Source: Gammaproteobacteria bacterium (lineage in GTDB: Bacteria; Pseudomonadota; Gammaproteobacteria; SZUA-229). Taken from it: DNA of 64,000 nt. The translations under genes and the position numbers were made by a program. The stretch covers positions 62,001-126,000 of the forward strand of contig JADGFA010000003.1 in the NCBI GenBank assembly GCA_016744065.1, written 5' to 3'. Below are positions 1 to 64,000 of the stretch, in pieces. Below the pieces are notes generated by a model. It saw nothing but the letters and a program-made list of their open reading frames with translations, was not told where the DNA came from and did no database searches. Position 1 is the stretch's first letter. Every line of letters starts with the position of its first letter.

Positions 1-465
1 ATTTAATATACCCCCGGCAAAAGCGGTAAGGGCAATGAAAAAGATATAGGGGAAGGTAATTGCCAGCATGTCTGCAGTGAGTTGAAAGCGCTCTGATCCT
101 GCGGACTCTGTGCTGGTAAAGCCTGGTGCGAACAGATAGACCAACAGGGGAGCTGCCAGCGAACCAATAATACTTAGTATGAGTAAGAACCCGCCAAGTG
201 CCCCTGCAACATGATTAATCAGGTCTTTAAGGTCGGAGAAGCTTCGGGTCTCTTTGTATTCGGAAAAAACAGGTACAAAAGCCTGGGAAAATGCGCCTTC
301 TGCAAACAGGCGGCGCATAAAATTAGGTATTTTAAAGGCAACAAAAAAGGCGTCTGTGCCGCCATCTGCACCAAAAAAAGTGGCAAAAATTATATCACGG
401 GCCAGGCCCAGTATACGTGACAGAAAAGTCATTACTGCCACTACGGCTGTAGATTTAAATAACAT
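1..465 (-). CDS. murJ: Lipid II flippase MurJ, N-terminal part (truncated by window edge)
   Basis: This is the first 155 residues of a MurJ/MviN flippase, which moves lipid II across the inner membrane for peptidoglycan synthesis. Translating the reverse strand from the ATG at 465 gives MLFKSTAVVAVMTFLSRILG, then RDIIFATFFGA and a stretch with FKIPNFMRRLFAEGAFSQAF; these are the conserved first transmembrane helix and first cytoplasmic loop of MurJ. Two or three further hydrophobic helices follow before the sequence runs off the left edge. Full-length MurJ has about 510 residues and 14 helices, so two thirds is missing. The frame is open to base 1. In many gammaproteobacteria murJ lies close to rpsT, as here. 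Confidence 0.93.
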   Translation of the reverse strand, partial: MLFKSTAVVAVMTFLSRILGLARDIIFATFFGADGGTDAFFVAFKIPNFMRRLFAEGAFSQAFVPVFSEYKETRSFSDLKDLINHVAGALGGFLLILSIIGSLAAPLLVYLFAPGFTSTESAGSERFQLTADMLAITFPYIFFIALTAFAGGILN

Positions 466-514
466 GGTTAAGTTCGTGAAGCTGCATTATTTCGATGGGC
501 CTGATATAAGCAGG

Positions 515-1186
515 CTAGTGGTCTTCCATATGTAAAACGATTTGTTCATAAACATAAGCGTTAATTACCAGTTTTTGATCATCCGTTAACTCTAAAAACT
601 GTACACCATATTTGTTTAACATGTCTTCATTATCGTCCCTGTCTTCAGGGGTGGAGATATTTCTAATAATAGCTTTGATTCTTAAGTATTTTTTTATTGT
701 GACAATTTCCAGTTCAATAGAAATGTTGAGTTCATCGTCGAGCTTGCCAAGTTCTTTTTTTGTCTGTAGTAGTGCGCCGGTAGCGCTGGTATTTAACATG
801 GAAATAGAAAGGCTTGTATTTGGCTCTGTTAAGGTTGTAACTGAAACTACAATTTCTGTTTCTACTCTTCGGGAGCTACGTACTGTAATGCATTCAATAT
901 CTTTAGGGTGGCGTAAATGCACATGTGGGTAAGGAATGCTGTAATATTTGATGATAGACGACTCAAAGCCATAAACATCATTGCCCTGAAGCATCCGTAC
1001 GACAAAGGGCTGGTTTTCTTTTAGCAGAGGGAGTTTTCCATTAACGCTCGGTGCGCTAATAATGATACTTTTGTTTGGACTATAACCAATTATCTTGGCA
1101 ATGAGTCTTTCACGTCCATCCTGTGGGATGAACTGTAATTGAATCGGATCGCCCAGCTTAACTTTGAAGTCTTTTTTCTCTTCCAT
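515..1186 (-). CDS. YcgR-like PilZ-domain cyclic-di-GMP receptor
   Basis: This 223-residue soluble protein is likely a c-di-GMP receptor of the flagellar-brake (YcgR) type. Residues about 8-95 resemble the YcgR N-terminal beta-barrel (PilZN). A PilZ domain follows: R103-S-S-R-R107 fits the RxxxR ligand loop and N132-T-S134-A-T-G137 fits the NxSxxG motif, so both c-di-GMP contacts are present. The C-terminal part is a PilZ barrel plus a helix. It lies between murJ and rpsT rather than in a flagellar cluster, so its partner cannot be read from context. A GGDEF protein elsewhere in the window could supply the ligand. The family call is firm; a role in motility is only inferred. Confidence 0.8.
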   Translation of the reverse strand: MEEKKDFKVKLGDPIQLQFIPQDGRERLIAKIIGYSPNKSIIISAPSVNGKLPLLKENQPFVVRMLQGNDVYGFESSIIKYYSIPYPHVHLRHPKDIECITVRSSRRVETEIVVSVTTLTEPNTSLSISMLNTSATGALLQTKKELGKLDDELNISIELEIVTIKKYLRIKAIIRNISTPEDRDDNEDMLNKYGVQFLELTDDQKLVINAYVYEQIVLHMEDH

Positions 1187-1282
1187 ATTCTTATTTTTAG
1201 TTGTAATTGACGCATATTACACTGATTTTCAGACTATTTAGTATGCTTTCGTATGTAATATGTGCATTTAGCGTATTCAGGC

Positions 1283-1311
1283 TTGACAAAAGGCTCTCAA
1301 ACTGGAAAAAT
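1283..1311 (+). promoter_or_regulatory. Candidate sigma-70 promoter of rpsT
   Basis: A consensus -35 hexamer TTGACA lies at 1283-1288. It is followed after 17 bases by a weak -10 (AAAAAT, 1306-1311) and then a G+C-rich stretch TCTGCGCCCC. A G+C-rich discriminator is typical of stringently controlled ribosomal-protein promoters. The -10 is poor, so the call is tentative. Confidence 0.4.
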
Positions 1312-1392
1312 CTGCGCCCCGTTAGGATATTCTCTGAAGAAATTTTATAGAAATATTCTCAGACAATATCAGGATTTATAGGAAAGAATAAA

Positions 1393-1656
1393 TTGGCTAA
1401 TTCACCACAATCAAAAAAACGTGCCCGTCAGGCAATTAAGCGCCGTGCTCATAATGTAGGCATGGGTTCTATGTACCGTACTTTTGTAAAAAGAGTCGTA
1501 TATGCAATTGAAGCTGGTGATAAAGCCGCTGCAGAAACCGCATATAAGGCAGCAGTGCCTGTTATCGACAAAATGTGCGGTAAAGGTCTGGTGCATGCAA
1601 ACAAGGCTGCTCGTCATAAGAGTCGTATGAATTCAAGAATTCGTGCAATGGCATAA
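1393..1656 (+). CDS. rpsT: 30S ribosomal protein S20
   Basis: An 87-residue basic protein beginning MANSPQSKKRARQAIKRRAH, the usual S20 N-terminus, and of normal S20 length. S20 binds 16S rRNA early in small-subunit assembly. The start codon is TTG at 1393, preceded by GGAAAG at 1381-1386; no ATG in frame would keep the conserved N-terminus. E. coli rpsT also starts with UUG, where the weak start is part of S20 autoregulation, so the same control is plausible here. The gene is monocistronic, with a candidate promoter upstream and a strong hairpin terminator 22 bases after the stop. Confidence 0.97.
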   Translation: MANSPQSKKRARQAIKRRAHNVGMGSMYRTFVKRVVYAIEAGDKAAAETAYKAAVPVIDKMCGKGLVHANKAARHKSRMNSRIRAMA

Positions 1657-1678
1657 ATCTTAGTGATCTGTACTTTCG

Positions 1679-1706
1679 AAAAAGCCGGCCATGAGCCGGC
1701 TTTTTT
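1679..1706. terminator. Bidirectional rho-independent terminator between rpsT and proB
   Basis: The stem GCCGGC/GCCGGC (1684-1689 and 1695-1700) has a 5-base loop and is extended by five A-T pairs on each side. This gives a T-run on the plus strand (1701-1706) and on the minus strand (complement of 1679-1683). It sits between the convergent ends of rpsT and proB and can serve both. Confidence 0.9.
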
Positions 1707-1781
1707 GTGCGTGTAGTGCAGGCTTGTTTATTGCAGGCATGCCCAGCTTCTTATTGATGCTAATCAAAAGAGTGCTGGTTT

Positions 1782-2906
1782 TTAAATTAGCACCATATTA
1801 TCGCGATGAATTAATTCCGCTTCATCGACATAACCCAGTATAGCTTCAATCTTATTAGAGCTTTTGCCACAAATTTTAGCGGCCTCAATGGCGTTATAAT
1901 TTACCAGTCCATGAGCAATTTCTTTACCCTGGTGATTAATGCAGGACACCATTTCGCCGCGAATGAAGTTACCGCTTACCGAAGTAACACCCACAGCTAA
2001 CAGGCTTTTACCGGATGTTAGTAAAACTTTGCTGGCGCCTTCATCCAGTGTAAGTTGACCGCTCACTTTCAGGTGGCCTGCCAGCCATTGTTTGCGGGCG
2101 GCCATTGGCTCAGTGTCGGGTAATAGCAAAGTGCCCGTTTCTTCGCCCCTGATAATATCTGACAGGGCGTTGTTGTTGCGTCCATTTGTGATCAGGGTGC
2201 GAGTGCCTGATCTTGCTGCGCGTTGAGCAGCACTCAGCTTTGTGCTCATACCGCCCTGGCCGAGCATGCCGCCGCTACTGCTTGCCATTTTGTGTAATCG
2301 AGCATCGTTTGCCTGTCCGGTCGATATAAATTGAGCATCCGGATTTTTTCTGGGGTCTTCGCTAAATAATCCCTGTTGATCTGTGAGTATGATTAGAGCA
2401 TCTGCTTCAACCAGATTGGCGACCAACGCGGCCAGGGTGTCATTATCGCCAAAACGAATTTCATCGGTTGCAACTGTGTCATTTTCATTGATGATAGGGA
2501 TTACGCCCAGGTCTAATAGTGAGCGTAAGGTGCTGCGAGCATTCAGGTATCGACGACGGTCAGATAGATCATCGTGGGTGAGTAATATCTGGGCGCTTAC
2601 TATATTGTGCTGTTGAAAAAAGGATTCATAAGCCTGTACCAGTCCCATTTGACCTACTGCAGCGGCAGCCTGTAATTCATGTAATGCCTTAGGGCGGTTC
2701 TGCCATTTAAGGCGTACCATACCCTCTGCAACGGCGCCAGACGATACCAGCAATATTTCTTTGCCCTGTTGGCGTAGTTGAGCGATTTGTTCGGTCCAGC
2801 GCTTAATGGCTGTTGTATCCAGTCCGCTGCCATCATTGGTGACCAGGGAGCTACCAATTTTGATAACCCAACGTTTAGAGCTGGCAAGTTGTTGGCGTGT
2901 TTTCAT
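1782..2906 (-). CDS. proB: Glutamate 5-kinase (proline biosynthesis)
   Basis: ProB phosphorylates L-glutamate to glutamyl 5-phosphate, the first and feedback-inhibited step of proline synthesis. The 374-residue length is that of the two-domain enzyme. The amino-acid kinase domain (about 10-260) shows [18 protein letters not shown], the AAAVGQMGL region, PIINENDTV and [17 protein letters not shown] domain occupies about 280-365. The gene is transcribed leftward 88 bases downstream of obgE, an old gammaproteobacterial linkage (rplU-rpmA-obgE-proB), and is probably the last gene of that group because the bidirectional terminator follows. Nothing is missing. Confidence 0.96.
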
Positions 2907-2994
2907 AGGCTTATTCTATACAGAAAATCAGGCGGTGACATAGAGGAGCGCGCGCGTATTAAAATAAAGCAGAGGGCTTTTGCGTTAAAGCGGC

Positions 2995-4140
<1,146 letters not shown>

Positions 4141-4183
4141 TTACCCTTCGTCTCTTGCTTTTCTGTATCAAAATCGTTTGTGC

Positions 4184-4224
4184 ATAAAAAAACCCTGCTA
4201 TGAATTATCATGAGCAGGGTTTTT
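4184..4224 (-). terminator. Rho-independent terminator after rplU-rpmA
   Basis: The stem CCCTGCT/AGCAGGG (4193-4199 and 4213-4219) has a further ATGA/TCAT pairing inside and is flanked by A and T runs. On the minus strand it ends in a run of Ts (complement of 4186-4192). It lies between rpmA and obgE and would end or attenuate the r-protein transcript before obgE. Confidence 0.8.
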
Positions 4225-4260
4225 AAGGTTTCACTAAGACCCTGAAGGGTAAAGGGATCT

Positions 4261-4518
4261 TTAAGCAGCAACCACGCTCACTGTGCGACGGTTTTTCGGG
4301 CCTTTAACCGAAAATTCCACTTTGCCTTCTGCTTTAGCAAAAAGCGTGTGGTCGCGGCCAATGCCTACGTTGTTGCCAGGGTGGAACTGGGTGCCGCGTT
4401 GACGAACCAGTATGTTGCCAGCTAATACTGCCTGACCACCGTACATTTTAACGCCTAAGCGTTTACTTTCCGATTCGCGTCCGTTACGCGTACTACCAGC
4501 GGCTTTCTTATGTGCCAT
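4261..4518 (-). CDS. rpmA: 50S ribosomal protein L27
   Basis: An 85-residue basic protein with the L27 N-terminus [20 protein letters not shown], which reaches the peptidyl-transferase centre. The motifs [13 protein letters not shown] and [16 protein letters not shown] are typical. Length is standard, and no N-terminal extension of the Staphylococcus type (with a cleavage site) is present. It is 51 bases downstream of rplU on the same strand, the universal rplU-rpmA pair. Confidence 0.97.
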
Positions 4519-4569
4519 ATTATTTGTCCTATGTTAAGGGCCGGATGTTCTGGCCTCTTGTTTCAGGTA

Positions 4570-4881
4570 TTAACCAGTAATGCCGGTTACTTTAATTTCA
4601 GTATAGTACTGACGATGGCCCGTGCATTTCTGATGGTGCTTACGGCGACGAAATTTCATAATATGAACTTTCTTGTGACGGCCGTGTGATAATATCTCAC
4701 AAGTTACCTTGCCACCTTCCAGTAGTGGGCTGCCGATCTTTAGTTTGTCGCCATCAGCGATCATAAGTACCTGATTAATTTCTATTGAGTCACCCTCAGC
4801 GCCTTCCAGTTTTTCAACCTTCAGATATTCACCTTCAGTAACCTTGTATTGTTTACCACCGGTTTTAACTACAGCGTACAT
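4570..4881 (-). CDS. rplU: 50S ribosomal protein L21
   Basis: A 103-residue protein beginning [20 protein letters not shown] and containing [20 protein letters not shown], both diagnostic for bacterial L21. It is first in a leftward operon with rpmA. TAGGAG lies just upstream of the start (reverse strand of 4887-4892). A good sigma-70 promoter lies at 4937-4965, and ispB diverges on the other side, an arrangement conserved in gammaproteobacteria. Confidence 0.97.
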
Positions 4882-4936
4882 ACCGGATAACTCCTAAAAT
4901 TATATGTTAAGTTTTCTGTTTTCAGAAAGGGTGCGA

Positions 4937-4965
4937 ATTGTAGCGATTTGGCGCCCAACTAACAA
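4937..4965 (-). promoter_or_regulatory. Candidate sigma-70 promoter of rplU-rpmA
   Basis: On the minus strand TTGTTA (complement of 4960-4965) is followed after 17 bases by TACAAT (complement of 4937-4942). The spacing is ideal and the -10 differs from consensus by one base. It lies about 55 bases upstream of the rplU start. Confidence 0.6.
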
Positions 4966-5047
4966 GCTAAAATGTACTTAAAGGGGGCTTTTTATTGAAA
5001 AAAGATGGAAATAGTGCTCTTTAAAGAGTCTCGTTGTGAGTTGTTGC

Positions 5048-5076
5048 TTGAGACTTGGGGTGCGATACACCATAAT
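5048..5076 (+). promoter_or_regulatory. Candidate sigma-70 promoter of ispB
   Basis: TTGAGA (5048-5053) is followed after 17 bases by CATAAT (5071-5076), about 38 bases before the ispB ATG. Both hexamers differ from consensus by one base. The match is unproven. Confidence 0.5.
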
Positions 5077-5113
5077 CCGCCCCATTATTATATACAACAA
5101 GCCCTAAACAAAC

Positions 5114-6082
5114 ATGCAAGTAGACAATATAAAAGCACTCGTCGCAGATGATATGAACGCAGTGGATGATGTGATTCAGGCACGTCTTTCGTCAGATGTT
5201 GTGCTAGTAAATCAACTTAGCCATTATATTGTTAATTCTGGAGGTAAGCGGTTACGCCCGGTTTTAAGTTTGATGGCATCTCGTGCTTACGGTTATGAAG
5301 GTATACAGCATCATAATCTTGCGGCAATTATTGAATTTATTCATACCGCTACTTTACTACATGATGATGTGGTGGATGAGTCTGAGCTACGTCGTGGTCA
5401 GGAAACAGCTAATGCCCTGTTTGGTAATGCTGCCAGTGTGTTAGTAGGGGATTTTCTCTATTCTCGTGCTTTTGAGATGATGGTAGACGTGAACGATATG
5501 AAGGTGATGAAAATATTAGCTGAAACCACGAATGTGATTGCAGAAGGTGAAGTGATGCAGCTAATGAACTGTCATGATGCCGATACGACAGAACAGCGTT
5601 ATCTGGATGTTATTCATGCAAAAACAGCCAAGTTGTTTGAGGCAGCGACACGTTTGGGTGCCGTATTGTGTGGTCGGCCCGAAGCAGAAGAAAAAGCGAT
5701 GGCTTCTTATGGCATGCATCTGGGTACGGCTTTTCAGTTAATAGATGATGTGCTTGATTACAGTTCTTCACGTGAGGAGATGGGTAAAAATGTTGGTGAT
5801 GACCTTGCTGAAGGAAAGCCAACTTTGCCATTAATCTTTGCTATGAGGAATGGTACTAAAGAGCAGTCTGAAGTTGTAAGAAAAGCGATTGAAGATGGCG
5901 GGCTGGATTATTTAGAGCCGGTAATGCAGGCAATAAAAGAAACCGGTGCAATAGAGTACACAGAAACAACGGCAAAAAATGAAGCGGGGTTAGCGATAAA
6001 GCAGTTAGAGCATCTCCCTGAATCTGATTACAAGCAGGCACTACATGATCTGGCGCGTTATTCGGTTGATCGTTCTTTTTAG
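5114..6082 (+). CDS. ispB: Octaprenyl diphosphate synthase (ubiquinone side chain)
   Basis: This trans-prenyltransferase extends farnesyl diphosphate with isopentenyl diphosphate to the C40 chain attached to ubiquinone. The first aspartate-rich motif is LLHDDVVDESELRRG (about 86-100) and the second is LIDDVLDYSS (about 211-220). GGKRLRPVL near residue 43 binds IPP. The 322-residue length is typical for IspB. The divergent pairing with rplU supports IspB rather than IspA. ubiC and ubiA, which make and prenylate 4-hydroxybenzoate, lie elsewhere in the window. Chain length (C40 versus C45) cannot be told by eye. Confidence 0.93.
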   Translation: MQVDNIKALVADDMNAVDDVIQARLSSDVVLVNQLSHYIVNSGGKRLRPVLSLMASRAYGYEGIQHHNLAAIIEFIHTATLLHDDVVDESELRRGQETANALFGNAASVLVGDFLYSRAFEMMVDVNDMKVMKILAETTNVIAEGEVMQLMNCHDADTTEQRYLDVIHAKTAKLFEAATRLGAVLCGRPEAEEKAMASYGMHLGTAFQLIDDVLDYSSSREEMGKNVGDDLAEGKPTLPLIFAMRNGTKEQSEVVRKAIEDGGLDYLEPVMQAIKETGAIEYTETTAKNEAGLAIKQLEHLPESDYKQALHDLARYSVDRSF

Positions 6083-6228
6083 CTTATCGAGAGTATTGCT
6101 TAGAGGTGTAGGCGCATATTATCAAACAATGTTTAAATGAAATGTCCGTGCTTCCAGGTATTGAGCTGTGAATAAATTAGCACAAAAAATTTGTAAAAAT
6201 AGTTATCTGCTTGTTTAATGCGTAGTCA

Positions 6229-6792
6229 TCAAATATTAATCGTTTCATAACGCAAAAATTTGATATTTTCTGGCCAGTCATTTTTATTTAATCCAGCTTT
6301 TTCTTTTAGGTGGCTTAAAAAGAGGTTGGCTGTTGGAAGTTGCTCCCAGACGGAGGGTAGAAAAGTTGCTTTATGATTACCTGCTTCGAGGATAATTCCG
6401 TCAATTCCAGGTTGTAATTTTTTTAATAAATCGCTTTCGGAAACAAAATTAATTGATTTAGTGCTTGTCAAAATTGAAATAGAAATTTTAAGTTTTTCAA
6501 TTTCATGCTCTGTGACGTGATTGAATCTAGGGTCTTCAAATGCAGCTGCATATGCATGGCTGGAAACATCAGTGATTAACGGTTGGCATGCTTGCAGTGT
6601 GCCGATGCATCCGCGTAATTTGTTATTTAAATGCAGGGTTACAAAGCTTGCGCCCTGTGTTTGTAATAGCTCACTAAATGTATCTGGTTCAACAGGTAAA
6701 AAACATTGTTGTTGCATTCCATAGATAATAGAGTTTTTTGCTGTTTTCAGTAGTTCGTATTTATCATTGCTGGTTAAATTAATAAATGACAT
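6229..6792 (-). CDS. amrA: AMMECR1-family protein (AmmeMemoRadiSam system protein A)
   Basis: The AMMECR1 domain spans nearly the whole 187-residue protein: LRGCIGTLQACQPLITDVSS is the hallmark LRGCIG block, followed by AFEDPRF and an ISILT strand. The biochemical function is unknown; the family is defined by genomic co-occurrence with a MEMO-like dioxygenase-fold protein and a radical SAM enzyme, both present next door. It overlaps the end of the MEMO gene, so the two are translationally coupled. Two starts are possible, ATG at 6792 (chosen) or ATG at 6801; neither has a strong ribosome binding site. Confidence 0.85.
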   Translation of the reverse strand: MSFINLTSNDKYELLKTAKNSIIYGMQQQCFLPVEPDTFSELLQTQGASFVTLHLNNKLRGCIGTLQACQPLITDVSSHAYAAAFEDPRFNHVTEHEIEKLKISISILTSTKSINFVSESDLLKKLQPGIDGIILEAGNHKATFLPSVWEQLPTANLFLSHLKEKAGLNKNDWPENIKFLRYETINI

Positions 6793-7591
6793 ATGAACCA
6801 TAACCTACAACGCGATCTTTGTTTCCGCTGGTGTCGCCGGAGTTTCTTAAGTCGAGACATTTTACATTTAATTGATGCTTTTTTGCTAAAGTTAATAGGC
6901 CGTTTAATGGGTTGCGGCCACAGGCATCATTGTAGTTTATTTTCTCGGGTTGTAATGTTTCAATATAACCCGAGGTTAAAAAGTCCTGTTTTTTAGCGGT
7001 TTCATAAGTGTGAAAGTGGCTTAAGTCAGTGCTAATAACAAATAAAGTTTCCTCATTTTCCCAGAATAGTTCGAGTAAATTTGATATGTTTTTGTGATTG
7101 CAGTTACCGACGAGTAAAGGCGTTAATTCAAAATCATTTAATAAAGTCTGTAAAAAAGGTAAATGAACTTCAAGAGAGTGTTCCTCTTTGTGAGCCAGGC
7201 TGTCTGGATGTACATAATTTAATTGTTCGGCTTGTTTGCATAATGTTGAATTAATTTTTATTGTACCAATAGGTGTTTCAAAATAATCAGCATCAGGTGT
7301 TGCAACACCATTAAAAGAAAATCGATGTGCTGGGCCAAGCAGCACAACCTGTTTTATTTTATGCGCCAAAGGTTCGAGTAGTTTATAAGCGCTTGCCGCA
7401 ACAGGGGCACTGTACATATAACCCGCATGTGGTGCGATTATGGCTTTCGGTATGAGGTTTAAAGAAGGGGGTGCCTGAGTTAAATAGTTAAGGATGTCTG
7501 ATGATAACTGCTCTGGGTCGGAGGCATAAAATATACCTGCGACAGCGGCGGTGCGTGTGTGTGAATTCGTGTTTATCATTGTGATAACCAT
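6779..7591 (-). CDS. amrB: MEMO1-family protein (AmmeMemoRadiSam system protein B)
   Basis: A 270-residue MEMO/LigB-fold protein. Visible motifs are AVAGIFYASDPEQL at the start, IIAPHAGYMYSAPVAASAY, VVLLGPAHRF, EEHSLEVHLPFLQ and ISTDLSHF. These include the conserved His and Asp residues that resemble the metal site of class III dioxygenases, though bacterial MEMO enzymatic activity is not established. The start at 7591 has AGGA seven bases upstream; an internal ATG at 7579 is the alternative. It is the first gene of a leftward pair with the AMMECR1 gene and diverges from the radical SAM gene 43 bases away. Confidence 0.88.
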   Translation of the reverse strand: MVITMINTNSHTRTAAVAGIFYASDPEQLSSDILNYLTQAPPSLNLIPKAIIAPHAGYMYSAPVAASAYKLLEPLAHKIKQVVLLGPAHRFSFNGVATPDADYFETPIGTIKINSTLCKQAEQLNYVHPDSLAHKEEHSLEVHLPFLQTLLNDFELTPLLVGNCNHKNISNLLELFWENEETLFVISTDLSHFHTYETAKKQDFLTSGYIETLQPEKINYNDACGRNPLNGLLTLAKKHQLNVKCLDLRNSGDTSGNKDRVVGYGSYVIY

Positions 7592-7634
7592 TCAGCAGTC
7601 CTGCTATAGTTATAACATAGAAAGGCGTTGTTTT

Positions 7635-8729
7635 ATGAAGAACTTTGCAGATAATACGGTTTCTACAAAATACTGGCATGGTCTGGATGATGGTCGTGTG
7701 CAATGTGACTTGTGCCCTCGATTCTGTAAATTAAAAGAGGGGCAGCGAGGCCTGTGTTTTGTCCGTGCTAATCAACAAAATCAAATAGTGCTTACATCAT
7801 ATGGGCTTTCGAGTGGTTTTTGTATTGACCCTGTAGAAAAGAAGCCGCTGAATCATTTTTTGCCAGGTACACCTGTTTTGTCTTTTGGTACAGCTGGTTG
7901 TAATTTAAACTGCAAGTTTTGTCAGAACTGGGATATTAGTAAATCACGTGAAATGGTCAAACTGGCTTCAAAAGCCAGTCCTGCCACCATCGCAAAACAG
8001 GCAAAGCGGAACAACTGTAGAAGTGTGGCTTTTACTTATAATGACCCAGTTATTTTCCATGAATATGCCATTGATGCTGCTGAGGCATGTAATGATTCAG
8101 GTTTGAAATCTATAGCTGTGTCGGCGGGTTATATAAATGAAGAGCCCAGATTTGAATTTTTTGATGCAATGGATGCCGCTAATATTGATTTGAAGGCATT
8201 TACGGACAAGTTTTATTACCGATTGACAGGAGCGCATTTACAGCCTGTGTTAGAAACACTGTGTTATTTAAGGCATGAAACAAACGTCTGGTTTGAGATT
8301 ACCACTTTACTTATACCCGGTGAAAATGATTCTGATACTGAGTTGCATCAAATGTGTGAATGGCTAATGGATAATCTGGGGGCGGATATTCCGTTGCATT
8401 TTAGTGCGTTTCACCCAGACTGGAAAATGCGAGATGTGCTTCAAACACCTGTAGCAACATTGATTCGTGCCCGGGAAATTGCTATGAAAACAGGTTTACA
8501 TTATGTGTATACCGGAAATGCCCATGACGTTATAGGGGGAAGTACTCGTTGTTATTATTGCAGCCACTTACTGATTGAAAGGGACTGGTATGAATTAGGC
8601 AAATGGGGTGTAGGTGCTGGTGGGTGCTGTGAATCTTGTGGAGCAACACTACCGGGCGTGTTTGAGGCGTCACCTGGTGACTGGGGCGCGCGTCGATTAG
8701 CCATATTTGTCAGTGATAAATTGGCCTAA
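7635..8729 (+). CDS. amrS: AmmeMemoRadiSam system radical SAM enzyme (AmrS)
   Basis: A 364-residue radical SAM protein. The [4Fe-4S] cysteines lie in AGCNLNCKFCQNWDIS (CxxxCxxC with the family's QNW after it). The N-terminus has a CDLCPRFCKLKEGQRG cysteine cluster, and C-terminal CYYC and CESCG motifs add more cysteines. This arrangement is that of the PflA-like AmrS group found with AMMECR1 and MEMO. The ATG at 7635 is chosen; the frame is open 28 codons further upstream but that part is not family-like and would overlap the MEMO gene. The substrate is unknown. It is transcribed away from amrB-amrA. Confidence 0.88.
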   Translation: MKNFADNTVSTKYWHGLDDGRVQCDLCPRFCKLKEGQRGLCFVRANQQNQIVLTSYGLSSGFCIDPVEKKPLNHFLPGTPVLSFGTAGCNLNCKFCQNWDISKSREMVKLASKASPATIAKQAKRNNCRSVAFTYNDPVIFHEYAIDAAEACNDSGLKSIAVSAGYINEEPRFEFFDAMDAANIDLKAFTDKFYYRLTGAHLQPVLETLCYLRHETNVWFEITTLLIPGENDSDTELHQMCEWLMDNLGADIPLHFSAFHPDWKMRDVLQTPVATLIRAREIAMKTGLHYVYTGNAHDVIGGSTRCYYCSHLLIERDWYELGKWGVGAGGCCESCGATLPGVFEASPGDWGARRLAIFVSDKLA

Positions 8730-8829
8730 ATAGGTTATTCTTAGCGGTGTGTCTTTATGAGTAAAGGCGCGGTTGATACAAATAATTAGTTTGTGATGTA
8801 TTAAGATAAAAATAACTTAGAGAAAAGAC

Positions 8830-9444
8830 TTGAGCAAAGGCACGTTATATATAATCTCAGCTCCTTCCGGTGCAGGTAAAACCAGTCTTGTTAAGGGATT
8901 AACGGCTAACGGTGGGAGTATTGTTGTATCAACATCGCATACGACCCGTGCAATGCGAGAGGGTGAAAAAGATGGCGTTGATTACCATTTTGTAGATCAG
9001 GAGGCATTTCTGTCTATGGTCGGTGGTAGCGCCTTTCTTGAGCATGCGCAGGTATTTGATAATTATTATGGCACCTCTCAAAAACATGTAGAGCAGCAAT
9101 TGTTACAGGGGCATGATGTTATTCTGGAAATTGACTGGCAGGGTGCACGGCAGGTACGCAAACAGTTTCAGGATTCATTGTCGATTTTTATTTTGCCGCC
9201 ATCATCCGGGGCGTTAAAAGAGCGATTGCAGACTCGCGGCCAGGATAATGAAGAAACGATTGATCGCCGCATGAATGATGCGGTGAATGAAATGTCACAC
9301 TATGCCGAATTTGATTATATCATCGTAAATGATGATTTTGATATCGCATTACAGGAACTCGGCAGTATATTTAAAGCAAACCGGTTACGTCAACTTCAGC
9401 AAGAACGTAAACTGGAAAATTTACTAATTGAATTATTGAAATAG
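8830..9444 (+). CDS. gmk: Guanylate kinase
   Basis: Gmk phosphorylates GMP to GDP. The 204-residue protein opens [20 protein letters not shown], giving the P-loop at about 11-18, followed by [21 protein letters not shown], the GMP-binding block, and [13 protein letters not shown]. The start codon is TTG at 8830, with AGAGAAAAG just upstream; no ATG would preserve the conserved N-terminus. Thirteen bases separate it from rpoZ. The gmk-rpoZ-spoT-recG order matches E. coli and Pseudomonas. Confidence 0.96.
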
Positions 9445-9457
9445 AGGGTAGAGAAGA

Positions 9458-9718
9458 ATGGCACGTTTAACAGTAGAAGATTGTTTACCAAATGTAGATA
9501 ATCGTTTTCATCTTGTATTGGTCGCTTCAAAGCGCGCACGTCAAATCGCGATGGGTGCAGAGGCCCTGGTTGAGTTAGATAATGATAAACCAACGGTGCT
9601 TGCGTTACGTGAAATTTCTGAAGGTCTTGTGGGGCCTGAAATTTTAAATGAAAAGGCTGAAGAGCTTAATATGATGCCAGCTGCAATTTCTGCAGAAGAA
9701 ATTAGCAAGGAAATGTAA
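9458..9718 (+). CDS. rpoZ: RNA polymerase omega subunit
   Basis: An 86-residue omega subunit: [20 protein letters not shown], then [20 protein letters not shown] and a REISEGLV segment. Omega helps fold the beta-prime subunit and forms one of the ppGpp sites on polymerase, fitting its position directly before spoT. A ribosome binding site AGAGGGTAGAG lies just before the ATG. It is flanked by gmk 13 bases upstream and spoT 22 bases downstream. Confidence 0.97.
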
Positions 9719-9740
9719 ACCTGTTCCCAGGAAATATAAT

Positions 9741-11921
9741 ATGGCAATAAGTCCTGATCAAACAGAGATTGATGTAAAGGATTTATATGGAGATCCATCC
9801 CGTTTTTTGATATCTGATCTGTGTCGTATAGTTGAAGACTATATGAATGAAGATCAGGTGCGTGATGTGTATCAGGCATACTTATTTGGTGCGCAAGCAC
9901 ATGAAGGTCAATTTCGCCAAACTGGTGAACCCTATATATATCACCCCATTTCAGTAGCTCGCATTCTGGCTGAAATGCATATGGATTCAAAAAGTATCTG
10001 TGCAGCTATTTTGCATGATGTGATTGAAGATACCCCCGCAACTAAAAAAGAAGTCGCTGAAAAATTTGGCGATGATGTTGCAGAGCTTGTGGATGGCGTT
10101 AGTAAGCTTACTGAATTTAAATTCAAAAATAAAAAAGAGCAGCAGGCAATTAATATACAAAAGGTATTAATTGCTATGGCGCGCGATATTCGCGTTATTC
10201 TTATTAAGCTTGCTGATCGATTGCATAATATGCGAACACTGGGTGTAATGCGCCCGGATAAGCGTCGTCGGATTGCTCAGGAAACACTTGATATTTATGT
10301 GCCATTGGCACGGCGTCTGGGTATTAATACCTTAAGGCTTGAACTTGAAGATTTGGGTTTTCGTGCAATGTACCCTATGCGTTATCGGGTTCTTGAGTAT
10401 GCAATGCTTCAGGAAGCGGGTAATAGAAAAGAAGTTATTCATAAAATTCATAATGGCCTGACATTGCGTTTAGATGAGTTAGCTATTGATGCGCAAGTTA
10501 ATTCACGTAGAAAGCACCCTTTTAGTTTATATAAAAAAATGCGCGAGAAGAGTCTGGCGTACCGAAATATTTTTGATGTTTATGGTATGCGGGTTGTTGT
10601 CGATACGGTTGACGACTGTTATCGGGTTTTAGGTGCTGTACATAATTTATTTAAACCGATACCTGGAAAGTTTAAAGACTATATTGCTATTCCAAAAGAA
10701 AATGGCTACCAGTCATTGCACACCGTTCTATTTGGACCTCATGCAATACCAATAGAAGTACAGATCCGTACAAGTGAGATGGATAATTTTGCAGAAACAG
10801 GTATTGCTGCTCACTGGCTATATAAAGAAAACTCAGGTAATGAAATTGATGTGGGTGGACGTACTCGTGAGTGGTTAACGGGCATTTTAGAAATGCAGCA
10901 GGCTGCTGGAGACTCGGTGGAGTTTTTAGAGAATGTGAAAGTAGATTTATTTCCTGATGAGCTTTATGTCTACACGCCAAATGGTGATATTGTTAAACTA
11001 CCCAAAAATGCTACACCTGTCGATTTTGCTTATTCAGTTCATACTGATGTTGGTCATACCTGTGTGGCAAGTAAAGTTGATCATCGCTTTTCTCCATTAG
11101 ATACACCTTTGTATAGCGGGCAAACAATAGAGGTAATTACCTCTGATGGTGCGCACCCGAATCCAGGGTGGCTGGACTTTGTTGTAACGGCAAAAGCTCG
11201 AACGAATATATTAAATTATTTAAAAAATATACGCTCAGAAGATGCTATTGCTCAGGGGCGAAGATTATTGTCTCGTATGCTGTTAGAAAAAAATATTACA
11301 CTTGAAGAGATGCCAGAAGAAAGTTATCAGTTTTTACTGGACGAGTATGGTTTCGTTTCGATGAATCAGTTGCTTGAAGATATTGGTATGGGCAATCGTC
11401 CAGCAGGTTTGGTTGCACGACGTTTATTTCCAGAAGAGCTGGATGAAAAAAATCAGAAAGATGATCAGTCATCAGGTGGATCTCCGCTTGCTATTCAGGG
11501 TACTGAGGGCATGGTGGTTTCTTATGGTAAGTGTTGTCGCCCTATACCTGGAGATCAGATTATTGGAAAGTTAAGTAAAGGGCGTGGTCTTGTTATTCAT
11601 CAGGTGAATTGTAAAAATATTTCCAGTGAACGCCTGCATAATGAAAACATGATTGATGTTAAGTGGGCTTTGGACCCAAGTGGAGAATATTCCTGTCAGT
11701 TAAATTTACATGTGCAAAATGAAAGAGGTGTGTTGGCGCGACTGGCAACAATTATTTCAGATGAATCTGCAAATATAGAGCACGTAGAAGTAGAAGATAA
11801 AGATGGTATATCGACTAATATTTCATTTCTTATTTCAGTTAGTGGGCGAGATCATCTGGCAAAAATTTTACGTCGCCTTAGACGTGTAAGTTCCGTTATG
11901 CGTATAATGAGAATACAGTGA
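9741..11921 (+). CDS. spoT: Bifunctional (p)ppGpp synthetase/hydrolase SpoT
   Basis: The 726-residue protein has the full RelA/SpoT layout. The HD hydrolase domain includes H54, HPISVAR near 68-74 and the H92-D93 pair in AAILHDVIEDT. The synthetase domain has RNIFDVYGMRVV (about 273-285), DYIAIPKENGYQSLHT and an adjacent histidine-rich loop. A TGS domain (VYTPNGDIVKLPKNATPVDF), a zinc-finger-like region (GKCCRPIPGDQI) and a C-terminal ACT domain follow. The intact HD pair implies ppGpp hydrolysis; the synthetase motifs also look intact, so both activities are likely. It is transcribed with gmk and rpoZ and is followed by ridA 19 bases on. Confidence 0.95.
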   Translation: MAISPDQTEIDVKDLYGDPSRFLISDLCRIVEDYMNEDQVRDVYQAYLFGAQAHEGQFRQTGEPYIYHPISVARILAEMHMDSKSICAAILHDVIEDTPATKKEVAEKFGDDVAELVDGVSKLTEFKFKNKKEQQAINIQKVLIAMARDIRVILIKLADRLHNMRTLGVMRPDKRRRIAQETLDIYVPLARRLGINTLRLELEDLGFRAMYPMRYRVLEYAMLQEAGNRKEVIHKIHNGLTLRLDELAIDAQVNSRRKHPFSLYKKMREKSLAYRNIFDVYGMRVVVDTVDDCYRVLGAVHNLFKPIPGKFKDYIAIPKENGYQSLHTVLFGPHAIPIEVQIRTSEMDNFAETGIAAHWLYKENSGNEIDVGGRTREWLTGILEMQQAAGDSVEFLENVKVDLFPDELYVYTPNGDIVKLPKNATPVDFAYSVHTDVGHTCVASKVDHRFSPLDTPLYSGQTIEVITSDGAHPNPGWLDFVVTAKARTNILNYLKNIRSEDAIAQGRRLLSRMLLEKNITLEEMPEESYQFLLDEYGFVSMNQLLEDIGMGNRPAGLVARRLFPEELDEKNQKDDQSSGGSPLAIQGTEGMVVSYGKCCRPIPGDQIIGKLSKGRGLVIHQVNCKNISSERLHNENMIDVKWALDPSGEYSCQLNLHVQNERGVLARLATIISDESANIEHVEVEDKDGISTNISFLISVSGRDHLAKILRRLRRVSSVMRIMRIQ

Positions 11922-11940
11922 ATATAGAGAATGCATTAAT

Positions 11941-12321
11941 ATGAAAAAAGAAATTATTTCTACTGATAAAGCGCCACAGGCTATAGGTACTTATTCACAG
12001 GCTGTAAAAGTTAATAATACTGTTTATATATCAGGTCAGATCCCGCTTATACCTGAAACGATGGAGGTGCTCGATGGATCAGTTGAAGAGCAGATTCATC
12101 AGGTATTTAAAAACTTACAGGCAATAATAACCGAGGCAGAAGGTACGTTTGATAATGTGGTTAAGTTAAATATTTTTTTGACGGATCTGAGTAATTTTCC
12201 AACAGTAAATCAGGTTATGGCTCAATATTTTTCTGAGCCATATCCTGCACGTGCAGCGATAGGTGTAAATGAATTGCCTAAAGCTGTATCAGTAGAGATG
12301 GATGCTATTTTAGAGTTATAA
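11941..12321 (+). CDS. ridA: RidA-family reactive enamine/imine deaminase
   Basis: RidA hydrolyses reactive 2-aminoacrylate-type enamines released by PLP enzymes. The 126-residue protein has APQAIGTYSQAVKVNNTVYI, SGQIPL, a KLNIFLTDLSNF strand and YPARAAIGVNELPK, where the Arg of the ARAA block is the family's catalytic arginine. Length is standard. It sits between spoT and recG, a position occupied by a RidA homologue in many gammaproteobacteria, and is likely co-transcribed with spoT. Confidence 0.93.
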   Translation: MKKEIISTDKAPQAIGTYSQAVKVNNTVYISGQIPLIPETMEVLDGSVEEQIHQVFKNLQAIITEAEGTFDNVVKLNIFLTDLSNFPTVNQVMAQYFSEPYPARAAIGVNELPKAVSVEMDAILEL

Positions 12322-12410
12322 CTTCAAAGAGCAGATATGCCCTGAAGCAGAGTAAAAGTGTTGTTATTTGTAGGTGTGGGCTGTAATTACAAACCTAGTT
12401 ACAGATAATA

Positions 12411-14555
12411 ATGATAAGCATGAGCTCGTATAGGTTACCCGTATTGGTAAATTCCCTTCCCCATTTTAATGATTTGACGCAACTTAAAGGTGTTGGCCCA
12501 AGAGTCCAGGAGCGTTTAAGTAAGCTTGGTTTAAATAATATTCAAGATGTTTTATTTCATTTGCCCTACAGGTATGAAGATCGAACACGTATTGTTCCCG
12601 TGGGATCATTACGTCATGGATATTCTGCTTTAATTGAAGTGACTATAGATTATGCAAAAATTGCTTTTACTCGTAAGGGTAAAAGTCGACGAATGTTATT
12701 ATTACATGTAACCGATGGTACAGGGAGCCTGTTGTTGCGGTTTTTTTATTTTAATAAACAGCAACAACAAGCGTTGGTTGAGGGTACAAAGCTACGTTGT
12801 TTTGGTGATGTACGTTATGGCTCGTCATCTCTTGAAATAGTGCATCCAGAATATACACAAATAAATGCAGAAACATCTGAGCCCGTTGACGATTCATTAA
12901 CACCGGTGTATCCCGTAACAGATGGTATTAGTCAGATTTTGTTGAGGCGTTTATCTGGGCAGTGTCTGGACTTGCTAAAGGAAGAAGCGCTTCTTCCTGA
13001 TTATTTGGACTTGCCTGTGTTGGGGCAGAAAAAGCATTACTCACTTGCCAGAGCATTAAAGTATGTTCACAGGCCGCCAGCAGATGCAAACGTTAATCAG
13101 TTGTTTGAAGTGAAGCATGCCTCTCAGTTGCGTTTAATATTTGAAGAGTTGTTGGCTCAGCATTTAAGTTTGCAAACTTTACGTAAAAAAAATAGAAAAT
13201 ATTCTGCCGTTAGCCTTAAAAGTAATAATTATTTTTTATATCAGTTTATAGAATCATTGCCATTTGAATTGACCATGGCGCAACAGAAAGTTAATCAGGC
13301 TATTCTTCAGGATCTTGAATCGGGTGTGCCAATGATGCGTCTGGTGCAGGGTGATGTTGGCTCAGGAAAAACGGTTGTTGCTGCGCTTGCATGTTTAAAA
13401 ACGGTTGAGTCGGGTATGCAGGCTGCAATTATGGCGCCGACAGAAATATTAGCTGAGCAGCATTATAAAAATTTTACCAACTGGTTTGAGTCATTAGGTA
13501 TAGAGGTTGCCTGGCTTTCTGGTCAGATAAAAGGTAAAAAAAGAAACCAGGTATTAAGCAAAATTTTAGATGGAAGCGCTCAGGTCATTGTAGGAACACA
13601 TGCCTTATTTCAAAATGATGTGCAATATAAGTGCCTGGCGCTTGCAATTACTGATGAGCAGCATCGTTTTGGTGTGCAGCAACGTATGGCTCTGGCAAAA
13701 AAAGCAAATATTAAAAATAAACTGAATAAATTAGCGCATCAGTTAATTATGACAGCAACACCTATTCCTCGTAGTTTGGCAATGACGGCTTATGCGGATC
13801 TTGACTATTCAGTGATTGATGAACTGCCGCCGGGAAGAAAGCCAATAACAACGGTTGTGGTGCAGCAGGAAAGGCGAGAGGAAATTTTAGAGCGAATATA
13901 TAAAGCCTGTAGTAAAGGTAAACAGGCTTATTGGGTATGTACTCTGGTTGAAGAGTCTGAGTCATTACAGTGTCAGGCGGCACAGAATACAGCGGAAATT
14001 TTACAGAATGTATTACCTGATATTAATGTTGGATTAATTCACGGGCGGTTAAAAGCGGATGAAAAAGCCAGTTTGATGCAGGACTTTAAGGATGGTATTA
14101 CGCAGTTACTGGTTGCAACAACCGTAATTGAGGTAGGTGTCGATGTACCTAACGCAAGTTTGATGATTATTGAGAATGCAGAACGATTAGGCTTGTCTCA
14201 GCTGCATCAGTTACGAGGCAGGGTTGGCAGGGGAGAGGAGGCGAGTCATTGTGTGCTGATGTTCAAAAGCCCTCTAAGCGAACAGGCAAAAGAGAGGCTG
14301 GCAATTATGCGAAAAACAAATGATGGCTTTGAAATTGCCAAAAAAGACCTGCAGTTAAGGGGGCCGGGTGAGGTGCTGGGAACACGTCAGACAGGCCTGA
14401 TTCAGTTAAAAATTGCCGACATAGTACGTGATGAATATATGCTTAATGAAGTGAAAGTCATGGCCCAGAGTTTATTGGGTGAGTCACCTGAAAAGGTGAA
14501 AGCTCTGATTGACCGATGGGTCGGTGTCGCACAGCAATATGTAAATGTGGGGTAG
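12411..14555 (+). CDS. recG: ATP-dependent DNA helicase RecG
   Basis: RecG remodels stalled replication forks and branch-migrates Holliday junctions. The 714 residues comprise an N-terminal wedge/OB domain (LKGVGPRVQERLSKLGL near 25-41, then an OB fold), a helicase core with GDVGSGKT (about 313), the DEQH box followed by RFG (about 415), MTATPIPRSLAMT and VGVDVPNASLMII, and a C-terminal region with QLRGRVGRG and FEIAKKDLQLRGPGE. Two ATGs (12411 and 12420) are possible; neither has a strong ribosome binding site. An 89-base gap separates it from ridA. Confidence 0.96.
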   Translation: MISMSSYRLPVLVNSLPHFNDLTQLKGVGPRVQERLSKLGLNNIQDVLFHLPYRYEDRTRIVPVGSLRHGYSALIEVTIDYAKIAFTRKGKSRRMLLLHVTDGTGSLLLRFFYFNKQQQQALVEGTKLRCFGDVRYGSSSLEIVHPEYTQINAETSEPVDDSLTPVYPVTDGISQILLRRLSGQCLDLLKEEALLPDYLDLPVLGQKKHYSLARALKYVHRPPADANVNQLFEVKHASQLRLIFEELLAQHLSLQTLRKKNRKYSAVSLKSNNYFLYQFIESLPFELTMAQQKVNQAILQDLESGVPMMRLVQGDVGSGKTVVAALACLKTVESGMQAAIMAPTEILAEQHYKNFTNWFESLGIEVAWLSGQIKGKKRNQVLSKILDGSAQVIVGTHALFQNDVQYKCLALAITDEQHRFGVQQRMALAKKANIKNKLNKLAHQLIMTATPIPRSLAMTAYADLDYSVIDELPPGRKPITTVVVQQERREEILERIYKACSKGKQAYWVCTLVEESESLQCQAAQNTAEILQNVLPDINVGLIHGRLKADEKASLMQDFKDGITQLLVATTVIEVGVDVPNASLMIIENAERLGLSQLHQLRGRVGRGEEASHCVLMFKSPLSEQAKERLAIMRKTNDGFEIAKKDLQLRGPGEVLGTRQTGLIQLKIADIVRDEYMLNEVKVMAQSLLGESPEKVKALIDRWVGVAQQYVNVG

Positions 14556-14816
14556 TCACCTGTAAGGGCTTATAGTAATAGAGATACAGAAATGGTGTGT
14601 TTAGTCTGTGTCTTTTGTTCCTTAAGCCTGCATTTATATTGCAATATGTTGTTTAAAAACATTCTGAGTGCTGGCTTAAAGAAAGAATGTAGTTGTATAT
14701 AAATATTTTAACTGTAACACACTGAAATAGTTCTAATTTCAGGTAGCTATTCATCATTTACTCGTCTATTTTTAATAGATGAAATATATATATCCTATAA
14801 GTTGCGGGAACTCCAG

Positions 14817-16691
14817 ATGTTGGGAATGATAGATGACGCTGGGTTGTTCGAGAGTAGTAAAGATCATGCCAAAATCTGGCGTGAACAAATCCGACTTGTT
14901 GAAGAGAATTCTGTACTTAGTAATATTGTCAGCTTTGTTATTGCCGTATTACTGGCACTGGTCTTATGGCACGATGAATCTCATAATTTGATTGTTTTCT
15001 GGTTGTCATACATGTCTGTAATAACATTTATCAGGCTTGTTATGGGATATATGCAGAAAAATGGAGAAACCAATAATCTAGTCCATGATGTCTTTGGCCG
15101 CTGGTATTTAGTGGCAATATTATTAACCGCTTTTGGCTGGGGTATGGCAGGTTACCTGTTGTATCCAGCAAGCCCACCACAACAGTTAGTCCTTGGTTTT
15201 GTTCTTGCAGGTATCGCTTCAGGTGGTGTTTCTGTAATGGCACCAATACTTAAGCTATATTATTTGTATTTATTTCTGGTTATATTTCCACTCACAGTTC
15301 AGCTTTTTATGGCAGGTGATGAGTTTACTATTCTGGCTCTGATGACGGTTATATATATGTTTGTAATGGCCAGTATTGGGGCGCGCATTAATAAAACAGT
15401 TCTGAAGTCGCTGGAAGTGCGTTTTCATAATGAGTCATTGATAAAGTTTATGAGTCAGGCACGAAATGATTCAGAGGATCTGAATGAAGAGTTATCAAAA
15501 GAAATTGAACAAAGAAAACGAGCAGAGAAAGAGCTACATAAAGCGAAGGAAGTGGCTGAAGCGGCAAGCAAAACTAAAAGTGAGTTTCTTGCAAATATGA
15601 GCCATGAAATACGCACACCAATGAATGGGATTTTAGGAACTTTACAGTTATTGCAGGGTTCTGAGCTGAATATAAGTCAAAGAGAGTATGTTGGTATTGC
15701 ATACAGCTCAGGTGAAGCTTTACTTTCACTGTTAAACGATATTCTTGATTTTTCAAAAATTGAAGCAGGAAAGCTTAGGCTTGAATATATACCTTTCAAC
15801 TTACAAAATTTAACCAGAGATTTAACTGTACTGCTTAAACAAAAGGCGGATGAGCGAGATGTTGAGCTGATAAGTGAATTTGATTCTGAAATACCGATGG
15901 TAATAAAAGGCGACTCTGTTCGAATCAGGCAGATTCTTGCAAACCTTATGACGAATGCGATTAAGTTTACTGAAAAAGGCAAAGTCACAGTAAAGGCAAT
16001 TATTCTGGAAAAAACAGAAAAATCCATTCGAATACGGCTTGAGGTAAATGATACAGGTATAGGGATAGCTGAAGAGTCCCAACGTAAATTATTTAACTCG
16101 TTTACACAGGCAGATGGTTCAACCACGCGCAAATACGGTGGCACTGGTTTGGGTCTGGCGATTGTAAGGCAGTTGGTAACCATGATGCGCGGACGACTGG
16201 GTGTGGAAAGTGAAGAGGGTAAAGGGGCATGTTTCTGGATTGAAATAACGTTTGAAATACCCGTTGATGTAGAATTAGAAAAAGAGCAGGAGGCACCTCA
16301 GGAGGTTATTGAGCTGCTTGAGGGTAAAGTGCTGTTGGTTGAAGATAACCCTGTTAATCAGCTTGTCGCTAAAAAAATGCTAGAAAAGGTAGGCTTGAGT
16401 TTTGAAGTGGTTAATGATGGTGAAAAAGCTATAAGTAGATTGAAGTTACCACATAATTTTAATTTAGTATTAATGGATTGCCAAATGCCGGTAATGGATG
16501 GTTATGAAGCGACCCAAGCTTTGAGAAAGCATGAAGAGGATAATGAGAGTAAGCATCTTCCCGTTATTGCTATGACGGCAAATGCAATGGAAGGTGATAA
16601 GGATAAGTGCCTTGCTGCAGGTATGGATGATTATGTATCAAAGCCAGTAAACCAGCAATCACTTAAAGAAACCCTGGTTAAGTGGTTATAA
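14817..16691 (+). CDS. Membrane hybrid sensor histidine kinase with receiver domain
   Basis: The 624-residue kinase begins with about six hydrophobic helices (about 30-205) that form an integral-membrane sensor with no large periplasmic domain. A coiled coil follows, then HisKA with [17 protein letters not shown] (phospho-acceptor H263), HATPase_c with [17 protein letters not shown] and [10 protein letters not shown], and a C-terminal receiver with D554 in [14 protein letters not shown] and a late SKP lysine. No HPt domain is present, so phosphoryl transfer must go to a separate partner. I chose the ATG at 14817, preceded by GCGGGA; a TTG five codons upstream is possible. The membrane domain resembles that of the GGDEF protein at 49825. 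The signal is unknown. Confidence 0.88.
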
Positions 16692-16739
16692 TTTTAAAGT
16701 GGTGTAAAATCATTTACTCTAAAATTATGTAGTACAAAA

Positions 16740-17282
16740 ATGTCGGGTCATCACACACGGTTACATTGGTGTAATCAAAAACACTGTTTTTTAATGGCAT
16801 CTAATGATGAAATTAAATCATGGCTATTTGATTCTGGTTCATTAACAGCGCGTTTAATAAATTACTGTGATGGAAAGTTTTCAGTAAAGGTGCTGTCTGT
16901 TAAAAGAGCGACGCCGACGCCTGATGAAATAAAGGCTTTAAATTTAAAAACAAGAAGTCAGGCGATTATACGCCAGGTTTTATTATTGTGTGATGGTCAA
17001 CCGGTTGTTTATGCGAGAACAGTAATTCCTGTATCAAGTATGCGTGGTGCATTGCGAGGTATTATATTACTAGGAAATAAATCACTGGGAGCTGTTTTGT
17101 TTGCAGATAAAAAAATGCGCCGTAAGCCAGTGGAAGTCACTTCAGTCAACGCCTCCCATGCGTGTTATGCCTGGACCGGATATTCTGGAAAAGAATCTAT
17201 CTGGGGTAGACGTTCTGTTTTTATTCTTAAAAATCAGGAATTACTGGTAAGTGAATTTTTTTTACCTGACTTGCTAAAATAA
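16740..17282 (+). CDS. ubiC: Chorismate-pyruvate lyase
   Basis: UbiC converts chorismate to 4-hydroxybenzoate and pyruvate, the entry to ubiquinone synthesis. The 180-residue protein shows the UbiC order: WLFDSGSLTARL near the start, RQVLLLCDGQPVVYARTVIP in the middle, GNKSLGAVLF, and a C-terminal WGRRSVFILKNQELLVSEFF block. It lies alone between a sensor kinase and a convergent two-component pair; ubiA is 45 kb away, whereas E. coli has ubiC-ubiA together. The start fits family length, though no clear ribosome binding site is seen. Its last 18 coding bases form one arm of a long hairpin. Confidence 0.9.
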   Translation: MSGHHTRLHWCNQKHCFLMASNDEIKSWLFDSGSLTARLINYCDGKFSVKVLSVKRATPTPDEIKALNLKTRSQAIIRQVLLLCDGQPVVYARTVIPVSSMRGALRGIILLGNKSLGAVLFADKKMRRKPVEVTSVNASHACYAWTGYSGKESIWGRRSVFILKNQELLVSEFFLPDLLK

Positions 17283-17316
17283 ATACTGTAAGAAATTTTT
17301 ATTTTAGCAAGTCAGG
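17265..17316. terminator. 19-bp perfect inverted repeat across the ubiC stop codon
   Basis: CCTGACTTGCTAAAATAAA (17265-17283) is repeated as its exact reverse complement at 17298-17316, with a 14-base loop. The left arm includes the final codons and stop of ubiC. The right arm is not followed by a clear T-run on either strand, so it may be an mRNA-stabilising hairpin or a shared terminator for the convergent ubiC and response-regulator genes rather than a classical intrinsic terminator. Confidence 0.6.
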
Positions 17317-17368
17317 AATAGTCCCGTTAAGGATGTAGCGTTGTCGGATATTAATAAGCTCCGTTTAT

Positions 17369-18004
17369 TTACGGTTTAACAAGTCCAAGTCGTAGTGCTT
17401 CCAGTGTAGCCTGAGCACGGTTAGATACATTCAGTTTGCCATAAATGCTTTTCAGGTGGCTTGCCACAGTATTTGAGGTTATACCTAAAATTTCAGCTGC
17501 TTCATTTCTGCTTAAACCTTTAGCTATTGCGCTGAGTATTTCTTTTTCACGCTTGGACAGATCAGGTTTGTCTGAAGGTTGTATGTCACTGTGAAAATGA
17601 TTGATCATTTTACGTGCAATAGCGGGTGAGATAGGTGGTTCACCTTTAATTATGCCCTGAAGGCTCTGTATGAATTCATCCGTGGTCTGTTCTTTTAGCA
17701 GGTAGCCTTGAGCACCTGCTTCCAGGGCGGGGAATAGATAATTATCATCATCAAAAATAGTTGCTACAACACAATAAGTATCTGGGGATTTCTGGTTAAT
17801 TTCACTGATAATCTCGACACCATTACCATCAGGTAAATTCAGATCAATCAAGGCAAGATCAAGCTGATTGTCATTAATTATTTTTCGGGCCTGTGCCAAA
17901 CTGGATGCTTCAAATAACTCCACTTCAACAAAAGCCTGTCGAATTATTTCGGTTAGCCATTCACGTGTTTCTGGGTGGTCTTCTAAAATGAGTACATTTT
18001 GCAT
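17369..18004 (-). CDS. NarL/LuxR-type response regulator
   Basis: A 211-residue two-domain regulator. The receiver (about 1-120) has the acidic pair in ILEDH, phospho-acceptor D54 in LIDLNLPDG, a conserved Thr in VVATIF and Lys in YLLKEQ. The C-terminal LuxR helix-turn-helix (about 148-205) has SKREKEILSAIAKGLSRNEA, then a recognition helix SNTVASHLKSIYGKL. It is 4 bases downstream of the histidine kinase gene, so the two form a cognate pair. Target genes are unknown; the neighbouring SCP2-like gene and ubiC are the nearest candidates. Confidence 0.92.
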   Translation of the reverse strand: MQNVLILEDHPETREWLTEIIRQAFVEVELFEASSLAQARKIINDNQLDLALIDLNLPDGNGVEIISEINQKSPDTYCVVATIFDDDNYLFPALEAGAQGYLLKEQTTDEFIQSLQGIIKGEPPISPAIARKMINHFHSDIQPSDKPDLSKREKEILSAIAKGLSRNEAAEILGITSNTVASHLKSIYGKLNVSNRAQATLEALRLGLVKP

Positions 18005-18008
18005 ATTA

Positions 18009-18929
18009 TTATCCAGTATGATCAGATATCATAAAATTTATTCTTACACAACTGCCTCTGTTTTCACCGGTTTCCGGGTCATTCAGGTTAAACCAGTTGG
18101 CGTTGCCGCTTAGTTCCTGGGCTCTTGTCCTGATGTTATTTAAGCCTTTGCCAGGAATACAGTTTTTTAAATCGAAGCCCTGGCCGTTATCACTCACTTC
18201 AACGGTAAGTTGTCGTTGCTTTAACTCAATAATAATTTCCATAAACTGTGCGTTAGCATGTCTAATAACATTGGTTGTTACTTCATGCAGCATTCGATTT
18301 AAATTTATGTGCTGCCTGGGCGTAAAGCTTAAGTCCTTCAAGTTTTCGCTCTGGTGCCATATCAATTGCATACCGATGGAGTTTAGACGATCCTGTATTT
18401 CAGATCTGGCATCAGTAATAGCGTCTAGTATCGATGCTGTTGATTTATTGTCAAGAGTATAGATGGCATTTCTGAGTGATTTAAGGATACTGCGTGACAG
18501 GGCAATGGTATGTTCGTCTTTTACGCTATGAATTAAGGTTAGCATACGCGCAGCGACATCATCATGCAGGTCTCGAGCGATACGTAGGCGTTCTTCTGTT
18601 GCGCCTTTCTCTACAGCCTCTTCTATGGTGATGAATTGTTTCGTTAGTTTTAAAAGGGAGTTGGCAAGCTCAATATCATCTGTGTTGAACTGCGTGGCGG
18701 AGTTAGATGGGGTCAGTATATAGCTGTGTTTAAGTAATATAGAGGGTACTTCAAGGACTTTGCTTTGTTCATTGATTTGACATTCTGTAACTGGATGAGT
18801 TGAATGTGAAAGTTTACAGTCTGAAAAAAAACGTTGCAGTATTGATTTCCAGCGGTTATCTATGGAGGTGCCACTACTGGAAAATTCTTCAATTAAAAAA
18901 GGTAAGTTTTTTTCCAGACTCTTATGCAC
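18009..18929 (-). CDS. Soluble NarX-type sensor histidine kinase
   Basis: A 306-residue kinase with no transmembrane segment, so it senses a cytoplasmic signal or acts through a partner. Residues 1-110 are an unrecognised N-terminal region containing three cysteines. HisKA_3 follows with ERLRIARDLHDDVAARML (H122), then HATPase_c with HEVTTNVIRHANA, VEVSDNGQGFD and a GKGLNNIRTRA block. The start is GTG at 18929 with only a weak ribosome binding site; the frame is open slightly further upstream but no better start is seen. It is translated just before its response regulator. A 21-base palindrome lies 23 bases upstream of the start. Confidence 0.87.
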   Translation of the reverse strand: MHKSLEKNLPFLIEEFSSSGTSIDNRWKSILQRFFSDCKLSHSTHPVTECQINEQSKVLEVPSILLKHSYILTPSNSATQFNTDDIELANSLLKLTKQFITIEEAVEKGATEERLRIARDLHDDVAARMLTLIHSVKDEHTIALSRSILKSLRNAIYTLDNKSTASILDAITDARSEIQDRLNSIGMQLIWHQSENLKDLSFTPRQHINLNRMLHEVTTNVIRHANAQFMEIIIELKQRQLTVEVSDNGQGFDLKNCIPGKGLNNIRTRAQELSGNANWFNLNDPETGENRGSCVRINFMISDHTG

Positions 18930-18951
18930 AGAGGGTGACCTGTTGTTTATA

Positions 18952-18972
18952 TAACTCTAAATATTAGAGTTA
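18952..18972. promoter_or_regulatory. Short perfect palindrome upstream of the soluble kinase gene
   Basis: TAACTCTAA (18952-18960) and TTAGAGTTA (18964-18972) flank a 3-base centre. The position, between two minus-strand genes and just before the kinase start, suits either an operator for autoregulation or a small hairpin that processes the transcript. There is no T-run, so a terminator is unlikely. Confidence 0.4.
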
Positions 18973-18985
18973 CTTCTATAAGTGA

Positions 18986-19378
18986 TTATATACGACCCAT
19001 TGCAGAAAAACTTTTTATAAAGGGAGATGCCATGACAGGGTTCTTAATCATGGATTTATAATCACCTTCAACAAATTTTAATTTTCCAGTCGTGTAGGCC
19101 AAGCCTAATCCAGTTGAACTTACTTCTCGTTTAATCCATTCTTTCCAGTGATTTTCTTTTGCCCGTAAATCCCAGTTTAGTTGTTGTTTACTGTAATCTC
19201 CAGCTTCAATAATGTAGCCATTTTCTATAATAATATAGGACCTGGGTTTGTCTTCATCAGGAAACCCATATCCTATAGTAGAGGAAAAACATATTTTATT
19301 GAGTGTTTTTGCTAAATAGGGATCTTTGTTCCACTCATCTTTGTATTTTTCCATCCATGTATTATCAAATAATTTCAA
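18986..19378 (-). CDS. SCP2-like (sterol-carrier-fold) small protein
   Basis: A 130-residue soluble protein without a signal peptide. The pattern of a strand-rich N-terminal half (YIIIENGYIIEAG), then WDLRAKENHWKEWI, GLGLAYTTGKLKFVEGDYKSM and a final SPFIKSFSAMGRI, resembles bacterial SCP2-like proteins thought to hold a hydrophobic ligand. I make this match from memory of the family pattern, so function is unassigned. It is immediately upstream of the soluble kinase and response-regulator genes on the same strand, so it may be in their transcript and could even provide the ligand sensed. Confidence 0.55.
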   Translation of the reverse strand: MKLFDNTWMEKYKDEWNKDPYLAKTLNKICFSSTIGYGFPDEDKPRSYIIIENGYIIEAGDYSKQQLNWDLRAKENHWKEWIKREVSSTGLGLAYTTGKLKFVEGDYKSMIKNPVMASPFIKSFSAMGRI

Positions 19379-19495
19379 TATTTGCTCTCCATATAATCCA
19401 TAACAAAGCTGAATAAATTCAGTATGATTTTTTATATTTACGTTTGTTTTTACGATAACCTGTCTACGCAGGTTTGTTTAATTATTTTGGCGAAG

Positions 19496-20086
19496 CTATT
19501 TTAGCTCCATTGTCATGGCATGTATATTATTTTGTTTTAAAGTGCTTAGTGTCTCACGTAATTCAGAGGGGTTACTAAAGGGGCCAATACGCACGCGGTG
19601 CCATTTGTCGCTGTTGATATTAACGCTTTGAACTGTTGACATTACGCCGAGTAGAGCAAGACTGGCTTTCAGTCGTTCTGCATCTTGCTGGCTTTTGAAT
19701 GAGCCAGCCTGTAATAAATATTTTTTACCTGTATAAGTTTTAACGGGTTTTGATATTACATTTGAGGAATGACTTTTTATTTCTTCAGTCTCAACCTCCG
19801 GCTCGGGAACAAATACTTCCAGTTCAGACAAAATAGTATAAAACTCAAAGCGAGGCTTTTTATTATTAGTTTCGTCTTCATTGTTTTGAGGCGGATTTTC
19901 CTGCTGCGCTTTGACTTCTAATTTTTTTTCTTCGCGGGCTTTTTTCAATTCCTGTTTTACGGCGTCTGTAAAGCTAACATCTTCTGCCGGCTGTTTATCG
20001 AGATAGATAAGAAAGGAGGCGAATAGACCAATAACAAGGCCAGCCAGCATCCAGATATATCCAGGAACAGGTTTTTTATTTGACAT
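19496..20086 (-). CDS. SPOR-domain cell-division protein (FtsN-like)
   Basis: A 196-residue bitopic membrane protein. A short cytoplasmic N-terminus is followed by one transmembrane helix (WMLAGLVIGLFASFLIYL), a charged periplasmic linker rich in Glu and Lys, and a C-terminal SPOR domain (about 120-195) beginning KYLLQAGSFKSQQDAERLKA, which binds denuded septal peptidoglycan. The chosen ATG at 20086 has AAAGGA six bases upstream; the frame also opens with an ATG overlapping the argS stop (20119), but that lacks a ribosome binding site. It follows argS, as FtsN-like SPOR proteins do in Pseudomonas. The hslVU pair that follows there is absent. Confidence 0.82.
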   Translation of the reverse strand: MSNKKPVPGYIWMLAGLVIGLFASFLIYLDKQPAEDVSFTDAVKQELKKAREEKKLEVKAQQENPPQNNEDETNNKKPRFEFYTILSELEVFVPEPEVETEEIKSHSSNVISKPVKTYTGKKYLLQAGSFKSQQDAERLKASLALLGVMSTVQSVNINSDKWHRVRIGPFSNPSELRETLSTLKQNNIHAMTMELK

Positions 20087-20118
20087 GTGGCGTCCTTTTA
20101 AGTCACGTGAAGCTGCCA

Positions 20119-21885
20119 TTACATGCTTTCCGGGGCGCTAACACCTAGTAATTTAAGGCCATTATGCAAAACGTGACGTGTTGCATTAATTAGAGATAAG
20201 CGTGCATTACGTATATTATTATCTTCGACAATAAATTTATAATTTTGTACGTTGTAAGATGAATGTAGTTCATTTGCAAGTGAACGTAAGTAATGAGCAA
20301 GCAAATGGGGCTCTTCATTTAGCGCCGATTTTTCAACAATTTCGGGATATTTTGCTAATGAAGTAACCAGCGAAGTTTCATGATCTTCTGTTAAAAGTGC
20401 CAGGTTTTCACTTCCATTTAAAGCGTCGTAGCTTAAGTTTTTTTCTTTCAGCTGGCGGAAGATACTACAGATACGGGCGTGTGCATATTGTATATAATAA
20501 ACAGGGTTATCACTGCTCTGTGACTTTGCCAGATCCAGATCAAAATCCATATGCTGTTCACATTTACGTAATACATAAAAGAAACGAGCTGCATCGTTGC
20601 CAACTTCGGCACGCAATTCACGCAACGTAACAAATGAGCCTGAGCGTGTTGACATGGGAACCCGGTTTCCACCTCTGTAAAGTATGGCAAACTGAACTAA
20701 TAATACATCCAGTTTCTCTACGTCATTTCCCAGGGCCTGTAATGCAGCTTTTACCCGAGGAATGTAACCATGATGGTCTGCACCCCAGATATCGATAACT
20801 CGATCAAAACCGCGATTTAGTTTGTCCATGTGGTAAGCAATATCGGAAGCAAAGTAGGTGCTTTGTCCATTGTCACGAACGACCACTCTATCTTTTTCAT
20901 CACCAAATTCAGTTGACTTAAACCACAGGGCACCATTTTTTTCATAAATATAATTTGCAGCCTGTAGTTTTTCTACAGCCTGTTTGATTAAGTCCTTACC
21001 TGCCAGACTTCGTTCAGAAAACCATTCATCAAATACAACGCCAAAATCTTTTAAGTCGTCACGTATATCGTCAAGAATAATATTTAAACCCAGGTCGAAA
21101 ATCTGCCGATATGACTCGTCGCCCAATAATGTTTTTGCTCGGTTAATCAGTGCATCAATGTGGACTTCTTTGTCGCCTCCATCAGGTTCATCTGCTGGAA
21201 TATTTTCAAAAACAGCAGTGACCGGATGCATTAAATTTTTATCATGTTGGGCAAAAAGCTGTTTTGCAATATCTTTTACATATTCGCCTTTGTAGGCATT
21301 TTCTGGAAATGTAACTTTAATTCCACAATGTTCAAGGTAGCGAAACCAGACACTGGTCGCCAGTATGTCCATTTGACGACCAGCATCATTTACATAGTAT
21401 TCACTGTGCACATTAAAACCAATAGCCGAAAGCAGGGAGGCAACAGTTGCACCATATGCTGCTCCACGACCATGGCCTACATGAAGAGGACCGGTTGGAT
21501 TGGCTGAAACAAACTCAACCTGAACTTTACGCCCGGCTCCAATGTTACTCAGTCCATAAGTTTCAGCCTGCGTATTGATGGTATTAACGATGGATAGAGT
21601 ATTGCTCTGGTTTACAAAAAAATTAATAAAGCCTGGGCCGGCAATTTCAACTTTATCAAGATCATTATTTTCAGGTAGTGAGTCAATTAATAACTGGGCC
21701 AGTTCTCGAGGGTTTTTACCGGCGGGTTTTGCCAGCATCATTGCCAGGTTACAGGCGAAGTCTCCATGAGCACGGTCTTTAGTGCGTGTAAGCTGGATTT
21801 CAGGTGAAACCTCAGATGGGAGAGCACCATTGGTTTTCAGGGTGCTTAGTGCCTGTGTGAGCAGGGTCTGAATAGTATTTTTCAA
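20119..21885 (-). CDS. argS: Arginyl-tRNA synthetase
   Basis: The 588-residue class I synthetase has an N-terminal Add-1 domain (about 1-110), the HIGH-like motif HVGHGRGA within [14 protein letters not shown], a catalytic Rossmann core with [18 protein letters not shown], and the degenerate KMSKS-like region [13 protein letters not shown], as usual for ArgRS. A C-terminal anticodon-binding helical bundle ends the protein. The stop TAA overlaps an ATG as TAATG. A SPOR protein gene follows downstream. Confidence 0.96.
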
Positions 21886-22017
21886 TTTGCTGGCCAGTAA
21901 AAAATCAGAGGGCGAATTTTACATGTAGATAGAGGGGGATTCCAGTTAACTAAGTCTGAAAAGTGTTTATTTTGTCGTAGGTGCATAGCTTGCCCTTTCT
22001 GGTCAGGTAATAAAGGT

Positions 22018-22893
22018 TTAAATTTCTGCCAAAACACATTCGGTCATTGTTATAGCCTGTTTTAGGTAGGCATTACCAAACAAATTTAGATGATTAATGA
22101 TGTGATATAAGTTATAAAAATTTTTACGCACAGTATAGCCATCATTTAATGGCCAGACTTCGTTATAGCCAGTATAAAAAAGGGGTTCAAAACCACCGAA
22201 GAGCTGTGTCATAGCGATATCAGTTTCACGGTCGCCATAATAAAAAGCAGGGTCAAAAATAACCGGAGTACTTTCCACCAGTGCGGCGACATTACCGCCC
22301 CACAGGTCGCCGTGTAGCATTGAAGCCTGAGGGGTATAATTTTCAAATAAGCAGTCAAAATCGCTTAGTAATCGGTCTGTTCCGCAGGAGAGAAGCTGAT
22401 TATAGCCGTTACTTTCAGCGAGTTTTAACTGGGGTAATAAGCGTTGTTCTCGCCAGAAATTAACCCAGTCATCAGATAGCTTGTTCTGTTGTGGGGTCGA
22501 ACCAATTGTGTTATCTCTGTTCCAGCCATATTGTCTGCATGTGATATTGTGCATATTGGCCATTTGCTGTCCCAGTATAACTGGATCAGGGTGACCTGAA
22601 AGAGCCAGGTATTCAAGTACCAGAAAAGCCTGGGAGCTTGTCTGGCCAAAGCACACGGGGCGTGGTGTGCGAATTGTAGAGTGATCAGATATTTCTTTTA
22701 ATGACAGTGCCTCAGCCTCAAACATATCGCCATGTCTGGCATTATTGATTTTTACAAAATAGGATGACTTGCCGTCACTGAGCCGATAGCTTTCATTGAT
22801 ACAACCGCCGCTTATCGCTATGTGAGAGTGAATCTCAAAATGTTGCTGCGTGTGCTGGCTTATTTGTTCAGACAGGTGTTGCCAAAGACTCAT
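22018..22893 (-). CDS. Fructosamine-3-kinase family protein
   Basis: A 291-residue kinase-fold protein of the FN3K/YniA family, which phosphorylates ketosamines on glycated proteins or small molecules so that they break down. Visible motifs are SGGCINESYRL (nucleotide-binding loop), FVKIN (Lys48), FEAEALSL, the catalytic SMLHGDLWGGN (H194-G-D196) and FDPAFYYGDRETDIAM, where the DPA replaces the usual kinase DFG. Length is standard. It lies between argS and a globin gene that diverges from it. The physiological substrate cannot be told from sequence. Confidence 0.88.
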   Translation of the reverse strand: MSLWQHLSEQISQHTQQHFEIHSHIAISGGCINESYRLSDGKSSYFVKINNARHGDMFEAEALSLKEISDHSTIRTPRPVCFGQTSSQAFLVLEYLALSGHPDPVILGQQMANMHNITCRQYGWNRDNTIGSTPQQNKLSDDWVNFWREQRLLPQLKLAESNGYNQLLSCGTDRLLSDFDCLFENYTPQASMLHGDLWGGNVAALVESTPVIFDPAFYYGDRETDIAMTQLFGGFEPLFYTGYNEVWPLNDGYTVRKNFYNLYHIINHLNLFGNAYLKQAITMTECVLAEI

Positions 22894-22971
22894 ATGAGTT
22901 GCTCTTAACAGGTGCTGGAAGTATATAATGTTATATCATGGTGTTAGCCAGTTAATCTACAGAAGTAAAGT

Positions 22972-23361
22972 ATGTCAAATATCCCATCATATGAAGAAGT
23001 TGAAAATGTAATCCATGCTTTTTATGCAAAAGTGCTACATCACCCTCAGTTAGGGCCTTTTTTTGAGCATATTGATGATTTTGCTGAGCATGAAGCGCGA
23101 GTCGTAGGGTTTTGGTGGGTCAGTATGGGGGGGAAGCTGGAAAATTATTCTGGCAGCGACATGATCGGTAAGCATTTTCCATTGGGTATAAAGCAGGAAG
23201 ACCTGGAAATCTGGTTAGCTTTGTTCAGTGAAACACTGGAGCAGCAGCTTGCTGAAAATAAAGCGCTTTTCTGGATGGATAAAGTAATGAAAATCGCGGC
23301 AAGGCTAAAGCAAATAGTGATAGATAATCAGGTGGCTGGTTTACAGGTACAGGGCAAGTAA
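22972..23361 (+). CDS. Group III truncated hemoglobin-like protein
   Basis: A 129-residue globin of the truncated type. The pattern FYAKVLHHPQLGPFF, HEARVVGFWW, GSDMIGKHFPLGI and WLALFSETL matches group III truncated hemoglobins, with the proximal heme-ligand His expected in KHFPLGI. These bind O2, NO or related ligands and are often linked to nitrosative or oxidative stress. The start at 22972 follows an AGAAGTAAAGT stretch. The family is recognised by pattern; the role is inferred. Confidence 0.8.
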   Translation: MSNIPSYEEVENVIHAFYAKVLHHPQLGPFFEHIDDFAEHEARVVGFWWVSMGGKLENYSGSDMIGKHFPLGIKQEDLEIWLALFSETLEQQLAENKALFWMDKVMKIAARLKQIVIDNQVAGLQVQGK

Positions 23362-24066
23362 CTTGCTGACAGGTTTAATTGTTTGTATTTTATAAGTAAT
23401 CGTGATGATCTCAAGAGAAAATATATCCTGCTTTAAGAAAGAGAAAATAATGGTTATGCACATAAGACTTTAGTTTAGTTCAGCACCTGATTGTTTTTTA
23501 GGCAAAATAAAGTGTGAAACCATAACTTATTGATTTTATTGAATTATTATATTGATTGAATTGTGATCAAAGTGTTCCGCAGGGTATAAAAAGAGAGAAT
23601 CTGAGGCTGTTTCCAGATGTTATCAACAGACTTATCCACAGAGGTAGTGGATAAGTTTTTATTTTCATATAATTCAATTAGTTATATGTCTCTAGTTAGA
23701 GTGTTACTTTAATAAAGTATAGTAAATATTGTTTCAAACTTGTTAAATAGCATAAAATATATGATAAAAAAAGCATTCAAGGGAACCACTTATGCACATT
23801 GATTATAAGTGATCGAGTGTAAAAGTTAAAATAGCTATATATATAGTGTTTCAGTAGATTTATTTGTGTAACTTATTGAAATTTATAGAGTTTATTTATG
23901 ATTAAAAAACGATCAATTTGATAGGGGGTGCGCTGGAATCAGTGGTTTTCACCTAAAAATATAAGTTTTCCACAGAGTTATCCACAGCTTTTGTGGAAAA
24001 ATAAATAACAGGCCTGGGATATATTTCAAGCTCCAATTAATAAAGTTACACTGGCACACTACATAT
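23362..24066. other. A+T-rich intergenic region with a cluster of seven DnaA boxes; possible replication origin
   Basis: No gene is seen in these 705 bases. By my count 23641-23940 is about 26% G+C. It contains strict DnaA boxes (TTATNCACA) at 23632-23640, 23790-23798 and 23978-23986. Near-matches are TTATCAACA at 23620-23628, TTATCCACT on the minus strand at 23646-23654, TTTTCCACA at 23966-23974, and the same on the minus strand at 23992-24000. Two clusters therefore flank a long A+T-rich stretch, the usual layout of a bacterial origin. Genes on the left (argS, kinase) point left and those on the right (globin, priA) point right. dnaA, dnaN, gyrB, mnmG and rpmH are not nearby, so a DnaA-titration or DnaA-regulated region is the alternative. 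Confidence 0.55.
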
Positions 24067-26286
24067 ATGTCTAATTACACCATTGCTCGTGTTGCTGTAC
24101 CCGTACCACTGTATAGCCTGTTTGACTATCTGATTCCTGCTTCATTTGATCAGATGCCTGCCAGGGGCTCTCGTGTGCGTATACAGTTTGGGCGAAAACA
24201 ACTGATAGGCCTGGTTATTTCTCTGGAAAAAGAGTCAAGCTTTCCAGTTTCAAAACTTAAGCCAGTTATAGAAGTTTTAGATACCCAGCCATTACTACCG
24301 GTTGACCTGATGGGCCTGCTTGAATGGGCTGCTGGTTATTACCATCATCCCCTGGGTGATGTGATTTTTAGTGCCTTGCCAAAGCGTCTCAGGGATGGTG
24401 TAGAGGCAGAGTTAAAGTCTGAAAATCATTGGGCACTAACTGAGTCAGGTCGTTCATATGATACAAGCGGCCTCAGGCGAGCGCCTAAACAGGCTGCTTT
24501 ATTGTCATATATACAGGATTCACCTTTGTCTGAATTGACCGGTGATCAGTTGAATAAAGACTGGAATAACTGGCGATCACCATTACAGGAGCTAGTTAAA
24601 AAATCACTGGTTGAGGTAACAGAAAAAGTGCAAAGCGCAGTTGCATCTTCATCCAGTTATTTTGGCGATAAAACAGATTCAACGTTTAAGTTAAATTTAC
24701 AGCAACTCAGTGCAGCTAAAGAGGTGACTGGTGCACTGAACTCGTATCAGGCATTTCTCTTACAGGGCATTACGGGCAGTGGCAAAACAGAAGTGTATCT
24801 AGAGATTATTGAGCATGCACTGGCACAGAATCTTCAGGTGCTGGTACTGGTGCCTGAAATTAGCCTGACACCTCAGTTGACGCAACGTTTTACCCAGCGA
24901 CTTAATACGATTATTGCCAGCTTGCATTCTGGCTTAAATGATACACAAAGACATGCTGCCTGGGTTCAGGCAAGTAAGGGTATTGCACGAGTTGTTATTG
25001 GTACGCGTTCGGCTTTATTTACGCCAATGCCCGATTTGGGTTTAATTATTTTAGATGAAGAGCATGATGCATCGTTTAAGCAACAGGAAGGTTTTCGCTA
25101 TCATGCAAGAGATCTTGCGCTGGTGCGTGCAAAAAATAATAAGATGCCGGTGCTTCTGGGTTCTGCTACGCCATCATTTGAAAGCCTTGAAAATGTTTCA
25201 CGGGGCCAGTATTCCTTATTAAAATTAACTCAACGGGGAGCGGCTAATGCACGCCCTCCAGAGATAGGTTTGCTTGATGTGTGTCGACGCCCTATGGAAG
25301 ATGGAATTTCTGATAAATTATTAAAAAAAATAGAAGAACATTTAAGTAATCAGGGACAGGTTTTACTTTTTTTAAATCGTCGTGGTTATGCGCCTTTATT
25401 AATGTGTCATGAATGTGGCTGGACTACTGCCTGCCAAAGATGTGATGCGAATATGACTTTGCATCATCATAACCAGCGTTTACGTTGCCATCACTGTGGT
25501 TATGAAAAGCCGGCTCCCACAAGGTGTCCGGAATGTGATCATGAAAGTTTATACATACCTGGTGCTGGTACCGAACGTATTGAAGTTGCATTAAAAGAAA
25601 AATTTCCGTCAACTGTGATTAGTCGTATTGATCGAGATACCACGCGGCGTAAAGGCGAGCTGGATAGAAAATTAAATCAGGCCAGGTCTGGAGAGGCAGA
25701 AATACTGATTGGTACACAAATGCTAGCAAAAGGGCATGATTTTCCGAACGTTACATTAGTTGGAATACTCAATGCAGACCAGGGTCTGTTTAGTGCTGAT
25801 TTTCGGGGTACTGAACATATGGCTCAGTTAATTATACAGGTATCAGGTAGAGCGGGCAGGGGAGAGAAAGCCGGAGAAGTTATTATTCAGACGCATCATC
25901 CTGAGCACCCTTTACTGCATACACTGTTAGAAAGTGGTTATACAGGGTTTGCAAAAACAGCCCTGGTAGAGAGAGCGCAGGCCAGTTTTCCTCCTTTTAG
26001 TTATATGGCTATCGTGCGTTGTGAATCAATACAGAAGGATCATGGTGTTGCCTTTTTGAATGAATGCAGGCAAGCATTAAATTATGAAGGTGTTGAGTTA
26101 TTTGGGCCATTACCTGCACCTATGGAACGACGAGCTGGGCGTTATCGTTGGCAACTAATTTTGTTATCTAAGGAAAGAAAAAAATTACATGCTGTGTTGC
26201 GACATTGGGCGCCTGAAATAAGTAAACTTAAAACAGTTAATAAAGTCAGGTGGTCAATAGATGTTGATCCGCAGGATATGTTTTAG
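24067..26286 (+). CDS. priA: Primosomal protein N' (replication restart helicase PriA)
   Basis: PriA recognises abandoned replication forks and reloads DnaB. The 739-residue protein has an N-terminal DNA-binding domain (to about 105), a winged-helix region, a helicase core with GITGSGKTEVYL (about 234) and LDEEHDASFKQQEG (about 330), then the zinc-binding insert with eight cysteines (about 446-490: LMCHECGWTTACQRCDANM, RCHHCGYEKPAPTRCPEC) and helicase motifs ending QVSGRAGRG. Nothing is missing. It starts directly after the DnaA-box region. In Pseudomonas priA stands with argS and rpmE; here argS is close but on the opposite strand. Confidence 0.96.
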   Translation: MSNYTIARVAVPVPLYSLFDYLIPASFDQMPARGSRVRIQFGRKQLIGLVISLEKESSFPVSKLKPVIEVLDTQPLLPVDLMGLLEWAAGYYHHPLGDVIFSALPKRLRDGVEAELKSENHWALTESGRSYDTSGLRRAPKQAALLSYIQDSPLSELTGDQLNKDWNNWRSPLQELVKKSLVEVTEKVQSAVASSSSYFGDKTDSTFKLNLQQLSAAKEVTGALNSYQAFLLQGITGSGKTEVYLEIIEHALAQNLQVLVLVPEISLTPQLTQRFTQRLNTIIASLHSGLNDTQRHAAWVQASKGIARVVIGTRSALFTPMPDLGLIILDEEHDASFKQQEGFRYHARDLALVRAKNNKMPVLLGSATPSFESLENVSRGQYSLLKLTQRGAANARPPEIGLLDVCRRPMEDGISDKLLKKIEEHLSNQGQVLLFLNRRGYAPLLMCHECGWTTACQRCDANMTLHHHNQRLRCHHCGYEKPAPTRCPECDHESLYIPGAGTERIEVALKEKFPSTVISRIDRDTTRRKGELDRKLNQARSGEAEILIGTQMLAKGHDFPNVTLVGILNADQGLFSADFRGTEHMAQLIIQVSGRAGRGEKAGEVIIQTHHPEHPLLHTLLESGYTGFAKTALVERAQASFPPFSYMAIVRCESIQKDHGVAFLNECRQALNYEGVELFGPLPAPMERRAGRYRWQLILLSKERKKLHAVLRHWAPEISKLKTVNKVRWSIDVDPQDMF

Positions 26287-26311
26287 GCAATATTTAAATA
26301 TAAATTCATTG

Positions 26312-26554
26312 TTAACTTACAGTCGTATCGTTTTTGTCTTTTACAGTAAAATAGATTTTTATAATTAATAAAGTTAACGGTGTGCTGTGCATAAACAGGT
26401 CAAAAATATCGATGGGCTTACTCAGGCTGCCATTAAATAACATTTTTAATTTTTCCCATAAGTGCGGCTCTTGCATAAAAGGGGCTAATGCAAGAAAAAG
26501 TGCCGCAATTGCCAGGGCGGGTGTGGGGATTTTATTGAGGAATTGTCTCATCAT
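26312..26554 (-). CDS. Small two-helix membrane protein of unknown function
   Basis: An 80-residue protein with two hydrophobic segments (about 9-27 and 55-70). The sequence between them, with HLWEKLKMLFNGS and PIDIFDLFMH, looks like a conserved small protein family sometimes labelled 'RND transporter' in databases, although it is far too short to be one. It begins inside the end of the FHA gene (23-base overlap; ATG at 26554 or 26551), so the two are translationally coupled. The function is unknown; the coupling suggests the FHA protein may act at the membrane with it. Confidence 0.6.
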   Translation of the reverse strand: MMRQFLNKIPTPALAIAALFLALAPFMQEPHLWEKLKMLFNGSLSKPIDIFDLFMHSTPLTLLIIKIYFTVKDKNDTTVS

Positions 26555-26876
26555 TTAATTTTTCTAAAAAATCTTTATCATCAATAAAAGTAAATGTCTG
26601 GTGGCCAAAACGAATACGATCTTTATGTTTTAATTGCTTGCAGGTTACCTTGCTTTTGTTAACAAAGCTGCCATTTTTGCTATTTAGGTCCATCAGGAAA
26701 TAGATATCATTGCCATGATGGTCGCGTTCAGTAAAAATTTCCGCATGGTTAGAACTGATAATCGTTTCATCAAGCTGGATAAGGTTTGTATTTGACCGTC
26801 CAATACTTACATGCTCATCATTAATTAAAAATTGCCGTGTTAACTGACCGTTTTCACTTTGAATGATCCTTGCCAT
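26532..26876 (-). CDS. FHA-domain protein
   Basis: A 114-residue stand-alone forkhead-associated domain. It carries the phosphothreonine-binding signature residues: G26-R27-S28 in SIGRSNTN, S41/N43-H44 in SSNHAEI, and N68-G in DLNSKNGSFVN. FHA domains read phosphothreonine on partner proteins. No Ser/Thr kinase gene is visible in the window. It is the first gene of a leftward pair with the small membrane protein. Confidence 0.88.
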   Translation of the reverse strand: MARIIQSENGQLTRQFLINDEHVSIGRSNTNLIQLDETIISSNHAEIFTERDHHGNDIYFLMDLNSKNGSFVNKSKVTCKQLKHKDRIRFGHQTFTFIDDKDFLEKLNDETIPQ

Positions 26877-27212
26877 AATGTCTCCGCTTTACCTTTAATC
26901 ATTTAATTGCCGTTTTTTTTAAGGCAACCAGTATATATTAGGGTTTGGTTAATTATTAGTCAATATATAGTAGGTGCAGTAACCTGATTATAGGGTGCCC
27001 TTCTTTATTCTGCCAAACGGTATCAGGCAATCAGTTAATTTTGTCGAGGTAGCCTCAGGAAGAGGCATAAGTAAAAATTACATGCATATAAAATTATAAT
27101 ATGTTAGTATGTTCTAATAAATTTTAATTGGCCAGTCTATTGCTCCCCCCGGTTGTATACCCAGTAAGAGCCCTTTCTGGTCTGATATACAAGACATCAA
27201 TGGAGTCGAATT
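26877..27212. other. Intergenic region between the FHA gene and fbp
   Basis: These 336 bases separate two divergently transcribed genes and should hold both promoters. AAGACATCAATGGAG directly before the fbp ATG contains a usable ribosome binding site (GGAG, 27201-27204). I see no convincing -10/-35 pair, strong palindrome or small gene. Confidence 0.4.
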
Positions 27213-28232
27213 ATGACCACAGGTATGAAATTAAAACAGTTTCTGCTACATGAAAAACGTACGGGTATTGATCTACCTTACGATCTAATCGAGCTAATTC
27301 ACGAAGTGAGTATTACCTGTAAGGAGATTGCGGCTACGGTTAGCCGTGGTGAACTTTCGGGTGTGCTGGGTGTTGCTGGCACAGAAAATGTTCAGGGTGA
27401 AGCCCAGAAAGAGCTGGATATTATTACTAACGACATAATGGCCGACCACCTTAGCGTAACAGGCCTGGTTGCAGGTATGGGCTCTGAGGAGATTGACGAT
27501 CCAATTGATGTTCCATCGAAAGAGCGTGGAGAGTATTTGTTAATGTTTGACCCATTGGATGGCTCTTCAAATATTGATGTTAATATTTCTGTGGGAACTA
27601 TTTTTTCTGTTTTAAAAGCGCCGTCTGGTTGTAAAGAAACGCCTAAGTTAGATGATTACCTGCAAAAAGGTACTGAACAAAAAGCAGCTGGTTTTGTTGT
27701 TTATGGCCCGTCGACAGTATTCGTGCTGACAACAGGCCAGGGTGTAAATATGTTTACACTCGATAGTACGATTGGTGAATTTGTACTAACAACAGAAGGT
27801 GTTTCAATTCCTGAAGAAACAACTGAATATGCAATCAATATGGCAAATCGTCGTTTCTGGGATGAGCCTATGAAGCAATACATTGAAGATTGCCAGTTGG
27901 GTGAAGATGGTCCATTAGGTAAGCGTTATAATATGCGTTGGGTTGCTTCAATGGTTGCAGAAGTTTATCGTATTTTGATTCGTGGTGGCATTTTCATGTA
28001 TCCATACGATAACCGTGACCCATCAAAGGCGGGTAAATTGCGTTTAATGTATGAAGCAAATCCAATGGGTTATATTATTGAGCAGGCTGGTGGACTAGCA
28101 TCAACAGGCTATGGTCGTATAATGGAAGTTGATTCAACAGGTTTGCATCAGCGTGTTCCAGTCGTGTTGGGTTCATCTTCTGAGGTTCAAAAGGTTGTGG
28201 AATATCATGCAAAGGCTGAAAAAGTAGCCTGA
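27213..28232 (+). CDS. fbp: Fructose-1,6-bisphosphatase, class I
   Basis: FBPase removes the 1-phosphate from fructose 1,6-bisphosphate in gluconeogenesis or the Calvin cycle. The 339-residue protein has the class I metal and substrate motifs: GSEEID near 90, FDPLDGSSNIDVN at about 112-123, a YGPSTVFV strand, RWVASMVAEVYRIL and a GKLRLMYEANPM block. It stands alone, with its own terminator 32 bases after the stop. No RuBisCO or phosphoribulokinase gene is visible, so either pathway is possible. Confidence 0.95.
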   Translation: MTTGMKLKQFLLHEKRTGIDLPYDLIELIHEVSITCKEIAATVSRGELSGVLGVAGTENVQGEAQKELDIITNDIMADHLSVTGLVAGMGSEEIDDPIDVPSKERGEYLLMFDPLDGSSNIDVNISVGTIFSVLKAPSGCKETPKLDDYLQKGTEQKAAGFVVYGPSTVFVLTTGQGVNMFTLDSTIGEFVLTTEGVSIPEETTEYAINMANRRFWDEPMKQYIEDCQLGEDGPLGKRYNMRWVASMVAEVYRILIRGGIFMYPYDNRDPSKAGKLRLMYEANPMGYIIEQAGGLASTGYGRIMEVDSTGLHQRVPVVLGSSSEVQKVVEYHAKAEKVA

Positions 28233-28263
28233 TAATATATTCGTAACGGAAATTATATTTGTT

Positions 28264-28295
28264 ATAAAAAAGCCAGGCCTGTCCTGGCTTTTTTA
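28264..28295 (+). terminator. Rho-independent terminator of fbp
   Basis: The stem AGCCAGG/CCTGGCT (28271-28277 and 28283-28289) has a 5-base loop, flanked by A and T runs that extend the stem and give a T-run at 28289-28294. It can also act on the minus strand. Confidence 0.9.
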
Positions 28296-28477
28296 TGTGT
28301 GTGGCTTGCTTAAATAAAGTGGTTTTACTCGGTAAGTGAAATGGGTGGAGCCGTGTTATTTAATGCATAGTATGGCGTATCGTCATTATGGAAGGATGTT
28401 GTTTTCATTTGTATATGTCGATAATGTGTAATTGTTTCTGTTTGCGTCAGGGTCTGGCATATAAATGCTATTAAATT

Positions 28478-29284
28478 TTAAGGCAAAAACTTTTTTTTGT
28501 ACTCTTCTGTTAAAGCAAGTGCCTGTTGTTGTTCATTCTTTTTTAGTTGTCTAAAAGTAAAGCGGGCATTTTTTTCGGCGTTTTTATTGTTCTGGTTTGC
28601 AGCCAGTTTAAACCAGACAAAAGCCATGATTTTATCCTGTGTTATCCCCTGTCCTTTGAAGTAAAGTCGCCCTAAATTTGCCTGTGCATCTGCCGCGCCT
28701 TTTTTTGCTGCTTTATCATACCAGCGAAATGCTTCGGGTAAATTTTTTGGTATGTTCTGCCCCGTCTCATGAATATATCCCAGGTTATACATAGATGGCG
28801 TATTGTTATTTTCTGCACCACGATAGTACCAGCGTAATGCCAGGTCATGATCCTGAGGCAGGCCTTTTCCATGTGTATAAAACTGAGCAAGATAATAACA
28901 GGCATTGCCATGATTTTTGAGAGCAGCAAGCCTTAGCCAGTGCTCGGCCTGTATCAGGTTCTGGCTAATGCTTTTATTATTGGTATATAATTTTCCAAGA
29001 CGAAACTGAGCATCCGCATCATTCTGTTCAGCCGCTTTTGTTAGCCACTTAATTGCCAGTTCAATATTTTTTTCAACACCCCGCCCATCGTTATACATAA
29101 CACCAAGGTTATACTGAATTTCACGGTCACCTGATTCTGCTAATGGTGTCCAGTAGCCTAGAGCCTGTTCATAATGGCCTTGTTTGAATGCCTGTAGGCC
29201 GTCTTCACGCGCATCTGCATGACTGGTTTCAGGCAGGTAAATTAAAATAGATAAAAGTAATAATGTGAAAATTGTATTTAGCAT
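28478..29284 (-). CDS. Exported Sel1-repeat (TPR-like) protein
   Basis: A 268-residue protein with an N-terminal signal peptide (hydrophobic 4-20, likely cleavage after SHA at about 23). It is followed by about six Sel1-like helical repeats, each with the pattern A...LG..Y..G.G, for example YNLGVMYNDGRGV and ANLGRLYFKGQGI. Sel1 proteins are scaffolds in the periplasm or outer membrane; the partner is unknown. It overlaps the DUF523 gene by 7 bases and is the last of a leftward set from hemH. Confidence 0.85.
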   Translation of the reverse strand: MLNTIFTLLLLSILIYLPETSHADAREDGLQAFKQGHYEQALGYWTPLAESGDREIQYNLGVMYNDGRGVEKNIELAIKWLTKAAEQNDADAQFRLGKLYTNNKSISQNLIQAEHWLRLAALKNHGNACYYLAQFYTHGKGLPQDHDLALRWYYRGAENNNTPSMYNLGYIHETGQNIPKNLPEAFRWYDKAAKKGAADAQANLGRLYFKGQGITQDKIMAFVWFKLAANQNNKNAEKNARFTFRQLKKNEQQQALALTEEYKKKFLP

Positions 29285-29772
29285 AATTTTTCTTGTTGAT
29301 AGCGTTTTACCTGGTGTAGAAAGCTTTTGTACTGATTATGTTCTGTTAAACCCAGTTCATCTGTTATCGGCAGTTTTGGATAATGCTGTAATATGGCATT
29401 AACGAAAACGCCAGCGGTTAACCCGGATACTTCATTGTTATTATTAAATACAGGTATGTTTTTTATTCCACAGCTAGGTGATTTACTTTTAAAAATATAA
29501 CCATGAATAGAGTTTAGTTGAGCTGGCCGTTGTTGACAGTACTTTTGCATTTGGGTGGTGACATCTATGGAGGCATCATCGCGGCCATACATTTTTATTT
29601 TTTTTATACTACCACCCAGTTGTATTGGTGGTCGGGGTACACCCAGGCCAATTTCAACTTCAGGACATACGGCAATTACATCGAAATATTGCCTGATAAA
29701 CGCTATAAGCTGAGGGTATTCTTTTATATTGCCATCGTAACGTACTCTGTCACCGAGTAAGCAACGGCTCAC
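29278..29772 (-). CDS. DUF523-family protein
   Basis: A 164-residue protein with the DUF523 hallmarks: SRCLLGDRVRYDGN at the start, CPEVEIGLGVPRPPIQL, an FKSKSPSCG motif and TAGVFVNAIL, with several conserved cysteines that suggest a metal or Fe-S site. No function is established for the family. Only the single domain is present, without the DUF1722 partner of YbgA. The start GTG at 29772 falls within the conserved N-terminal segment; homologous-looking residues (KPLIAV) continue upstream into the gap, so a rarer start such as ATT at 29778 is possible. Confidence 0.78.
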   Translation of the reverse strand: MSRCLLGDRVRYDGNIKEYPQLIAFIRQYFDVIAVCPEVEIGLGVPRPPIQLGGSIKKIKMYGRDDASIDVTTQMQKYCQQRPAQLNSIHGYIFKSKSPSCGIKNIPVFNNNNEVSGLTAGVFVNAILQHYPKLPITDELGLTEHNQYKSFLHQVKRYQQEKLC

Positions 29773-29792
29773 CGCAATAAGGGGTTTTGGGG

Positions 29793-30908
29793 CTATCGGT
29801 TTGAGCCCATTTTTGTTGCTCTTTCACGTGTTTTGTTTGCCTCAACTGCCTGTAGTCCTGCATCCCAGCCTGGCATTGTTTCTGGCCAGCCAAAGCTATG
29901 TTGGACAATTAGTTCACTCAGGGCGTTGATATGGAAGTCATTGGCATTCAGGCAGGGAATATAATCAAAGAGTACGCCGCCTCGATTTAAAAATAGCTCA
30001 CGATTCTCCATATTAATTTCTTCCAGTGTTTCCAGGCAGTCTGCTGAAAAACCAGGGCAGATAACATCTACATTTTTTATACCCTGATGGGCAAGTTGTT
30101 TCATGGTGATATCAGTATAAGGTTGCAGCCATTCTTCACGGCCCACTCGTGACTGAAAGGTTACTTTCCACTTTGTTTCTTTTAGTAGGAGTTTTTCTGC
30201 AACCAGTCGGGCTGTTTTCTGGCAATGGCAGAAGTAGGGGTCTCCGTTATCAACATAACTTTTAGGGATGCCATGAAAAGAAAATATTAACATATCTGGT
30301 TTTCTATCCCGCGTGCTCCAGTGGTTAATAATGGTTTTTGCCAGTGCGTCTATATAGGCCGGTTGATCATGATAGCTGTTGATAAAGCGCATATCAGGTA
30401 ACCAGCGCCATTTCTGTAATTCGCTGGTAACGGCATCAAATACAGATGCCGTGGTCGTGGCAGAGTATTGTGGGTACATCGGCAAAATAATAAAGCGTTT
30501 TGCACCTGCAGAGCGCAGGCCGCGCAGGCCTTCAGTAATGGAGGGGCTGCCATAACGCATCGCTATATCGACTATAACCGTACCGCGAATTTTACTGTTT
30601 AATTTTTTCTCAACTTTTTGTGCCTGTAGTTTGGAGATCTTTATGAGAGGGGAGCCCTCATCTGTCCAGATTTTTTTGTACATGGCGGCGGTACGGCGGG
30701 GCCTGAATCGAAGAATAACACCATTGAGCATTAGCCACCAAAGTGGTCGAGTCGTCTCAACTACCCTGGGGTCCCAGAGGAATTCCGCCAGATATTTACG
30801 GACGGCTTTTTCGCTTGGTGCATCTGGTGAGCCAAGATTTATGAGTAGAACACCCAGGCGCTCCTGAGAGCCATGGGCGTAATTAGGGTGATTTAAATAG
30901 CGTGACAT
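29793..30908 (-). CDS. hemH: Ferrochelatase
   Basis: HemH inserts Fe2+ into protoporphyrin IX, the last step of heme synthesis. The 371-residue protein has LGVLLINLGSPDAP, a RFIILPMYPQYSATTTAS block, the catalytic H212 in FSFHGIPKSYVDNGDPY, and CPGFSADCLETLEEI with the catalytic Glu. The length fits the gammaproteobacterial type. hemN and hemW, also porphyrin related, are elsewhere in this window. It is followed closely by the DUF523 and Sel1 genes. Confidence 0.94.
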   Translation of the reverse strand: MSRYLNHPNYAHGSQERLGVLLINLGSPDAPSEKAVRKYLAEFLWDPRVVETTRPLWWLMLNGVILRFRPRRTAAMYKKIWTDEGSPLIKISKLQAQKVEKKLNSKIRGTVIVDIAMRYGSPSITEGLRGLRSAGAKRFIILPMYPQYSATTTASVFDAVTSELQKWRWLPDMRFINSYHDQPAYIDALAKTIINHWSTRDRKPDMLIFSFHGIPKSYVDNGDPYFCHCQKTARLVAEKLLLKETKWKVTFQSRVGREEWLQPYTDITMKQLAHQGIKNVDVICPGFSADCLETLEEINMENRELFLNRGGVLFDYIPCLNANDFHINALSELIVQHSFGWPETMPGWDAGLQAVEANKTRERATKMGSNR

Positions 30909-31131
30909 TCATTACAACTTATAAAGTAGTTACATTTGTGCATATTTTGATGCATTTTTAGTTTTTTGGCATTCAAGCCGTGGTCTTCTGGTTGTATAAT
31001 AGCTCGTTAATTTTCTACCTTACAAGTATTTTGATTAGCTTTTTTTAAACGGGTTATTAGTTCTACTATAGCTTAGCAATAAAAAGTTATTTGAAAACCT
31101 GAATTTATATTGTAAAAGCAGGAGTTAAAGA

Positions 31132-32259
31132 ATGCCAATACGTCTGGTAATACCAAACGAAATAGCACCAGGTGAACGTCGTATCGCATGTGATCCCGTA
31201 GTTGCTAAAAAATTATTAGAGATCGGTGTCGAAGTGTGTATGCAAAAAGGTGCGGCTGCATCTGCACATTTTGCGGATGAACAGTTTGAGGGAGTGACTC
31301 TGATTGAGTCAGCCAAAGAGCTATACAAAGATGCTGACGTGATTTTTAAGGTTCAGCCCCCCACATTAGATGAGCTAAAGATGATGAAAGATGGCTGTGT
31401 GATCGCGAGTTTTATGGCGGCACATAAAAGTCAGGACCTTATTAAAGCCATGTGTGATAAAAAAGTGACCAGTCTGGCTATGGAGCTGGTGCCCCGTATC
31501 ACGCGTGCACAGTCTATGGATGCTTTATCGTCTCAGGCGGGTATCGCAGGATATAAGGGCGTGATTATGGGGGCAGATAAAGCTTCCGTTTTCTTCCCGA
31601 TGTTAACCACGGCTGCGGGGACTATTCGTCCGGCTAAAGTGTTGATTATCGGAGCAGGTGTTGCCGGGCTACAGGCCATTGCAACTGCAAAACGACTAGG
31701 TGCCGTAGTGGAAGCTTATGATGTGCGCGGTGCAACAAAAGAGCAGTGTGAATCTCTGGGTGCTAAATTTGTTGATACCGGCGTCAGCGCAGATGGTGAG
31801 GGTGGTTATGCGCGCGAGCTGACGGACGATGAGAAAAAGCAGCAGCAGGATGTGTTAGATAAACATATCGCCATGTCTGATGTGATTGTAACGACGGCAG
31901 CTATTCCCGGTCGTCCATCACCTAAGATTATTAGTGCAGATGTGGTTGCTAAAATGAAAGTGGGCTCTGTTATTGTGGACCTGGCTTCTGAAGGTGGCGG
32001 TAACTGTGAGTTAACAAAACCCGGTGAAAGCGTAGATTTTGAAGGTCGAGTGACTATTCTCGGGCCATTGAATGTCGCCAGTCAGGTGCCCATTCATGCC
32101 AGTGAAATGTATGCAAAGAATTTATTCAATCTGCTGTCACCGTTTATTAAAGAAGGTGAGCTGGAGCTGGACTGGGAAGATGATGTCATTAAAAACACCG
32201 CATTGACTCATGGTGGTGAAATTAAAGCTGAACGTTATAAAGAAGGGGCAACATCATGA
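31132..32259 (+). CDS. pntAA: NAD(P) transhydrogenase subunit alpha part 1 (PntAA)
   Basis: This is the NAD(H)-binding domain I of proton-translocating transhydrogenase, which makes NADPH from NADH using the proton gradient. The 375-residue protein opens with MPIRLVIPNEIAPGERRIA and has a Rossmann motif KVLIIGAGVAGLQAIATAKR. The enzyme is of the three-subunit type: this chain ends before the membrane part. The stop overlaps the next gene by four bases (ATGA). A possible promoter is TTCAAG-17-TATAAT at 30972-31000, about 130 bases before the start. Confidence 0.93.
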   Translation: MPIRLVIPNEIAPGERRIACDPVVAKKLLEIGVEVCMQKGAAASAHFADEQFEGVTLIESAKELYKDADVIFKVQPPTLDELKMMKDGCVIASFMAAHKSQDLIKAMCDKKVTSLAMELVPRITRAQSMDALSSQAGIAGYKGVIMGADKASVFFPMLTTAAGTIRPAKVLIIGAGVAGLQAIATAKRLGAVVEAYDVRGATKEQCESLGAKFVDTGVSADGEGGYARELTDDEKKQQQDVLDKHIAMSDVIVTTAAIPGRPSPKIISADVVAKMKVGSVIVDLASEGGGNCELTKPGESVDFEGRVTILGPLNVASQVPIHASEMYAKNLFNLLSPFIKEGELELDWEDDVIKNTALTHGGEIKAERYKEGATS

Positions 32260-32558
32260 TTGAAATTGGTGGTTTTACCGCACTCTATATATTTATGTTA
32301 TCTGCCTTTACCGGTTATGAAGTTATTAGTCGTGTACCGGTTATATTGCATACACCGATGATGTCGGGTTCTAACTTTATACATGGCATTGTATTAGTGG
32401 GTGCCATCGTCGTAATGGGTGGTGCGGAATCAACGCTTGAACAGGTGATTGGCTTTATTGCGGTTGCGCTTGCTGCTGGTAATGCGGTGGGTGGCTATGT
32501 CGCCACGGTACGTATGCTGGAAATGTTTAATCCAAAAGATAAGAAGGGCGAAGCGTAA
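32256..32558 (+). CDS. pntAB: NAD(P) transhydrogenase subunit alpha part 2 (PntAB)
   Basis: A 100-residue membrane protein with about three helices, corresponding to the C-terminal membrane part of PntA. The HTPMMSGSNFIHGIVLVGAI motif after the first helix is characteristic. It overlaps pntAA (ATGA) and pntB (shared base), so all three subunits are translationally coupled. Confidence 0.92.
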   Translation: MIEIGGFTALYIFMLSAFTGYEVISRVPVILHTPMMSGSNFIHGIVLVGAIVVMGGAESTLEQVIGFIAVALAAGNAVGGYVATVRMLEMFNPKDKKGEA

Positions 32559-33970
32559 TGGATATATTTATTCAGGTAGTTTATTTCATTACGGCCATTC
32601 TGTTTATTTTGGGTTTGAAAAAAATGAGCTCACCGGTAACGGCAACAGGCGGTATTGTCTGGGCAGGTATCGGCATGGTGGCAGCCTCTCTGGTTGCTTT
32701 CTTTGAGCCGGGTGTATTTGAGCATACGGGTAATGTAGTGCTTATTGTTGTGGCGATTGCAGTCGGTTCTGGCATTGCATACACCACAGCTAAGCGTGTA
32801 CAAATGACCGATATGCCGCAGATGATTGCTATTTATAATGGCATGGGTGGCGGTGCCGCCGCGGCGATTGCGGCGGTTGAGCTGGTGAAAATGGCAGGAA
32901 GCTCTGATGTTCCAGGAATGGGGCATCATTTAAGCACAACCGCTCAGGTGCTTGCGGTTATTGGTGCGTTAATTGGTGCAATTTCATTCTCAGGTTCTGC
33001 TATCGCATTTGCCAAATTGCAGGGCATTATGAAGAAAACCATTCGTTTGCCTATGCATATGATGATTAACCTTATCCTGTTTGCCCTGACGCTGGTGGCG
33101 GGTGCCATTATTGGCTTCAGTGATGACGTTAGCATACAGTTGGTTTTATTGTTTTTTGTCATGGCACTAGTATTTGGTGTGATGTTTACTACGCCTATCG
33201 GTGGTGCTGATATGCCAGTTGTCATCTCATTGTTTAATGCGTTAACAGGTCTGGCCGTCGCTTTTGAAGGTTATGTGCTGGAAAATGCGGCAATGATTAT
33301 TGCTGGTACCGTGGTGGGTTCTGCGGGTACATTACTGACTCAGTTAATGTCGAAAGCGATGAATCGCCCGATTAGTAATATCCTGTTTGCCAGTTTTGGA
33401 TCTGATGGTGGTGATGCTGCTGAAGAAGACATCGAAGGCAGTATGAAGGAAATTCAGGGTACTGATGCCGCTATCATGATGGCCTTTGCAGAAAAAGTGA
33501 TTATTGTACCGGGCTACGGTATGGCGGTAGCTCAGGCTCAGCATAAAGTGTCTGAGTTAACCAAGTTGCTTGAAGCGCGAGGTGTGAAAGTGATGTTTGC
33601 AATACATCCTGTGGCTGGGCGTATGCCTGGCCATATGAATGTATTGCTGGCTGAAGCCGGAATAGATTACGATAAAATTCTGGATCTGGATGAAGTAAAT
33701 CCTGAATTCCCAACCGCAGATGTAGCGCTGGTAATCGGTGCTAATGACGTAGTGAATCCGGTTGCTCGTTCTAACCCTGATAGTCCGATATATGGCATGC
33801 CTATACTGGATGCGGATATAGCGAAAAACTGTATTGTGATCAAACGAGGTAAAGGTTCTGGCTTCTCAGGTATCGAAAATCACCTGTTTTATGCAGATAA
33901 TACCCGTATGTTATATGGCGACGGTCAGAAAGCGGTTGGTGAGTTAATTGCCGGTATAAAAGAACTATAG
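32558..33970 (+). CDS. pntB: NAD(P) transhydrogenase subunit beta (PntB)
   Basis: The 470-residue beta subunit has about nine transmembrane helices (to about 265), including YNGMGGGAAAAIAAVEL and GSAIAFAKLQG, and a C-terminal NADP(H)-binding domain III with VIIVPGYGMAVAQAQH, HPVAGRMPGHMNVLLAEA and LVIGANDVVNP. Together with PntAA and PntAB it completes an intact transhydrogenase. The N-terminal frame starts one base into the pntAB stop. Confidence 0.95.
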   Translation: MDIFIQVVYFITAILFILGLKKMSSPVTATGGIVWAGIGMVAASLVAFFEPGVFEHTGNVVLIVVAIAVGSGIAYTTAKRVQMTDMPQMIAIYNGMGGGAAAAIAAVELVKMAGSSDVPGMGHHLSTTAQVLAVIGALIGAISFSGSAIAFAKLQGIMKKTIRLPMHMMINLILFALTLVAGAIIGFSDDVSIQLVLLFFVMALVFGVMFTTPIGGADMPVVISLFNALTGLAVAFEGYVLENAAMIIAGTVVGSAGTLLTQLMSKAMNRPISNILFASFGSDGGDAAEEDIEGSMKEIQGTDAAIMMAFAEKVIIVPGYGMAVAQAQHKVSELTKLLEARGVKVMFAIHPVAGRMPGHMNVLLAEAGIDYDKILDLDEVNPEFPTADVALVIGANDVVNPVARSNPDSPIYGMPILDADIAKNCIVIKRGKGSGFSGIENHLFYADNTRMLYGDGQKAVGELIAGIKEL

Positions 33971-34124
33971 TCATCAGGGTCAGGGTATTTGATGTAAGTA
34001 GTCAGTGAATAAATGCGTGCGTGTAAGCTGGTCTTATCGTTAAGATCTACAATAAAGTCGGCTTATTCGTATATACTCAGTCATTAAATGCAAAAAATTT
34101 AAATTGGAATATTAAGAGATAACC

Positions 34125-35126
34125 GTGCAACAGCCAAATAGTGAAGTTCTAAATTTATCAAAAACGGGCAAGAAGCTCATGAGACAGCGTCGTTTTCGTG
34201 ATGCTGAAACAGTATTTATGGAAGCACTCGATATTGAGCCTGCTAATAGTTATGTGCTGGTTGGTCTTGGTGATTTGTTCCGGATGTCTAATGATTTTAA
34301 TAAGGCGATTAGTTTTTATACTCGCCTGTTAAAATCAGATGAAAGTAATGTTTTTGCATTGCGCGGAATAGGTGATTGTTTTCGTGGTTTACGTCAGCCG
34401 GATAAGGCTGTTGAGTTCTGGGCCAGATACCTGGAAATCAATCGGGGAGATGTGCATGTAATGGTGCGTCTTGCAGATGCTTATAAAAGCATGGACATGT
34501 CTGAAAAAGCTGAAAAATTGTATATTGAGTCTATTAAAATTCAGCCTCGTGATCGTTATGCTCTAATGGGGTTAGGTAACCTTTATTATAAAAATCGTGA
34601 AGATGATAAAGCCCTGGGTTATTTTGAAACACTGTTATCACTAGATGAAAATTATGTTGCTGTTCTGACTATGGTTGGAAATATTTATCAGCGTAGAAGT
34701 GATTATCAGAATGCAGAGAAATATTACCGTAAAGCAACTGAACTCGAACCTGATAATTCATACGCTTTATATGGTCTTGGTAATTGTCAGCGCGGTGCAG
34801 GTCATCTTGATGAAGCGATTGATCTATGGGGTCAGATTTTAGATAAAGAACCTTATAATCAAAATATATTAAGTCGTTTAGGTGATGCCTGGATAAGTAA
34901 AGACGAAACGGATAAAGCGCGTGAGTTATATGAGCGCAGTTTAGACTTAGGATTTGATGCATTTGCGTTAATAGGTATGTGTCGCATCTATCGCGAAAGA
35001 GGTGATTTTGTTGAGGCTGAATCCTGTTGTAATCGGGTGTTAATGGAGAAGCCGGGTTTTGAGCGGGCTATTGAGGAATTATCTCTGGTACTGATTGATA
35101 AGGATCATGCTAATAAATTAGCCTGA
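34125..35126 (+). CDS. Cytoplasmic TPR-repeat protein
   Basis: A 333-residue protein made almost wholly of about nine tetratricopeptide repeats, each with the W/L-G-Y-A-P pattern (for example YALMGLGNLYYKNREDDKA and YALYGLGNCQRGAGHLDEA). There is no signal peptide or membrane helix, so it is probably a cytoplasmic scaffold. The start is GTG at 34125 with AAGAGAT upstream. It follows pntB by 154 bases. The 3' end abuts the hairpin-rich noncoding element. The binding partner is unknown. Confidence 0.82.
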   Translation: MQQPNSEVLNLSKTGKKLMRQRRFRDAETVFMEALDIEPANSYVLVGLGDLFRMSNDFNKAISFYTRLLKSDESNVFALRGIGDCFRGLRQPDKAVEFWARYLEINRGDVHVMVRLADAYKSMDMSEKAEKLYIESIKIQPRDRYALMGLGNLYYKNREDDKALGYFETLLSLDENYVAVLTMVGNIYQRRSDYQNAEKYYRKATELEPDNSYALYGLGNCQRGAGHLDEAIDLWGQILDKEPYNQNILSRLGDAWISKDETDKARELYERSLDLGFDAFALIGMCRIYRERGDFVEAESCCNRVLMEKPGFERAIEELSLVLIDKDHANKLA

Positions 35127-36000
35127 TTTAGTTTTTTAGTTTTAGTCTGTTCGTATCTCTGCAAGCCCTAATCTTCATGGGAATTAGAATTCTGTGGTGT
35201 CGCTTACTTAGCGACCTACTTTCTTTTCAACAGCAAAAAGAAAGTAGGCAAAGAAACGCCGTCCTTTACTCGCTTGTTCTCATTAAAAAACGAATGAGAA
35301 TTCCCGAAAATTGTCCCGATAGTATCAAGTTATTTTTTTAACCTGTTAGTTTATCACTCTGTTAGCGGGTCGTCCCGGTAAGCCGTCCAGGCTTATCGTG
35401 ACTCAAAATCACATCCCTGTGATTTTGCCCCTAGGTGCATACAATTTTCGGCAAGCTCCAGAGGAGAGGAAAATCAAAACCGATATAGAGTGAAATTTCA
35501 AAGTAATATCATTCTATTTTTCATATCGTTATTCCTGCGATTAAATTTTCTGGAAAGATTTGAACATGCTTACATGGCCTGAAAAGCGAAGGATAGGACT
35601 CCGTAGTAAGGCAGGAATTTAGTGGTTGTGGATTCATAATAATAAATCCAGCATGTAAATTACAACCAGTCGATATAATCTGTTTGAGCCTCTATTCTTT
35701 TGATTTATTTTCCCCATTACTCGAGCTGATGAGAGAGTGATTTATTTGGAGTTTTCCGCGAGGATGTCTGAGCGAATTTGTCTTTTAATTCGTGAGTTCC
35801 GCAGTGGCCAAATAAATCGGGAACGAAGAAGGTACTTTTATTTAGCTTTTTAAATAAAAGCTTGAGTTAAGCGGGGCGGCATTTTTTTGGTGACTTTCTT
35901 TTTGCTGAAGAAAAGTAAGTCGCCAGAAAGGCGACACCATAGAAATCAAATTCCCATGCAGCCAGAGGCTTGCAAAAAACGAATAGTTGAAACTAAAAAA
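35127..36000. repeat. 874-bp gene-free element with long terminal inverted repeats and nested hairpins
   Basis: No convincing reading frame is present. The two ends are an imperfect inverted repeat of about 130 bases. Perfectly paired, nearly collinear blocks are 35132-35142/35990-36000, 35160-35167/35967-35974, 35176-35185/35949-35958, 35195-35203/35931-35939 and 35231-35245/35893-35907. Inside are further perfect stems: 35215-35227/35236-35248 (13 bp), 35304-35314/35441-35451 (11 bp) enclosing 35379-35384/35390-35395 and 35404-35413/35418-35427, then 35739-35749/35808-35818 (11 bp) enclosing 35773-35778/35787-35792, and 35835-35844/35851-35860. It exactly fills the gap between two convergent genes, touching both stop codons. 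It may be a non-autonomous mobile element, a dispersed repeat pair or a structured RNA. Confidence 0.75.
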
Positions 36001-38302
<2,302 letters not shown>

Positions 38303-38406
38303 TAATCTTTCCTGATAATGTTTTATATTTAATTGCCATGTATTTGAGTTTTGGGCAAGTGCGTAATGCTGTGTTTTCTAATACTGATATGGAGTCGCAG
38401 TTAGCG

Positions 38407-38862
38407 TTATTTATGGCCTGAAGAGCCGAAACCACCATCACCACGTTCACTGTCATTAAACTCTTTAACGGTTTCAAGTTCTACCTGTAATACCGGCAGG
38501 ATAACGAGCTGTGCAATTCTATCTCCCGAATCAATAGTGAATTCTTTATTGCCACGATTCCAGCAGGAAATAAACAGTTGTCCCTGGTAATCTGAATCAA
38601 TTAAACCGACGAGATTGCCTAAAACAATGCCGTGTTTATGGCCTAAACCGGAGCGGGGTAAAATAGTGGCTGCGTAACCCGGGTCAGATATATGAATAGC
38701 GATTCCAGTCGGAATTAATTCAGTCTCGCCCGGTTTGAGTGTTAAGGAGCCATCAATGCAGGCACGTAAATCCATACCAGCGGAACCATCGGTAGCGTAT
38801 TCGGGTAAAGGAATCTCAGAGCCAATACGCGGGTCGAGTATTTTAAGTTGTAATTTCATCAT
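38407..38862 (-). CDS. dut: dUTP diphosphatase
   Basis: Dut hydrolyses dUTP to dUMP and pyrophosphate, which keeps uracil out of DNA. The five trimeric-dUTPase motifs are visible: [46 protein letters not shown] and the C-terminal [10 protein letters not shown]. Length 151 is typical. It overlaps the end of coaBC by 20 bases. An ATG pair (38862 and 38859) makes the exact start ambiguous by one codon. Confidence 0.96.
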
Positions 38863-40081
38863 ATTTTTTTGCCAATAAAGTGATTAGTTGTCTGGCTAGC
38901 TGCATTTTTCGGCAACGCTCTAATGTAGCTTCTCCATTGCTCCAGAATACGTGTAGTGCATTGTATTCACTATTAAAGCCTGTGTCTTGTTCATCTTTAT
39001 TTTCTAGATTATGAGCAACCAGATTTGCTGCAATCATGTGTAATTTTTTGTTTTTTAGCTTTTGCAGCGCATAATCTTTCAGATTTTGGGTTTCTGCTGC
39101 AAAGCCTAAGGTAAAAGGTGGGCTATCGAGTGCCGCAACTTCCTTTAATATATCAGGGTTAGGGGTCAGTGTGATTGATAATTCGTCATCTGTTTTTTTA
39201 ATTTTCTGGGGCAGTGGTTTAGCTGGGCGGTAGTCTGCTACTGCTGCAGTCGCAATAAAAATATCCTGTTCTTTGATGTCATTCATAACGGCCTGATGCA
39301 TTTGTAGAGCAGTGTCCACGTCAGTGCGTTTGCTATGTTCCGGTGTCTCCAGGTGTACAGGGCCTGTAATTAGTGAAACAACTGCTCCCTGTTCAATGGC
39401 GGCTCTGGCAATAGCAAAACCCATTTGACCAGAACTACGGTTGCCTATAAAGCGCACCGGGTCAATGGGTTCATATGTAGGGCCAGCGGTAATCATAATC
39501 TTGATACCCTGTAATTCCCCTGTGGAGAATAACTGCGTGCATGAGGTGATCAGTTCATCTATTTCAAGCAGGCGACCAGGGCCAACATCGCCACAGGCCT
39601 GACTGCCTGATGCGGGCCCGAAGACTTTAACTCCAGATTTTTGCAGTTGTTGTACATTTTTCTGAGTTGTCTCGGCCATCCACATAACATGGTTCATTGC
39701 CGGTGCAATGGCTATTTTTGAGCTGCTGGCAAGGCAAATTGCGCTTAAAAGTTCATCTGCGCGGCCTGACGCCAGGCGGGCTATGCTATTGGCCGTTGCG
39801 GGTGCGATCAGTATTAAATCTGCCCAGCGAGCCAACTCAATATGTCCCATAGCCGCTTCTGCTTCCGTATCCAGTAAGCTGGTGTGAACCGGATGACCGG
39901 ACAGAGCCTGAAAGGTAAGTGGTGTAATGAATTTGGTCGCGCCGGGTGTCATTACTACACGTATACTGGCTCCTGCATCCTGTAGGCGGCGCACCAGCTC
40001 AGCTGCTTTATAGGCGGCTATACCGCCGCAAACGCCGAGTAGAATATTTTTATTATGTAAAGAAGCCTTCATGCCGTGCAT
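38843..40081 (-). CDS. coaBC: Bifunctional phosphopantothenoylcysteine decarboxylase/synthetase
   Basis: CoaBC makes 4'-phosphopantetheine for coenzyme A. The 412-residue protein has an N-terminal flavoprotein decarboxylase domain (to about 190) with [18 protein letters not shown], catalytic H80 in [20 protein letters not shown] and the redox cysteine of [11 protein letters not shown]. The C-terminal CTP-dependent synthetase has [20 protein letters not shown] and a KIKK loop. It is the first gene of the leftward coaBC-dut-algC-argB group and diverges from radC. Confidence 0.95.
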
Positions 40082-40249
40082 TTTAACCTAAAAACAGAGC
40101 TTACCCCAGAGGCTAAAAATGATGTGTTCCTTATGTGTGTTGTAGAATTAGATTAGTCTTTTTGATTTTTTAGCTTGATGGGTTTAACTGGTTGGCAAAT
40201 AAAAAAGGGGGGCGTACACTCAAGGCCCCATAGAAAAAAGGATGTCTCT

Positions 40250-40921
40250 ATGCCAATAACTGACTGGCCAATTGAAAAACGACCGCGCGAAAAACTCCTG
40301 GCTCTAGGTAGCCAGTCTCTTTCCGATGCTGAACTGCTGGCAATTTTTTTGCGTACGGGTACCTATGGCAAAACAGCCGTAGATTTATCAAATGATTTAT
40401 TAGAAGGCTTTAATGGTTTGAGACCATTATTGAAAGCAGACCAGAATTCATTTTGTAAGCATTATGGCCTTGGCACTGCAAAATATGCCCAGTTGCAGGC
40501 AGCGCTTGAAATGGCCCGGCGTTATTTAAATGAAGGCTTTCGCCGTGGGGATAGCTTAACCAGCCCGCAGGAAACACGACAGTTTTTAAGCAGTAAATTG
40601 CGTGATTATGCCTATGAAGTGTTTGCCGTGTTGTTTCTGGACCAGAGGCATCGGGTGATTGAGTTTGAAGAAATGTTTCGTGGCACTATTGATAGTGCCA
40701 GTGTGCATCCCAGAGAGGTCATTAAGAGGGCATTGGAGCATAATGCGGCTGCAGTTATATTTGCACATAATCACCCTTCGGGGGTGGCTGAACCCAGTCA
40801 GTCCGATGAAAGAATTACCCGAAAGTTAAAAGAAGCTTTAGGGCTTGTGGACATACGGGTACTGGATCACTTTGTAGTGGGTGATGACGTGATTTCATTT
40901 GCTGAGCGAGGACTATTATGA
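40250..40921 (+). CDS. radC: RadC-family JAB-domain protein
   Basis: A 223-residue RadC protein, whose biochemical role is unsettled despite its name. An N-terminal helix-hairpin-helix region (about 1-90) is followed by the JAB/MPN domain with FLDQRHRVI and the metal signature [14 protein letters not shown]. The ATG at 40250 is chosen for its AAGGA ribosome binding site and because it begins the conserved [15 protein letters not shown]; the frame continues 25 codons upstream without family similarity. It diverges from coaBC, as in Pseudomonas and E. coli. Confidence 0.93.
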
Positions 40922-40930
40922 CAAAAAAGT

Positions 40931-41308
40931 TTAATTTCGTTTGGCTTTATAGCTCTGTCCCCAGCTAAAAGATTTAACTTTATACTTATTCTTATCTTTC
41001 ACCTGCTGCATTGCAGGTGCATTATTTGGCAGCCATAACCGTATATTTGCTTTCAGGTTGTCAGGGTTACTTTGACTAAATGCATCAGGGTTAAGCTCCA
41101 CTATCTGGTATAGTAGCTTTTCACGTAGGCCTGCATTGTCGGGTAATAAATGTTTTACAATATCACCGAGTGTTTCTCCCGGAGCCACATCCCAGAAATT
41201 TTGGCTTATTGAATAAACCTCAATTCGTTTTGCCTGGCTAGCGGGTGACTGTGAGTAAACAACACACGGCAATATAATAGATAAGAATAGAATTAAACGT
41301 TTATTCAT
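40931..41308 (-). CDS. Exported FimV/LysM-like small protein
   Basis: A 125-residue protein with a signal peptide (MNKRLILFLSIILPCVVYSQ, cleavage probably near residue 19). The rest resembles the LysM-like segment of FimV: APGETLGDIVKHLLPD, then LLYQIVELNPDAF and KANIRLWLP. A peptidoglycan-binding or septal role is plausible. The chosen ATG at 41308 starts the signal peptide; a TTG at 41326 extends it by six residues. It is convergent with radC and diverges from the ABC gene. Without the rest of FimV its function is open. Confidence 0.65.
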   Translation of the reverse strand: MNKRLILFLSIILPCVVYSQSPASQAKRIEVYSISQNFWDVAPGETLGDIVKHLLPDNAGLREKLLYQIVELNPDAFSQSNPDNLKANIRLWLPNNAPAMQQVKDKNKYKVKSFSWGQSYKAKRN

Positions 41309-41347
41309 ACTTAATATTATAGTCAATAAAAATTATCAAATACCATT

Positions 41348-41956
41348 GTGCATTTATTTAAAATAAAAAAATTACATTTTCTGCACTGCGGGCCAATTAG
41401 TTTACAGTTAAAAGCAACTGAAATTATAGGTATCAGTGGTGCTTCAGGTTCTGGTAAGTCAAGGTTACTCAGAGCACTGGCTGATCTTGACGAGCATCAG
41501 GGGGATATCCAGCTGGATGATATGAATCAGCAACATATTGATGCGCATCTGTGGCGACAGAAAGTGGCGCTACTATCAGCGGAAACCAGTTGGTGGTTTG
41601 ATACAGTTGGTGAGCATTTCTCAGGATTTTCGGGGGCGCACATTAATAAGCAGTTAAAATCGTTGGGTTTTTCAGCAGACTGCCTGGGCTGGAGTATTGC
41701 ACGTTTATCCAGTGGGGAAAGACAACGTCTGGGATTAATCAGGTTGTTGCAGAATCAACCAGACGTTTTATTGCTGGATGAACCGACGGCAAATCTGGAT
41801 AGGCATAATACAGGCCTGTTTGAAAATACAGTGATGGAATATTTGCACGCAAGGCCTGCCTGTGCAATTTGGGTGAGCCATGATGATGAGCAGCTGCAAA
41901 GAGTCTGTAAAGAAAAACATATAATTGAAAATGGAGAGCTAATACATGCTGATTGA
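41348..41956 (+). CDS. fetA: ABC transporter ATP-binding protein (FetA/YbbL-like)
   Basis: A 202-residue ATPase with Walker A GASGSGKSRLL, signature LSSGERQRLGLIRLL, Walker B DVLLLDEPTANLD and switch His in WVSHDDEQL. The membrane partner follows in the next gene, overlapping by 11 bases. The pair matches the E. coli FetAB (YbbL-YbbM) arrangement, which has been linked to iron export and oxidative-stress tolerance. The start is GTG at 41348 with no strong ribosome binding site, so an alternative is possible. The FetA name is by similarity. Confidence 0.83.
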   Translation: MHLFKIKKLHFLHCGPISLQLKATEIIGISGASGSGKSRLLRALADLDEHQGDIQLDDMNQQHIDAHLWRQKVALLSAETSWWFDTVGEHFSGFSGAHINKQLKSLGFSADCLGWSIARLSSGERQRLGLIRLLQNQPDVLLLDEPTANLDRHNTGLFENTVMEYLHARPACAIWVSHDDEQLQRVCKEKHIIENGELIHAD

Positions 41957-42749
41957 ACTGAGCTTTCTTGATTTAAGCCTGGCAGCTATTCTGGTTTTAT
42001 TGCTTGGTGTGTTTAGTGGCATTATGGGTCTGGGGATTACCAGGCAGTTATATGTTGCAGCGATACGCACAACAGTGCAGCTGTTATTGATTGGCCTGGT
42101 ATTAAAGACACTTTTTTCCAGTACATCAGTCAGTTTTATTGTGTTAATAGCGTTTATTATGATCTCAGTTGCCGGCTGGGAAATATTATCCAGACAGCAG
42201 CGAAAATTAAAAGGCTGGTGGGGTTTTGGCATTAGTGCCGGTTCATTATTTGTTTCATCATTTATTATTACGTTATTGTGTTTGTTTACGGTGATTCAGG
42301 CGGACCCCTGGTATTCACCACAATATGCAATTCCATTATTAGGCATGTTGTTGGGGAATACGATGACGGGGATTGCGCTGGGTATGGACCGTTTAATTCA
42401 GGATGCATGGCGACAGCGGCCAGTCATTGAACAGCGTCTGATGCTTGGGCAAACAGCCTATGAATCTATTAACGATATACGCCGTGAGGCGATGCGTGCA
42501 GGTATGATTCCTATTATAAATTCTATGGCGGCTGCGGGTCTGGTTAGTTTGCCCGGAATGATGACAGGACAAATATTGGCGGGTGCTGCGCCCGTTGAAG
42601 CTGTAAAGTATCAAATTTTAATTATGTTTATGATTACGGCAGGCACAGGAATTGGTGTTATATCGGTTTTATGGTTAATATCAAAAAGATTATTTGATGA
42701 GCGTGAGCGTTTGTGTTTCAGGAGACTATTGAAAAATATTCATGCATGA
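41946..42749 (+). CDS. fetB: ABC transporter permease (FetB/UPF0014)
   Basis: A 267-residue polytopic protein with about seven helices. The UPF0014 signatures GLGITRQLYVAAIRTTVQLL near 30-49, LLGMLLGNTMTGIALGMDRL and LPGMMTGQILAG are visible. It forms the membrane half of the exporter encoded with the ATPase gene it overlaps. The putative cargo is iron, from E. coli work; sequence alone does not show it. Confidence 0.88.
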   Translation: MLIELSFLDLSLAAILVLLLGVFSGIMGLGITRQLYVAAIRTTVQLLLIGLVLKTLFSSTSVSFIVLIAFIMISVAGWEILSRQQRKLKGWWGFGISAGSLFVSSFIITLLCLFTVIQADPWYSPQYAIPLLGMLLGNTMTGIALGMDRLIQDAWRQRPVIEQRLMLGQTAYESINDIRREAMRAGMIPIINSMAAAGLVSLPGMMTGQILAGAAPVEAVKYQILIMFMITAGTGIGVISVLWLISKRLFDERERLCFRRLLKNIHA

Positions 42750-42859
42750 AAGTTTATAAATGGGAGCATTACTATCCCGTTAAGCAGGGCCAGGCCAGGC
42801 TATAGTTTTAAAGAGTCAGTTTTATATGTTTAATAAAATTAAAATTTACGCATACTTAT

Positions 42860-43192
42860 TTACATATCATTTAAGTACGTTTTAGCTTCTTCGCCTGGAT
42901 CAGGTAATCCTGCTACGCGCCATGCATTTAAACAGGTGCCAAATAGCTCATGAACCCATTCTTCACTTTTGTGATTAGCGTGACAAATATTATGTATAGC
43001 GGGAGCAACACCAAAAACATTATAATGTTTTCGCATTGCGTCGATTACTTTCCAGTGGTCAGTTGTTAGTATTTTAATATCTAGATCTCTGGCTATCACA
43101 AGAGCGATGTCATGATTCCAGTCCTGTGTATTTTTAAGTAGGCCGTATTCATCTAGTTGTATTTCATTCAATGCTTTTACGGGGGTGACCAT
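42860..43192 (-). CDS. DsrC/TusE-superfamily protein lacking the C-terminal active cysteines (RspA-like)
   Basis: A 110-residue protein of the DsrC/TusE fold: LDEYGLLKNTQDWNHDIA near the start, then LTTDHWKVIDAMRKHYNVFGVAPAI and a C-terminal ELFGTCLNAWRVAGLPDPG. DsrC proteins carry two cysteines in a flexible C-terminal arm (…AC-x(3)-GLP…GCV) and TusE keeps the last one. Here the equivalent of the first is W91, and the arm ends YLNDM with no penultimate cysteine. C70 and C87 exist but are elsewhere. This fits the third, cysteine-less group called RspA, proposed to be regulatory. Neither sulfite reduction nor tRNA thiolation is supported. Confidence 0.75.
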   Translation of the reverse strand: MVTPVKALNEIQLDEYGLLKNTQDWNHDIALVIARDLDIKILTTDHWKVIDAMRKHYNVFGVAPAIHNICHANHKSEEWVHELFGTCLNAWRVAGLPDPGEEAKTYLNDM

Positions 43193-43383
43193 GATCTTCT
43201 CCTTAATCAGGATGGGGCTTTGGCAATACTGGTTTCAAGGGACGTTTACAGTCTTCAGGAAAGGTTTCTAAAACGGATGCAGGATCAGCCAAAGTGTGCT
43301 CTGTAAGTATGCTCCAAAATGACTTGTTTGATAGTGTGTTTTATCTGAAACTATATATATTTATAATTTTTTGAGAGAAAAAG

Positions 43384-43713
43384 ATGAATAATGATTCTTA
43401 CGATGAAATGCTAGCTGAAGTTCAGGCGTTTCATAATAAACATGATTTTAAAAATACCGGTGGCGAAGAGTTGATGTATCGAATTGCTTTAATGGTAGAA
43501 GAGCTGGGTGAAATATCAGCCTGTGCAAGTAAAGGAAAGTCAGCTGAAGCGTTAGCAGAAGAATGTGCAGATTTAATGATTCTATTAATGGGGACGGCGA
43601 TTGCTCAAAATTTTGATTTAAAACAGGCGTTTTGGCAAAAAATGAGCAAAATAATGAAGCGAGAGTCAAAGATGATTAATGGACGTATTCGGGTGTCTGA
43701 GTTCAGGGGTTAA
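43384..43713 (+). CDS. MazG-like nucleotide pyrophosphohydrolase
   Basis: A 109-residue all-helical protein of the MazG/all-alpha NTP-PPase fold. The Mg-binding pattern EExxE…ExxD is present as VEELGEISA and EECADLMIL. Such enzymes hydrolyse (d)NTPs to monophosphate and pyrophosphate, often as house-cleaning enzymes. The single domain distinguishes it from E. coli MazG, which has two. It stands alone after a 191-base gap and is preceded by GAGAGAAA. Confidence 0.75.
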   Translation: MNNDSYDEMLAEVQAFHNKHDFKNTGGEELMYRIALMVEELGEISACASKGKSAEALAEECADLMILLMGTAIAQNFDLKQAFWQKMSKIMKRESKMINGRIRVSEFRG

Positions 43714-43899
43714 GGTATAGAGAGGCGCTAAATCTGCTATTTTCATTTATTCTTATTTTAGTATCTATACGTGCGGCGCATAACACCTGTTTTTTATCCA
43801 TGAATAACTTCAAAAAAACAGGTGAAGTGGGCTTAAGTTTTTTATGCTTGTGTTGAGTGCTTAAAGCCTATGCTCATAATGAGTCTGCTCTAGTTGTTA

Positions 43900-44103
43900 T
43901 TAAGAGGGTTCCTTTAGTGTTTGTCCCAGCATGGTTTGTTCGCGTATATACATGACTAATTCACCTTCCATTTCATTTTTAGTTAAATATGGGCCTTGTT
44001 GTTTGCCTCCCCGGGTTTCAAAAAACCAGACGCCGTTAGCACAGAAATAGCGTTCATTTCGAAATGGAATAGTACAGTTTTCTCCAGCTCTATGTTGTTG
44101 CAT
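43900..44103 (-). CDS. DUF6316-like small protein, copy A
   Basis: A 67-residue soluble protein with the core RYFCANGVWFFETRGGKQQG then PYLTKNEME. It shares the arrangement [RY]-x-F/Y-x-x-NG-x-W-[YF]-F-x-x-R-x-G-x-x-x-GP-[YF] with the gene 210 bases upstream. The pattern fits the uncharacterised DUF6316 family found in marine and aquatic gammaproteobacteria (my recollection, not a search). Its ATG has GAGG five bases upstream. No function is known. Confidence 0.65.
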   Translation of the reverse strand: MQQHRAGENCTIPFRNERYFCANGVWFFETRGGKQQGPYLTKNEMEGELVMYIREQTMLGQTLKEPS

Positions 44104-44314
44104 GGGAACCTCATTTTCATTTATAAATAGATGCTTTAATCAGGCGTTAATTAAAATACCTGATTAAAGCATAATCCAGAAGTATGAAAATTCAATTGTA
44201 AAACAGGAGGATATGACGAGTGGTATGCTTCGTTTATGTGTATCACTTATTTAAGCTATTGATTTAAACGAGTTTACGAGTTTATAAAATATTTATATGG
44301 GAAAGAGAAGGTAA

Positions 44315-44518
44315 TTAGTTAAGCTTATCCATCTGCTCATGTAATTGAATAAATTCATTTAAGTCGGCCTGCATAGCTATTTCATTGTCATATGGGCCTT
44401 TTTGCCCACCGTCTCTAAGTTCAAAATACCATAGGCCATTAATTTCATATGCGCGGCTGGTGCGCTGAGTATGACCACGTCGACAGCTTGTTTTTTCATT
44501 GCTTCGTTGCTTATTCAT
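44315..44518 (-). CDS. DUF6316-like small protein, copy B
   Basis: A 67-residue paralogue of copy A on the same strand, exactly equal in length with the start at ATG 44518 (AAAGG eight bases upstream; the longer frame begins at a GTG at 44527). The shared core is AYEINGLWYFELRDGGQKGP. Outside that core the N-terminal regions differ strongly and are rich in charged and polar residues. The function is unknown. The two copies are separated by 211 bases. Confidence 0.65.
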   Translation of the reverse strand: MNKQRSNEKTSCRRGHTQRTSRAYEINGLWYFELRDGGQKGPYDNEIAMQADLNEFIQLHEQMDKLN

Positions 44519-44554
44519 CTCAATCACCTTTGTTATCTAAATGAATAATTTAAG

Positions 44555-45016
44555 TCAGTTATCCAGGAATATAAACTGAGGTTTTACAAGTCTTTCATAA
44601 TCTTTATAGTCTATTTGAATAGCCTCTAAATGTGAGCCGGCATTAAAGGCAATTTTTTCATCTTCAGACAGGCTTTCAGCAATATATACATCCATATCAT
44701 AGAGGCAACCAAAAGGGGGCATGGCACCTACTTCACAGTCTTTGAAGTGCGGGGTGAATTCTGATTCCTTAGCAAGTTGAATATCCTGAGTGCCTAAAGC
44801 ATGGCGCAGAATATCGAGATTAACTTTATAATTTGCCGGCACAACAGCCATGGCCAGTTTATTATCTGCCTTTATGATAACGGTTTTAGCAAGTTCTCGG
44901 CTGGGAATATGTGCACTTTTCGCAACTTCGACGGCTGTAAATGCCATAGAGTGCATAATCGATACATATTTAATATCATTTTCGTCAAGAAGCTCTTTAA
45001 GTAATTGTGAAGGCAT
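44555..45016 (-). CDS. YbaK/EbsC-family aminoacyl-tRNA deacylase
   Basis: A 153-residue protein of the YbaK fold, which hydrolyses mischarged aminoacyl-tRNA. The characteristic ELAKTVIIKADNKLAMAVVP segment with its conserved lysine and the CEVGAMPPFGCLYDMDVYI block are visible. The closest group is probably YeaK/ProXp-like free-standing deacylases, but the tRNA specificity cannot be read from sequence. It lies between a DUF6316-like gene and hemN. Confidence 0.82.
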   Translation of the reverse strand: MPSQLLKELLDENDIKYVSIMHSMAFTAVEVAKSAHIPSRELAKTVIIKADNKLAMAVVPANYKVNLDILRHALGTQDIQLAKESEFTPHFKDCEVGAMPPFGCLYDMDVYIAESLSEDEKIAFNAGSHLEAIQIDYKDYERLVKPQFIFLDN

Positions 45017-45052
45017 AAATTAGTTTCTCACTCCTTAACTTAAAAAATAAAT

Positions 45053-46435
45053 CTAAATGGCTTTTGAAAACCGTTGACTGTTTTGTGTGTCATTCAGGTA
45101 CCGATCGAAAGTCATGCAGATATTACGTATTAATAAGCGCCCTCTACCTGTTACATTGATAGAATCATTGCTCATTTCGATAAGTCCATCATCGCACATT
45201 ATGGCTAGTTTATTTATTTCATTTGCAAAATATGTATTGAAATCTATATTGAATTTAGACTCAATAGCAGAAAAATTCAAATTAAAATGACAAATAAGCT
45301 GCATAATAACCGCTCGTCGTAACAGGTCATCCTGATCTATTTCTACGCCGCGAAAAACCGCCAGTTTACCAGCGCCAATTAATGCCTGATATTCATCCAG
45401 TGTTTTTACATTTTGAGCGAAGCTATTGTCAACAGTGCCTATAGATGTAATCCCCATACCCACCAGGTCACAGTCTGCGTGAGTCGCGTAGCCCTGAAAA
45501 TTACGGTATAACTTACCCTGTTGCTGAGCGATGCTGAGTTCGTCATCGGGTTTGGCAAAATGATCCATGCCAATATAAACATAACCGGCATTGGTTAATT
45601 GTTCAATGCTGTGTTTTAAAATAGCCAGCTTAATTTCAGCCGATGGCATTTCCTCTTCATTAATACGCCGTTGAGGTTTGAATAAGGTTGGCATATGCGC
45701 ATAGTTAAATAATGAAATTCGATCAGGGCTAATTTCAATAATACGCTGTAAAGTAGCGGCAAAACTATTTTCAGTTTGCAGTGGTAAGCCATAAATCAGA
45801 TCGGTACTGATTGATTTAAAACCAAATTCCCTGGCACTGTTCAGTGCTGTCAGGGTTTGCTCTTCAGATTGAATACGGTTAACGGCTTTCTGTACCGCGG
45901 GGTCAAAATCCTGTACGCCTAAACTCATGCGGTTAAAGCCGATTTCTCGTAATAACTGAATGCTGTCACGAGTAACTTCGCGTGGGTCAATTTCAATTGA
46001 ATATTCACCCTTGTCATCATCATGTAAATTAAAGTGCTGCCGTGTTACCTGCATTAATTCAGTCATTTGCTGGTGACTGATAAAGGTAGGCGTCCCTCCT
46101 CCCCAATGTAACTGGTTTACTTTTCTTGATGAGTCAAATAACTCACCCTGAAGAGCAATTTCTTTGTGCAGCATATTTAGATAAGGGTCTGCCTTACTGC
46201 GATTCTTAGTGATCACTTTATTACAGGCGCAGTAGTAGCAAATTGTGTCACAAAAAGGCAGATGAAAATAAAGTGATAAATCACGCCCTGTCTGATTTGA
46301 TTTTGCTGCCTGTTGGCGGTATTCAGTTTCAGTAAAATCGGGCGTAAACTGTACAGCCGTAGGGTATGAAGTATATCTGGGGCCAGCGATATCATATTTT
46401 TTAATTAACTGGGTATCAAATTCTATGTCTGCCAT
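45053..46435 (-). CDS. hemN: Oxygen-independent coproporphyrinogen III dehydrogenase
   Basis: HemN decarboxylates coproporphyrinogen III to protoporphyrinogen IX without oxygen. The 460-residue radical SAM protein has the 4Fe-4S motif with the HemN-specific extra Cys (FCDTICYYCACNKV), the RYTSYPTAVQF N-terminal segment, WGGGTPTF and DLIYGLPLQT. HemW, a radical SAM heme chaperone with similar motifs, is separate at 55977. HemN has more sequence at the N-terminus and a longer C-terminal domain, both present. Confidence 0.94.
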   Translation of the reverse strand: MADIEFDTQLIKKYDIAGPRYTSYPTAVQFTPDFTETEYRQQAAKSNQTGRDLSLYFHLPFCDTICYYCACNKVITKNRSKADPYLNMLHKEIALQGELFDSSRKVNQLHWGGGTPTFISHQQMTELMQVTRQHFNLHDDDKGEYSIEIDPREVTRDSIQLLREIGFNRMSLGVQDFDPAVQKAVNRIQSEEQTLTALNSAREFGFKSISTDLIYGLPLQTENSFAATLQRIIEISPDRISLFNYAHMPTLFKPQRRINEEEMPSAEIKLAILKHSIEQLTNAGYVYIGMDHFAKPDDELSIAQQQGKLYRNFQGYATHADCDLVGMGITSIGTVDNSFAQNVKTLDEYQALIGAGKLAVFRGVEIDQDDLLRRAVIMQLICHFNLNFSAIESKFNIDFNTYFANEINKLAIMCDDGLIEMSNDSINVTGRGRLLIRNICMTFDRYLNDTQNSQRFSKAI

Positions 46436-46482
46436 GGGGGGTCCACTTATTTCTGTTATGCCATGATATCTCTATATTATGG

Positions 46483-46504
46483 CTGTTTTATTGATTTAAA
46501 ACAG
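46483..46504. promoter_or_regulatory. Palindrome upstream of hemN
   Basis: CTGTTTTA (46483-46490) and TAAAACAG (46497-46504) flank TTGATT. It lies about 50 bases upstream of the hemN start, where an operator would be. The TTGAT element recalls half of an FNR site (TTGATnnnnATCAA), but the other half is missing. Confidence 0.3.
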
Positions 46505-46704
46505 TTACTGACTAACTTGAAGGGTATATAGACTGGTATTGTGCAAACAGGTAAAAATCAGATCTTTTGAATACGTTTTTATGTAAAGTATATAAGCTGT
46601 TGAATTTGATAATGATAAACCTGATTTTTAGATGTTGCTCGATATTTTAAGTGGTGTTTTTATCAGGTAGGTGTGATGCAGGTATTACCCTGCTTTAAAA
46701 ATTA

Positions 46705-47856
46705 TTAATATAGTGCCTTAATGATTTCATCAATTAATTGTTCAATATCAGCTTCAGTGTGGTCTGCTCTTAATGTTATGCGTAAGCGGGCTGTATTTTC
46801 AGGTACGGTGGGTGGGCGAATGGCAGCTATATGGAAACCCTGAGTAAGTAGCCGTTGGCTAATGTCATTTGCTTTTTTTGAATCGCCAATAATGATGGGT
46901 TGAATCGGCGTATTTGATTCGAGTAAATTTAATTCAGTTTGTCTGGCAAGTGTTTTGAAATAATGGATATTATTAATGAGTGCCTGTTGGCGCCAGTTTT
47001 CTTTAATTAATAACTGTAGACTGGTGCGCGTTGCCTCTGCAATTGCAGCGGGCATTGCCGTCGTATAGATATAACAGCGCGCCGTTTGAATCAGGGTCTC
47101 AATCAGTTCTTCTGAGCCCGCAATAAAGGCACCCGCTGTGCCCAGTGCTTTGCCCAGGGTTGCCATATAAATCGATATATCTTTGGGGTTTATTTGTTGG
47201 TGATTGAGTGAGCCGCGTCCTTCTTTTCCTAGCACGCCAAAACCATGCGCATCATCTAGCATTAACCGCGCATTATGTGTTTGGCAGTGAGATGCCATGA
47301 GTTGTATATTGGCTTCATCCCCATCCATACTAAAAACACTATCTGAACTGACCAGCTTTTCACGGGCTTCGCAGCCACGGAGTTTATTTGCTAAATGATC
47401 ATAATCTTTATGCCGAAAACGTATCAGTTGACTATTGCTGATATTTGCGGCGTCAAGTAATGATGCATGGTTTAATTTGTCTTCAATGATACTGTCATTT
47501 TTGGAGTACAGGCTTTGTGCGACACCTAAATTCGCCATATAGCCGGTAGAAAATAATAAGCAGCGGGGGAAATTACAGAAACTGGCGAGTTCCTCTTCTA
47601 GTGCATGGTGGGCCTGTGTGTGCCCGTTGACCAGGTGGGCGGCGCCACTGCCGACACCGTAATGTTGCGTTGCCCTGATAAACGCTTTTTTAACCTCTGA
47701 ATGATTGGCCAGCCCTAAATAATCATTGCTGCAAAAATTTAAAACGTGTTGATTATTAAGGGTAATTTTGCGCCCCTGGGGGCCTTGCAGAATCTTGCGA
47801 CTTCGATATAAGTTCTGTTGTTTTCGTTGCAGTAGATATGGCTTTAAGTCTTTCAT
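46705..47856 (-). CDS. bioF: 8-amino-7-oxononanoate synthase
   Basis: BioF condenses pimeloyl-ACP (or -CoA) with L-alanine in biotin synthesis. The 383-residue PLP enzyme has NFCSNDYLGLANH, a GSGAAHLVNGHTQAHH block, LDDAHGFGVLG, and the PLP lysine in MATLGKALGTAGAF. The gene follows bioB by 136 bases on the same strand. bioA, bioC, bioD and bioH are not in this window. Confidence 0.95.
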   Translation of the reverse strand: MKDLKPYLLQRKQQNLYRSRKILQGPQGRKITLNNQHVLNFCSNDYLGLANHSEVKKAFIRATQHYGVGSGAAHLVNGHTQAHHALEEELASFCNFPRCLLFSTGYMANLGVAQSLYSKNDSIIEDKLNHASLLDAANISNSQLIRFRHKDYDHLANKLRGCEAREKLVSSDSVFSMDGDEANIQLMASHCQTHNARLMLDDAHGFGVLGKEGRGSLNHQQINPKDISIYMATLGKALGTAGAFIAGSEELIETLIQTARCYIYTTAMPAAIAEATRTSLQLLIKENWRQQALINNIHYFKTLARQTELNLLESNTPIQPIIIGDSKKANDISQRLLTQGFHIAAIRPPTVPENTARLRITLRADHTEADIEQLIDEIIKALY

Positions 47857-47991
47857 CGGTGTGCTTTATCGTAAGCGAGTTGTCGGCCTGTATTGATAAA
47901 CGGGGCTCACTTCAGCACGCTTATTTTGATGCAAAAGTGGGCCCGGTGTGTGATAACAAAAATGACCCGGAAAGCAAAAATATATGTGCTT

Positions 47992-49008
47992 TCAGGAATG
48001 GCAGGCTTCCGCTTTCAATAGCGCGCCATGTTCAGTATCGCTGGGTTTAATTCCCAGCCGATTAAATAAAGCGAGGTCATTATTGGTTTCGCAGTTTTCT
48101 GTGGTGAGTAATTTATCACCATAGAAAATAGAGTTAGCGCCAGCAAAAAAACACATCGCCTGCATTTCATCACTCATTTCATGGCGACCTGCGGACAGAC
48201 GTACCTGTGACAGGGGCATTAATATTCTGGCAGCAGCAATACTACGAACGAATTCAATACTATCAATACCATCTGCACCGAACAGAGGGGTGCCTTCAAT
48301 TTGTACCAGCATATTAATCGGTACGCTTTCTGGGTGTTCTGGCATGTTTGCTAGTTGCTGTAACATTGAAGCACGATCAGTTGCATTTTCACCCATGCCT
48401 AAAATGCCGCCACTGCATACATTAATACCTTTATCGCGAACACTTTGTATGGTGTCCAGGCGATCCTGAAAAGTACGTGTGGTAATTACATTGCCATAAA
48501 ATTCAGGTGATGTATCCAGGTTATGATTGTAGTAATCCAGCCCGGCATCTTTCAGGCGCTGGCTCTGTTTATCTGACAGCATACCCAAAGTGACACAGGT
48601 CTCCATGCCCACTGCTTTTACCGCGCTAATCATATCGATGACTTTATCCAGATTTTTGTCTGTGGGGTTGCGCCATGCGGCTCCCATACAGAAGCGGCTA
48701 GAGCCATTTGATTTGGCGATTTTTGCTTTTTCAATAACCTCATCCAGAGGTAACAGGCGCTCCCTTTCGATCTCAGTATTATGCTTGCTGCTTTGTGAGC
48801 AATAACCACAGTCCTCAGGGCAGGCACCGGTTTTTATGCTTAGCAGGCTGCTAATCTGTACCTCATTATGGGCATGAAACTGACGGTGCAGAGTATGTGC
48901 TTTAAATAATAAGTCATTAAAGGGTTGTTGTAGCAGGTTTTGTATTTCCTGTAACGACCAGTTATGGCGGGTAGTTGCACTGGTCGAAGAAGCATTAGTT
49001 TGAGTCAT
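47992..49008 (-). CDS. bioB: Biotin synthase
   Basis: BioB is the radical SAM enzyme that inserts sulfur into dethiobiotin. The 338-residue protein has the cluster motif [14 protein letters not shown], followed by [23 protein letters not shown] and [13 protein letters not shown], with conserved cysteines and the Arg/Asp sites of the [2Fe-2S] cluster. bioF lies downstream and comF diverges 84 bases away. No clear BirA-type operator is seen in the 84-base gap. Confidence 0.96.
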
Positions 49009-49092
49009 GGAGTATAAGTCTATATATTACAAGAGGACGATATAATACCTGATTTTACGTCTTAAAAGGGATATATAAGGATACATGGATGT

Positions 49093-49809
49093 ATGAATAA
49101 GCTACTGAATTTTTTTTATCCACCCCGTTGCCAGCTTTGTGGCAGTGCTCATAATTTATCTTTTGATGGTCAGTTATGCGCTGACTGTAAAATTGATTGT
49201 CGCCTTAATAAAGCGGCCTGTCGGTTATGTGCTGCCCCATTAGATGCATTAACAGGTACGTTAGAGGCTCAATCGAGCATATGTGGGCAATGTATTAAGG
49301 CGCCGCCAGTTTATGATGTTTGCTGGAGCCCCTTTATTTATGCACAACCCCTCGAATGGATGATCCAACAATTAAAGTTTAATGCTAAGCTAAACTTTAT
49401 ATCTCTATTATCAAACTTAATGGCAGGGCAGCTACCTCAGATATACAGGGAGTTGAAGCCTGATGTCATTATTCCTATGCCATTGCATAACAGGCGATTA
49501 AGGCAGAGAGGGTTTAATCAGTCATACTTACTTATTAAACCAGTCGCAAAGGTTCTAAATATACCTATAGATTTGAATTCATGTAAACGTGTGCTCGATA
49601 CAGATCATCAAACAGGAAAAAATGCGCGTCAACGGAAGTTAAATATAAAACATGCATTTGAGTTTATCAATAAAAATAACTATCGGCATGTTGTTATTTT
49701 TGATGATGTGGTTACCACAGGAGCCAGTGTTTCTGAGTTAAGTAAAGTGCTTAAAAAAAATGGTGTAAAAAGAGTTGACGTATGGTGTCTGGCAAGAGCT
49801 AAAAAATAA
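49093..49809 (+). CDS. comF: ComF-family phosphoribosyltransferase-like protein
   Basis: A 238-residue protein with the ComF layout: an N-terminal zinc-ribbon-like section with several CxxC pairs (RCQLCG, LCADCK, CRLCAAP, ICGQC) and a C-terminal PRTase fold with QRGFNQSYLL and the PRPP loop VVIFDDVVTTGAS. ComF is needed for natural transformation in several gammaproteobacteria (known as GntX in E. coli), so competence is a possibility. It diverges from bioB, a very common pairing in Pseudomonas. Confidence 0.92.
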   Translation: MNKLLNFFYPPRCQLCGSAHNLSFDGQLCADCKIDCRLNKAACRLCAAPLDALTGTLEAQSSICGQCIKAPPVYDVCWSPFIYAQPLEWMIQQLKFNAKLNFISLLSNLMAGQLPQIYRELKPDVIIPMPLHNRRLRQRGFNQSYLLIKPVAKVLNIPIDLNSCKRVLDTDHQTGKNARQRKLNIKHAFEFINKNNYRHVVIFDDVVTTGASVSELSKVLKKNGVKRVDVWCLARAKK

Positions 49810-49824
49810 AATTGAAATGCAGTT

Positions 49825-51048
49825 ATGGACAGAAAAAAAATAACGTTTAAAAAAGATAAAAATTTATCTAAAACTGAAATGCAGGAATGGATGTTTCAGG
49901 AAAAGGTAAAAATTCTTTATCAGAACCAAACTCAGAGCTGGGTTATTTCAATATTGGCTTCCGCTATTCTGGCGTACCTTTCTTTTGAATCTAATAATGA
50001 AGTTGCCGGGTTTAGCTGGTGGTTTATTTTTGTTGTTATAACGCTTGTGCGTACCTGGAATACACAGCAGTTTCACCAGGCCCTTAAAGAGGACAATATT
50101 CAAGATTATTACCGTTGGTTTAATCGGTTTTATATTGCAACAGTGGCAGCAGGAATTGGTTGGGGTGTTGGTGGTTTTGTTATCGGTTTGTCTTTAGACC
50201 CACTGGGACAGGTGTTGATATTTACCGTGTTTATTGGTGTAGGGGCGGCGGCCACTCCATTGCTAGGTATCGCGCAACGAATAATGTTGAGTTTTCAGGC
50301 CGTATCCATAATACCTTATGTGGTTTATATGTCTATTTTGCTGGAGAGGCGTGGGCTGGTGCTATTATGTATGTTCCTTATTTTTATGGCGGGTGTTGTC
50401 GCTTCTATCCGGCGCATGAATAAAACGCTTACTCAAAATATGGCTTTACAATATAAAAATTTACAAATGGTTGATACTTTATCTGAGTCAAACCAGCAGC
50501 TGCAAAATGCAAATGAAAAACTTAAAACGCTTTCACTGGAAGATACGCTCACTGAATTACATAATCGTCGATATTTTGAAATACAGCTGGAAATAGAGTG
50601 GAGAAGAGACTCACGAGAACAAAAAATTCTAACGCTTATGATAATAGATATAGATTATTTTAAACTTTATAACGACACCTATGGACATGCAGAAGGTGAT
50701 GAGTGTCTTAAATCTGTTGCGCAGGTTTTAAAATCCTGCTTACACCGTACAACGGATATTATTGCTCGTATTGGTGGGGAGGAGTTTGTTGTTATGTTGC
50801 CAAATATTAATACAAAAGGCGCTTTGAAATTAGCAAAGCAGATGCAGCATCAACTTGATCTTTCGGGTTTAGTTCATGCAACATCACCGTTGGGTGATAA
50901 TGTTACCGTTAGTATTGGTGTGGCTTCAGTTATTCCTGGGGAGAGTGCGACTGCTTTAAGCTTGTTTAAGGCGGCAGATAAGGCACTGTATAAAGCTAAA
51001 TCTAAAGGTCGCAATCAGGTTGTTGTTGGTGAAATGGAGTTACAGTAA
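49825..51048 (+). CDS. Membrane diguanylate cyclase (GGDEF)
   Basis: A 407-residue protein. About six hydrophobic helices (about 33-215) form a membrane sensor, a coiled coil follows, then the GGDEF domain: DTLTELHNRRYFE, LMIIDIDYFKLYNDTYGHAEGD, an inhibitory RxxD site (RTTD, about 308) and active site GGEEF (about 317). All catalytic residues are intact, so it should make c-di-GMP and be product-inhibited. The membrane part resembles that of the hybrid kinase at 14817, with ITLVRTW, FNRFYIA and GIGWGVGGF. It follows comF by 15 bases. The ligand of the sensor is unknown. Confidence 0.9.
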   Translation: MDRKKITFKKDKNLSKTEMQEWMFQEKVKILYQNQTQSWVISILASAILAYLSFESNNEVAGFSWWFIFVVITLVRTWNTQQFHQALKEDNIQDYYRWFNRFYIATVAAGIGWGVGGFVIGLSLDPLGQVLIFTVFIGVGAAATPLLGIAQRIMLSFQAVSIIPYVVYMSILLERRGLVLLCMFLIFMAGVVASIRRMNKTLTQNMALQYKNLQMVDTLSESNQQLQNANEKLKTLSLEDTLTELHNRRYFEIQLEIEWRRDSREQKILTLMIIDIDYFKLYNDTYGHAEGDECLKSVAQVLKSCLHRTTDIIARIGGEEFVVMLPNINTKGALKLAKQMQHQLDLSGLVHATSPLGDNVTVSIGVASVIPGESATALSLFKAADKALYKAKSKGRNQVVVGEMELQ

Positions 51049-51164
51049 GTAATTATTTATTTTGTCTTATGTAGAAGAATTCTTCATATAAATTACTGGC
51101 AGGTCGGGTTCGCATTAATGAATAATATGTAATTCAGACCTGAGTTAATGACTGATGCAGGATG

Positions 51165-51836
51165 TTATTTATGAGCCTTTTCTCTGGCATCGTGTTTCGC
51201 TTTTTTGAGTTGGCGAAAGCGAACTACATCCTGGTTGAATGTTTTAACAAGCTCGTCACGTTCATTTTTTTTATCTTCAGTATATGCGTAGTTATTCTCT
51301 AGTTGGCGACCCACGGACTCAATCTCGTGGTGTAAGTTTTTTGGTGCGATACGGCCTGCCTTTTCAATAGATGCTATACGGTTTTTTACACTAGATAATT
51401 TTTTTTCATCATTTTTAATCAGTGTTTCTGCAAGTGAAATTTGTGAATCAATGGCATCAAGCCGTGCATCACGTGCAATGACCAGATCATTTTCAGTAGT
51501 GAATGTATCAAGTAGTACTCGATCTCTTAGTGCTTTTTTGCGAGCTATAATCAGGCGTTTTTTGTTTTCAACAGCTTTGAGTTTTTGTTTTTTCTGTGAT
51601 TCTGAAAGTTCTTTTTCTGTTTTCATTGCTTTAGATGTGCGCAGAGTGACTCCCTGATCGTTGAGCAATGAATGCTCTTTACGCAGGTATTTTGAAGGCA
51701 CACGATCACCATAATGCGTTTGTCCCTTCTCATCTACCCATTTATTTAACCCTGCATAAGCGTAAGGTGTGAGTAGAAAGCTGACAAAAAAAACATTAAG
51801 AAACTTTTTTTTAAAGCTGGCATTAGTAATAAACAT
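51165..51836 (-). CDS. Exported DUF4124/coiled-coil protein
   Basis: A 223-residue protein with a signal peptide (hydrophobic segment ending YAYAG, cleavage about residue 28). It is followed by the DUF4124 motif NKWVDEKGQTHYGDRVP and a long charged helical region (about 60-220) with heptad-like Lys/Glu/Leu repeats. DUF4124 is a short domain of unknown function common on exported gammaproteobacterial proteins. A second, unrelated-length DUF4124 protein is at 57140. The function is unknown. Confidence 0.8.
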   Translation of the reverse strand: MFITNASFKKKFLNVFFVSFLLTPYAYAGLNKWVDEKGQTHYGDRVPSKYLRKEHSLLNDQGVTLRTSKAMKTEKELSESQKKQKLKAVENKKRLIIARKKALRDRVLLDTFTTENDLVIARDARLDAIDSQISLAETLIKNDEKKLSSVKNRIASIEKAGRIAPKNLHHEIESVGRQLENNYAYTEDKKNERDELVKTFNQDVVRFRQLKKAKHDAREKAHK

Positions 51837-51978
51837 TAATTTTAATATTGCTGATTATGTATTAGTGTAAGTACATTATATTATATTTATGTATCTAGCT
51901 GTTAAGTATAGATATAATTTTGTTTTTTTCCGTAATAGTGGGGCATTTAGGGCAAAATAGCTCACTTTAAGCGCAGTA

Positions 51979-52746
51979 ATGTACTCTATGGTTGATATTT
52001 CAGAGCAAGTCCTTCTTTTTTTAATTTCTTTATTGGCTAATTTCTTTTCTGCACTTGCTGGAGGGGGTGCGGGTTTGATTCAGCTTCCGGTATTGATTTT
52101 TCTGGGGTTGCCATTTGGTCTGGCTCTGGCCACTCATAAGGTGGCGAGTGTGGCGCTGGGCGTTGGAGCAACATTTCGCCATCTTAAGTCTAGTCGCCTG
52201 GAACGGTGGTTTGCGATTTATATTCTTGTAACAGGTCTACCGGGGGTTATTTTAGGTGCAAGTATTATTCTACAGGTTCCTGACAGGATGGCGCAGGTTG
52301 CATTGGGGCTGTTGACTATAGGACTGGGGGTTTATTCATACCTGTCTCCCCAGTTAGGTCAGGTGTTGCAAAGTAAAAACAGGCATCGAAAAGGCATGAT
52401 TATCGGAGGGTTGGCTATTTTTGGAATGGGTGTGCTTAATGGCTCCTTAACATCTGGAACCGGTCTGTTCGTAACGCTCTGGCTAGTGCGCTGGTTTGGC
52501 CTGGATTATAAAACGGCTGTTGCGTATACATTAATACTGGTAGGCATCTTCTGGAATGGGAGCGGTGCGGTTACTTTGGGGCTTTTAGGTGAAATTTACT
52601 GGTTATGGGTGCCGGTATTAATCGTGGGTTCTCTAATAGGCGGTTACTTTGGCGCACATGTGGGAATAGTTAAAGGTAATAAAGTGATTAAGGTGACCTA
52701 CGAAGTGGTGGCATTGCTGATAGGTTTAAAGCTTGTTATAGGCTGA
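51979..52746 (+). CDS. TauE/SafE-family membrane permease
   Basis: A 255-residue polytopic protein of the TauE/SafE (DUF81) family. It has about eight helices with the family GGGAGLIQLPVLIFLG loop, an ATHKVASVALG segment and a second-repeat GVLNGSLTSGTGLFVTLW. Members move sulfonates, sulfite or organic anions in characterised cases; the substrate here is unknown. It may start at the ATG at 51979 or at 51988. A candidate sulfur link to the RspA-like protein is only speculation. Confidence 0.85.
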   Translation: MYSMVDISEQVLLFLISLLANFFSALAGGGAGLIQLPVLIFLGLPFGLALATHKVASVALGVGATFRHLKSSRLERWFAIYILVTGLPGVILGASIILQVPDRMAQVALGLLTIGLGVYSYLSPQLGQVLQSKNRHRKGMIIGGLAIFGMGVLNGSLTSGTGLFVTLWLVRWFGLDYKTAVAYTLILVGIFWNGSGAVTLGLLGEIYWLWVPVLIVGSLIGGYFGAHVGIVKGNKVIKVTYEVVALLIGLKLVIG

Positions 52747-52933
52747 GTTTTACGTGGTTGTAATGCCCTGAAGCAGGACTTCACCAGTTTTATTTTACAG
52801 TAGTTTTTTACTCTGCTTGGTACATGTCCATTGGGGGGGTATCTGTTTTTTGAAGTCTGCACCCCTGTTTTAAGAGCATCAGGAGCTGTACAGAGCTGTT
52901 TATTGTTTGCTAGCCTGATTGGAATCACCACAT

Positions 52934-52964
52934 GGGACAGAGTGCAAAAAGCGCGCTCTGTCCC
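52934..52964. repeat. G+C-rich hairpin downstream of pyrE
   Basis: GGGACAGAG (52934-52942) and CTCTGTCCC (52956-52964) form a 9-bp perfect stem around a 13-base loop with GC pairs. It lies between the convergent ends of the TauE/SafE gene and pyrE. There is no T-run, so it may be a transcript-protecting structure or a dispersed repeat. The rest of the 299-base gap shows no gene. Confidence 0.5.
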
Positions 52965-53045
52965 TGATGGGTATGCTCCACGCAGTGTTCTTTTTTGTTC
53001 ATAAATTAATCGGAACAAACATTCGTTTATGGCTAACGGCAGTAA

Positions 53046-53687
53046 CTAATCAATACCGTATTCCGTACGATAAAACTGCATAGCATCGAGCATTTCTTCA
53101 TCACCCTTATCCTGAAGATATTGAATCAGGTGATTCATGCCAACAATGCTAAATACATCTACGCCATACTCGTCATGCAGTTCCTCTACAGCGGATAGTT
53201 TGCCTGAGCCTTTTTCCTGGCGATCCAGGGCAATTAAAACGCCCGTAGTTGTGCCGTTGTTGTGGTCGATAATATGTATTGCTTCACGAATAGCCGTGCC
53301 GGCGGTAATGACATCATCGAGTACCAGTACCCGGCCTTCAATACTGGAGCCAACTATTGAGCCGCCTTCCCCATGATCTTTAGTTTCTTTGCGGTTAAAT
53401 GCATAGGGAATATCCAGACCATGGTCAATCTGTAGAGCCATCGCGGTTACGGCGACCAGCGGGATGCCTTTATAGGCTGGGCCGAATAAAAGGTCGTATT
53501 CAATATTACTGTCAACAATAGCCTGGGCATAACAGCGCCCCATTTCGGCGAGTGCTTTACCCGTATTAAATAAGCCGGCATTAAAAAAATAAGGGCTCTG
53601 GCGGCCAGACTTCAGCTTAAAGTCGCCAAACTTTAGCACATCATATTGCAGCGCCAGCTCAATAAAATCTTTCTGGTAATCTTTCAT
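53046..53687 (-). CDS. pyrE: Orotate phosphoribosyltransferase
   Basis: PyrE joins orotate and PRPP in pyrimidine synthesis. The 213-residue protein has [19 protein letters not shown] at the start, a [11 protein letters not shown] loop, AYKGI and [10 protein letters not shown], and the PRPP motif [14 protein letters not shown]. It diverges from the ExoIII-like gene, the Pseudomonas pyrE-crc arrangement. Confidence 0.96.
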
Positions 53688-53752
53688 AATCTACCCTGTT
53701 TGGTCAGCAGCATGTAAAATGCACAATTAACTTAATTAATGATCTATAACAC

Positions 53753-54529
53753 ATGCGTATTATATCAGTTAACACCAATGGAATTCGAGCGGCAGCGCGA
53801 AAAGGCTTTTTTGACTGGTTGAAAAAGCAGAAAGCAGATGTAGTTTGCATTCAGGAAACTAAAGCACAGTTACATCAACTGGAAGATAAGGTGTTTCACC
53901 CGCAGGGTTACCATTGTTATTATCATGATGCAGTGAAAAAAGGCTATAGTGGGGTAGCTGTTTATTGTAGAAAAAAGCCTAGAAAAGTATATATGGGTAT
54001 AGGAATGCATGATGTCGATCAGGAAGGGCGCTATATAGAAGTGGAATTTGAAAAAATAAGTGTCATTTCATTATATATGCATTCTGGATCTTCCTCGGAA
54101 GAGAGGCTGGCATTGAAGCTTGATTTTATGCAGCGTTTTATGCCTTATCTACATAAGTTAAGGCGTAAGCGACGAGAGTTTGTGATTTGTGGTGACTGGA
54201 ATATTGCCCATAAGCAGATTGATATTAAAAATTGGCGCAACAATCAGAAAAATTCCGGTTTTTTACCGGAAGAGCGTGAGTGGTTTACCAGATTAATTGA
54301 TGATGTGGGCTATGTGGATGCTTTTCGTGTGGTTAATCAAAAACCTCATGAATACACCTGGTGGAGTAACCGGGGGCAGGCATGGGCAAATAATACGGGC
54401 TGGCGCATTGATTATCAGATCATTACACCTAAATTAAAAGAAACAGTTAAAGCGACACACATTTACAAAGACGAGCGTTTTTCAGATCATGCGCCTCTAA
54501 CAATTGACTATGATTATATTCTGGAATAA
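53753..54529 (+). CDS. Exodeoxyribonuclease III/Crc-like protein with intact nuclease residues
   Basis: A 258-residue protein of the EEP nuclease fold. The start MRIISVNTNGIRAAA and the body (LHKLRRKRREFV, then an NWRNNQ segment) resemble Pseudomonas Crc, and it sits divergent to pyrE, as crc does. Crc has lost the AP-endonuclease catalytic residues. Here they are kept: E35 in IQETKA, Y108, D148 and N150 in GDWNIAH, and D245-H246 in SDHAPL. So it is probably an active ExoIII-type enzyme (Xth) in the crc position. A post-transcriptional regulatory role is not supported by sequence. Confidence 0.88.
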   Translation: MRIISVNTNGIRAAARKGFFDWLKKQKADVVCIQETKAQLHQLEDKVFHPQGYHCYYHDAVKKGYSGVAVYCRKKPRKVYMGIGMHDVDQEGRYIEVEFEKISVISLYMHSGSSSEERLALKLDFMQRFMPYLHKLRRKRREFVICGDWNIAHKQIDIKNWRNNQKNSGFLPEEREWFTRLIDDVGYVDAFRVVNQKPHEYTWWSNRGQAWANNTGWRIDYQIITPKLKETVKATHIYKDERFSDHAPLTIDYDYILE

Positions 54530-54612
54530 TTAATATTAAAAACAATCAGCAAGTTAAAAATTATTCATGGAAGAGTGCATTTTTAAAGTATAAACATCCA
54601 CGCATTATTGCC

Positions 54613-55890
54613 ATGTTATTTTTGGGATTTTCTGCGGGCCTGCCTTTATTACTTGTCTTTGGTACATTATCTGCGTGGCTCGCTCGTAGTGGTATCAATA
54701 AAAGCACAATTGGTTATATTAGCTGGGTTGCATTGTTGTATGGTCTTAAATTTCTCTGGTCACCATTAGTTGATCGTTTAAAGCTACCCATAATAAACTC
54801 AATTTTTGGGCAACGACGAAGCTGGATGCTGATCGCTCAACTGGGGGTTATCGTGGGGTTGCTAATAATGTCATTTAGTAATCCGAACAGTCAGTTAAAT
54901 ATGCTGGTATGGGCTGCAATACTCGTTGCATTTTCATCGGCTACTCAGGATATTGCGATTGATGCCTGGCGCATAGAGGCAATGCCAGTTGAATCGCAGG
55001 GCGCTATGTCAGGCACATATCAAATGGGTTATCGCCTGGGTATGTTACTGGCGGGTGGAGGTTCTTTTTTCATTGCGCATTACTACTCATGGCCCATGGC
55101 TTATTCCGTTATGTCTATGGTTATGATCGTTGGTGTTGTAACAACCATTATAATTTCTGAGCCAGAAAGAAATATTACGGATGATACCTGGAAGCAGGAA
55201 AAGCGCGTTATTGATTTTCTTGAAAACTCAACACAGATGTCCAGTAGAGGAAGGAGGCTTTATGCATGGGTTATTGGTGCGGTTGTTTGTCCTTTTACAG
55301 AGTTTTTAAATCGCAATGGTCAGTTTGCCATTATCATTTTATTATTCATCGGGCTGTTTAGAATCAGTGATATTTCAATGGGAATTATGGCTAACCCATT
55401 GTATGTTGATATTGGTTATAGTGATTTGCAAATAGGTTTTGTGACGAAAACGATTGGTCCAGTTGTGACTATTATTGGTGCGCTTTTGGGTGGCGTGCTG
55501 ATTATGCGGTATAAAGTTATACCTGTGTTGATGATAGGTGCAATTTTGGTTGTTGTAACTAATTTATTATTTATTTTAGTGGCGTTAAATCCACCGGATA
55601 CAATATTTCTTTCCCTGGTGATTGGTGCTGATAATATAAGTGCTGGTATAGCAGGATCAGCATTTATAGCTTATTTATCAGGTTTAACAAATAAAGCATA
55701 CACTGCTACGCAATACGCATTATTTAGTTCATTGATGCTATTGCCAGCAAAATTTATTGGTGGTTTTTCAGGCAGTATTGTTGAGTCATATGGTTATGTG
55801 GAGTTTTTCTTTTATACGGCGGCGCTTGGTTTTCCAGCAATTGTCTTGATAAAACTATTGAGTAATAATGAAAAAAAAATTATGCCTTAA
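54613..55890 (+). CDS. AmpG-like MFS transporter
   Basis: A 12-helix MFS protein; the 425 residues counted start at the ATG 54613. The conserved opening MLFLGFSAGLPLLLVFGTLS and FLWSPLVDRL, with QDIAIDAWRIEA, resemble AmpG, the muropeptide permease. Upstream of this ATG the frame carries NYSWKSAFLKYKHPRIIA, which also resembles the AmpG N-terminus. However, no ATG, GTG or TTG is found between the upstream stop (54511) and 54613. An ATT at 54535, nine bases after a GGA, would give a full-length start. Substrate is predicted, not shown. Confidence 0.8.
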   Translation: MLFLGFSAGLPLLLVFGTLSAWLARSGINKSTIGYISWVALLYGLKFLWSPLVDRLKLPIINSIFGQRRSWMLIAQLGVIVGLLIMSFSNPNSQLNMLVWAAILVAFSSATQDIAIDAWRIEAMPVESQGAMSGTYQMGYRLGMLLAGGGSFFIAHYYSWPMAYSVMSMVMIVGVVTTIIISEPERNITDDTWKQEKRVIDFLENSTQMSSRGRRLYAWVIGAVVCPFTEFLNRNGQFAIIILLFIGLFRISDISMGIMANPLYVDIGYSDLQIGFVTKTIGPVVTIIGALLGGVLIMRYKVIPVLMIGAILVVVTNLLFILVALNPPDTIFLSLVIGADNISAGIAGSAFIAYLSGLTNKAYTATQYALFSSLMLLPAKFIGGFSGSIVESYGYVEFFFYTAALGFPAIVLIKLLSNNEKKIMP

Positions 55891-55976
55891 TCAGGTGTTA
55901 AACTTTACGTCATGACATTGTGTGTTTAATTTATCATTAAGCATATTTTTAATAAATCTTCATGTAAAATTGCCGA

Positions 55977-57128
55977 ATGCCTGAATTCACAATATTGCCA
56001 CCTTTATCATTATATATTCATTTACCGTGGTGTGTAAAAAAATGCCCCTATTGTGATTTTAATTCACATACTTATGATTCAGGCTTGCCAGAAGATGAGT
56101 ATATTAATGCACTGATAAGTGATCTTGAATACCAGTTGCCAACAATATGGGGTAGACGTATTATCTCCATATTTATTGGTGGAGGTACTCCCAGCCTGTT
56201 TTCTGCGGAATCGATTCATAAAATACTGAGTACAGTTCGCAGTCACTTAAACTGTTTGCCTGATATGGAAGTCACCATGGAGGCCAATCCGGGGACAGTT
56301 GAGCAGAATAAATTTAACGGTTTTTATCAGGCGGGTGTTAATCGGCTGTCAATTGGAGTGCAGAGTTTTGACGACAAAAAACTACTGGCTCTCGGGCGTA
56401 TTCATAATGCCGATGAATCTTATAATGCAGTGGCGGTTGCCAGAAAGGCGGGTTTTGAAAACATTAATCTTGATTTAATGTTTGGTTTGCCCGATCAAAA
56501 CCTGCAACAGTGTTTGAGTGATTTGCAGCAGGCAATTGATCTATTTCCTCAGCACATTTCGTGGTACCAGCTTACGATAGAGCCTAATACTTTCTTTTAT
56601 AATCAACCACCTGTTATCCCAGAAGACGATGATATCTGGGAAATGCAACAACAGGGACAACAGTTGTTAGCCGGTGCTGATTATTTACAATATGAAATTT
56701 CAGCTTACGCAAAAAATAATCAGCAATGTAAACATAATTTAAATTACTGGCAGTTTGGGGATTATCTGGCGTTGGGTGCAGGAGCCCATGGTAAAATTAG
56801 TCGAGCTGATACAGGTGAAATAAACCGCTATTGGCAAATTCGTAAGCCAGCAGATTATATGCAGGCGAGTGTCGAAAATAAAACTTCAGGCAGGGAAAGC
56901 ATAAAAACAGATCAAATTATCTTTGAGTTTATGCTCAATAGTTTGCGCCTGAAGCAGGGGTTTGAAATACAGACGTTTGAGCAAAATACAGGTTTAAATG
57001 TTAGCCTCATTTCAACCCGATGTGAGCAGGCAATAGCAGAGGGGTTGTTGCAAAGAAAGGGCGAAAGTTATGCCCCAACCGAGCGCGGATATTTGTTTTT
57101 AAATGATTTAATTAATCTGTTTAGTTAA
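55977..57128 (+). CDS. hemW: Radical SAM heme chaperone HemW
   Basis: A 383-residue protein with the radical SAM cluster motif CVKKCPYCDFNSH preceded by SLYIHLPW. It also has an IGGGTPSLFS segment and RLSIGVQSFDD, typical of HemW. It lacks the extra cysteine and the C-terminal domain of HemN. HemW inserts heme into target proteins and is not itself a coproporphyrinogen dehydrogenase. The start is an ATG at 55977; upstream is the MFS gene. Confidence 0.93.
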   Translation: MPEFTILPPLSLYIHLPWCVKKCPYCDFNSHTYDSGLPEDEYINALISDLEYQLPTIWGRRIISIFIGGGTPSLFSAESIHKILSTVRSHLNCLPDMEVTMEANPGTVEQNKFNGFYQAGVNRLSIGVQSFDDKKLLALGRIHNADESYNAVAVARKAGFENINLDLMFGLPDQNLQQCLSDLQQAIDLFPQHISWYQLTIEPNTFFYNQPPVIPEDDDIWEMQQQGQQLLAGADYLQYEISAYAKNNQQCKHNLNYWQFGDYLALGAGAHGKISRADTGEINRYWQIRKPADYMQASVENKTSGRESIKTDQIIFEFMLNSLRLKQGFEIQTFEQNTGLNVSLISTRCEQAIAEGLLQRKGESYAPTERGYLFLNDLINLFS

Positions 57129-57139
57129 GGTCTTTGCGG

Positions 57140-57637
57140 TTATTTTGTTTTTTTGCCCATTATTTCATCAAGCATTTTTTGTTGTTCTTCTGCGCGGTCA
57201 TTCATTTGTTGAGATGTATCTTTTGCATTACCCATCAGATCTTTAACGCCTTCAGGTGAGTACGGATTGCCAATGCGTGAAACACGTGATTTTTGAGTGG
57301 TTTCCTGCTCTTCTTTTTCAGGGGCTTTATAAGCATTTAACAGGTTGGTGTTGGCACGAATTTCCTTTTTCTTATATGCGCCCTGGCCAACGGGAGGTGT
57401 AGAGCCGTAATGGGTTATGCCTTTGTCATCAACCCATTGATAAACAGTTACATCTTTCTCAATCACGGCATTGCCTATTTCGCTTATTCCTTCTGGGGCT
57501 TTTCCAACCATATCTGATATGCCAGGAATCTGAAATCCACCGTCACCGCCGGTGAGTATATATTTATAACCAATGAACATGACGCCCAATGTAATACCTG
57601 CTTTTAATAATAATTTAAATATAAAACCCACCTGCAA
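57140..57637 (-). CDS. DUF4124-domain protein with one transmembrane helix
   Basis: A 165-residue protein. An N-terminal helix (about 5-25) anchors it or acts as an uncleaved signal, and DUF4124 follows (VYQWVDDKGITHYGSTPP, about 65-82). The C-terminal half is polar and rich in Glu, Lys and Gln. It is convergent with hemW and diverges from rpmE. Function unknown; its similarity to the 51165 gene is limited to the short motif. Confidence 0.78.
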   Translation of the reverse strand: MQVGFIFKLLLKAGITLGVMFIGYKYILTGGDGGFQIPGISDMVGKAPEGISEIGNAVIEKDVTVYQWVDDKGITHYGSTPPVGQGAYKKKEIRANTNLLNAYKAPEKEEQETTQKSRVSRIGNPYSPEGVKDLMGNAKDTSQQMNDRAEEQQKMLDEIMGKKTK

Positions 57638-57806
57638 CTCCCTTGTTTTAATACGATGAAATATAGCTGGAATACAGCCTGTATCGTTATTTTAGATTGA
57701 TTTGTAGATATTAACAGAAAAACACGTCTATTACCCCTTGCTGATTAGGTGCTAAGCGAGTAATATACGCGGCTCTTTACGGTAGCAAGGCTATGAGGAT
57801 CTCGAT

Positions 57807-58016
57807 ATGAGACCAGGTATACACCCCGATTATCATGATGTTAAAGTAACATGTAGCTGTGGCAATGAATTTGACACTCGCTCTACTTACAAAAAAGATG
57901 CACTTTCTATTGAAGTGTGTTCACAATGTCACCCTTTCTTTACTGGTAAGCAGAAGATATTAGACTCTGCAGGTCAGATTGATAAATTCCGCAAACGTTT
58001 TGGTGGCAAGAAGTAA
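57807..58016 (+). CDS. rpmE: 50S ribosomal protein L31
   Basis: A 69-residue L31 with four zinc-ligand cysteines (C16, C18 in VTCSCGNEF and C38, C41 in [10 protein letters not shown]). It is therefore the zinc-containing form rather than the zinc-independent YkgM type. The C-terminus is basic (RKRFGGKK). A hairpin terminator follows 27 bases after the stop, inside the next gene's first codons. Confidence 0.97.
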
Positions 58017-58020
58017 TTCT

Positions 58021-58842
58021 TTGCTATTTAAAGCTTATTTGCTAAAAAAGGCGCTGATTTTCAGCGCCTTTTTTTATGTGCTACCTTTCAGTGCGTTTGC
58101 GGGTGTTTGTCCTCCTCAGCATATTGATGAGTCAGCCAGGGTTAATTATGTTTATGATGGCGATACCCTGCAATTAGAGGATGGTCGCAAAATCAGGTTG
58201 TTAGGTATAGATACACCTGAAATCTTCAATAAGCAAAAAAATATAAGCAAACAGACTAAACTCAGCGGTGAGAAAGCCAAAGCAGCCTTACAGAAGCAGT
58301 TGAGTCTGGCAGATCAACGGATTAGCCTGGCTTATGGTTCACAGCGATTTGATCGATATAACCGTACACTGGCCCATGTTTTTTTACCCAATGGCACAAA
58401 TATACAGGCCTGGTTAATAGGGCAGGGTCATGCCGTTGCTTTTACAACACCGCCAAATGATAGAATGAGTGATTGTTATAGGCAACAGGAAGAGGCCGCC
58501 AGAAAGCTTGAGTTGGGTATCTGGAAAATGTCCCGATACCAGTTAAAACAAACCTCACAGTTGGATAAAACCAGCCAGGGATTTTATCGACTACAGGCAA
58601 AAGTCACACGTACCCAGAAGAGCCATTTTGGTGTGACACTTTATTTAGACGATAATGTTGAAGTTAAAATTTATAAAAATGACCTGATAAACTTCAACGC
58701 CTATATGTTAAATAACCTGGTGTTTAAAAATATACAAATTCGAGGTTGGTTGCATGTTAAAAAAATACACAATCAAACACAGAAAAATCCTCGCTTTATA
58801 ATGACGCTGCGTCATCCGGATGCTATTAAAGTGATACACTGA
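58021..58842 (+). CDS. Secreted thermonuclease-like (SNase) protein
   Basis: A staphylococcal-nuclease-fold protein, about 273 residues from the TTG at 58021. A signal peptide (LKKALIFSAFFYVLPFSAFA) precedes the SNase domain, with VYDGDTLQLEDGRKIRLLGI (metal/catalytic D), IDTPE and later RFDRYNRTLAHVF with the active-site Arg and Glu-like positions. The start is uncertain: TTG at 58021 or 58039. The rpmE terminator hairpin lies in the signal-peptide codons. The frame is open further upstream into rpmE. In Pseudomonas a similar gene also lies between rpmE and malic enzyme. Confidence 0.75.
   Translation: MLFKAYLLKKALIFSAFFYVLPFSAFAGVCPPQHIDESARVNYVYDGDTLQLEDGRKIRLLGIDTPEIFNKQKNISKQTKLSGEKAKAALQKQLSLADQRISLAYGSQRFDRYNRTLAHVFLPNGTNIQAWLIGQGHAVAFTTPPNDRMSDCYRQQEEAARKLELGIWKMSRYQLKQTSQLDKTSQGFYRLQAKVTRTQKSHFGVTLYLDDNVEVKIYKNDLINFNAYMLNNLVFKNIQIRGWLHVKKIHNQTQKNPRFIMTLRHPDAIKVIH
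58044..58075 (+). terminator. Rho-independent terminator of rpmE, lying within the nuclease signal-peptide codons
   Basis: AAAAAAGGCGCTGA (58044-58057) pairs with TCAGCGCCTTTTTT (58061-58074) around a TTT loop, a 14-bp perfect stem with a T-run of seven. It is 27 bases after the rpmE stop. The same bases encode KKALIFSAFF in the frame of the next gene. Confidence 0.92.
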
Positions 58843-58867
58843 AGAAATAATAACCTGGCCTGAAAAA

Positions 58868-60097
58868 ATGAATGAAGAAGATAAGAAGCGCGCTCTCGAT
58901 TATCATCGGTTTCCCTCACCTGGAAAAATTGGCACGGATATAACCAAACCCTGTAATACACAGGATGATTTGTCACTGGCATACACTCCCGGCGTAGCTG
59001 AACCGGTGAGGGCTATTGCTGAAAATTCTGAAATGGCTTATGACTACACTGCAAAAGGAAATCTGGTTGGTGTTATTACTAATGGCAGTGCGGTTTTAGG
59101 GTTGGGTAATGTAGGTGCATTGGCGGGTAAGCCGGTAATGGAAGGTAAAGCTGTTTTATTTAAACGTTTTTCAAATATTGATGTATTTGATATTGAAGTT
59201 AATGCGGATGTGCCTAAAGATTTTATTGATACAGTCGCACGTATTGCGCCCACTTTTGGTGGTATTAATCTGGAAGATATAAAAGCACCAGAATGTTTTG
59301 AAATTGAGCGTACCTTAGACAGTATGCTGGACATTCCTGTTTTTCATGATGACCAGCATGGTACGGCAATTATTATTGCTGCTGGTTTGCTTAATGCGCT
59401 CGATTTACAGGGTAAAAGTGCAGAAGATGCTCGCATTGTCTGTATGGGAGCCGGAGCAGCTGGAATTGCTTCCATGCGTTTACTGCAGGGCCTGGGTGTA
59501 CGTAAAGAGAATATGATATTACTGGATCGAAATGGTGTTATTCACACTGGTCGAGATGACCTTAATATTTACAAAGCTGAATTTGCCGTCAAAACGGAAC
59601 GTAGAACGCCGTTGGATGCGATGCAGGATGCAGATGTGTTTATTGGTGTGTCGGGGCCTGATTTACTCACAACAGAAATGGTGCTTGCAATGGCATCTAA
59701 CCCTATTGTTTTTGCCCTGTCTAACCCAACGCCTGAAATAGATCCTGAGCTGGCAAAAGCAACCCGGAGTGATTTAATTATGGCGACCGGTAGAAGTGAT
59801 TATCCGAATCAGGTAAACAACGTGTTGGGCTTCCCCTATATTTTCAGGGGGGCATTAGATGCTGGAGCAACAACAATCACTCAGGAAATGCATATAGCGG
59901 CTGTAAATGAGATTCGTAGCCTGGCAAAAGATCCGGTACCCAAATCTGTGTTAAATGCTTATGAGCTGGATCATCTGGAATTTGGCCCTGATTATATTAT
60001 CCCCAAGCCAGTTGATCCCAGATTGATTGAGCGTGTACCTGCGGCGGTAGCTCAGGCGGCAATTGATAGCGGTGTTTCCAAACATCATCATGAGTAA
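58868..60097 (+). CDS. maeB: NADP-dependent malic enzyme, short form
   Basis: Malic enzyme decarboxylates malate to pyruvate with NADP reduction. The 409-residue protein has SLAYTPGVAEPVRAI, the metal/catalytic NVGALAGKPVMEGKAVLF block, NLEDIKAPECFEIE, FHDDQHGTAIIIAAGLLNAL and the Rossmann GAGAAGIASM. It lacks the C-terminal phosphotransacetylase-like domain of E. coli MaeB (about 760 residues), so it is the short form. The cofactor preference is inferred from family. It sits with rpmE and the nuclease, as in Pseudomonas. Confidence 0.9.
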   Translation: MNEEDKKRALDYHRFPSPGKIGTDITKPCNTQDDLSLAYTPGVAEPVRAIAENSEMAYDYTAKGNLVGVITNGSAVLGLGNVGALAGKPVMEGKAVLFKRFSNIDVFDIEVNADVPKDFIDTVARIAPTFGGINLEDIKAPECFEIERTLDSMLDIPVFHDDQHGTAIIIAAGLLNALDLQGKSAEDARIVCMGAGAAGIASMRLLQGLGVRKENMILLDRNGVIHTGRDDLNIYKAEFAVKTERRTPLDAMQDADVFIGVSGPDLLTTEMVLAMASNPIVFALSNPTPEIDPELAKATRSDLIMATGRSDYPNQVNNVLGFPYIFRGALDAGATTITQEMHIAAVNEIRSLAKDPVPKSVLNAYELDHLEFGPDYIIPKPVDPRLIERVPAAVAQAAIDSGVSKHHHE

Positions 60098-60232
60098 ATA
60101 ATATATCTGCACCGGATGCAGCGTATTATTTTAAGGTGCAAAACCTTAGCTATTATTTTAATACAAGAGCGGCCCCCCGAAGAAAATTTAGTCTAAACTA
60201 ACAGTATGAAAGTGTAATTTACAGGGGGGAGT

Positions 60233-61162
60233 ATGAAGAAAATTACAGTCGTAGGTGCGGGCCGTGTAGGTGAGTCCACTGCACAATTTATAGCTTCAAG
60301 AGATCTCTGTCGTCAAATTGTATTAATTGATATCCGTGAGGGCGCTGCTGAAGGTGCTGCTCTGGATATTCAGGAAGATGCTCCCCTGTTTCGTTTTGAT
60401 ACGCGCCTGACTGGTGGTACTGATTACTCTTTAATGGCCGATTCAGATCTTATTATTATTACTGCGGGTGTTCCCAGAAAACCAGGTATGTCACGTTCTG
60501 ATGTGCTGGAAACCAATGTAGCAGTAACCGATATTATTATTGAAAACACCCTGAAGTATGCACCGAACAGCAAGATGTTATTTGTATCAAACCCGGTCGA
60601 TATACTGACTTATAGAGCATGGCAAAAAACGGGCTGGGATCGCAGCCGAATTTTTGGTCAGGCCGGTGTGCTGGATTCAACTCGAATGGCCAGTTTTATT
60701 GCAATGGAAACCGGCTATTCTGCTCTGGATATAGATGCAATGGTGCTTGGTGGGCATGGTGATTCAATGGTGCCTATGATGCGCTATACCACCATTTCAG
60801 GTATTCCCGTCAGCCATTTTATGGATCAGAAAACCATAGATGATATTGTTACTCGAACTCGAAATGGCGGCGCAGAAATTTTAGCTTTGCGTCAGAACAG
60901 TAGTGCATTCGATGCACCTGCTGCGGCAGTTGCTGCCATGGTTGATGCGATTGTAAATGATCGTAAACGTATTTTGCCGACAGTTGCTATTCTTAAAAAT
61001 GAATATGGTTGTGATGAGCTGGCTATTGGTGTGCCTTGTGTGCTGGGTAAAAATGGTATGGAGAAGGTTATTTCCCTGAAGATGAATAAAGAAGAACAGG
61101 TTAATTTTGACCAGTCAGTTGCTGCGGTTGAAAAAGATATGGAAACATTAGCCAGGTTATAG
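60233..61162 (+). CDS. mdh: Malate dehydrogenase (LDH-like type)
   Basis: A 309-residue MDH/LDH-family enzyme: Rossmann MKKITVVGAGRVGESTAQFI, catalytic His in LGGHGDSMVP, DSTRMASFIA, and a substrate loop ITAGVPRKPGMSR whose Arg indicates malate rather than lactate. The group is the LDH-like MDH type found in many bacteria, not the E. coli type. A good Shine-Dalgarno (AGGGGGGAG) lies just before the start. It follows malic enzyme by 135 bases. Confidence 0.94.
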   Translation: MKKITVVGAGRVGESTAQFIASRDLCRQIVLIDIREGAAEGAALDIQEDAPLFRFDTRLTGGTDYSLMADSDLIIITAGVPRKPGMSRSDVLETNVAVTDIIIENTLKYAPNSKMLFVSNPVDILTYRAWQKTGWDRSRIFGQAGVLDSTRMASFIAMETGYSALDIDAMVLGGHGDSMVPMMRYTTISGIPVSHFMDQKTIDDIVTRTRNGGAEILALRQNSSAFDAPAAAVAAMVDAIVNDRKRILPTVAILKNEYGCDELAIGVPCVLGKNGMEKVISLKMNKEEQVNFDQSVAAVEKDMETLARL

Positions 61163-61209
61163 TTGTACTGGTTGTTACAGATTCCCTGACATACTGTTAA
61201 TATAGGCCA

Positions 61210-62097
61210 ATGAGTAAACGCGCCTATTTAATTGATTCCAGTATCTATGTTTTTCGTGGCTGGCATGTGTTTGATGATGCTATTACTGATATAGATGGAA
61301 ATCCCACAAATGCAGTATATGGTTTTACTGAATTCTTATACCAGTTATTCGAACAGAAACAACCTGAGTATATTGCCTGTGCATTTGATGCTCATCAGAC
61401 AAATTCCTATCGTCGAGAAATTTTTCCTGAATACAAGGCAAACCGTTCTCCCGCACCCGATGAGCTGATTGTTCAGTTTCGTTATTGTCGGGAGTTCTGT
61501 CGTGCTATGGGAATACCTGAATTTGGCAGTAATCGTTTTGAAGCCGATGATATTATAGGTACCCTGGCAACCCGTTTAAGAAAAGAAGGCTTTGATATTA
61601 CCGTTGTTACAGCGGATAAAGATTTAACGCAACTGGTGCTAGGTGAACGAGATGCATGGTGGGATTTTGCTCGAGGTAATGTTTTAAATGCCAGGGGAGT
61701 AGAAAAACAGTTTGGTGTAGAGCCTGAAAAAATAGCTGACATGCTGGCATTAGCTGGGGATAAGGTAGATAACATTCCAGGTATTCCTGGAGTGGGATAT
61801 AAAATGGCATCGAATTTATTAAATAAATATAAAGATGTTAACGATATTCTTGAGAATATAGAGAATATTTCAAAAATGAAATTTCGGGGTTCGGCACGTA
61901 TACAAAATCTGGTGGAAGAGCATAAAGCGTTATTGCCTACAAATAAACGTTTGACTGAAATAGTCACCGATGCGATTTTTGACAACCATGATCAGCACAT
62001 TGTATGGAAGGGTATACCTGATGAAGATGGTTTCCATGAATTATTTGATCAGCTAAATATAAGTGACCAGAGAAGAAAACGCTGGTTACAGTTATAA
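61210..62097 (+). CDS. 5'-3' exonuclease (PolA N-terminal-type, Xni-like)
   Basis: A 295-residue stand-alone exonuclease of the PolA/FEN family. Metal ligands appear in YLIDSSIYVFRGWH, CAFDAHQTNSYR, FEADDIIGTLA and VTADKDLTQL; the H3TH DNA-binding motif is DKVDNIPGIPGVGYKMASNLL. There is no polymerase domain. E. coli Xni is a similar free protein but shorter. It overlaps slightly upstream of the pseudouridine synthase gene. Confidence 0.9.
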   Translation: MSKRAYLIDSSIYVFRGWHVFDDAITDIDGNPTNAVYGFTEFLYQLFEQKQPEYIACAFDAHQTNSYRREIFPEYKANRSPAPDELIVQFRYCREFCRAMGIPEFGSNRFEADDIIGTLATRLRKEGFDITVVTADKDLTQLVLGERDAWWDFARGNVLNARGVEKQFGVEPEKIADMLALAGDKVDNIPGIPGVGYKMASNLLNKYKDVNDILENIENISKMKFRGSARIQNLVEEHKALLPTNKRLTEIVTDAIFDNHDQHIVWKGIPDEDGFHELFDQLNISDQRRKRWLQL

Positions 62098-62110
62098 AAT
62101 AGAAAATCAA

Positions 62111-62650
62111 ATGAGCCAGTTAATTATATTTAATAAGCCCTATGGCGTTATTTGTCAGTTTAGCCCCCATGAAAAACATCAAAGTTTAGCTGAATATATT
62201 AGTATAAAAAACATTTACCCGGCAGGACGACTGGATCATGATTCAGAAGGTCTGTTGTTATTAACCGATGATGGTAAGTTGCAGCATAAAATATCAGACC
62301 CAAAAAACAAAATGAAAAAAACCTATTGGGCGCAGGTAGAAAAAGAAATAACACCTGAAGCAATAGAGCAGCTTAAAAAAGGTGTTGTATTAAAAGATGG
62401 TAAAACAAAATCTGCGCAGGCAAAAATTATTCTCGAGCCAGAAAATCTGTGGCTAAGAGACCCTCCAGTAAGGTTTAGAAAAAACATCCCAACAAGCTGG
62501 ATAGAGCTAACCATATCAGAAGGTAAAAACCGTCAGGTAAGAAGAATGACAGCAGCAGTCGGGTTTCCAACGCTGCGATTGATTCGTTGTCAAATCGGTG
62601 ATTGGAAACTGGGTGAACTTCAGCCAGGAGAAAAGCAAGCTGTAAGTTAG
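62111..62650 (+). CDS. rluE: RsuA/RluE-family pseudouridine synthase
   Basis: A 179-residue synthase with the catalytic Asp motif GRLDHDSEGLLLLTDDG and an EGKNRQVRRMTAAVGFPTLRLIR C-terminal block. The missing N-terminal S4 domain and size suit RluE, which makes pseudouridine in 23S rRNA, but the position modified is inferred. The ATG at 62111 starts the conserved LIIFNKPYGV; the frame is open 16 codons further upstream and would overlap the exonuclease gene. Confidence 0.9.
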   Translation: MSQLIIFNKPYGVICQFSPHEKHQSLAEYISIKNIYPAGRLDHDSEGLLLLTDDGKLQHKISDPKNKMKKTYWAQVEKEITPEAIEQLKKGVVLKDGKTKSAQAKIILEPENLWLRDPPVRFRKNIPTSWIELTISEGKNRQVRRMTAAVGFPTLRLIRCQIGDWKLGELQPGEKQAVS

Positions 62651-62674
62651 CGAAGTCGATTAACGGATGATTTT

Positions 62675-63583
62675 TTAAACCCAGTAATCAACAAAAATAC
62701 CGGCAAAAACACAAAATCCAAACCAGTTATTATTTACAAATGCCTGAATGCATTTCTGTTTATCACGGTCTTTAATTAAAAACTGCTGGTAAATAGCCAG
62801 CCCGGTTGCAGCGCTTAAACCAAGATAATAATAAAGCCCCAACTCAGAGCTACTGCCAATTAATATCAGATCAAAAATTAATAAAGCCTGTAGTAAACCC
62901 ACGATTAATTTATCGGCCTCACCAAATAAAATAGCCGTAGATTTAACGCCGACCTGTAAATCATCCTCTCGGTCAGCCATGGCATACATGGTGTCATAAG
63001 CTGTTGCCCATAATATTGTTGCCATAAAAATAAGCCAGGTGACCGAGGTGATTTCATTGGCCTGTGCAGTAAATGCCATTGGGGCTGCCCAGCCAAAAGC
63101 GATACCTAAATGAACCTGTGGCATATAGTGAAAACGTTTGGCAAAAGGGTAGCTGGCTGCCAGTATGATACCTGCAAAGCTCATGTATATTGTCAGGGTG
63201 TTCATTAGCAAAACCAGAGAAAAAGCGCTTAATGAAAGTACGCCAAAAACGACCAAGGCCTCTCTCTCTGTGATGCGGCCAGCAGCAAGAGGCCGGTTTT
63301 GAGTGCGTTCAACATGCGGATCAATATCTCTGTCGGCAAAATCATTAATAGCGCACCCGGCGGAGCGCATTAAAAACACCCCGATTACAAATACACATAA
63401 TACCAGCGTATCTGGGGTGCCTTTAGCCGCAATCCATAATGCCCATAGTGTCGGCCAGAGTAACAGGTAAGCACCTATTGGGCGATCCAGGCGAATGAGT
63501 AGAGCGTATTGTTTGAGGCGGTCAAGCAGGTACTGGTATTTGGGTGAAGTATGCAGTGTTTTGAGTTTATTCAATAACAACAT
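62675..63583 (-). CDS. ubiA: 4-hydroxybenzoate polyprenyltransferase
   Basis: UbiA prenylates 4-hydroxybenzoate in the inner membrane, using the polyprenyl diphosphate made by IspB and the product of UbiC, both encoded in this window. The 302-residue protein has about eight helices and the two Asp-rich loops NDFADRDIDPHVERT and ADREDDLQVGVKS. It is convergent with rluE (24-base gap) and diverges from the glutathione-reductase gene. Confidence 0.94.
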   Translation of the reverse strand: MLLLNKLKTLHTSPKYQYLLDRLKQYALLIRLDRPIGAYLLLWPTLWALWIAAKGTPDTLVLCVFVIGVFLMRSAGCAINDFADRDIDPHVERTQNRPLAAGRITEREALVVFGVLSLSAFSLVLLMNTLTIYMSFAGIILAASYPFAKRFHYMPQVHLGIAFGWAAPMAFTAQANEITSVTWLIFMATILWATAYDTMYAMADREDDLQVGVKSTAILFGEADKLIVGLLQALLIFDLILIGSSSELGLYYYLGLSAATGLAIYQQFLIKDRDKQKCIQAFVNNNWFGFCVFAGIFVDYWV

Positions 63584-63656
63584 TGAGTCGGGGTGTTCCA
63601 GTGGTAGATGTGCTGGTATATTACCTGACCTAAATTAATAGATCACTACAGGTTTT

Positions 63657-64000
63657 ATGATGTCAGAGAAATACGATTACGATTTAATTGCTATTGGTGC
63701 GGGTAGCGGCGGTTTATCTGTGGCAGAGCGGGCTGCGGCCTATGGAATGAAGTGCGCGGTTGTAGAAAGTGGCAAAATGGGTGGAACCTGTGTGAATGTG
63801 GGTTGTGTACCTAAAAAAATCATGTGGTTTGGGGCTAATTTGTCACATGCGCTAAACGATGCAAAAGATTATGGCTTTGACCTGGAAAATAAAGGCTTTG
63901 ACTGGGGGCATCTGGTTAATAAGCGTGAAAATTATATTTCAGGCATTAATAACTGGTATCACAACTATCTTGCCGATTCGAATATAGATGAGTTAGTGGG
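63657..64000 (+). CDS. gor: Glutathione reductase-like flavoprotein, N-terminal part (truncated by window edge)
   Basis: The first 114 codons of a pyridine nucleotide-disulfide oxidoreductase. YDLIAIGAGSGGLSVAERAA is the FAD-binding Rossmann motif, and GGTCVNVGCVPKKIMWF holds the redox-active cysteine pair (CxxxxC) with the KKIMW form typical of glutathione reductase. The gene runs beyond 64000. ATG at 63657 and the adjacent ATG at 63660 are equivalent; GG lies five bases upstream. It diverges from ubiA. Confidence 0.85.
   Translation, partial: MMSEKYDYDLIAIGAGSGGLSVAERAAAYGMKCAVVESGKMGGTCVNVGCVPKKIMWFGANLSHALNDAKDYGFDLENKGFDWGHLVNKRENYISGINNWYHNYLADSNIDELV

Follow-up and report, generated by a model that had tools for sequence, protein, structure and literature searches.

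Introduction

Bacterial MITEs are the subject of a review (PMC10969869), and MITEAba12 of a separate paper (PMC6382973). TIMEs are Tn3-derived inverted-repeat miniature elements (PMC4133298), while REPINs and BIMEs have been described together with RAYT transposases (PMC3116915). Lastly, the TwoAYGGAY RNA (RF01731) was listed in 2010 as a probable RNA of unknown role (PMC2864571).

Here we describe an element found in a stretch of 64,000 nucleotides of a gammaproteobacterial contig (JADGFA010000003.1, positions 62,001 to 126,000), which we refer to in full as the window. Like MITEs, the element lacks a transposase gene, is bounded by terminal inverted repeats, is dispersed between genes and shows target duplication in at least some copies. 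However, it is larger (0.5-1.5 kb, and more with cargo) and is built of conserved covarying folds common across the class. Like TIMEs, it has inverted-repeat units that can lie on either side of unrelated genes and may carry them along, as mosaic non-autonomous transposons do; it differs from them in its class-wide conserved fold and its target duplication of 8 bp, that of Tn3 elements being 5 bp, and no Tn3-type ends were noticed. REPINs and BIMEs are likewise non-coding, dispersed, inverted hairpin pairs at gene 3' ends, but the element is several times larger, duplicates its target and has no constant association with a RAYT gene. One array in the same genome resembles integron cassettes in that accessory genes, including toxin and immunity genes, are separated by repeated folded sites, from which the element is set apart by the size of the repeats, their inverted arrangement and the target duplication. 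The TwoAYGGAY motif is contained in the left domain of the element, and one sister copy within this genome scores above the gathering cut-off; here the motif is one module of the element, whereas Rfam classes it as a cis-regulatory RNA and not as part of a mobile element. The element is of an ordinary kind in principle and an unusual variant of it, being large and class-wide, having conserved folds with an orphan Rfam motif among them, and offering room for genes between its arms. Open-licence papers yielded no published description of the family, a search that does not show that none exists.

Results

The element fills the gap (35127-36000) between the stop codons of a TPR-repeat protein gene (34125-35126, forward strand) and argB (36001-36882, reverse strand), in an assembly (G000) of 3.88 Mb that is 99% complete. 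Its extent, 35127-36003 with no strand assigned, follows from the alignment of its arms, the ORF list, copies elsewhere and a relative (G004) that lacks it. There is no ORF of at least 60 aa in the ORF list for this interval and no transposase gene inside it, in agreement with a first-pass annotation of this DNA. The same annotation read the two ends as collinear inverted repeats, and this reading holds: the left 160 bases aligned locally to the reverse complement of the right 160 with a score of 108, compared to a mean of 18.2 and a maximum of 31 in 1000 dinucleotide shuffles, and identity persists on the full alignment, which spans ~150 bases with small gaps. The left arm (35129-35275, reverse strand), made up of an outer end and arm hairpins, pairs in this way with the right arm (35858-36003, forward strand), made up of arm hairpins and an outer end. 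At a threshold of at least 9 bp we found four perfect blocks: 35129-35142/35990-36003 (14 bp, coordinate sum 71132), 35176-35185/35949-35958 and 35195-35203/35931-35939 (sum 71134 for both), and 35231-35245/35893-35907 (sum 71138). The coordinate sums given earlier (71132-71134 and 71138) were thus recovered, and the fifth block counted at that time must be shorter. The outermost blocks do lie within a few bases of both stop codons, with the refinement that the 14-bp block reaches 36003, so that the right border overlaps the argB stop codon by three bases; on the left, the border lies within the final codons of the TPR gene. A target-site duplication, for which the borders of this copy were checked, is not visible there. 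An 891-nt stretch at the copy is predicted to fold far more strongly than its shuffles (z = -16.3).

Two structured domains are joined in the element. The left one (L unit, 35148-35490, reverse strand), supported by an alignment of 18 copies (A3), folds independently and includes a TwoAYGGAY match (35333-35454, reverse strand) whose 38.9 bits are under the gathering score of 43. The motif exceeds that score on contig C28 of this genome (45.0 bits, 7831-7987 of L075), and it scores 43.9 bits in L079. Applied to the 18 aligned L units, RNAalifold predicted a single domain of 68 pairs, 18 of them with compensatory changes; template switching can also produce compensatory changes in palindromes, and covariation alone is therefore not proof of an RNA function. 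Among 30 TwoAYGGAY loci fetched from the class, 18 had arm hairpins within ~700 bp, and the remainder include forms without recognisable arms. The right domain (R unit, 35603-36003, forward strand) has copies of 71-86% identity in its own genus and in other genera. Near the left end lie arm hairpins (35194-35265, reverse strand; 91.6 bits with the covariance model R1) that consist of a covarying GCCTAC...GTAGG stem followed by a TCGC...GCGA hairpin, and their right-end counterparts (35873-35940, forward strand) score 67.3 bits with the same model. A small extra hairpin module in the centre (35534-35624, no strand assigned) is missing from four other full copies and has a lone copy, 88% identical, on contig C21. 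This three-hairpin module of ~70 nt is found repeatedly, inserted into hairpin loops: besides the centre of the window copy, L087, L098 and L102 contain it in their arms, and on C21 it stands by itself. In L087 (2055-2243), L098 (1905-2000) and L102 (1760-1935) it sits in the apical loop of an arm hairpin, as it does at L147 (around 1440-1560), and a module resembling it occurs in a different family (G298).

We searched the arms and the remainder of the window copy in its own genome and in relatives, as the first-pass annotation had suggested, and found the sequence to be dispersed. The own genome has three matches on C28, a fragmentary one on C21 and another, short one on C85, and 20 of 40 relatives also gave matches. 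The three matches on C28 (L075) are solo L units without an R unit. Full copies in which L and R are joined occur at four other loci in two congeners (L076, L078, L080 and L081), with constant order and orientation, inner sequence in common and unrelated flanks. Since the two halves co-occur in this way at four loci, a single inserted unit is the right one of the two options originally offered. An empty site between the TPR gene and argB is present in the closest congener, G004, whose argB is 97% identical to that of the window: 166 bp separate the genes there, with no element. Homology to this empty allele ends at the last codons of the TPR gene and picks up just before the argB stop codon. 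The unit has thus been gained or lost at this site since the split from G004. At the same site two other genomes (G003 and G001) have element copies in a different arrangement, and in G002 there is another gene and no arms; this inserted gene, on the reverse strand (L069 1300-2720, G002:C2), takes the place of the element.

We then consider the family beyond the genus. A total of 35 arm sequences were aligned, and 24 trimmed ones were modelled. Across the arm stem and the second hairpin, 99.1% of cells hold standard pairs and 9 of 18 pairs have changed on either side; covariation scores 0.379, compared to 0.140 in shuffles. The model was positive in 63 of 276 genomes of the class, with up to 28 arms per genome. 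All 45 positive genomes in a phylum sample belong to the same class; other classes were perhaps few in that sample, so that restriction to one class is not proven. In ten genomes searched more deeply, adjacent arms less than 2.5 kb apart (39 cases) were outward-facing in 35, inward-facing in 3 and in the same orientation in 1. Within a genome, arms can be alike despite differing genes (L138 and L144 are 84% identical over 224 bp), and the arms of L194 and L195 are 87% identical over 550 bp. Many contigs of G001, G178, G449 and G461 begin or stop within arms; the elements thus break assemblies, and copy numbers are likely undercounted. Nested ends were seen at L079 (2914-4031) and L067 (2049-2991), where a complete element lies within terminal fragments of another and the element ends look tandem, and repeated end fragments also occur in four G122 copies (L181, L189, L192 and L193). 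In the betaproteobacterium Variovorax paradoxus (CP063167.1; L363 1970-3243), arm sequence lies inside a gap of 800 bp that contains no gene and is flanked by a HigB-fragment/regulator pair and, convergent to it, an ABC-transporter gene, which is the same arrangement.

Evidence for insertion comes from two further lineages. Thirteen copies in G122 have sharp ends in common and differing flanks, and a congener, G300, carries empty alleles for three of these sites, each with an intrinsic terminator between convergent genes. In the filled alleles the element lies just behind the terminator at two sites; at the third, L189, the terminator of the empty allele is gone. At fixed end positions, no target duplications above background were found for the 13 G122 copies. 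In G439, a complete Pseudomonas-like genome, 16 fetched copies are 79-97% identical. At L318 the left flank GGAAAAATAA adjoins an element running from GGTTTTTCGC to GCGATGAACC and is followed by the right flank AAAAATGAGCG, and the empty allele in G595 reads GGAAAAATAAGCG. The duplication is an AT-rich 8 bp that includes the stop codon TAA and is still identical at 7 of 8 positions. Exact 8-bp repeats lie on both sides of L306 (TAATTAAT) and of L303 (TTTTTCGT, a terminator T-tract), the latter read by eye, as automatic end-finding places the left end of L303 wrongly. Only 3 of the 16 G439 copies have a repeat matching at 7 or more of 8 positions, the others having no clear repeat, and mismatched pairings of left and right flanks reach 7/8 in 1 of 110. 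The 8-bp duplications in G439 indicate that the elements transposed, presumably by a transposase acting in trans. Copies within one genome are mostly 75-92% identical, so that recent movement is seen only rarely, as between L307 and L308 (97.4%).

The position of copies relative to genes is biased. By simple ORF calling, 26 of 43 copies stand between convergent neighbours, 15 between codirectional and 2 between divergent ones, which departs from an assumed 22/56/22% split with p about 5e-9, the expectation being rough and the ORF calls naive; this split is a general approximation. Many copies have borders no more than 30 bp from stop codons, and copies lie beside stops and terminators. The precise fit of the window copy between two stop codons, which was noted at first reading as unusual, is real; copies elsewhere also lie directly after stop codons or terminators, so that the fit is a property of the family and typical of it. 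Plausibly it is due to AT-rich targets at stops and terminators, where an insertion also does no harm.

Most copies carry no gene. Examples picked out by inspecting the longer arm pairs have, between inverted arms, a DpnII/MboI-type REase (L144), a Gp49/HigB-HigA-like (HigBA-like) pair (L194), a methyltransferase (L150) and a lipoprotein-like gene (L139). In the genome of the window, the three solo L units on C28 (L075 3836-8169) are direct, 94-96% identical and ~2 kb apart between psd and epmA, and they separate a lipoprotein gene and Tae4/Tai4, an effector/immunity pair with a T6SS amidase. In G003 (L077), L units at this site flank Fic and PDC-M36A genes, and in G001 (L082) one L unit adjoins a DUF4238 gene, where the contig ends. 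In G003 and G001, too, the psd-epmA site is a hot spot for accessory genes. Such gene-flanking solo L units of the genus, some of them direct, could have arisen by recombination. Between two arms in G079 (L196 2258-6712, G079:C35) we also observed an IS110-type transposase as well as a 709-aa fusion of a phage integrase with an IS91-type (Y2) transposase.

Discussion

Our combined findings suggest that the window stretch is quite likely a full-length copy of a non-autonomous transposable element whose family has spread through the class. Other origins have to be weighed against this. Chance placement of two unrelated dispersed repeats in inverted orientation between the genes would agree with the occurrence of solo L units and solo R units; it is scarcely credible given that four further loci each carry both L and R, ordered and oriented alike and with inner sequence in common, and the full-length copies elsewhere rule out two independent repeats. 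The units might instead be the sites at which an integron-like cassette system recombines, or simply handles for homologous recombination by which accessory genes accumulate, as the psd-epmA site brings to mind, with its three direct L units 2 kb apart, Tae4/Tai4 and the lipoprotein gene between them, and Fic and PDC-M36A between L units at the same site in a congener. Yet units of 300-900 bp with inverted arms are far above the size of attC sites, which are far smaller, most copies hold no gene, and the target duplication speaks for transposition, all of which makes this reading very improbable. Inspection of ORFs around the C28 array revealed no integron integrase there. A plasmid or phage element was discounted, as the window copy matched none of 72,556 plasmid and 50,697 phage records and the exact arm pattern had no match in viral contigs; a G439 copy found only two matches in the plasmid and phage records, of 1.3 and 2.5 Mb, both labelled plasmids.

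The choice of enzyme and the role of the fold separate the remaining readings. An oversized REPIN/BIME-like element, in which a domesticated Y1 transposase (RAYT) moves inverted hairpin pairs in the form of folded single strands of DNA, would account for asymmetric hairpins in inverted pairs at gene 3' ends, and Y1_Tnp is indeed commoner in element-positive genomes (49/63 versus 130/213 of the negative ones; odds ratio 2.2, p = 0.016), with two Y1 genes within ~1 kb of an arm in G079. One of the two is a RAYT-like Y1 transposase gene ~200 bp from the arm (L152 6133-7188, G079:C11). However, 14 of the 63 positive genomes, including the heavily loaded G070 and G287, have no Y1_Tnp match, no Y1 gene lies beside known arms in six genomes (G000, G122, G134, G141, G239 and G298), and Y1 chemistry does not fit an 8-bp target duplication, so that we regard this origin as improbable. 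RAYT/Y1 as the required enzyme was rejected on the weak association and the adjacency missing in most genomes. A group II intron or other retroelement was likewise set aside, the own genome (G000) having no reverse transcriptase and the positive and negative genomes showing no association with one (25/63 versus 80/213, p = 0.77). Unlikely, too, is a structured RNA or transcription-terminating element held by selection at convergent gene ends, with dispersed copies that are old: strong covariation, the TwoAYGGAY motif, the 3'-end position, old copies and the terminator lost from the filled allele of L189 all suit it, but empty alleles in close relatives, target duplication and near-identical units with different flanks show that the element is inserted. 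This reading is compatible with transposition, since a terminator role could follow insertion.

For the non-autonomous transposable element that we prefer, each copy would comprise two outward-facing structured arms, inverted around a variable centre that may be empty or hold an accessory gene. With no transposase of its own, it would presumably depend on a cell-supplied enzyme that recognises the inverted ends and cuts AT-rich DNA with a stagger of 8 bp; DNA of this kind occurs at stop codons and terminator T-tracts, where insertion would also be harmless. We infer that the enzyme is of the DDE type. The 8-bp duplication and the outer ends of the G439 lineage, GGTTCTTCGC, resemble those of ISL3-type insertion sequences (GG-CTTC type ends), and an ISL3-derived MITE is a candidate reading. 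The 58-nt outer end of G439 had no match in plasmids and phages. The window copy does not have the GGTTCTTCGC ends of the G439 copies, and, as lineages vary in their outer ends, several enzymes may be involved; the window copy presumably arrived by the same reaction as those of G439. Most likely, the conserved folds serve one of two purposes: as folded DNA they would take part in movement, or as RNA they would end and insulate transcription between the two genes.

As the centre can hold an accessory gene, the element could serve to carry conflict genes, and cargo genes presumably move together with the arms. A broader proposal, possible although doubtful at present, is that a class-wide element family of two inverted, conserved RNA-like domains, of which TwoAYGGAY is a part, moves single toxin, immunity or defence genes among chromosomes via one or more trans-acting transposases and then terminates or insulates at gene ends. 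With the likely transposon reading, the orphan Rfam motif TwoAYGGAY gains a physical home, and many of the gaps without genes that follow gene ends in gamma- and betaproteobacteria would belong to one mobile element family. Our findings thereby point to a transposon-like carrier of single conflict genes, missed by annotation pipelines because the carrier has no coding sequence, and they turn its mobilising enzyme, and whether the fold acts as DNA or as RNA, into testable questions.
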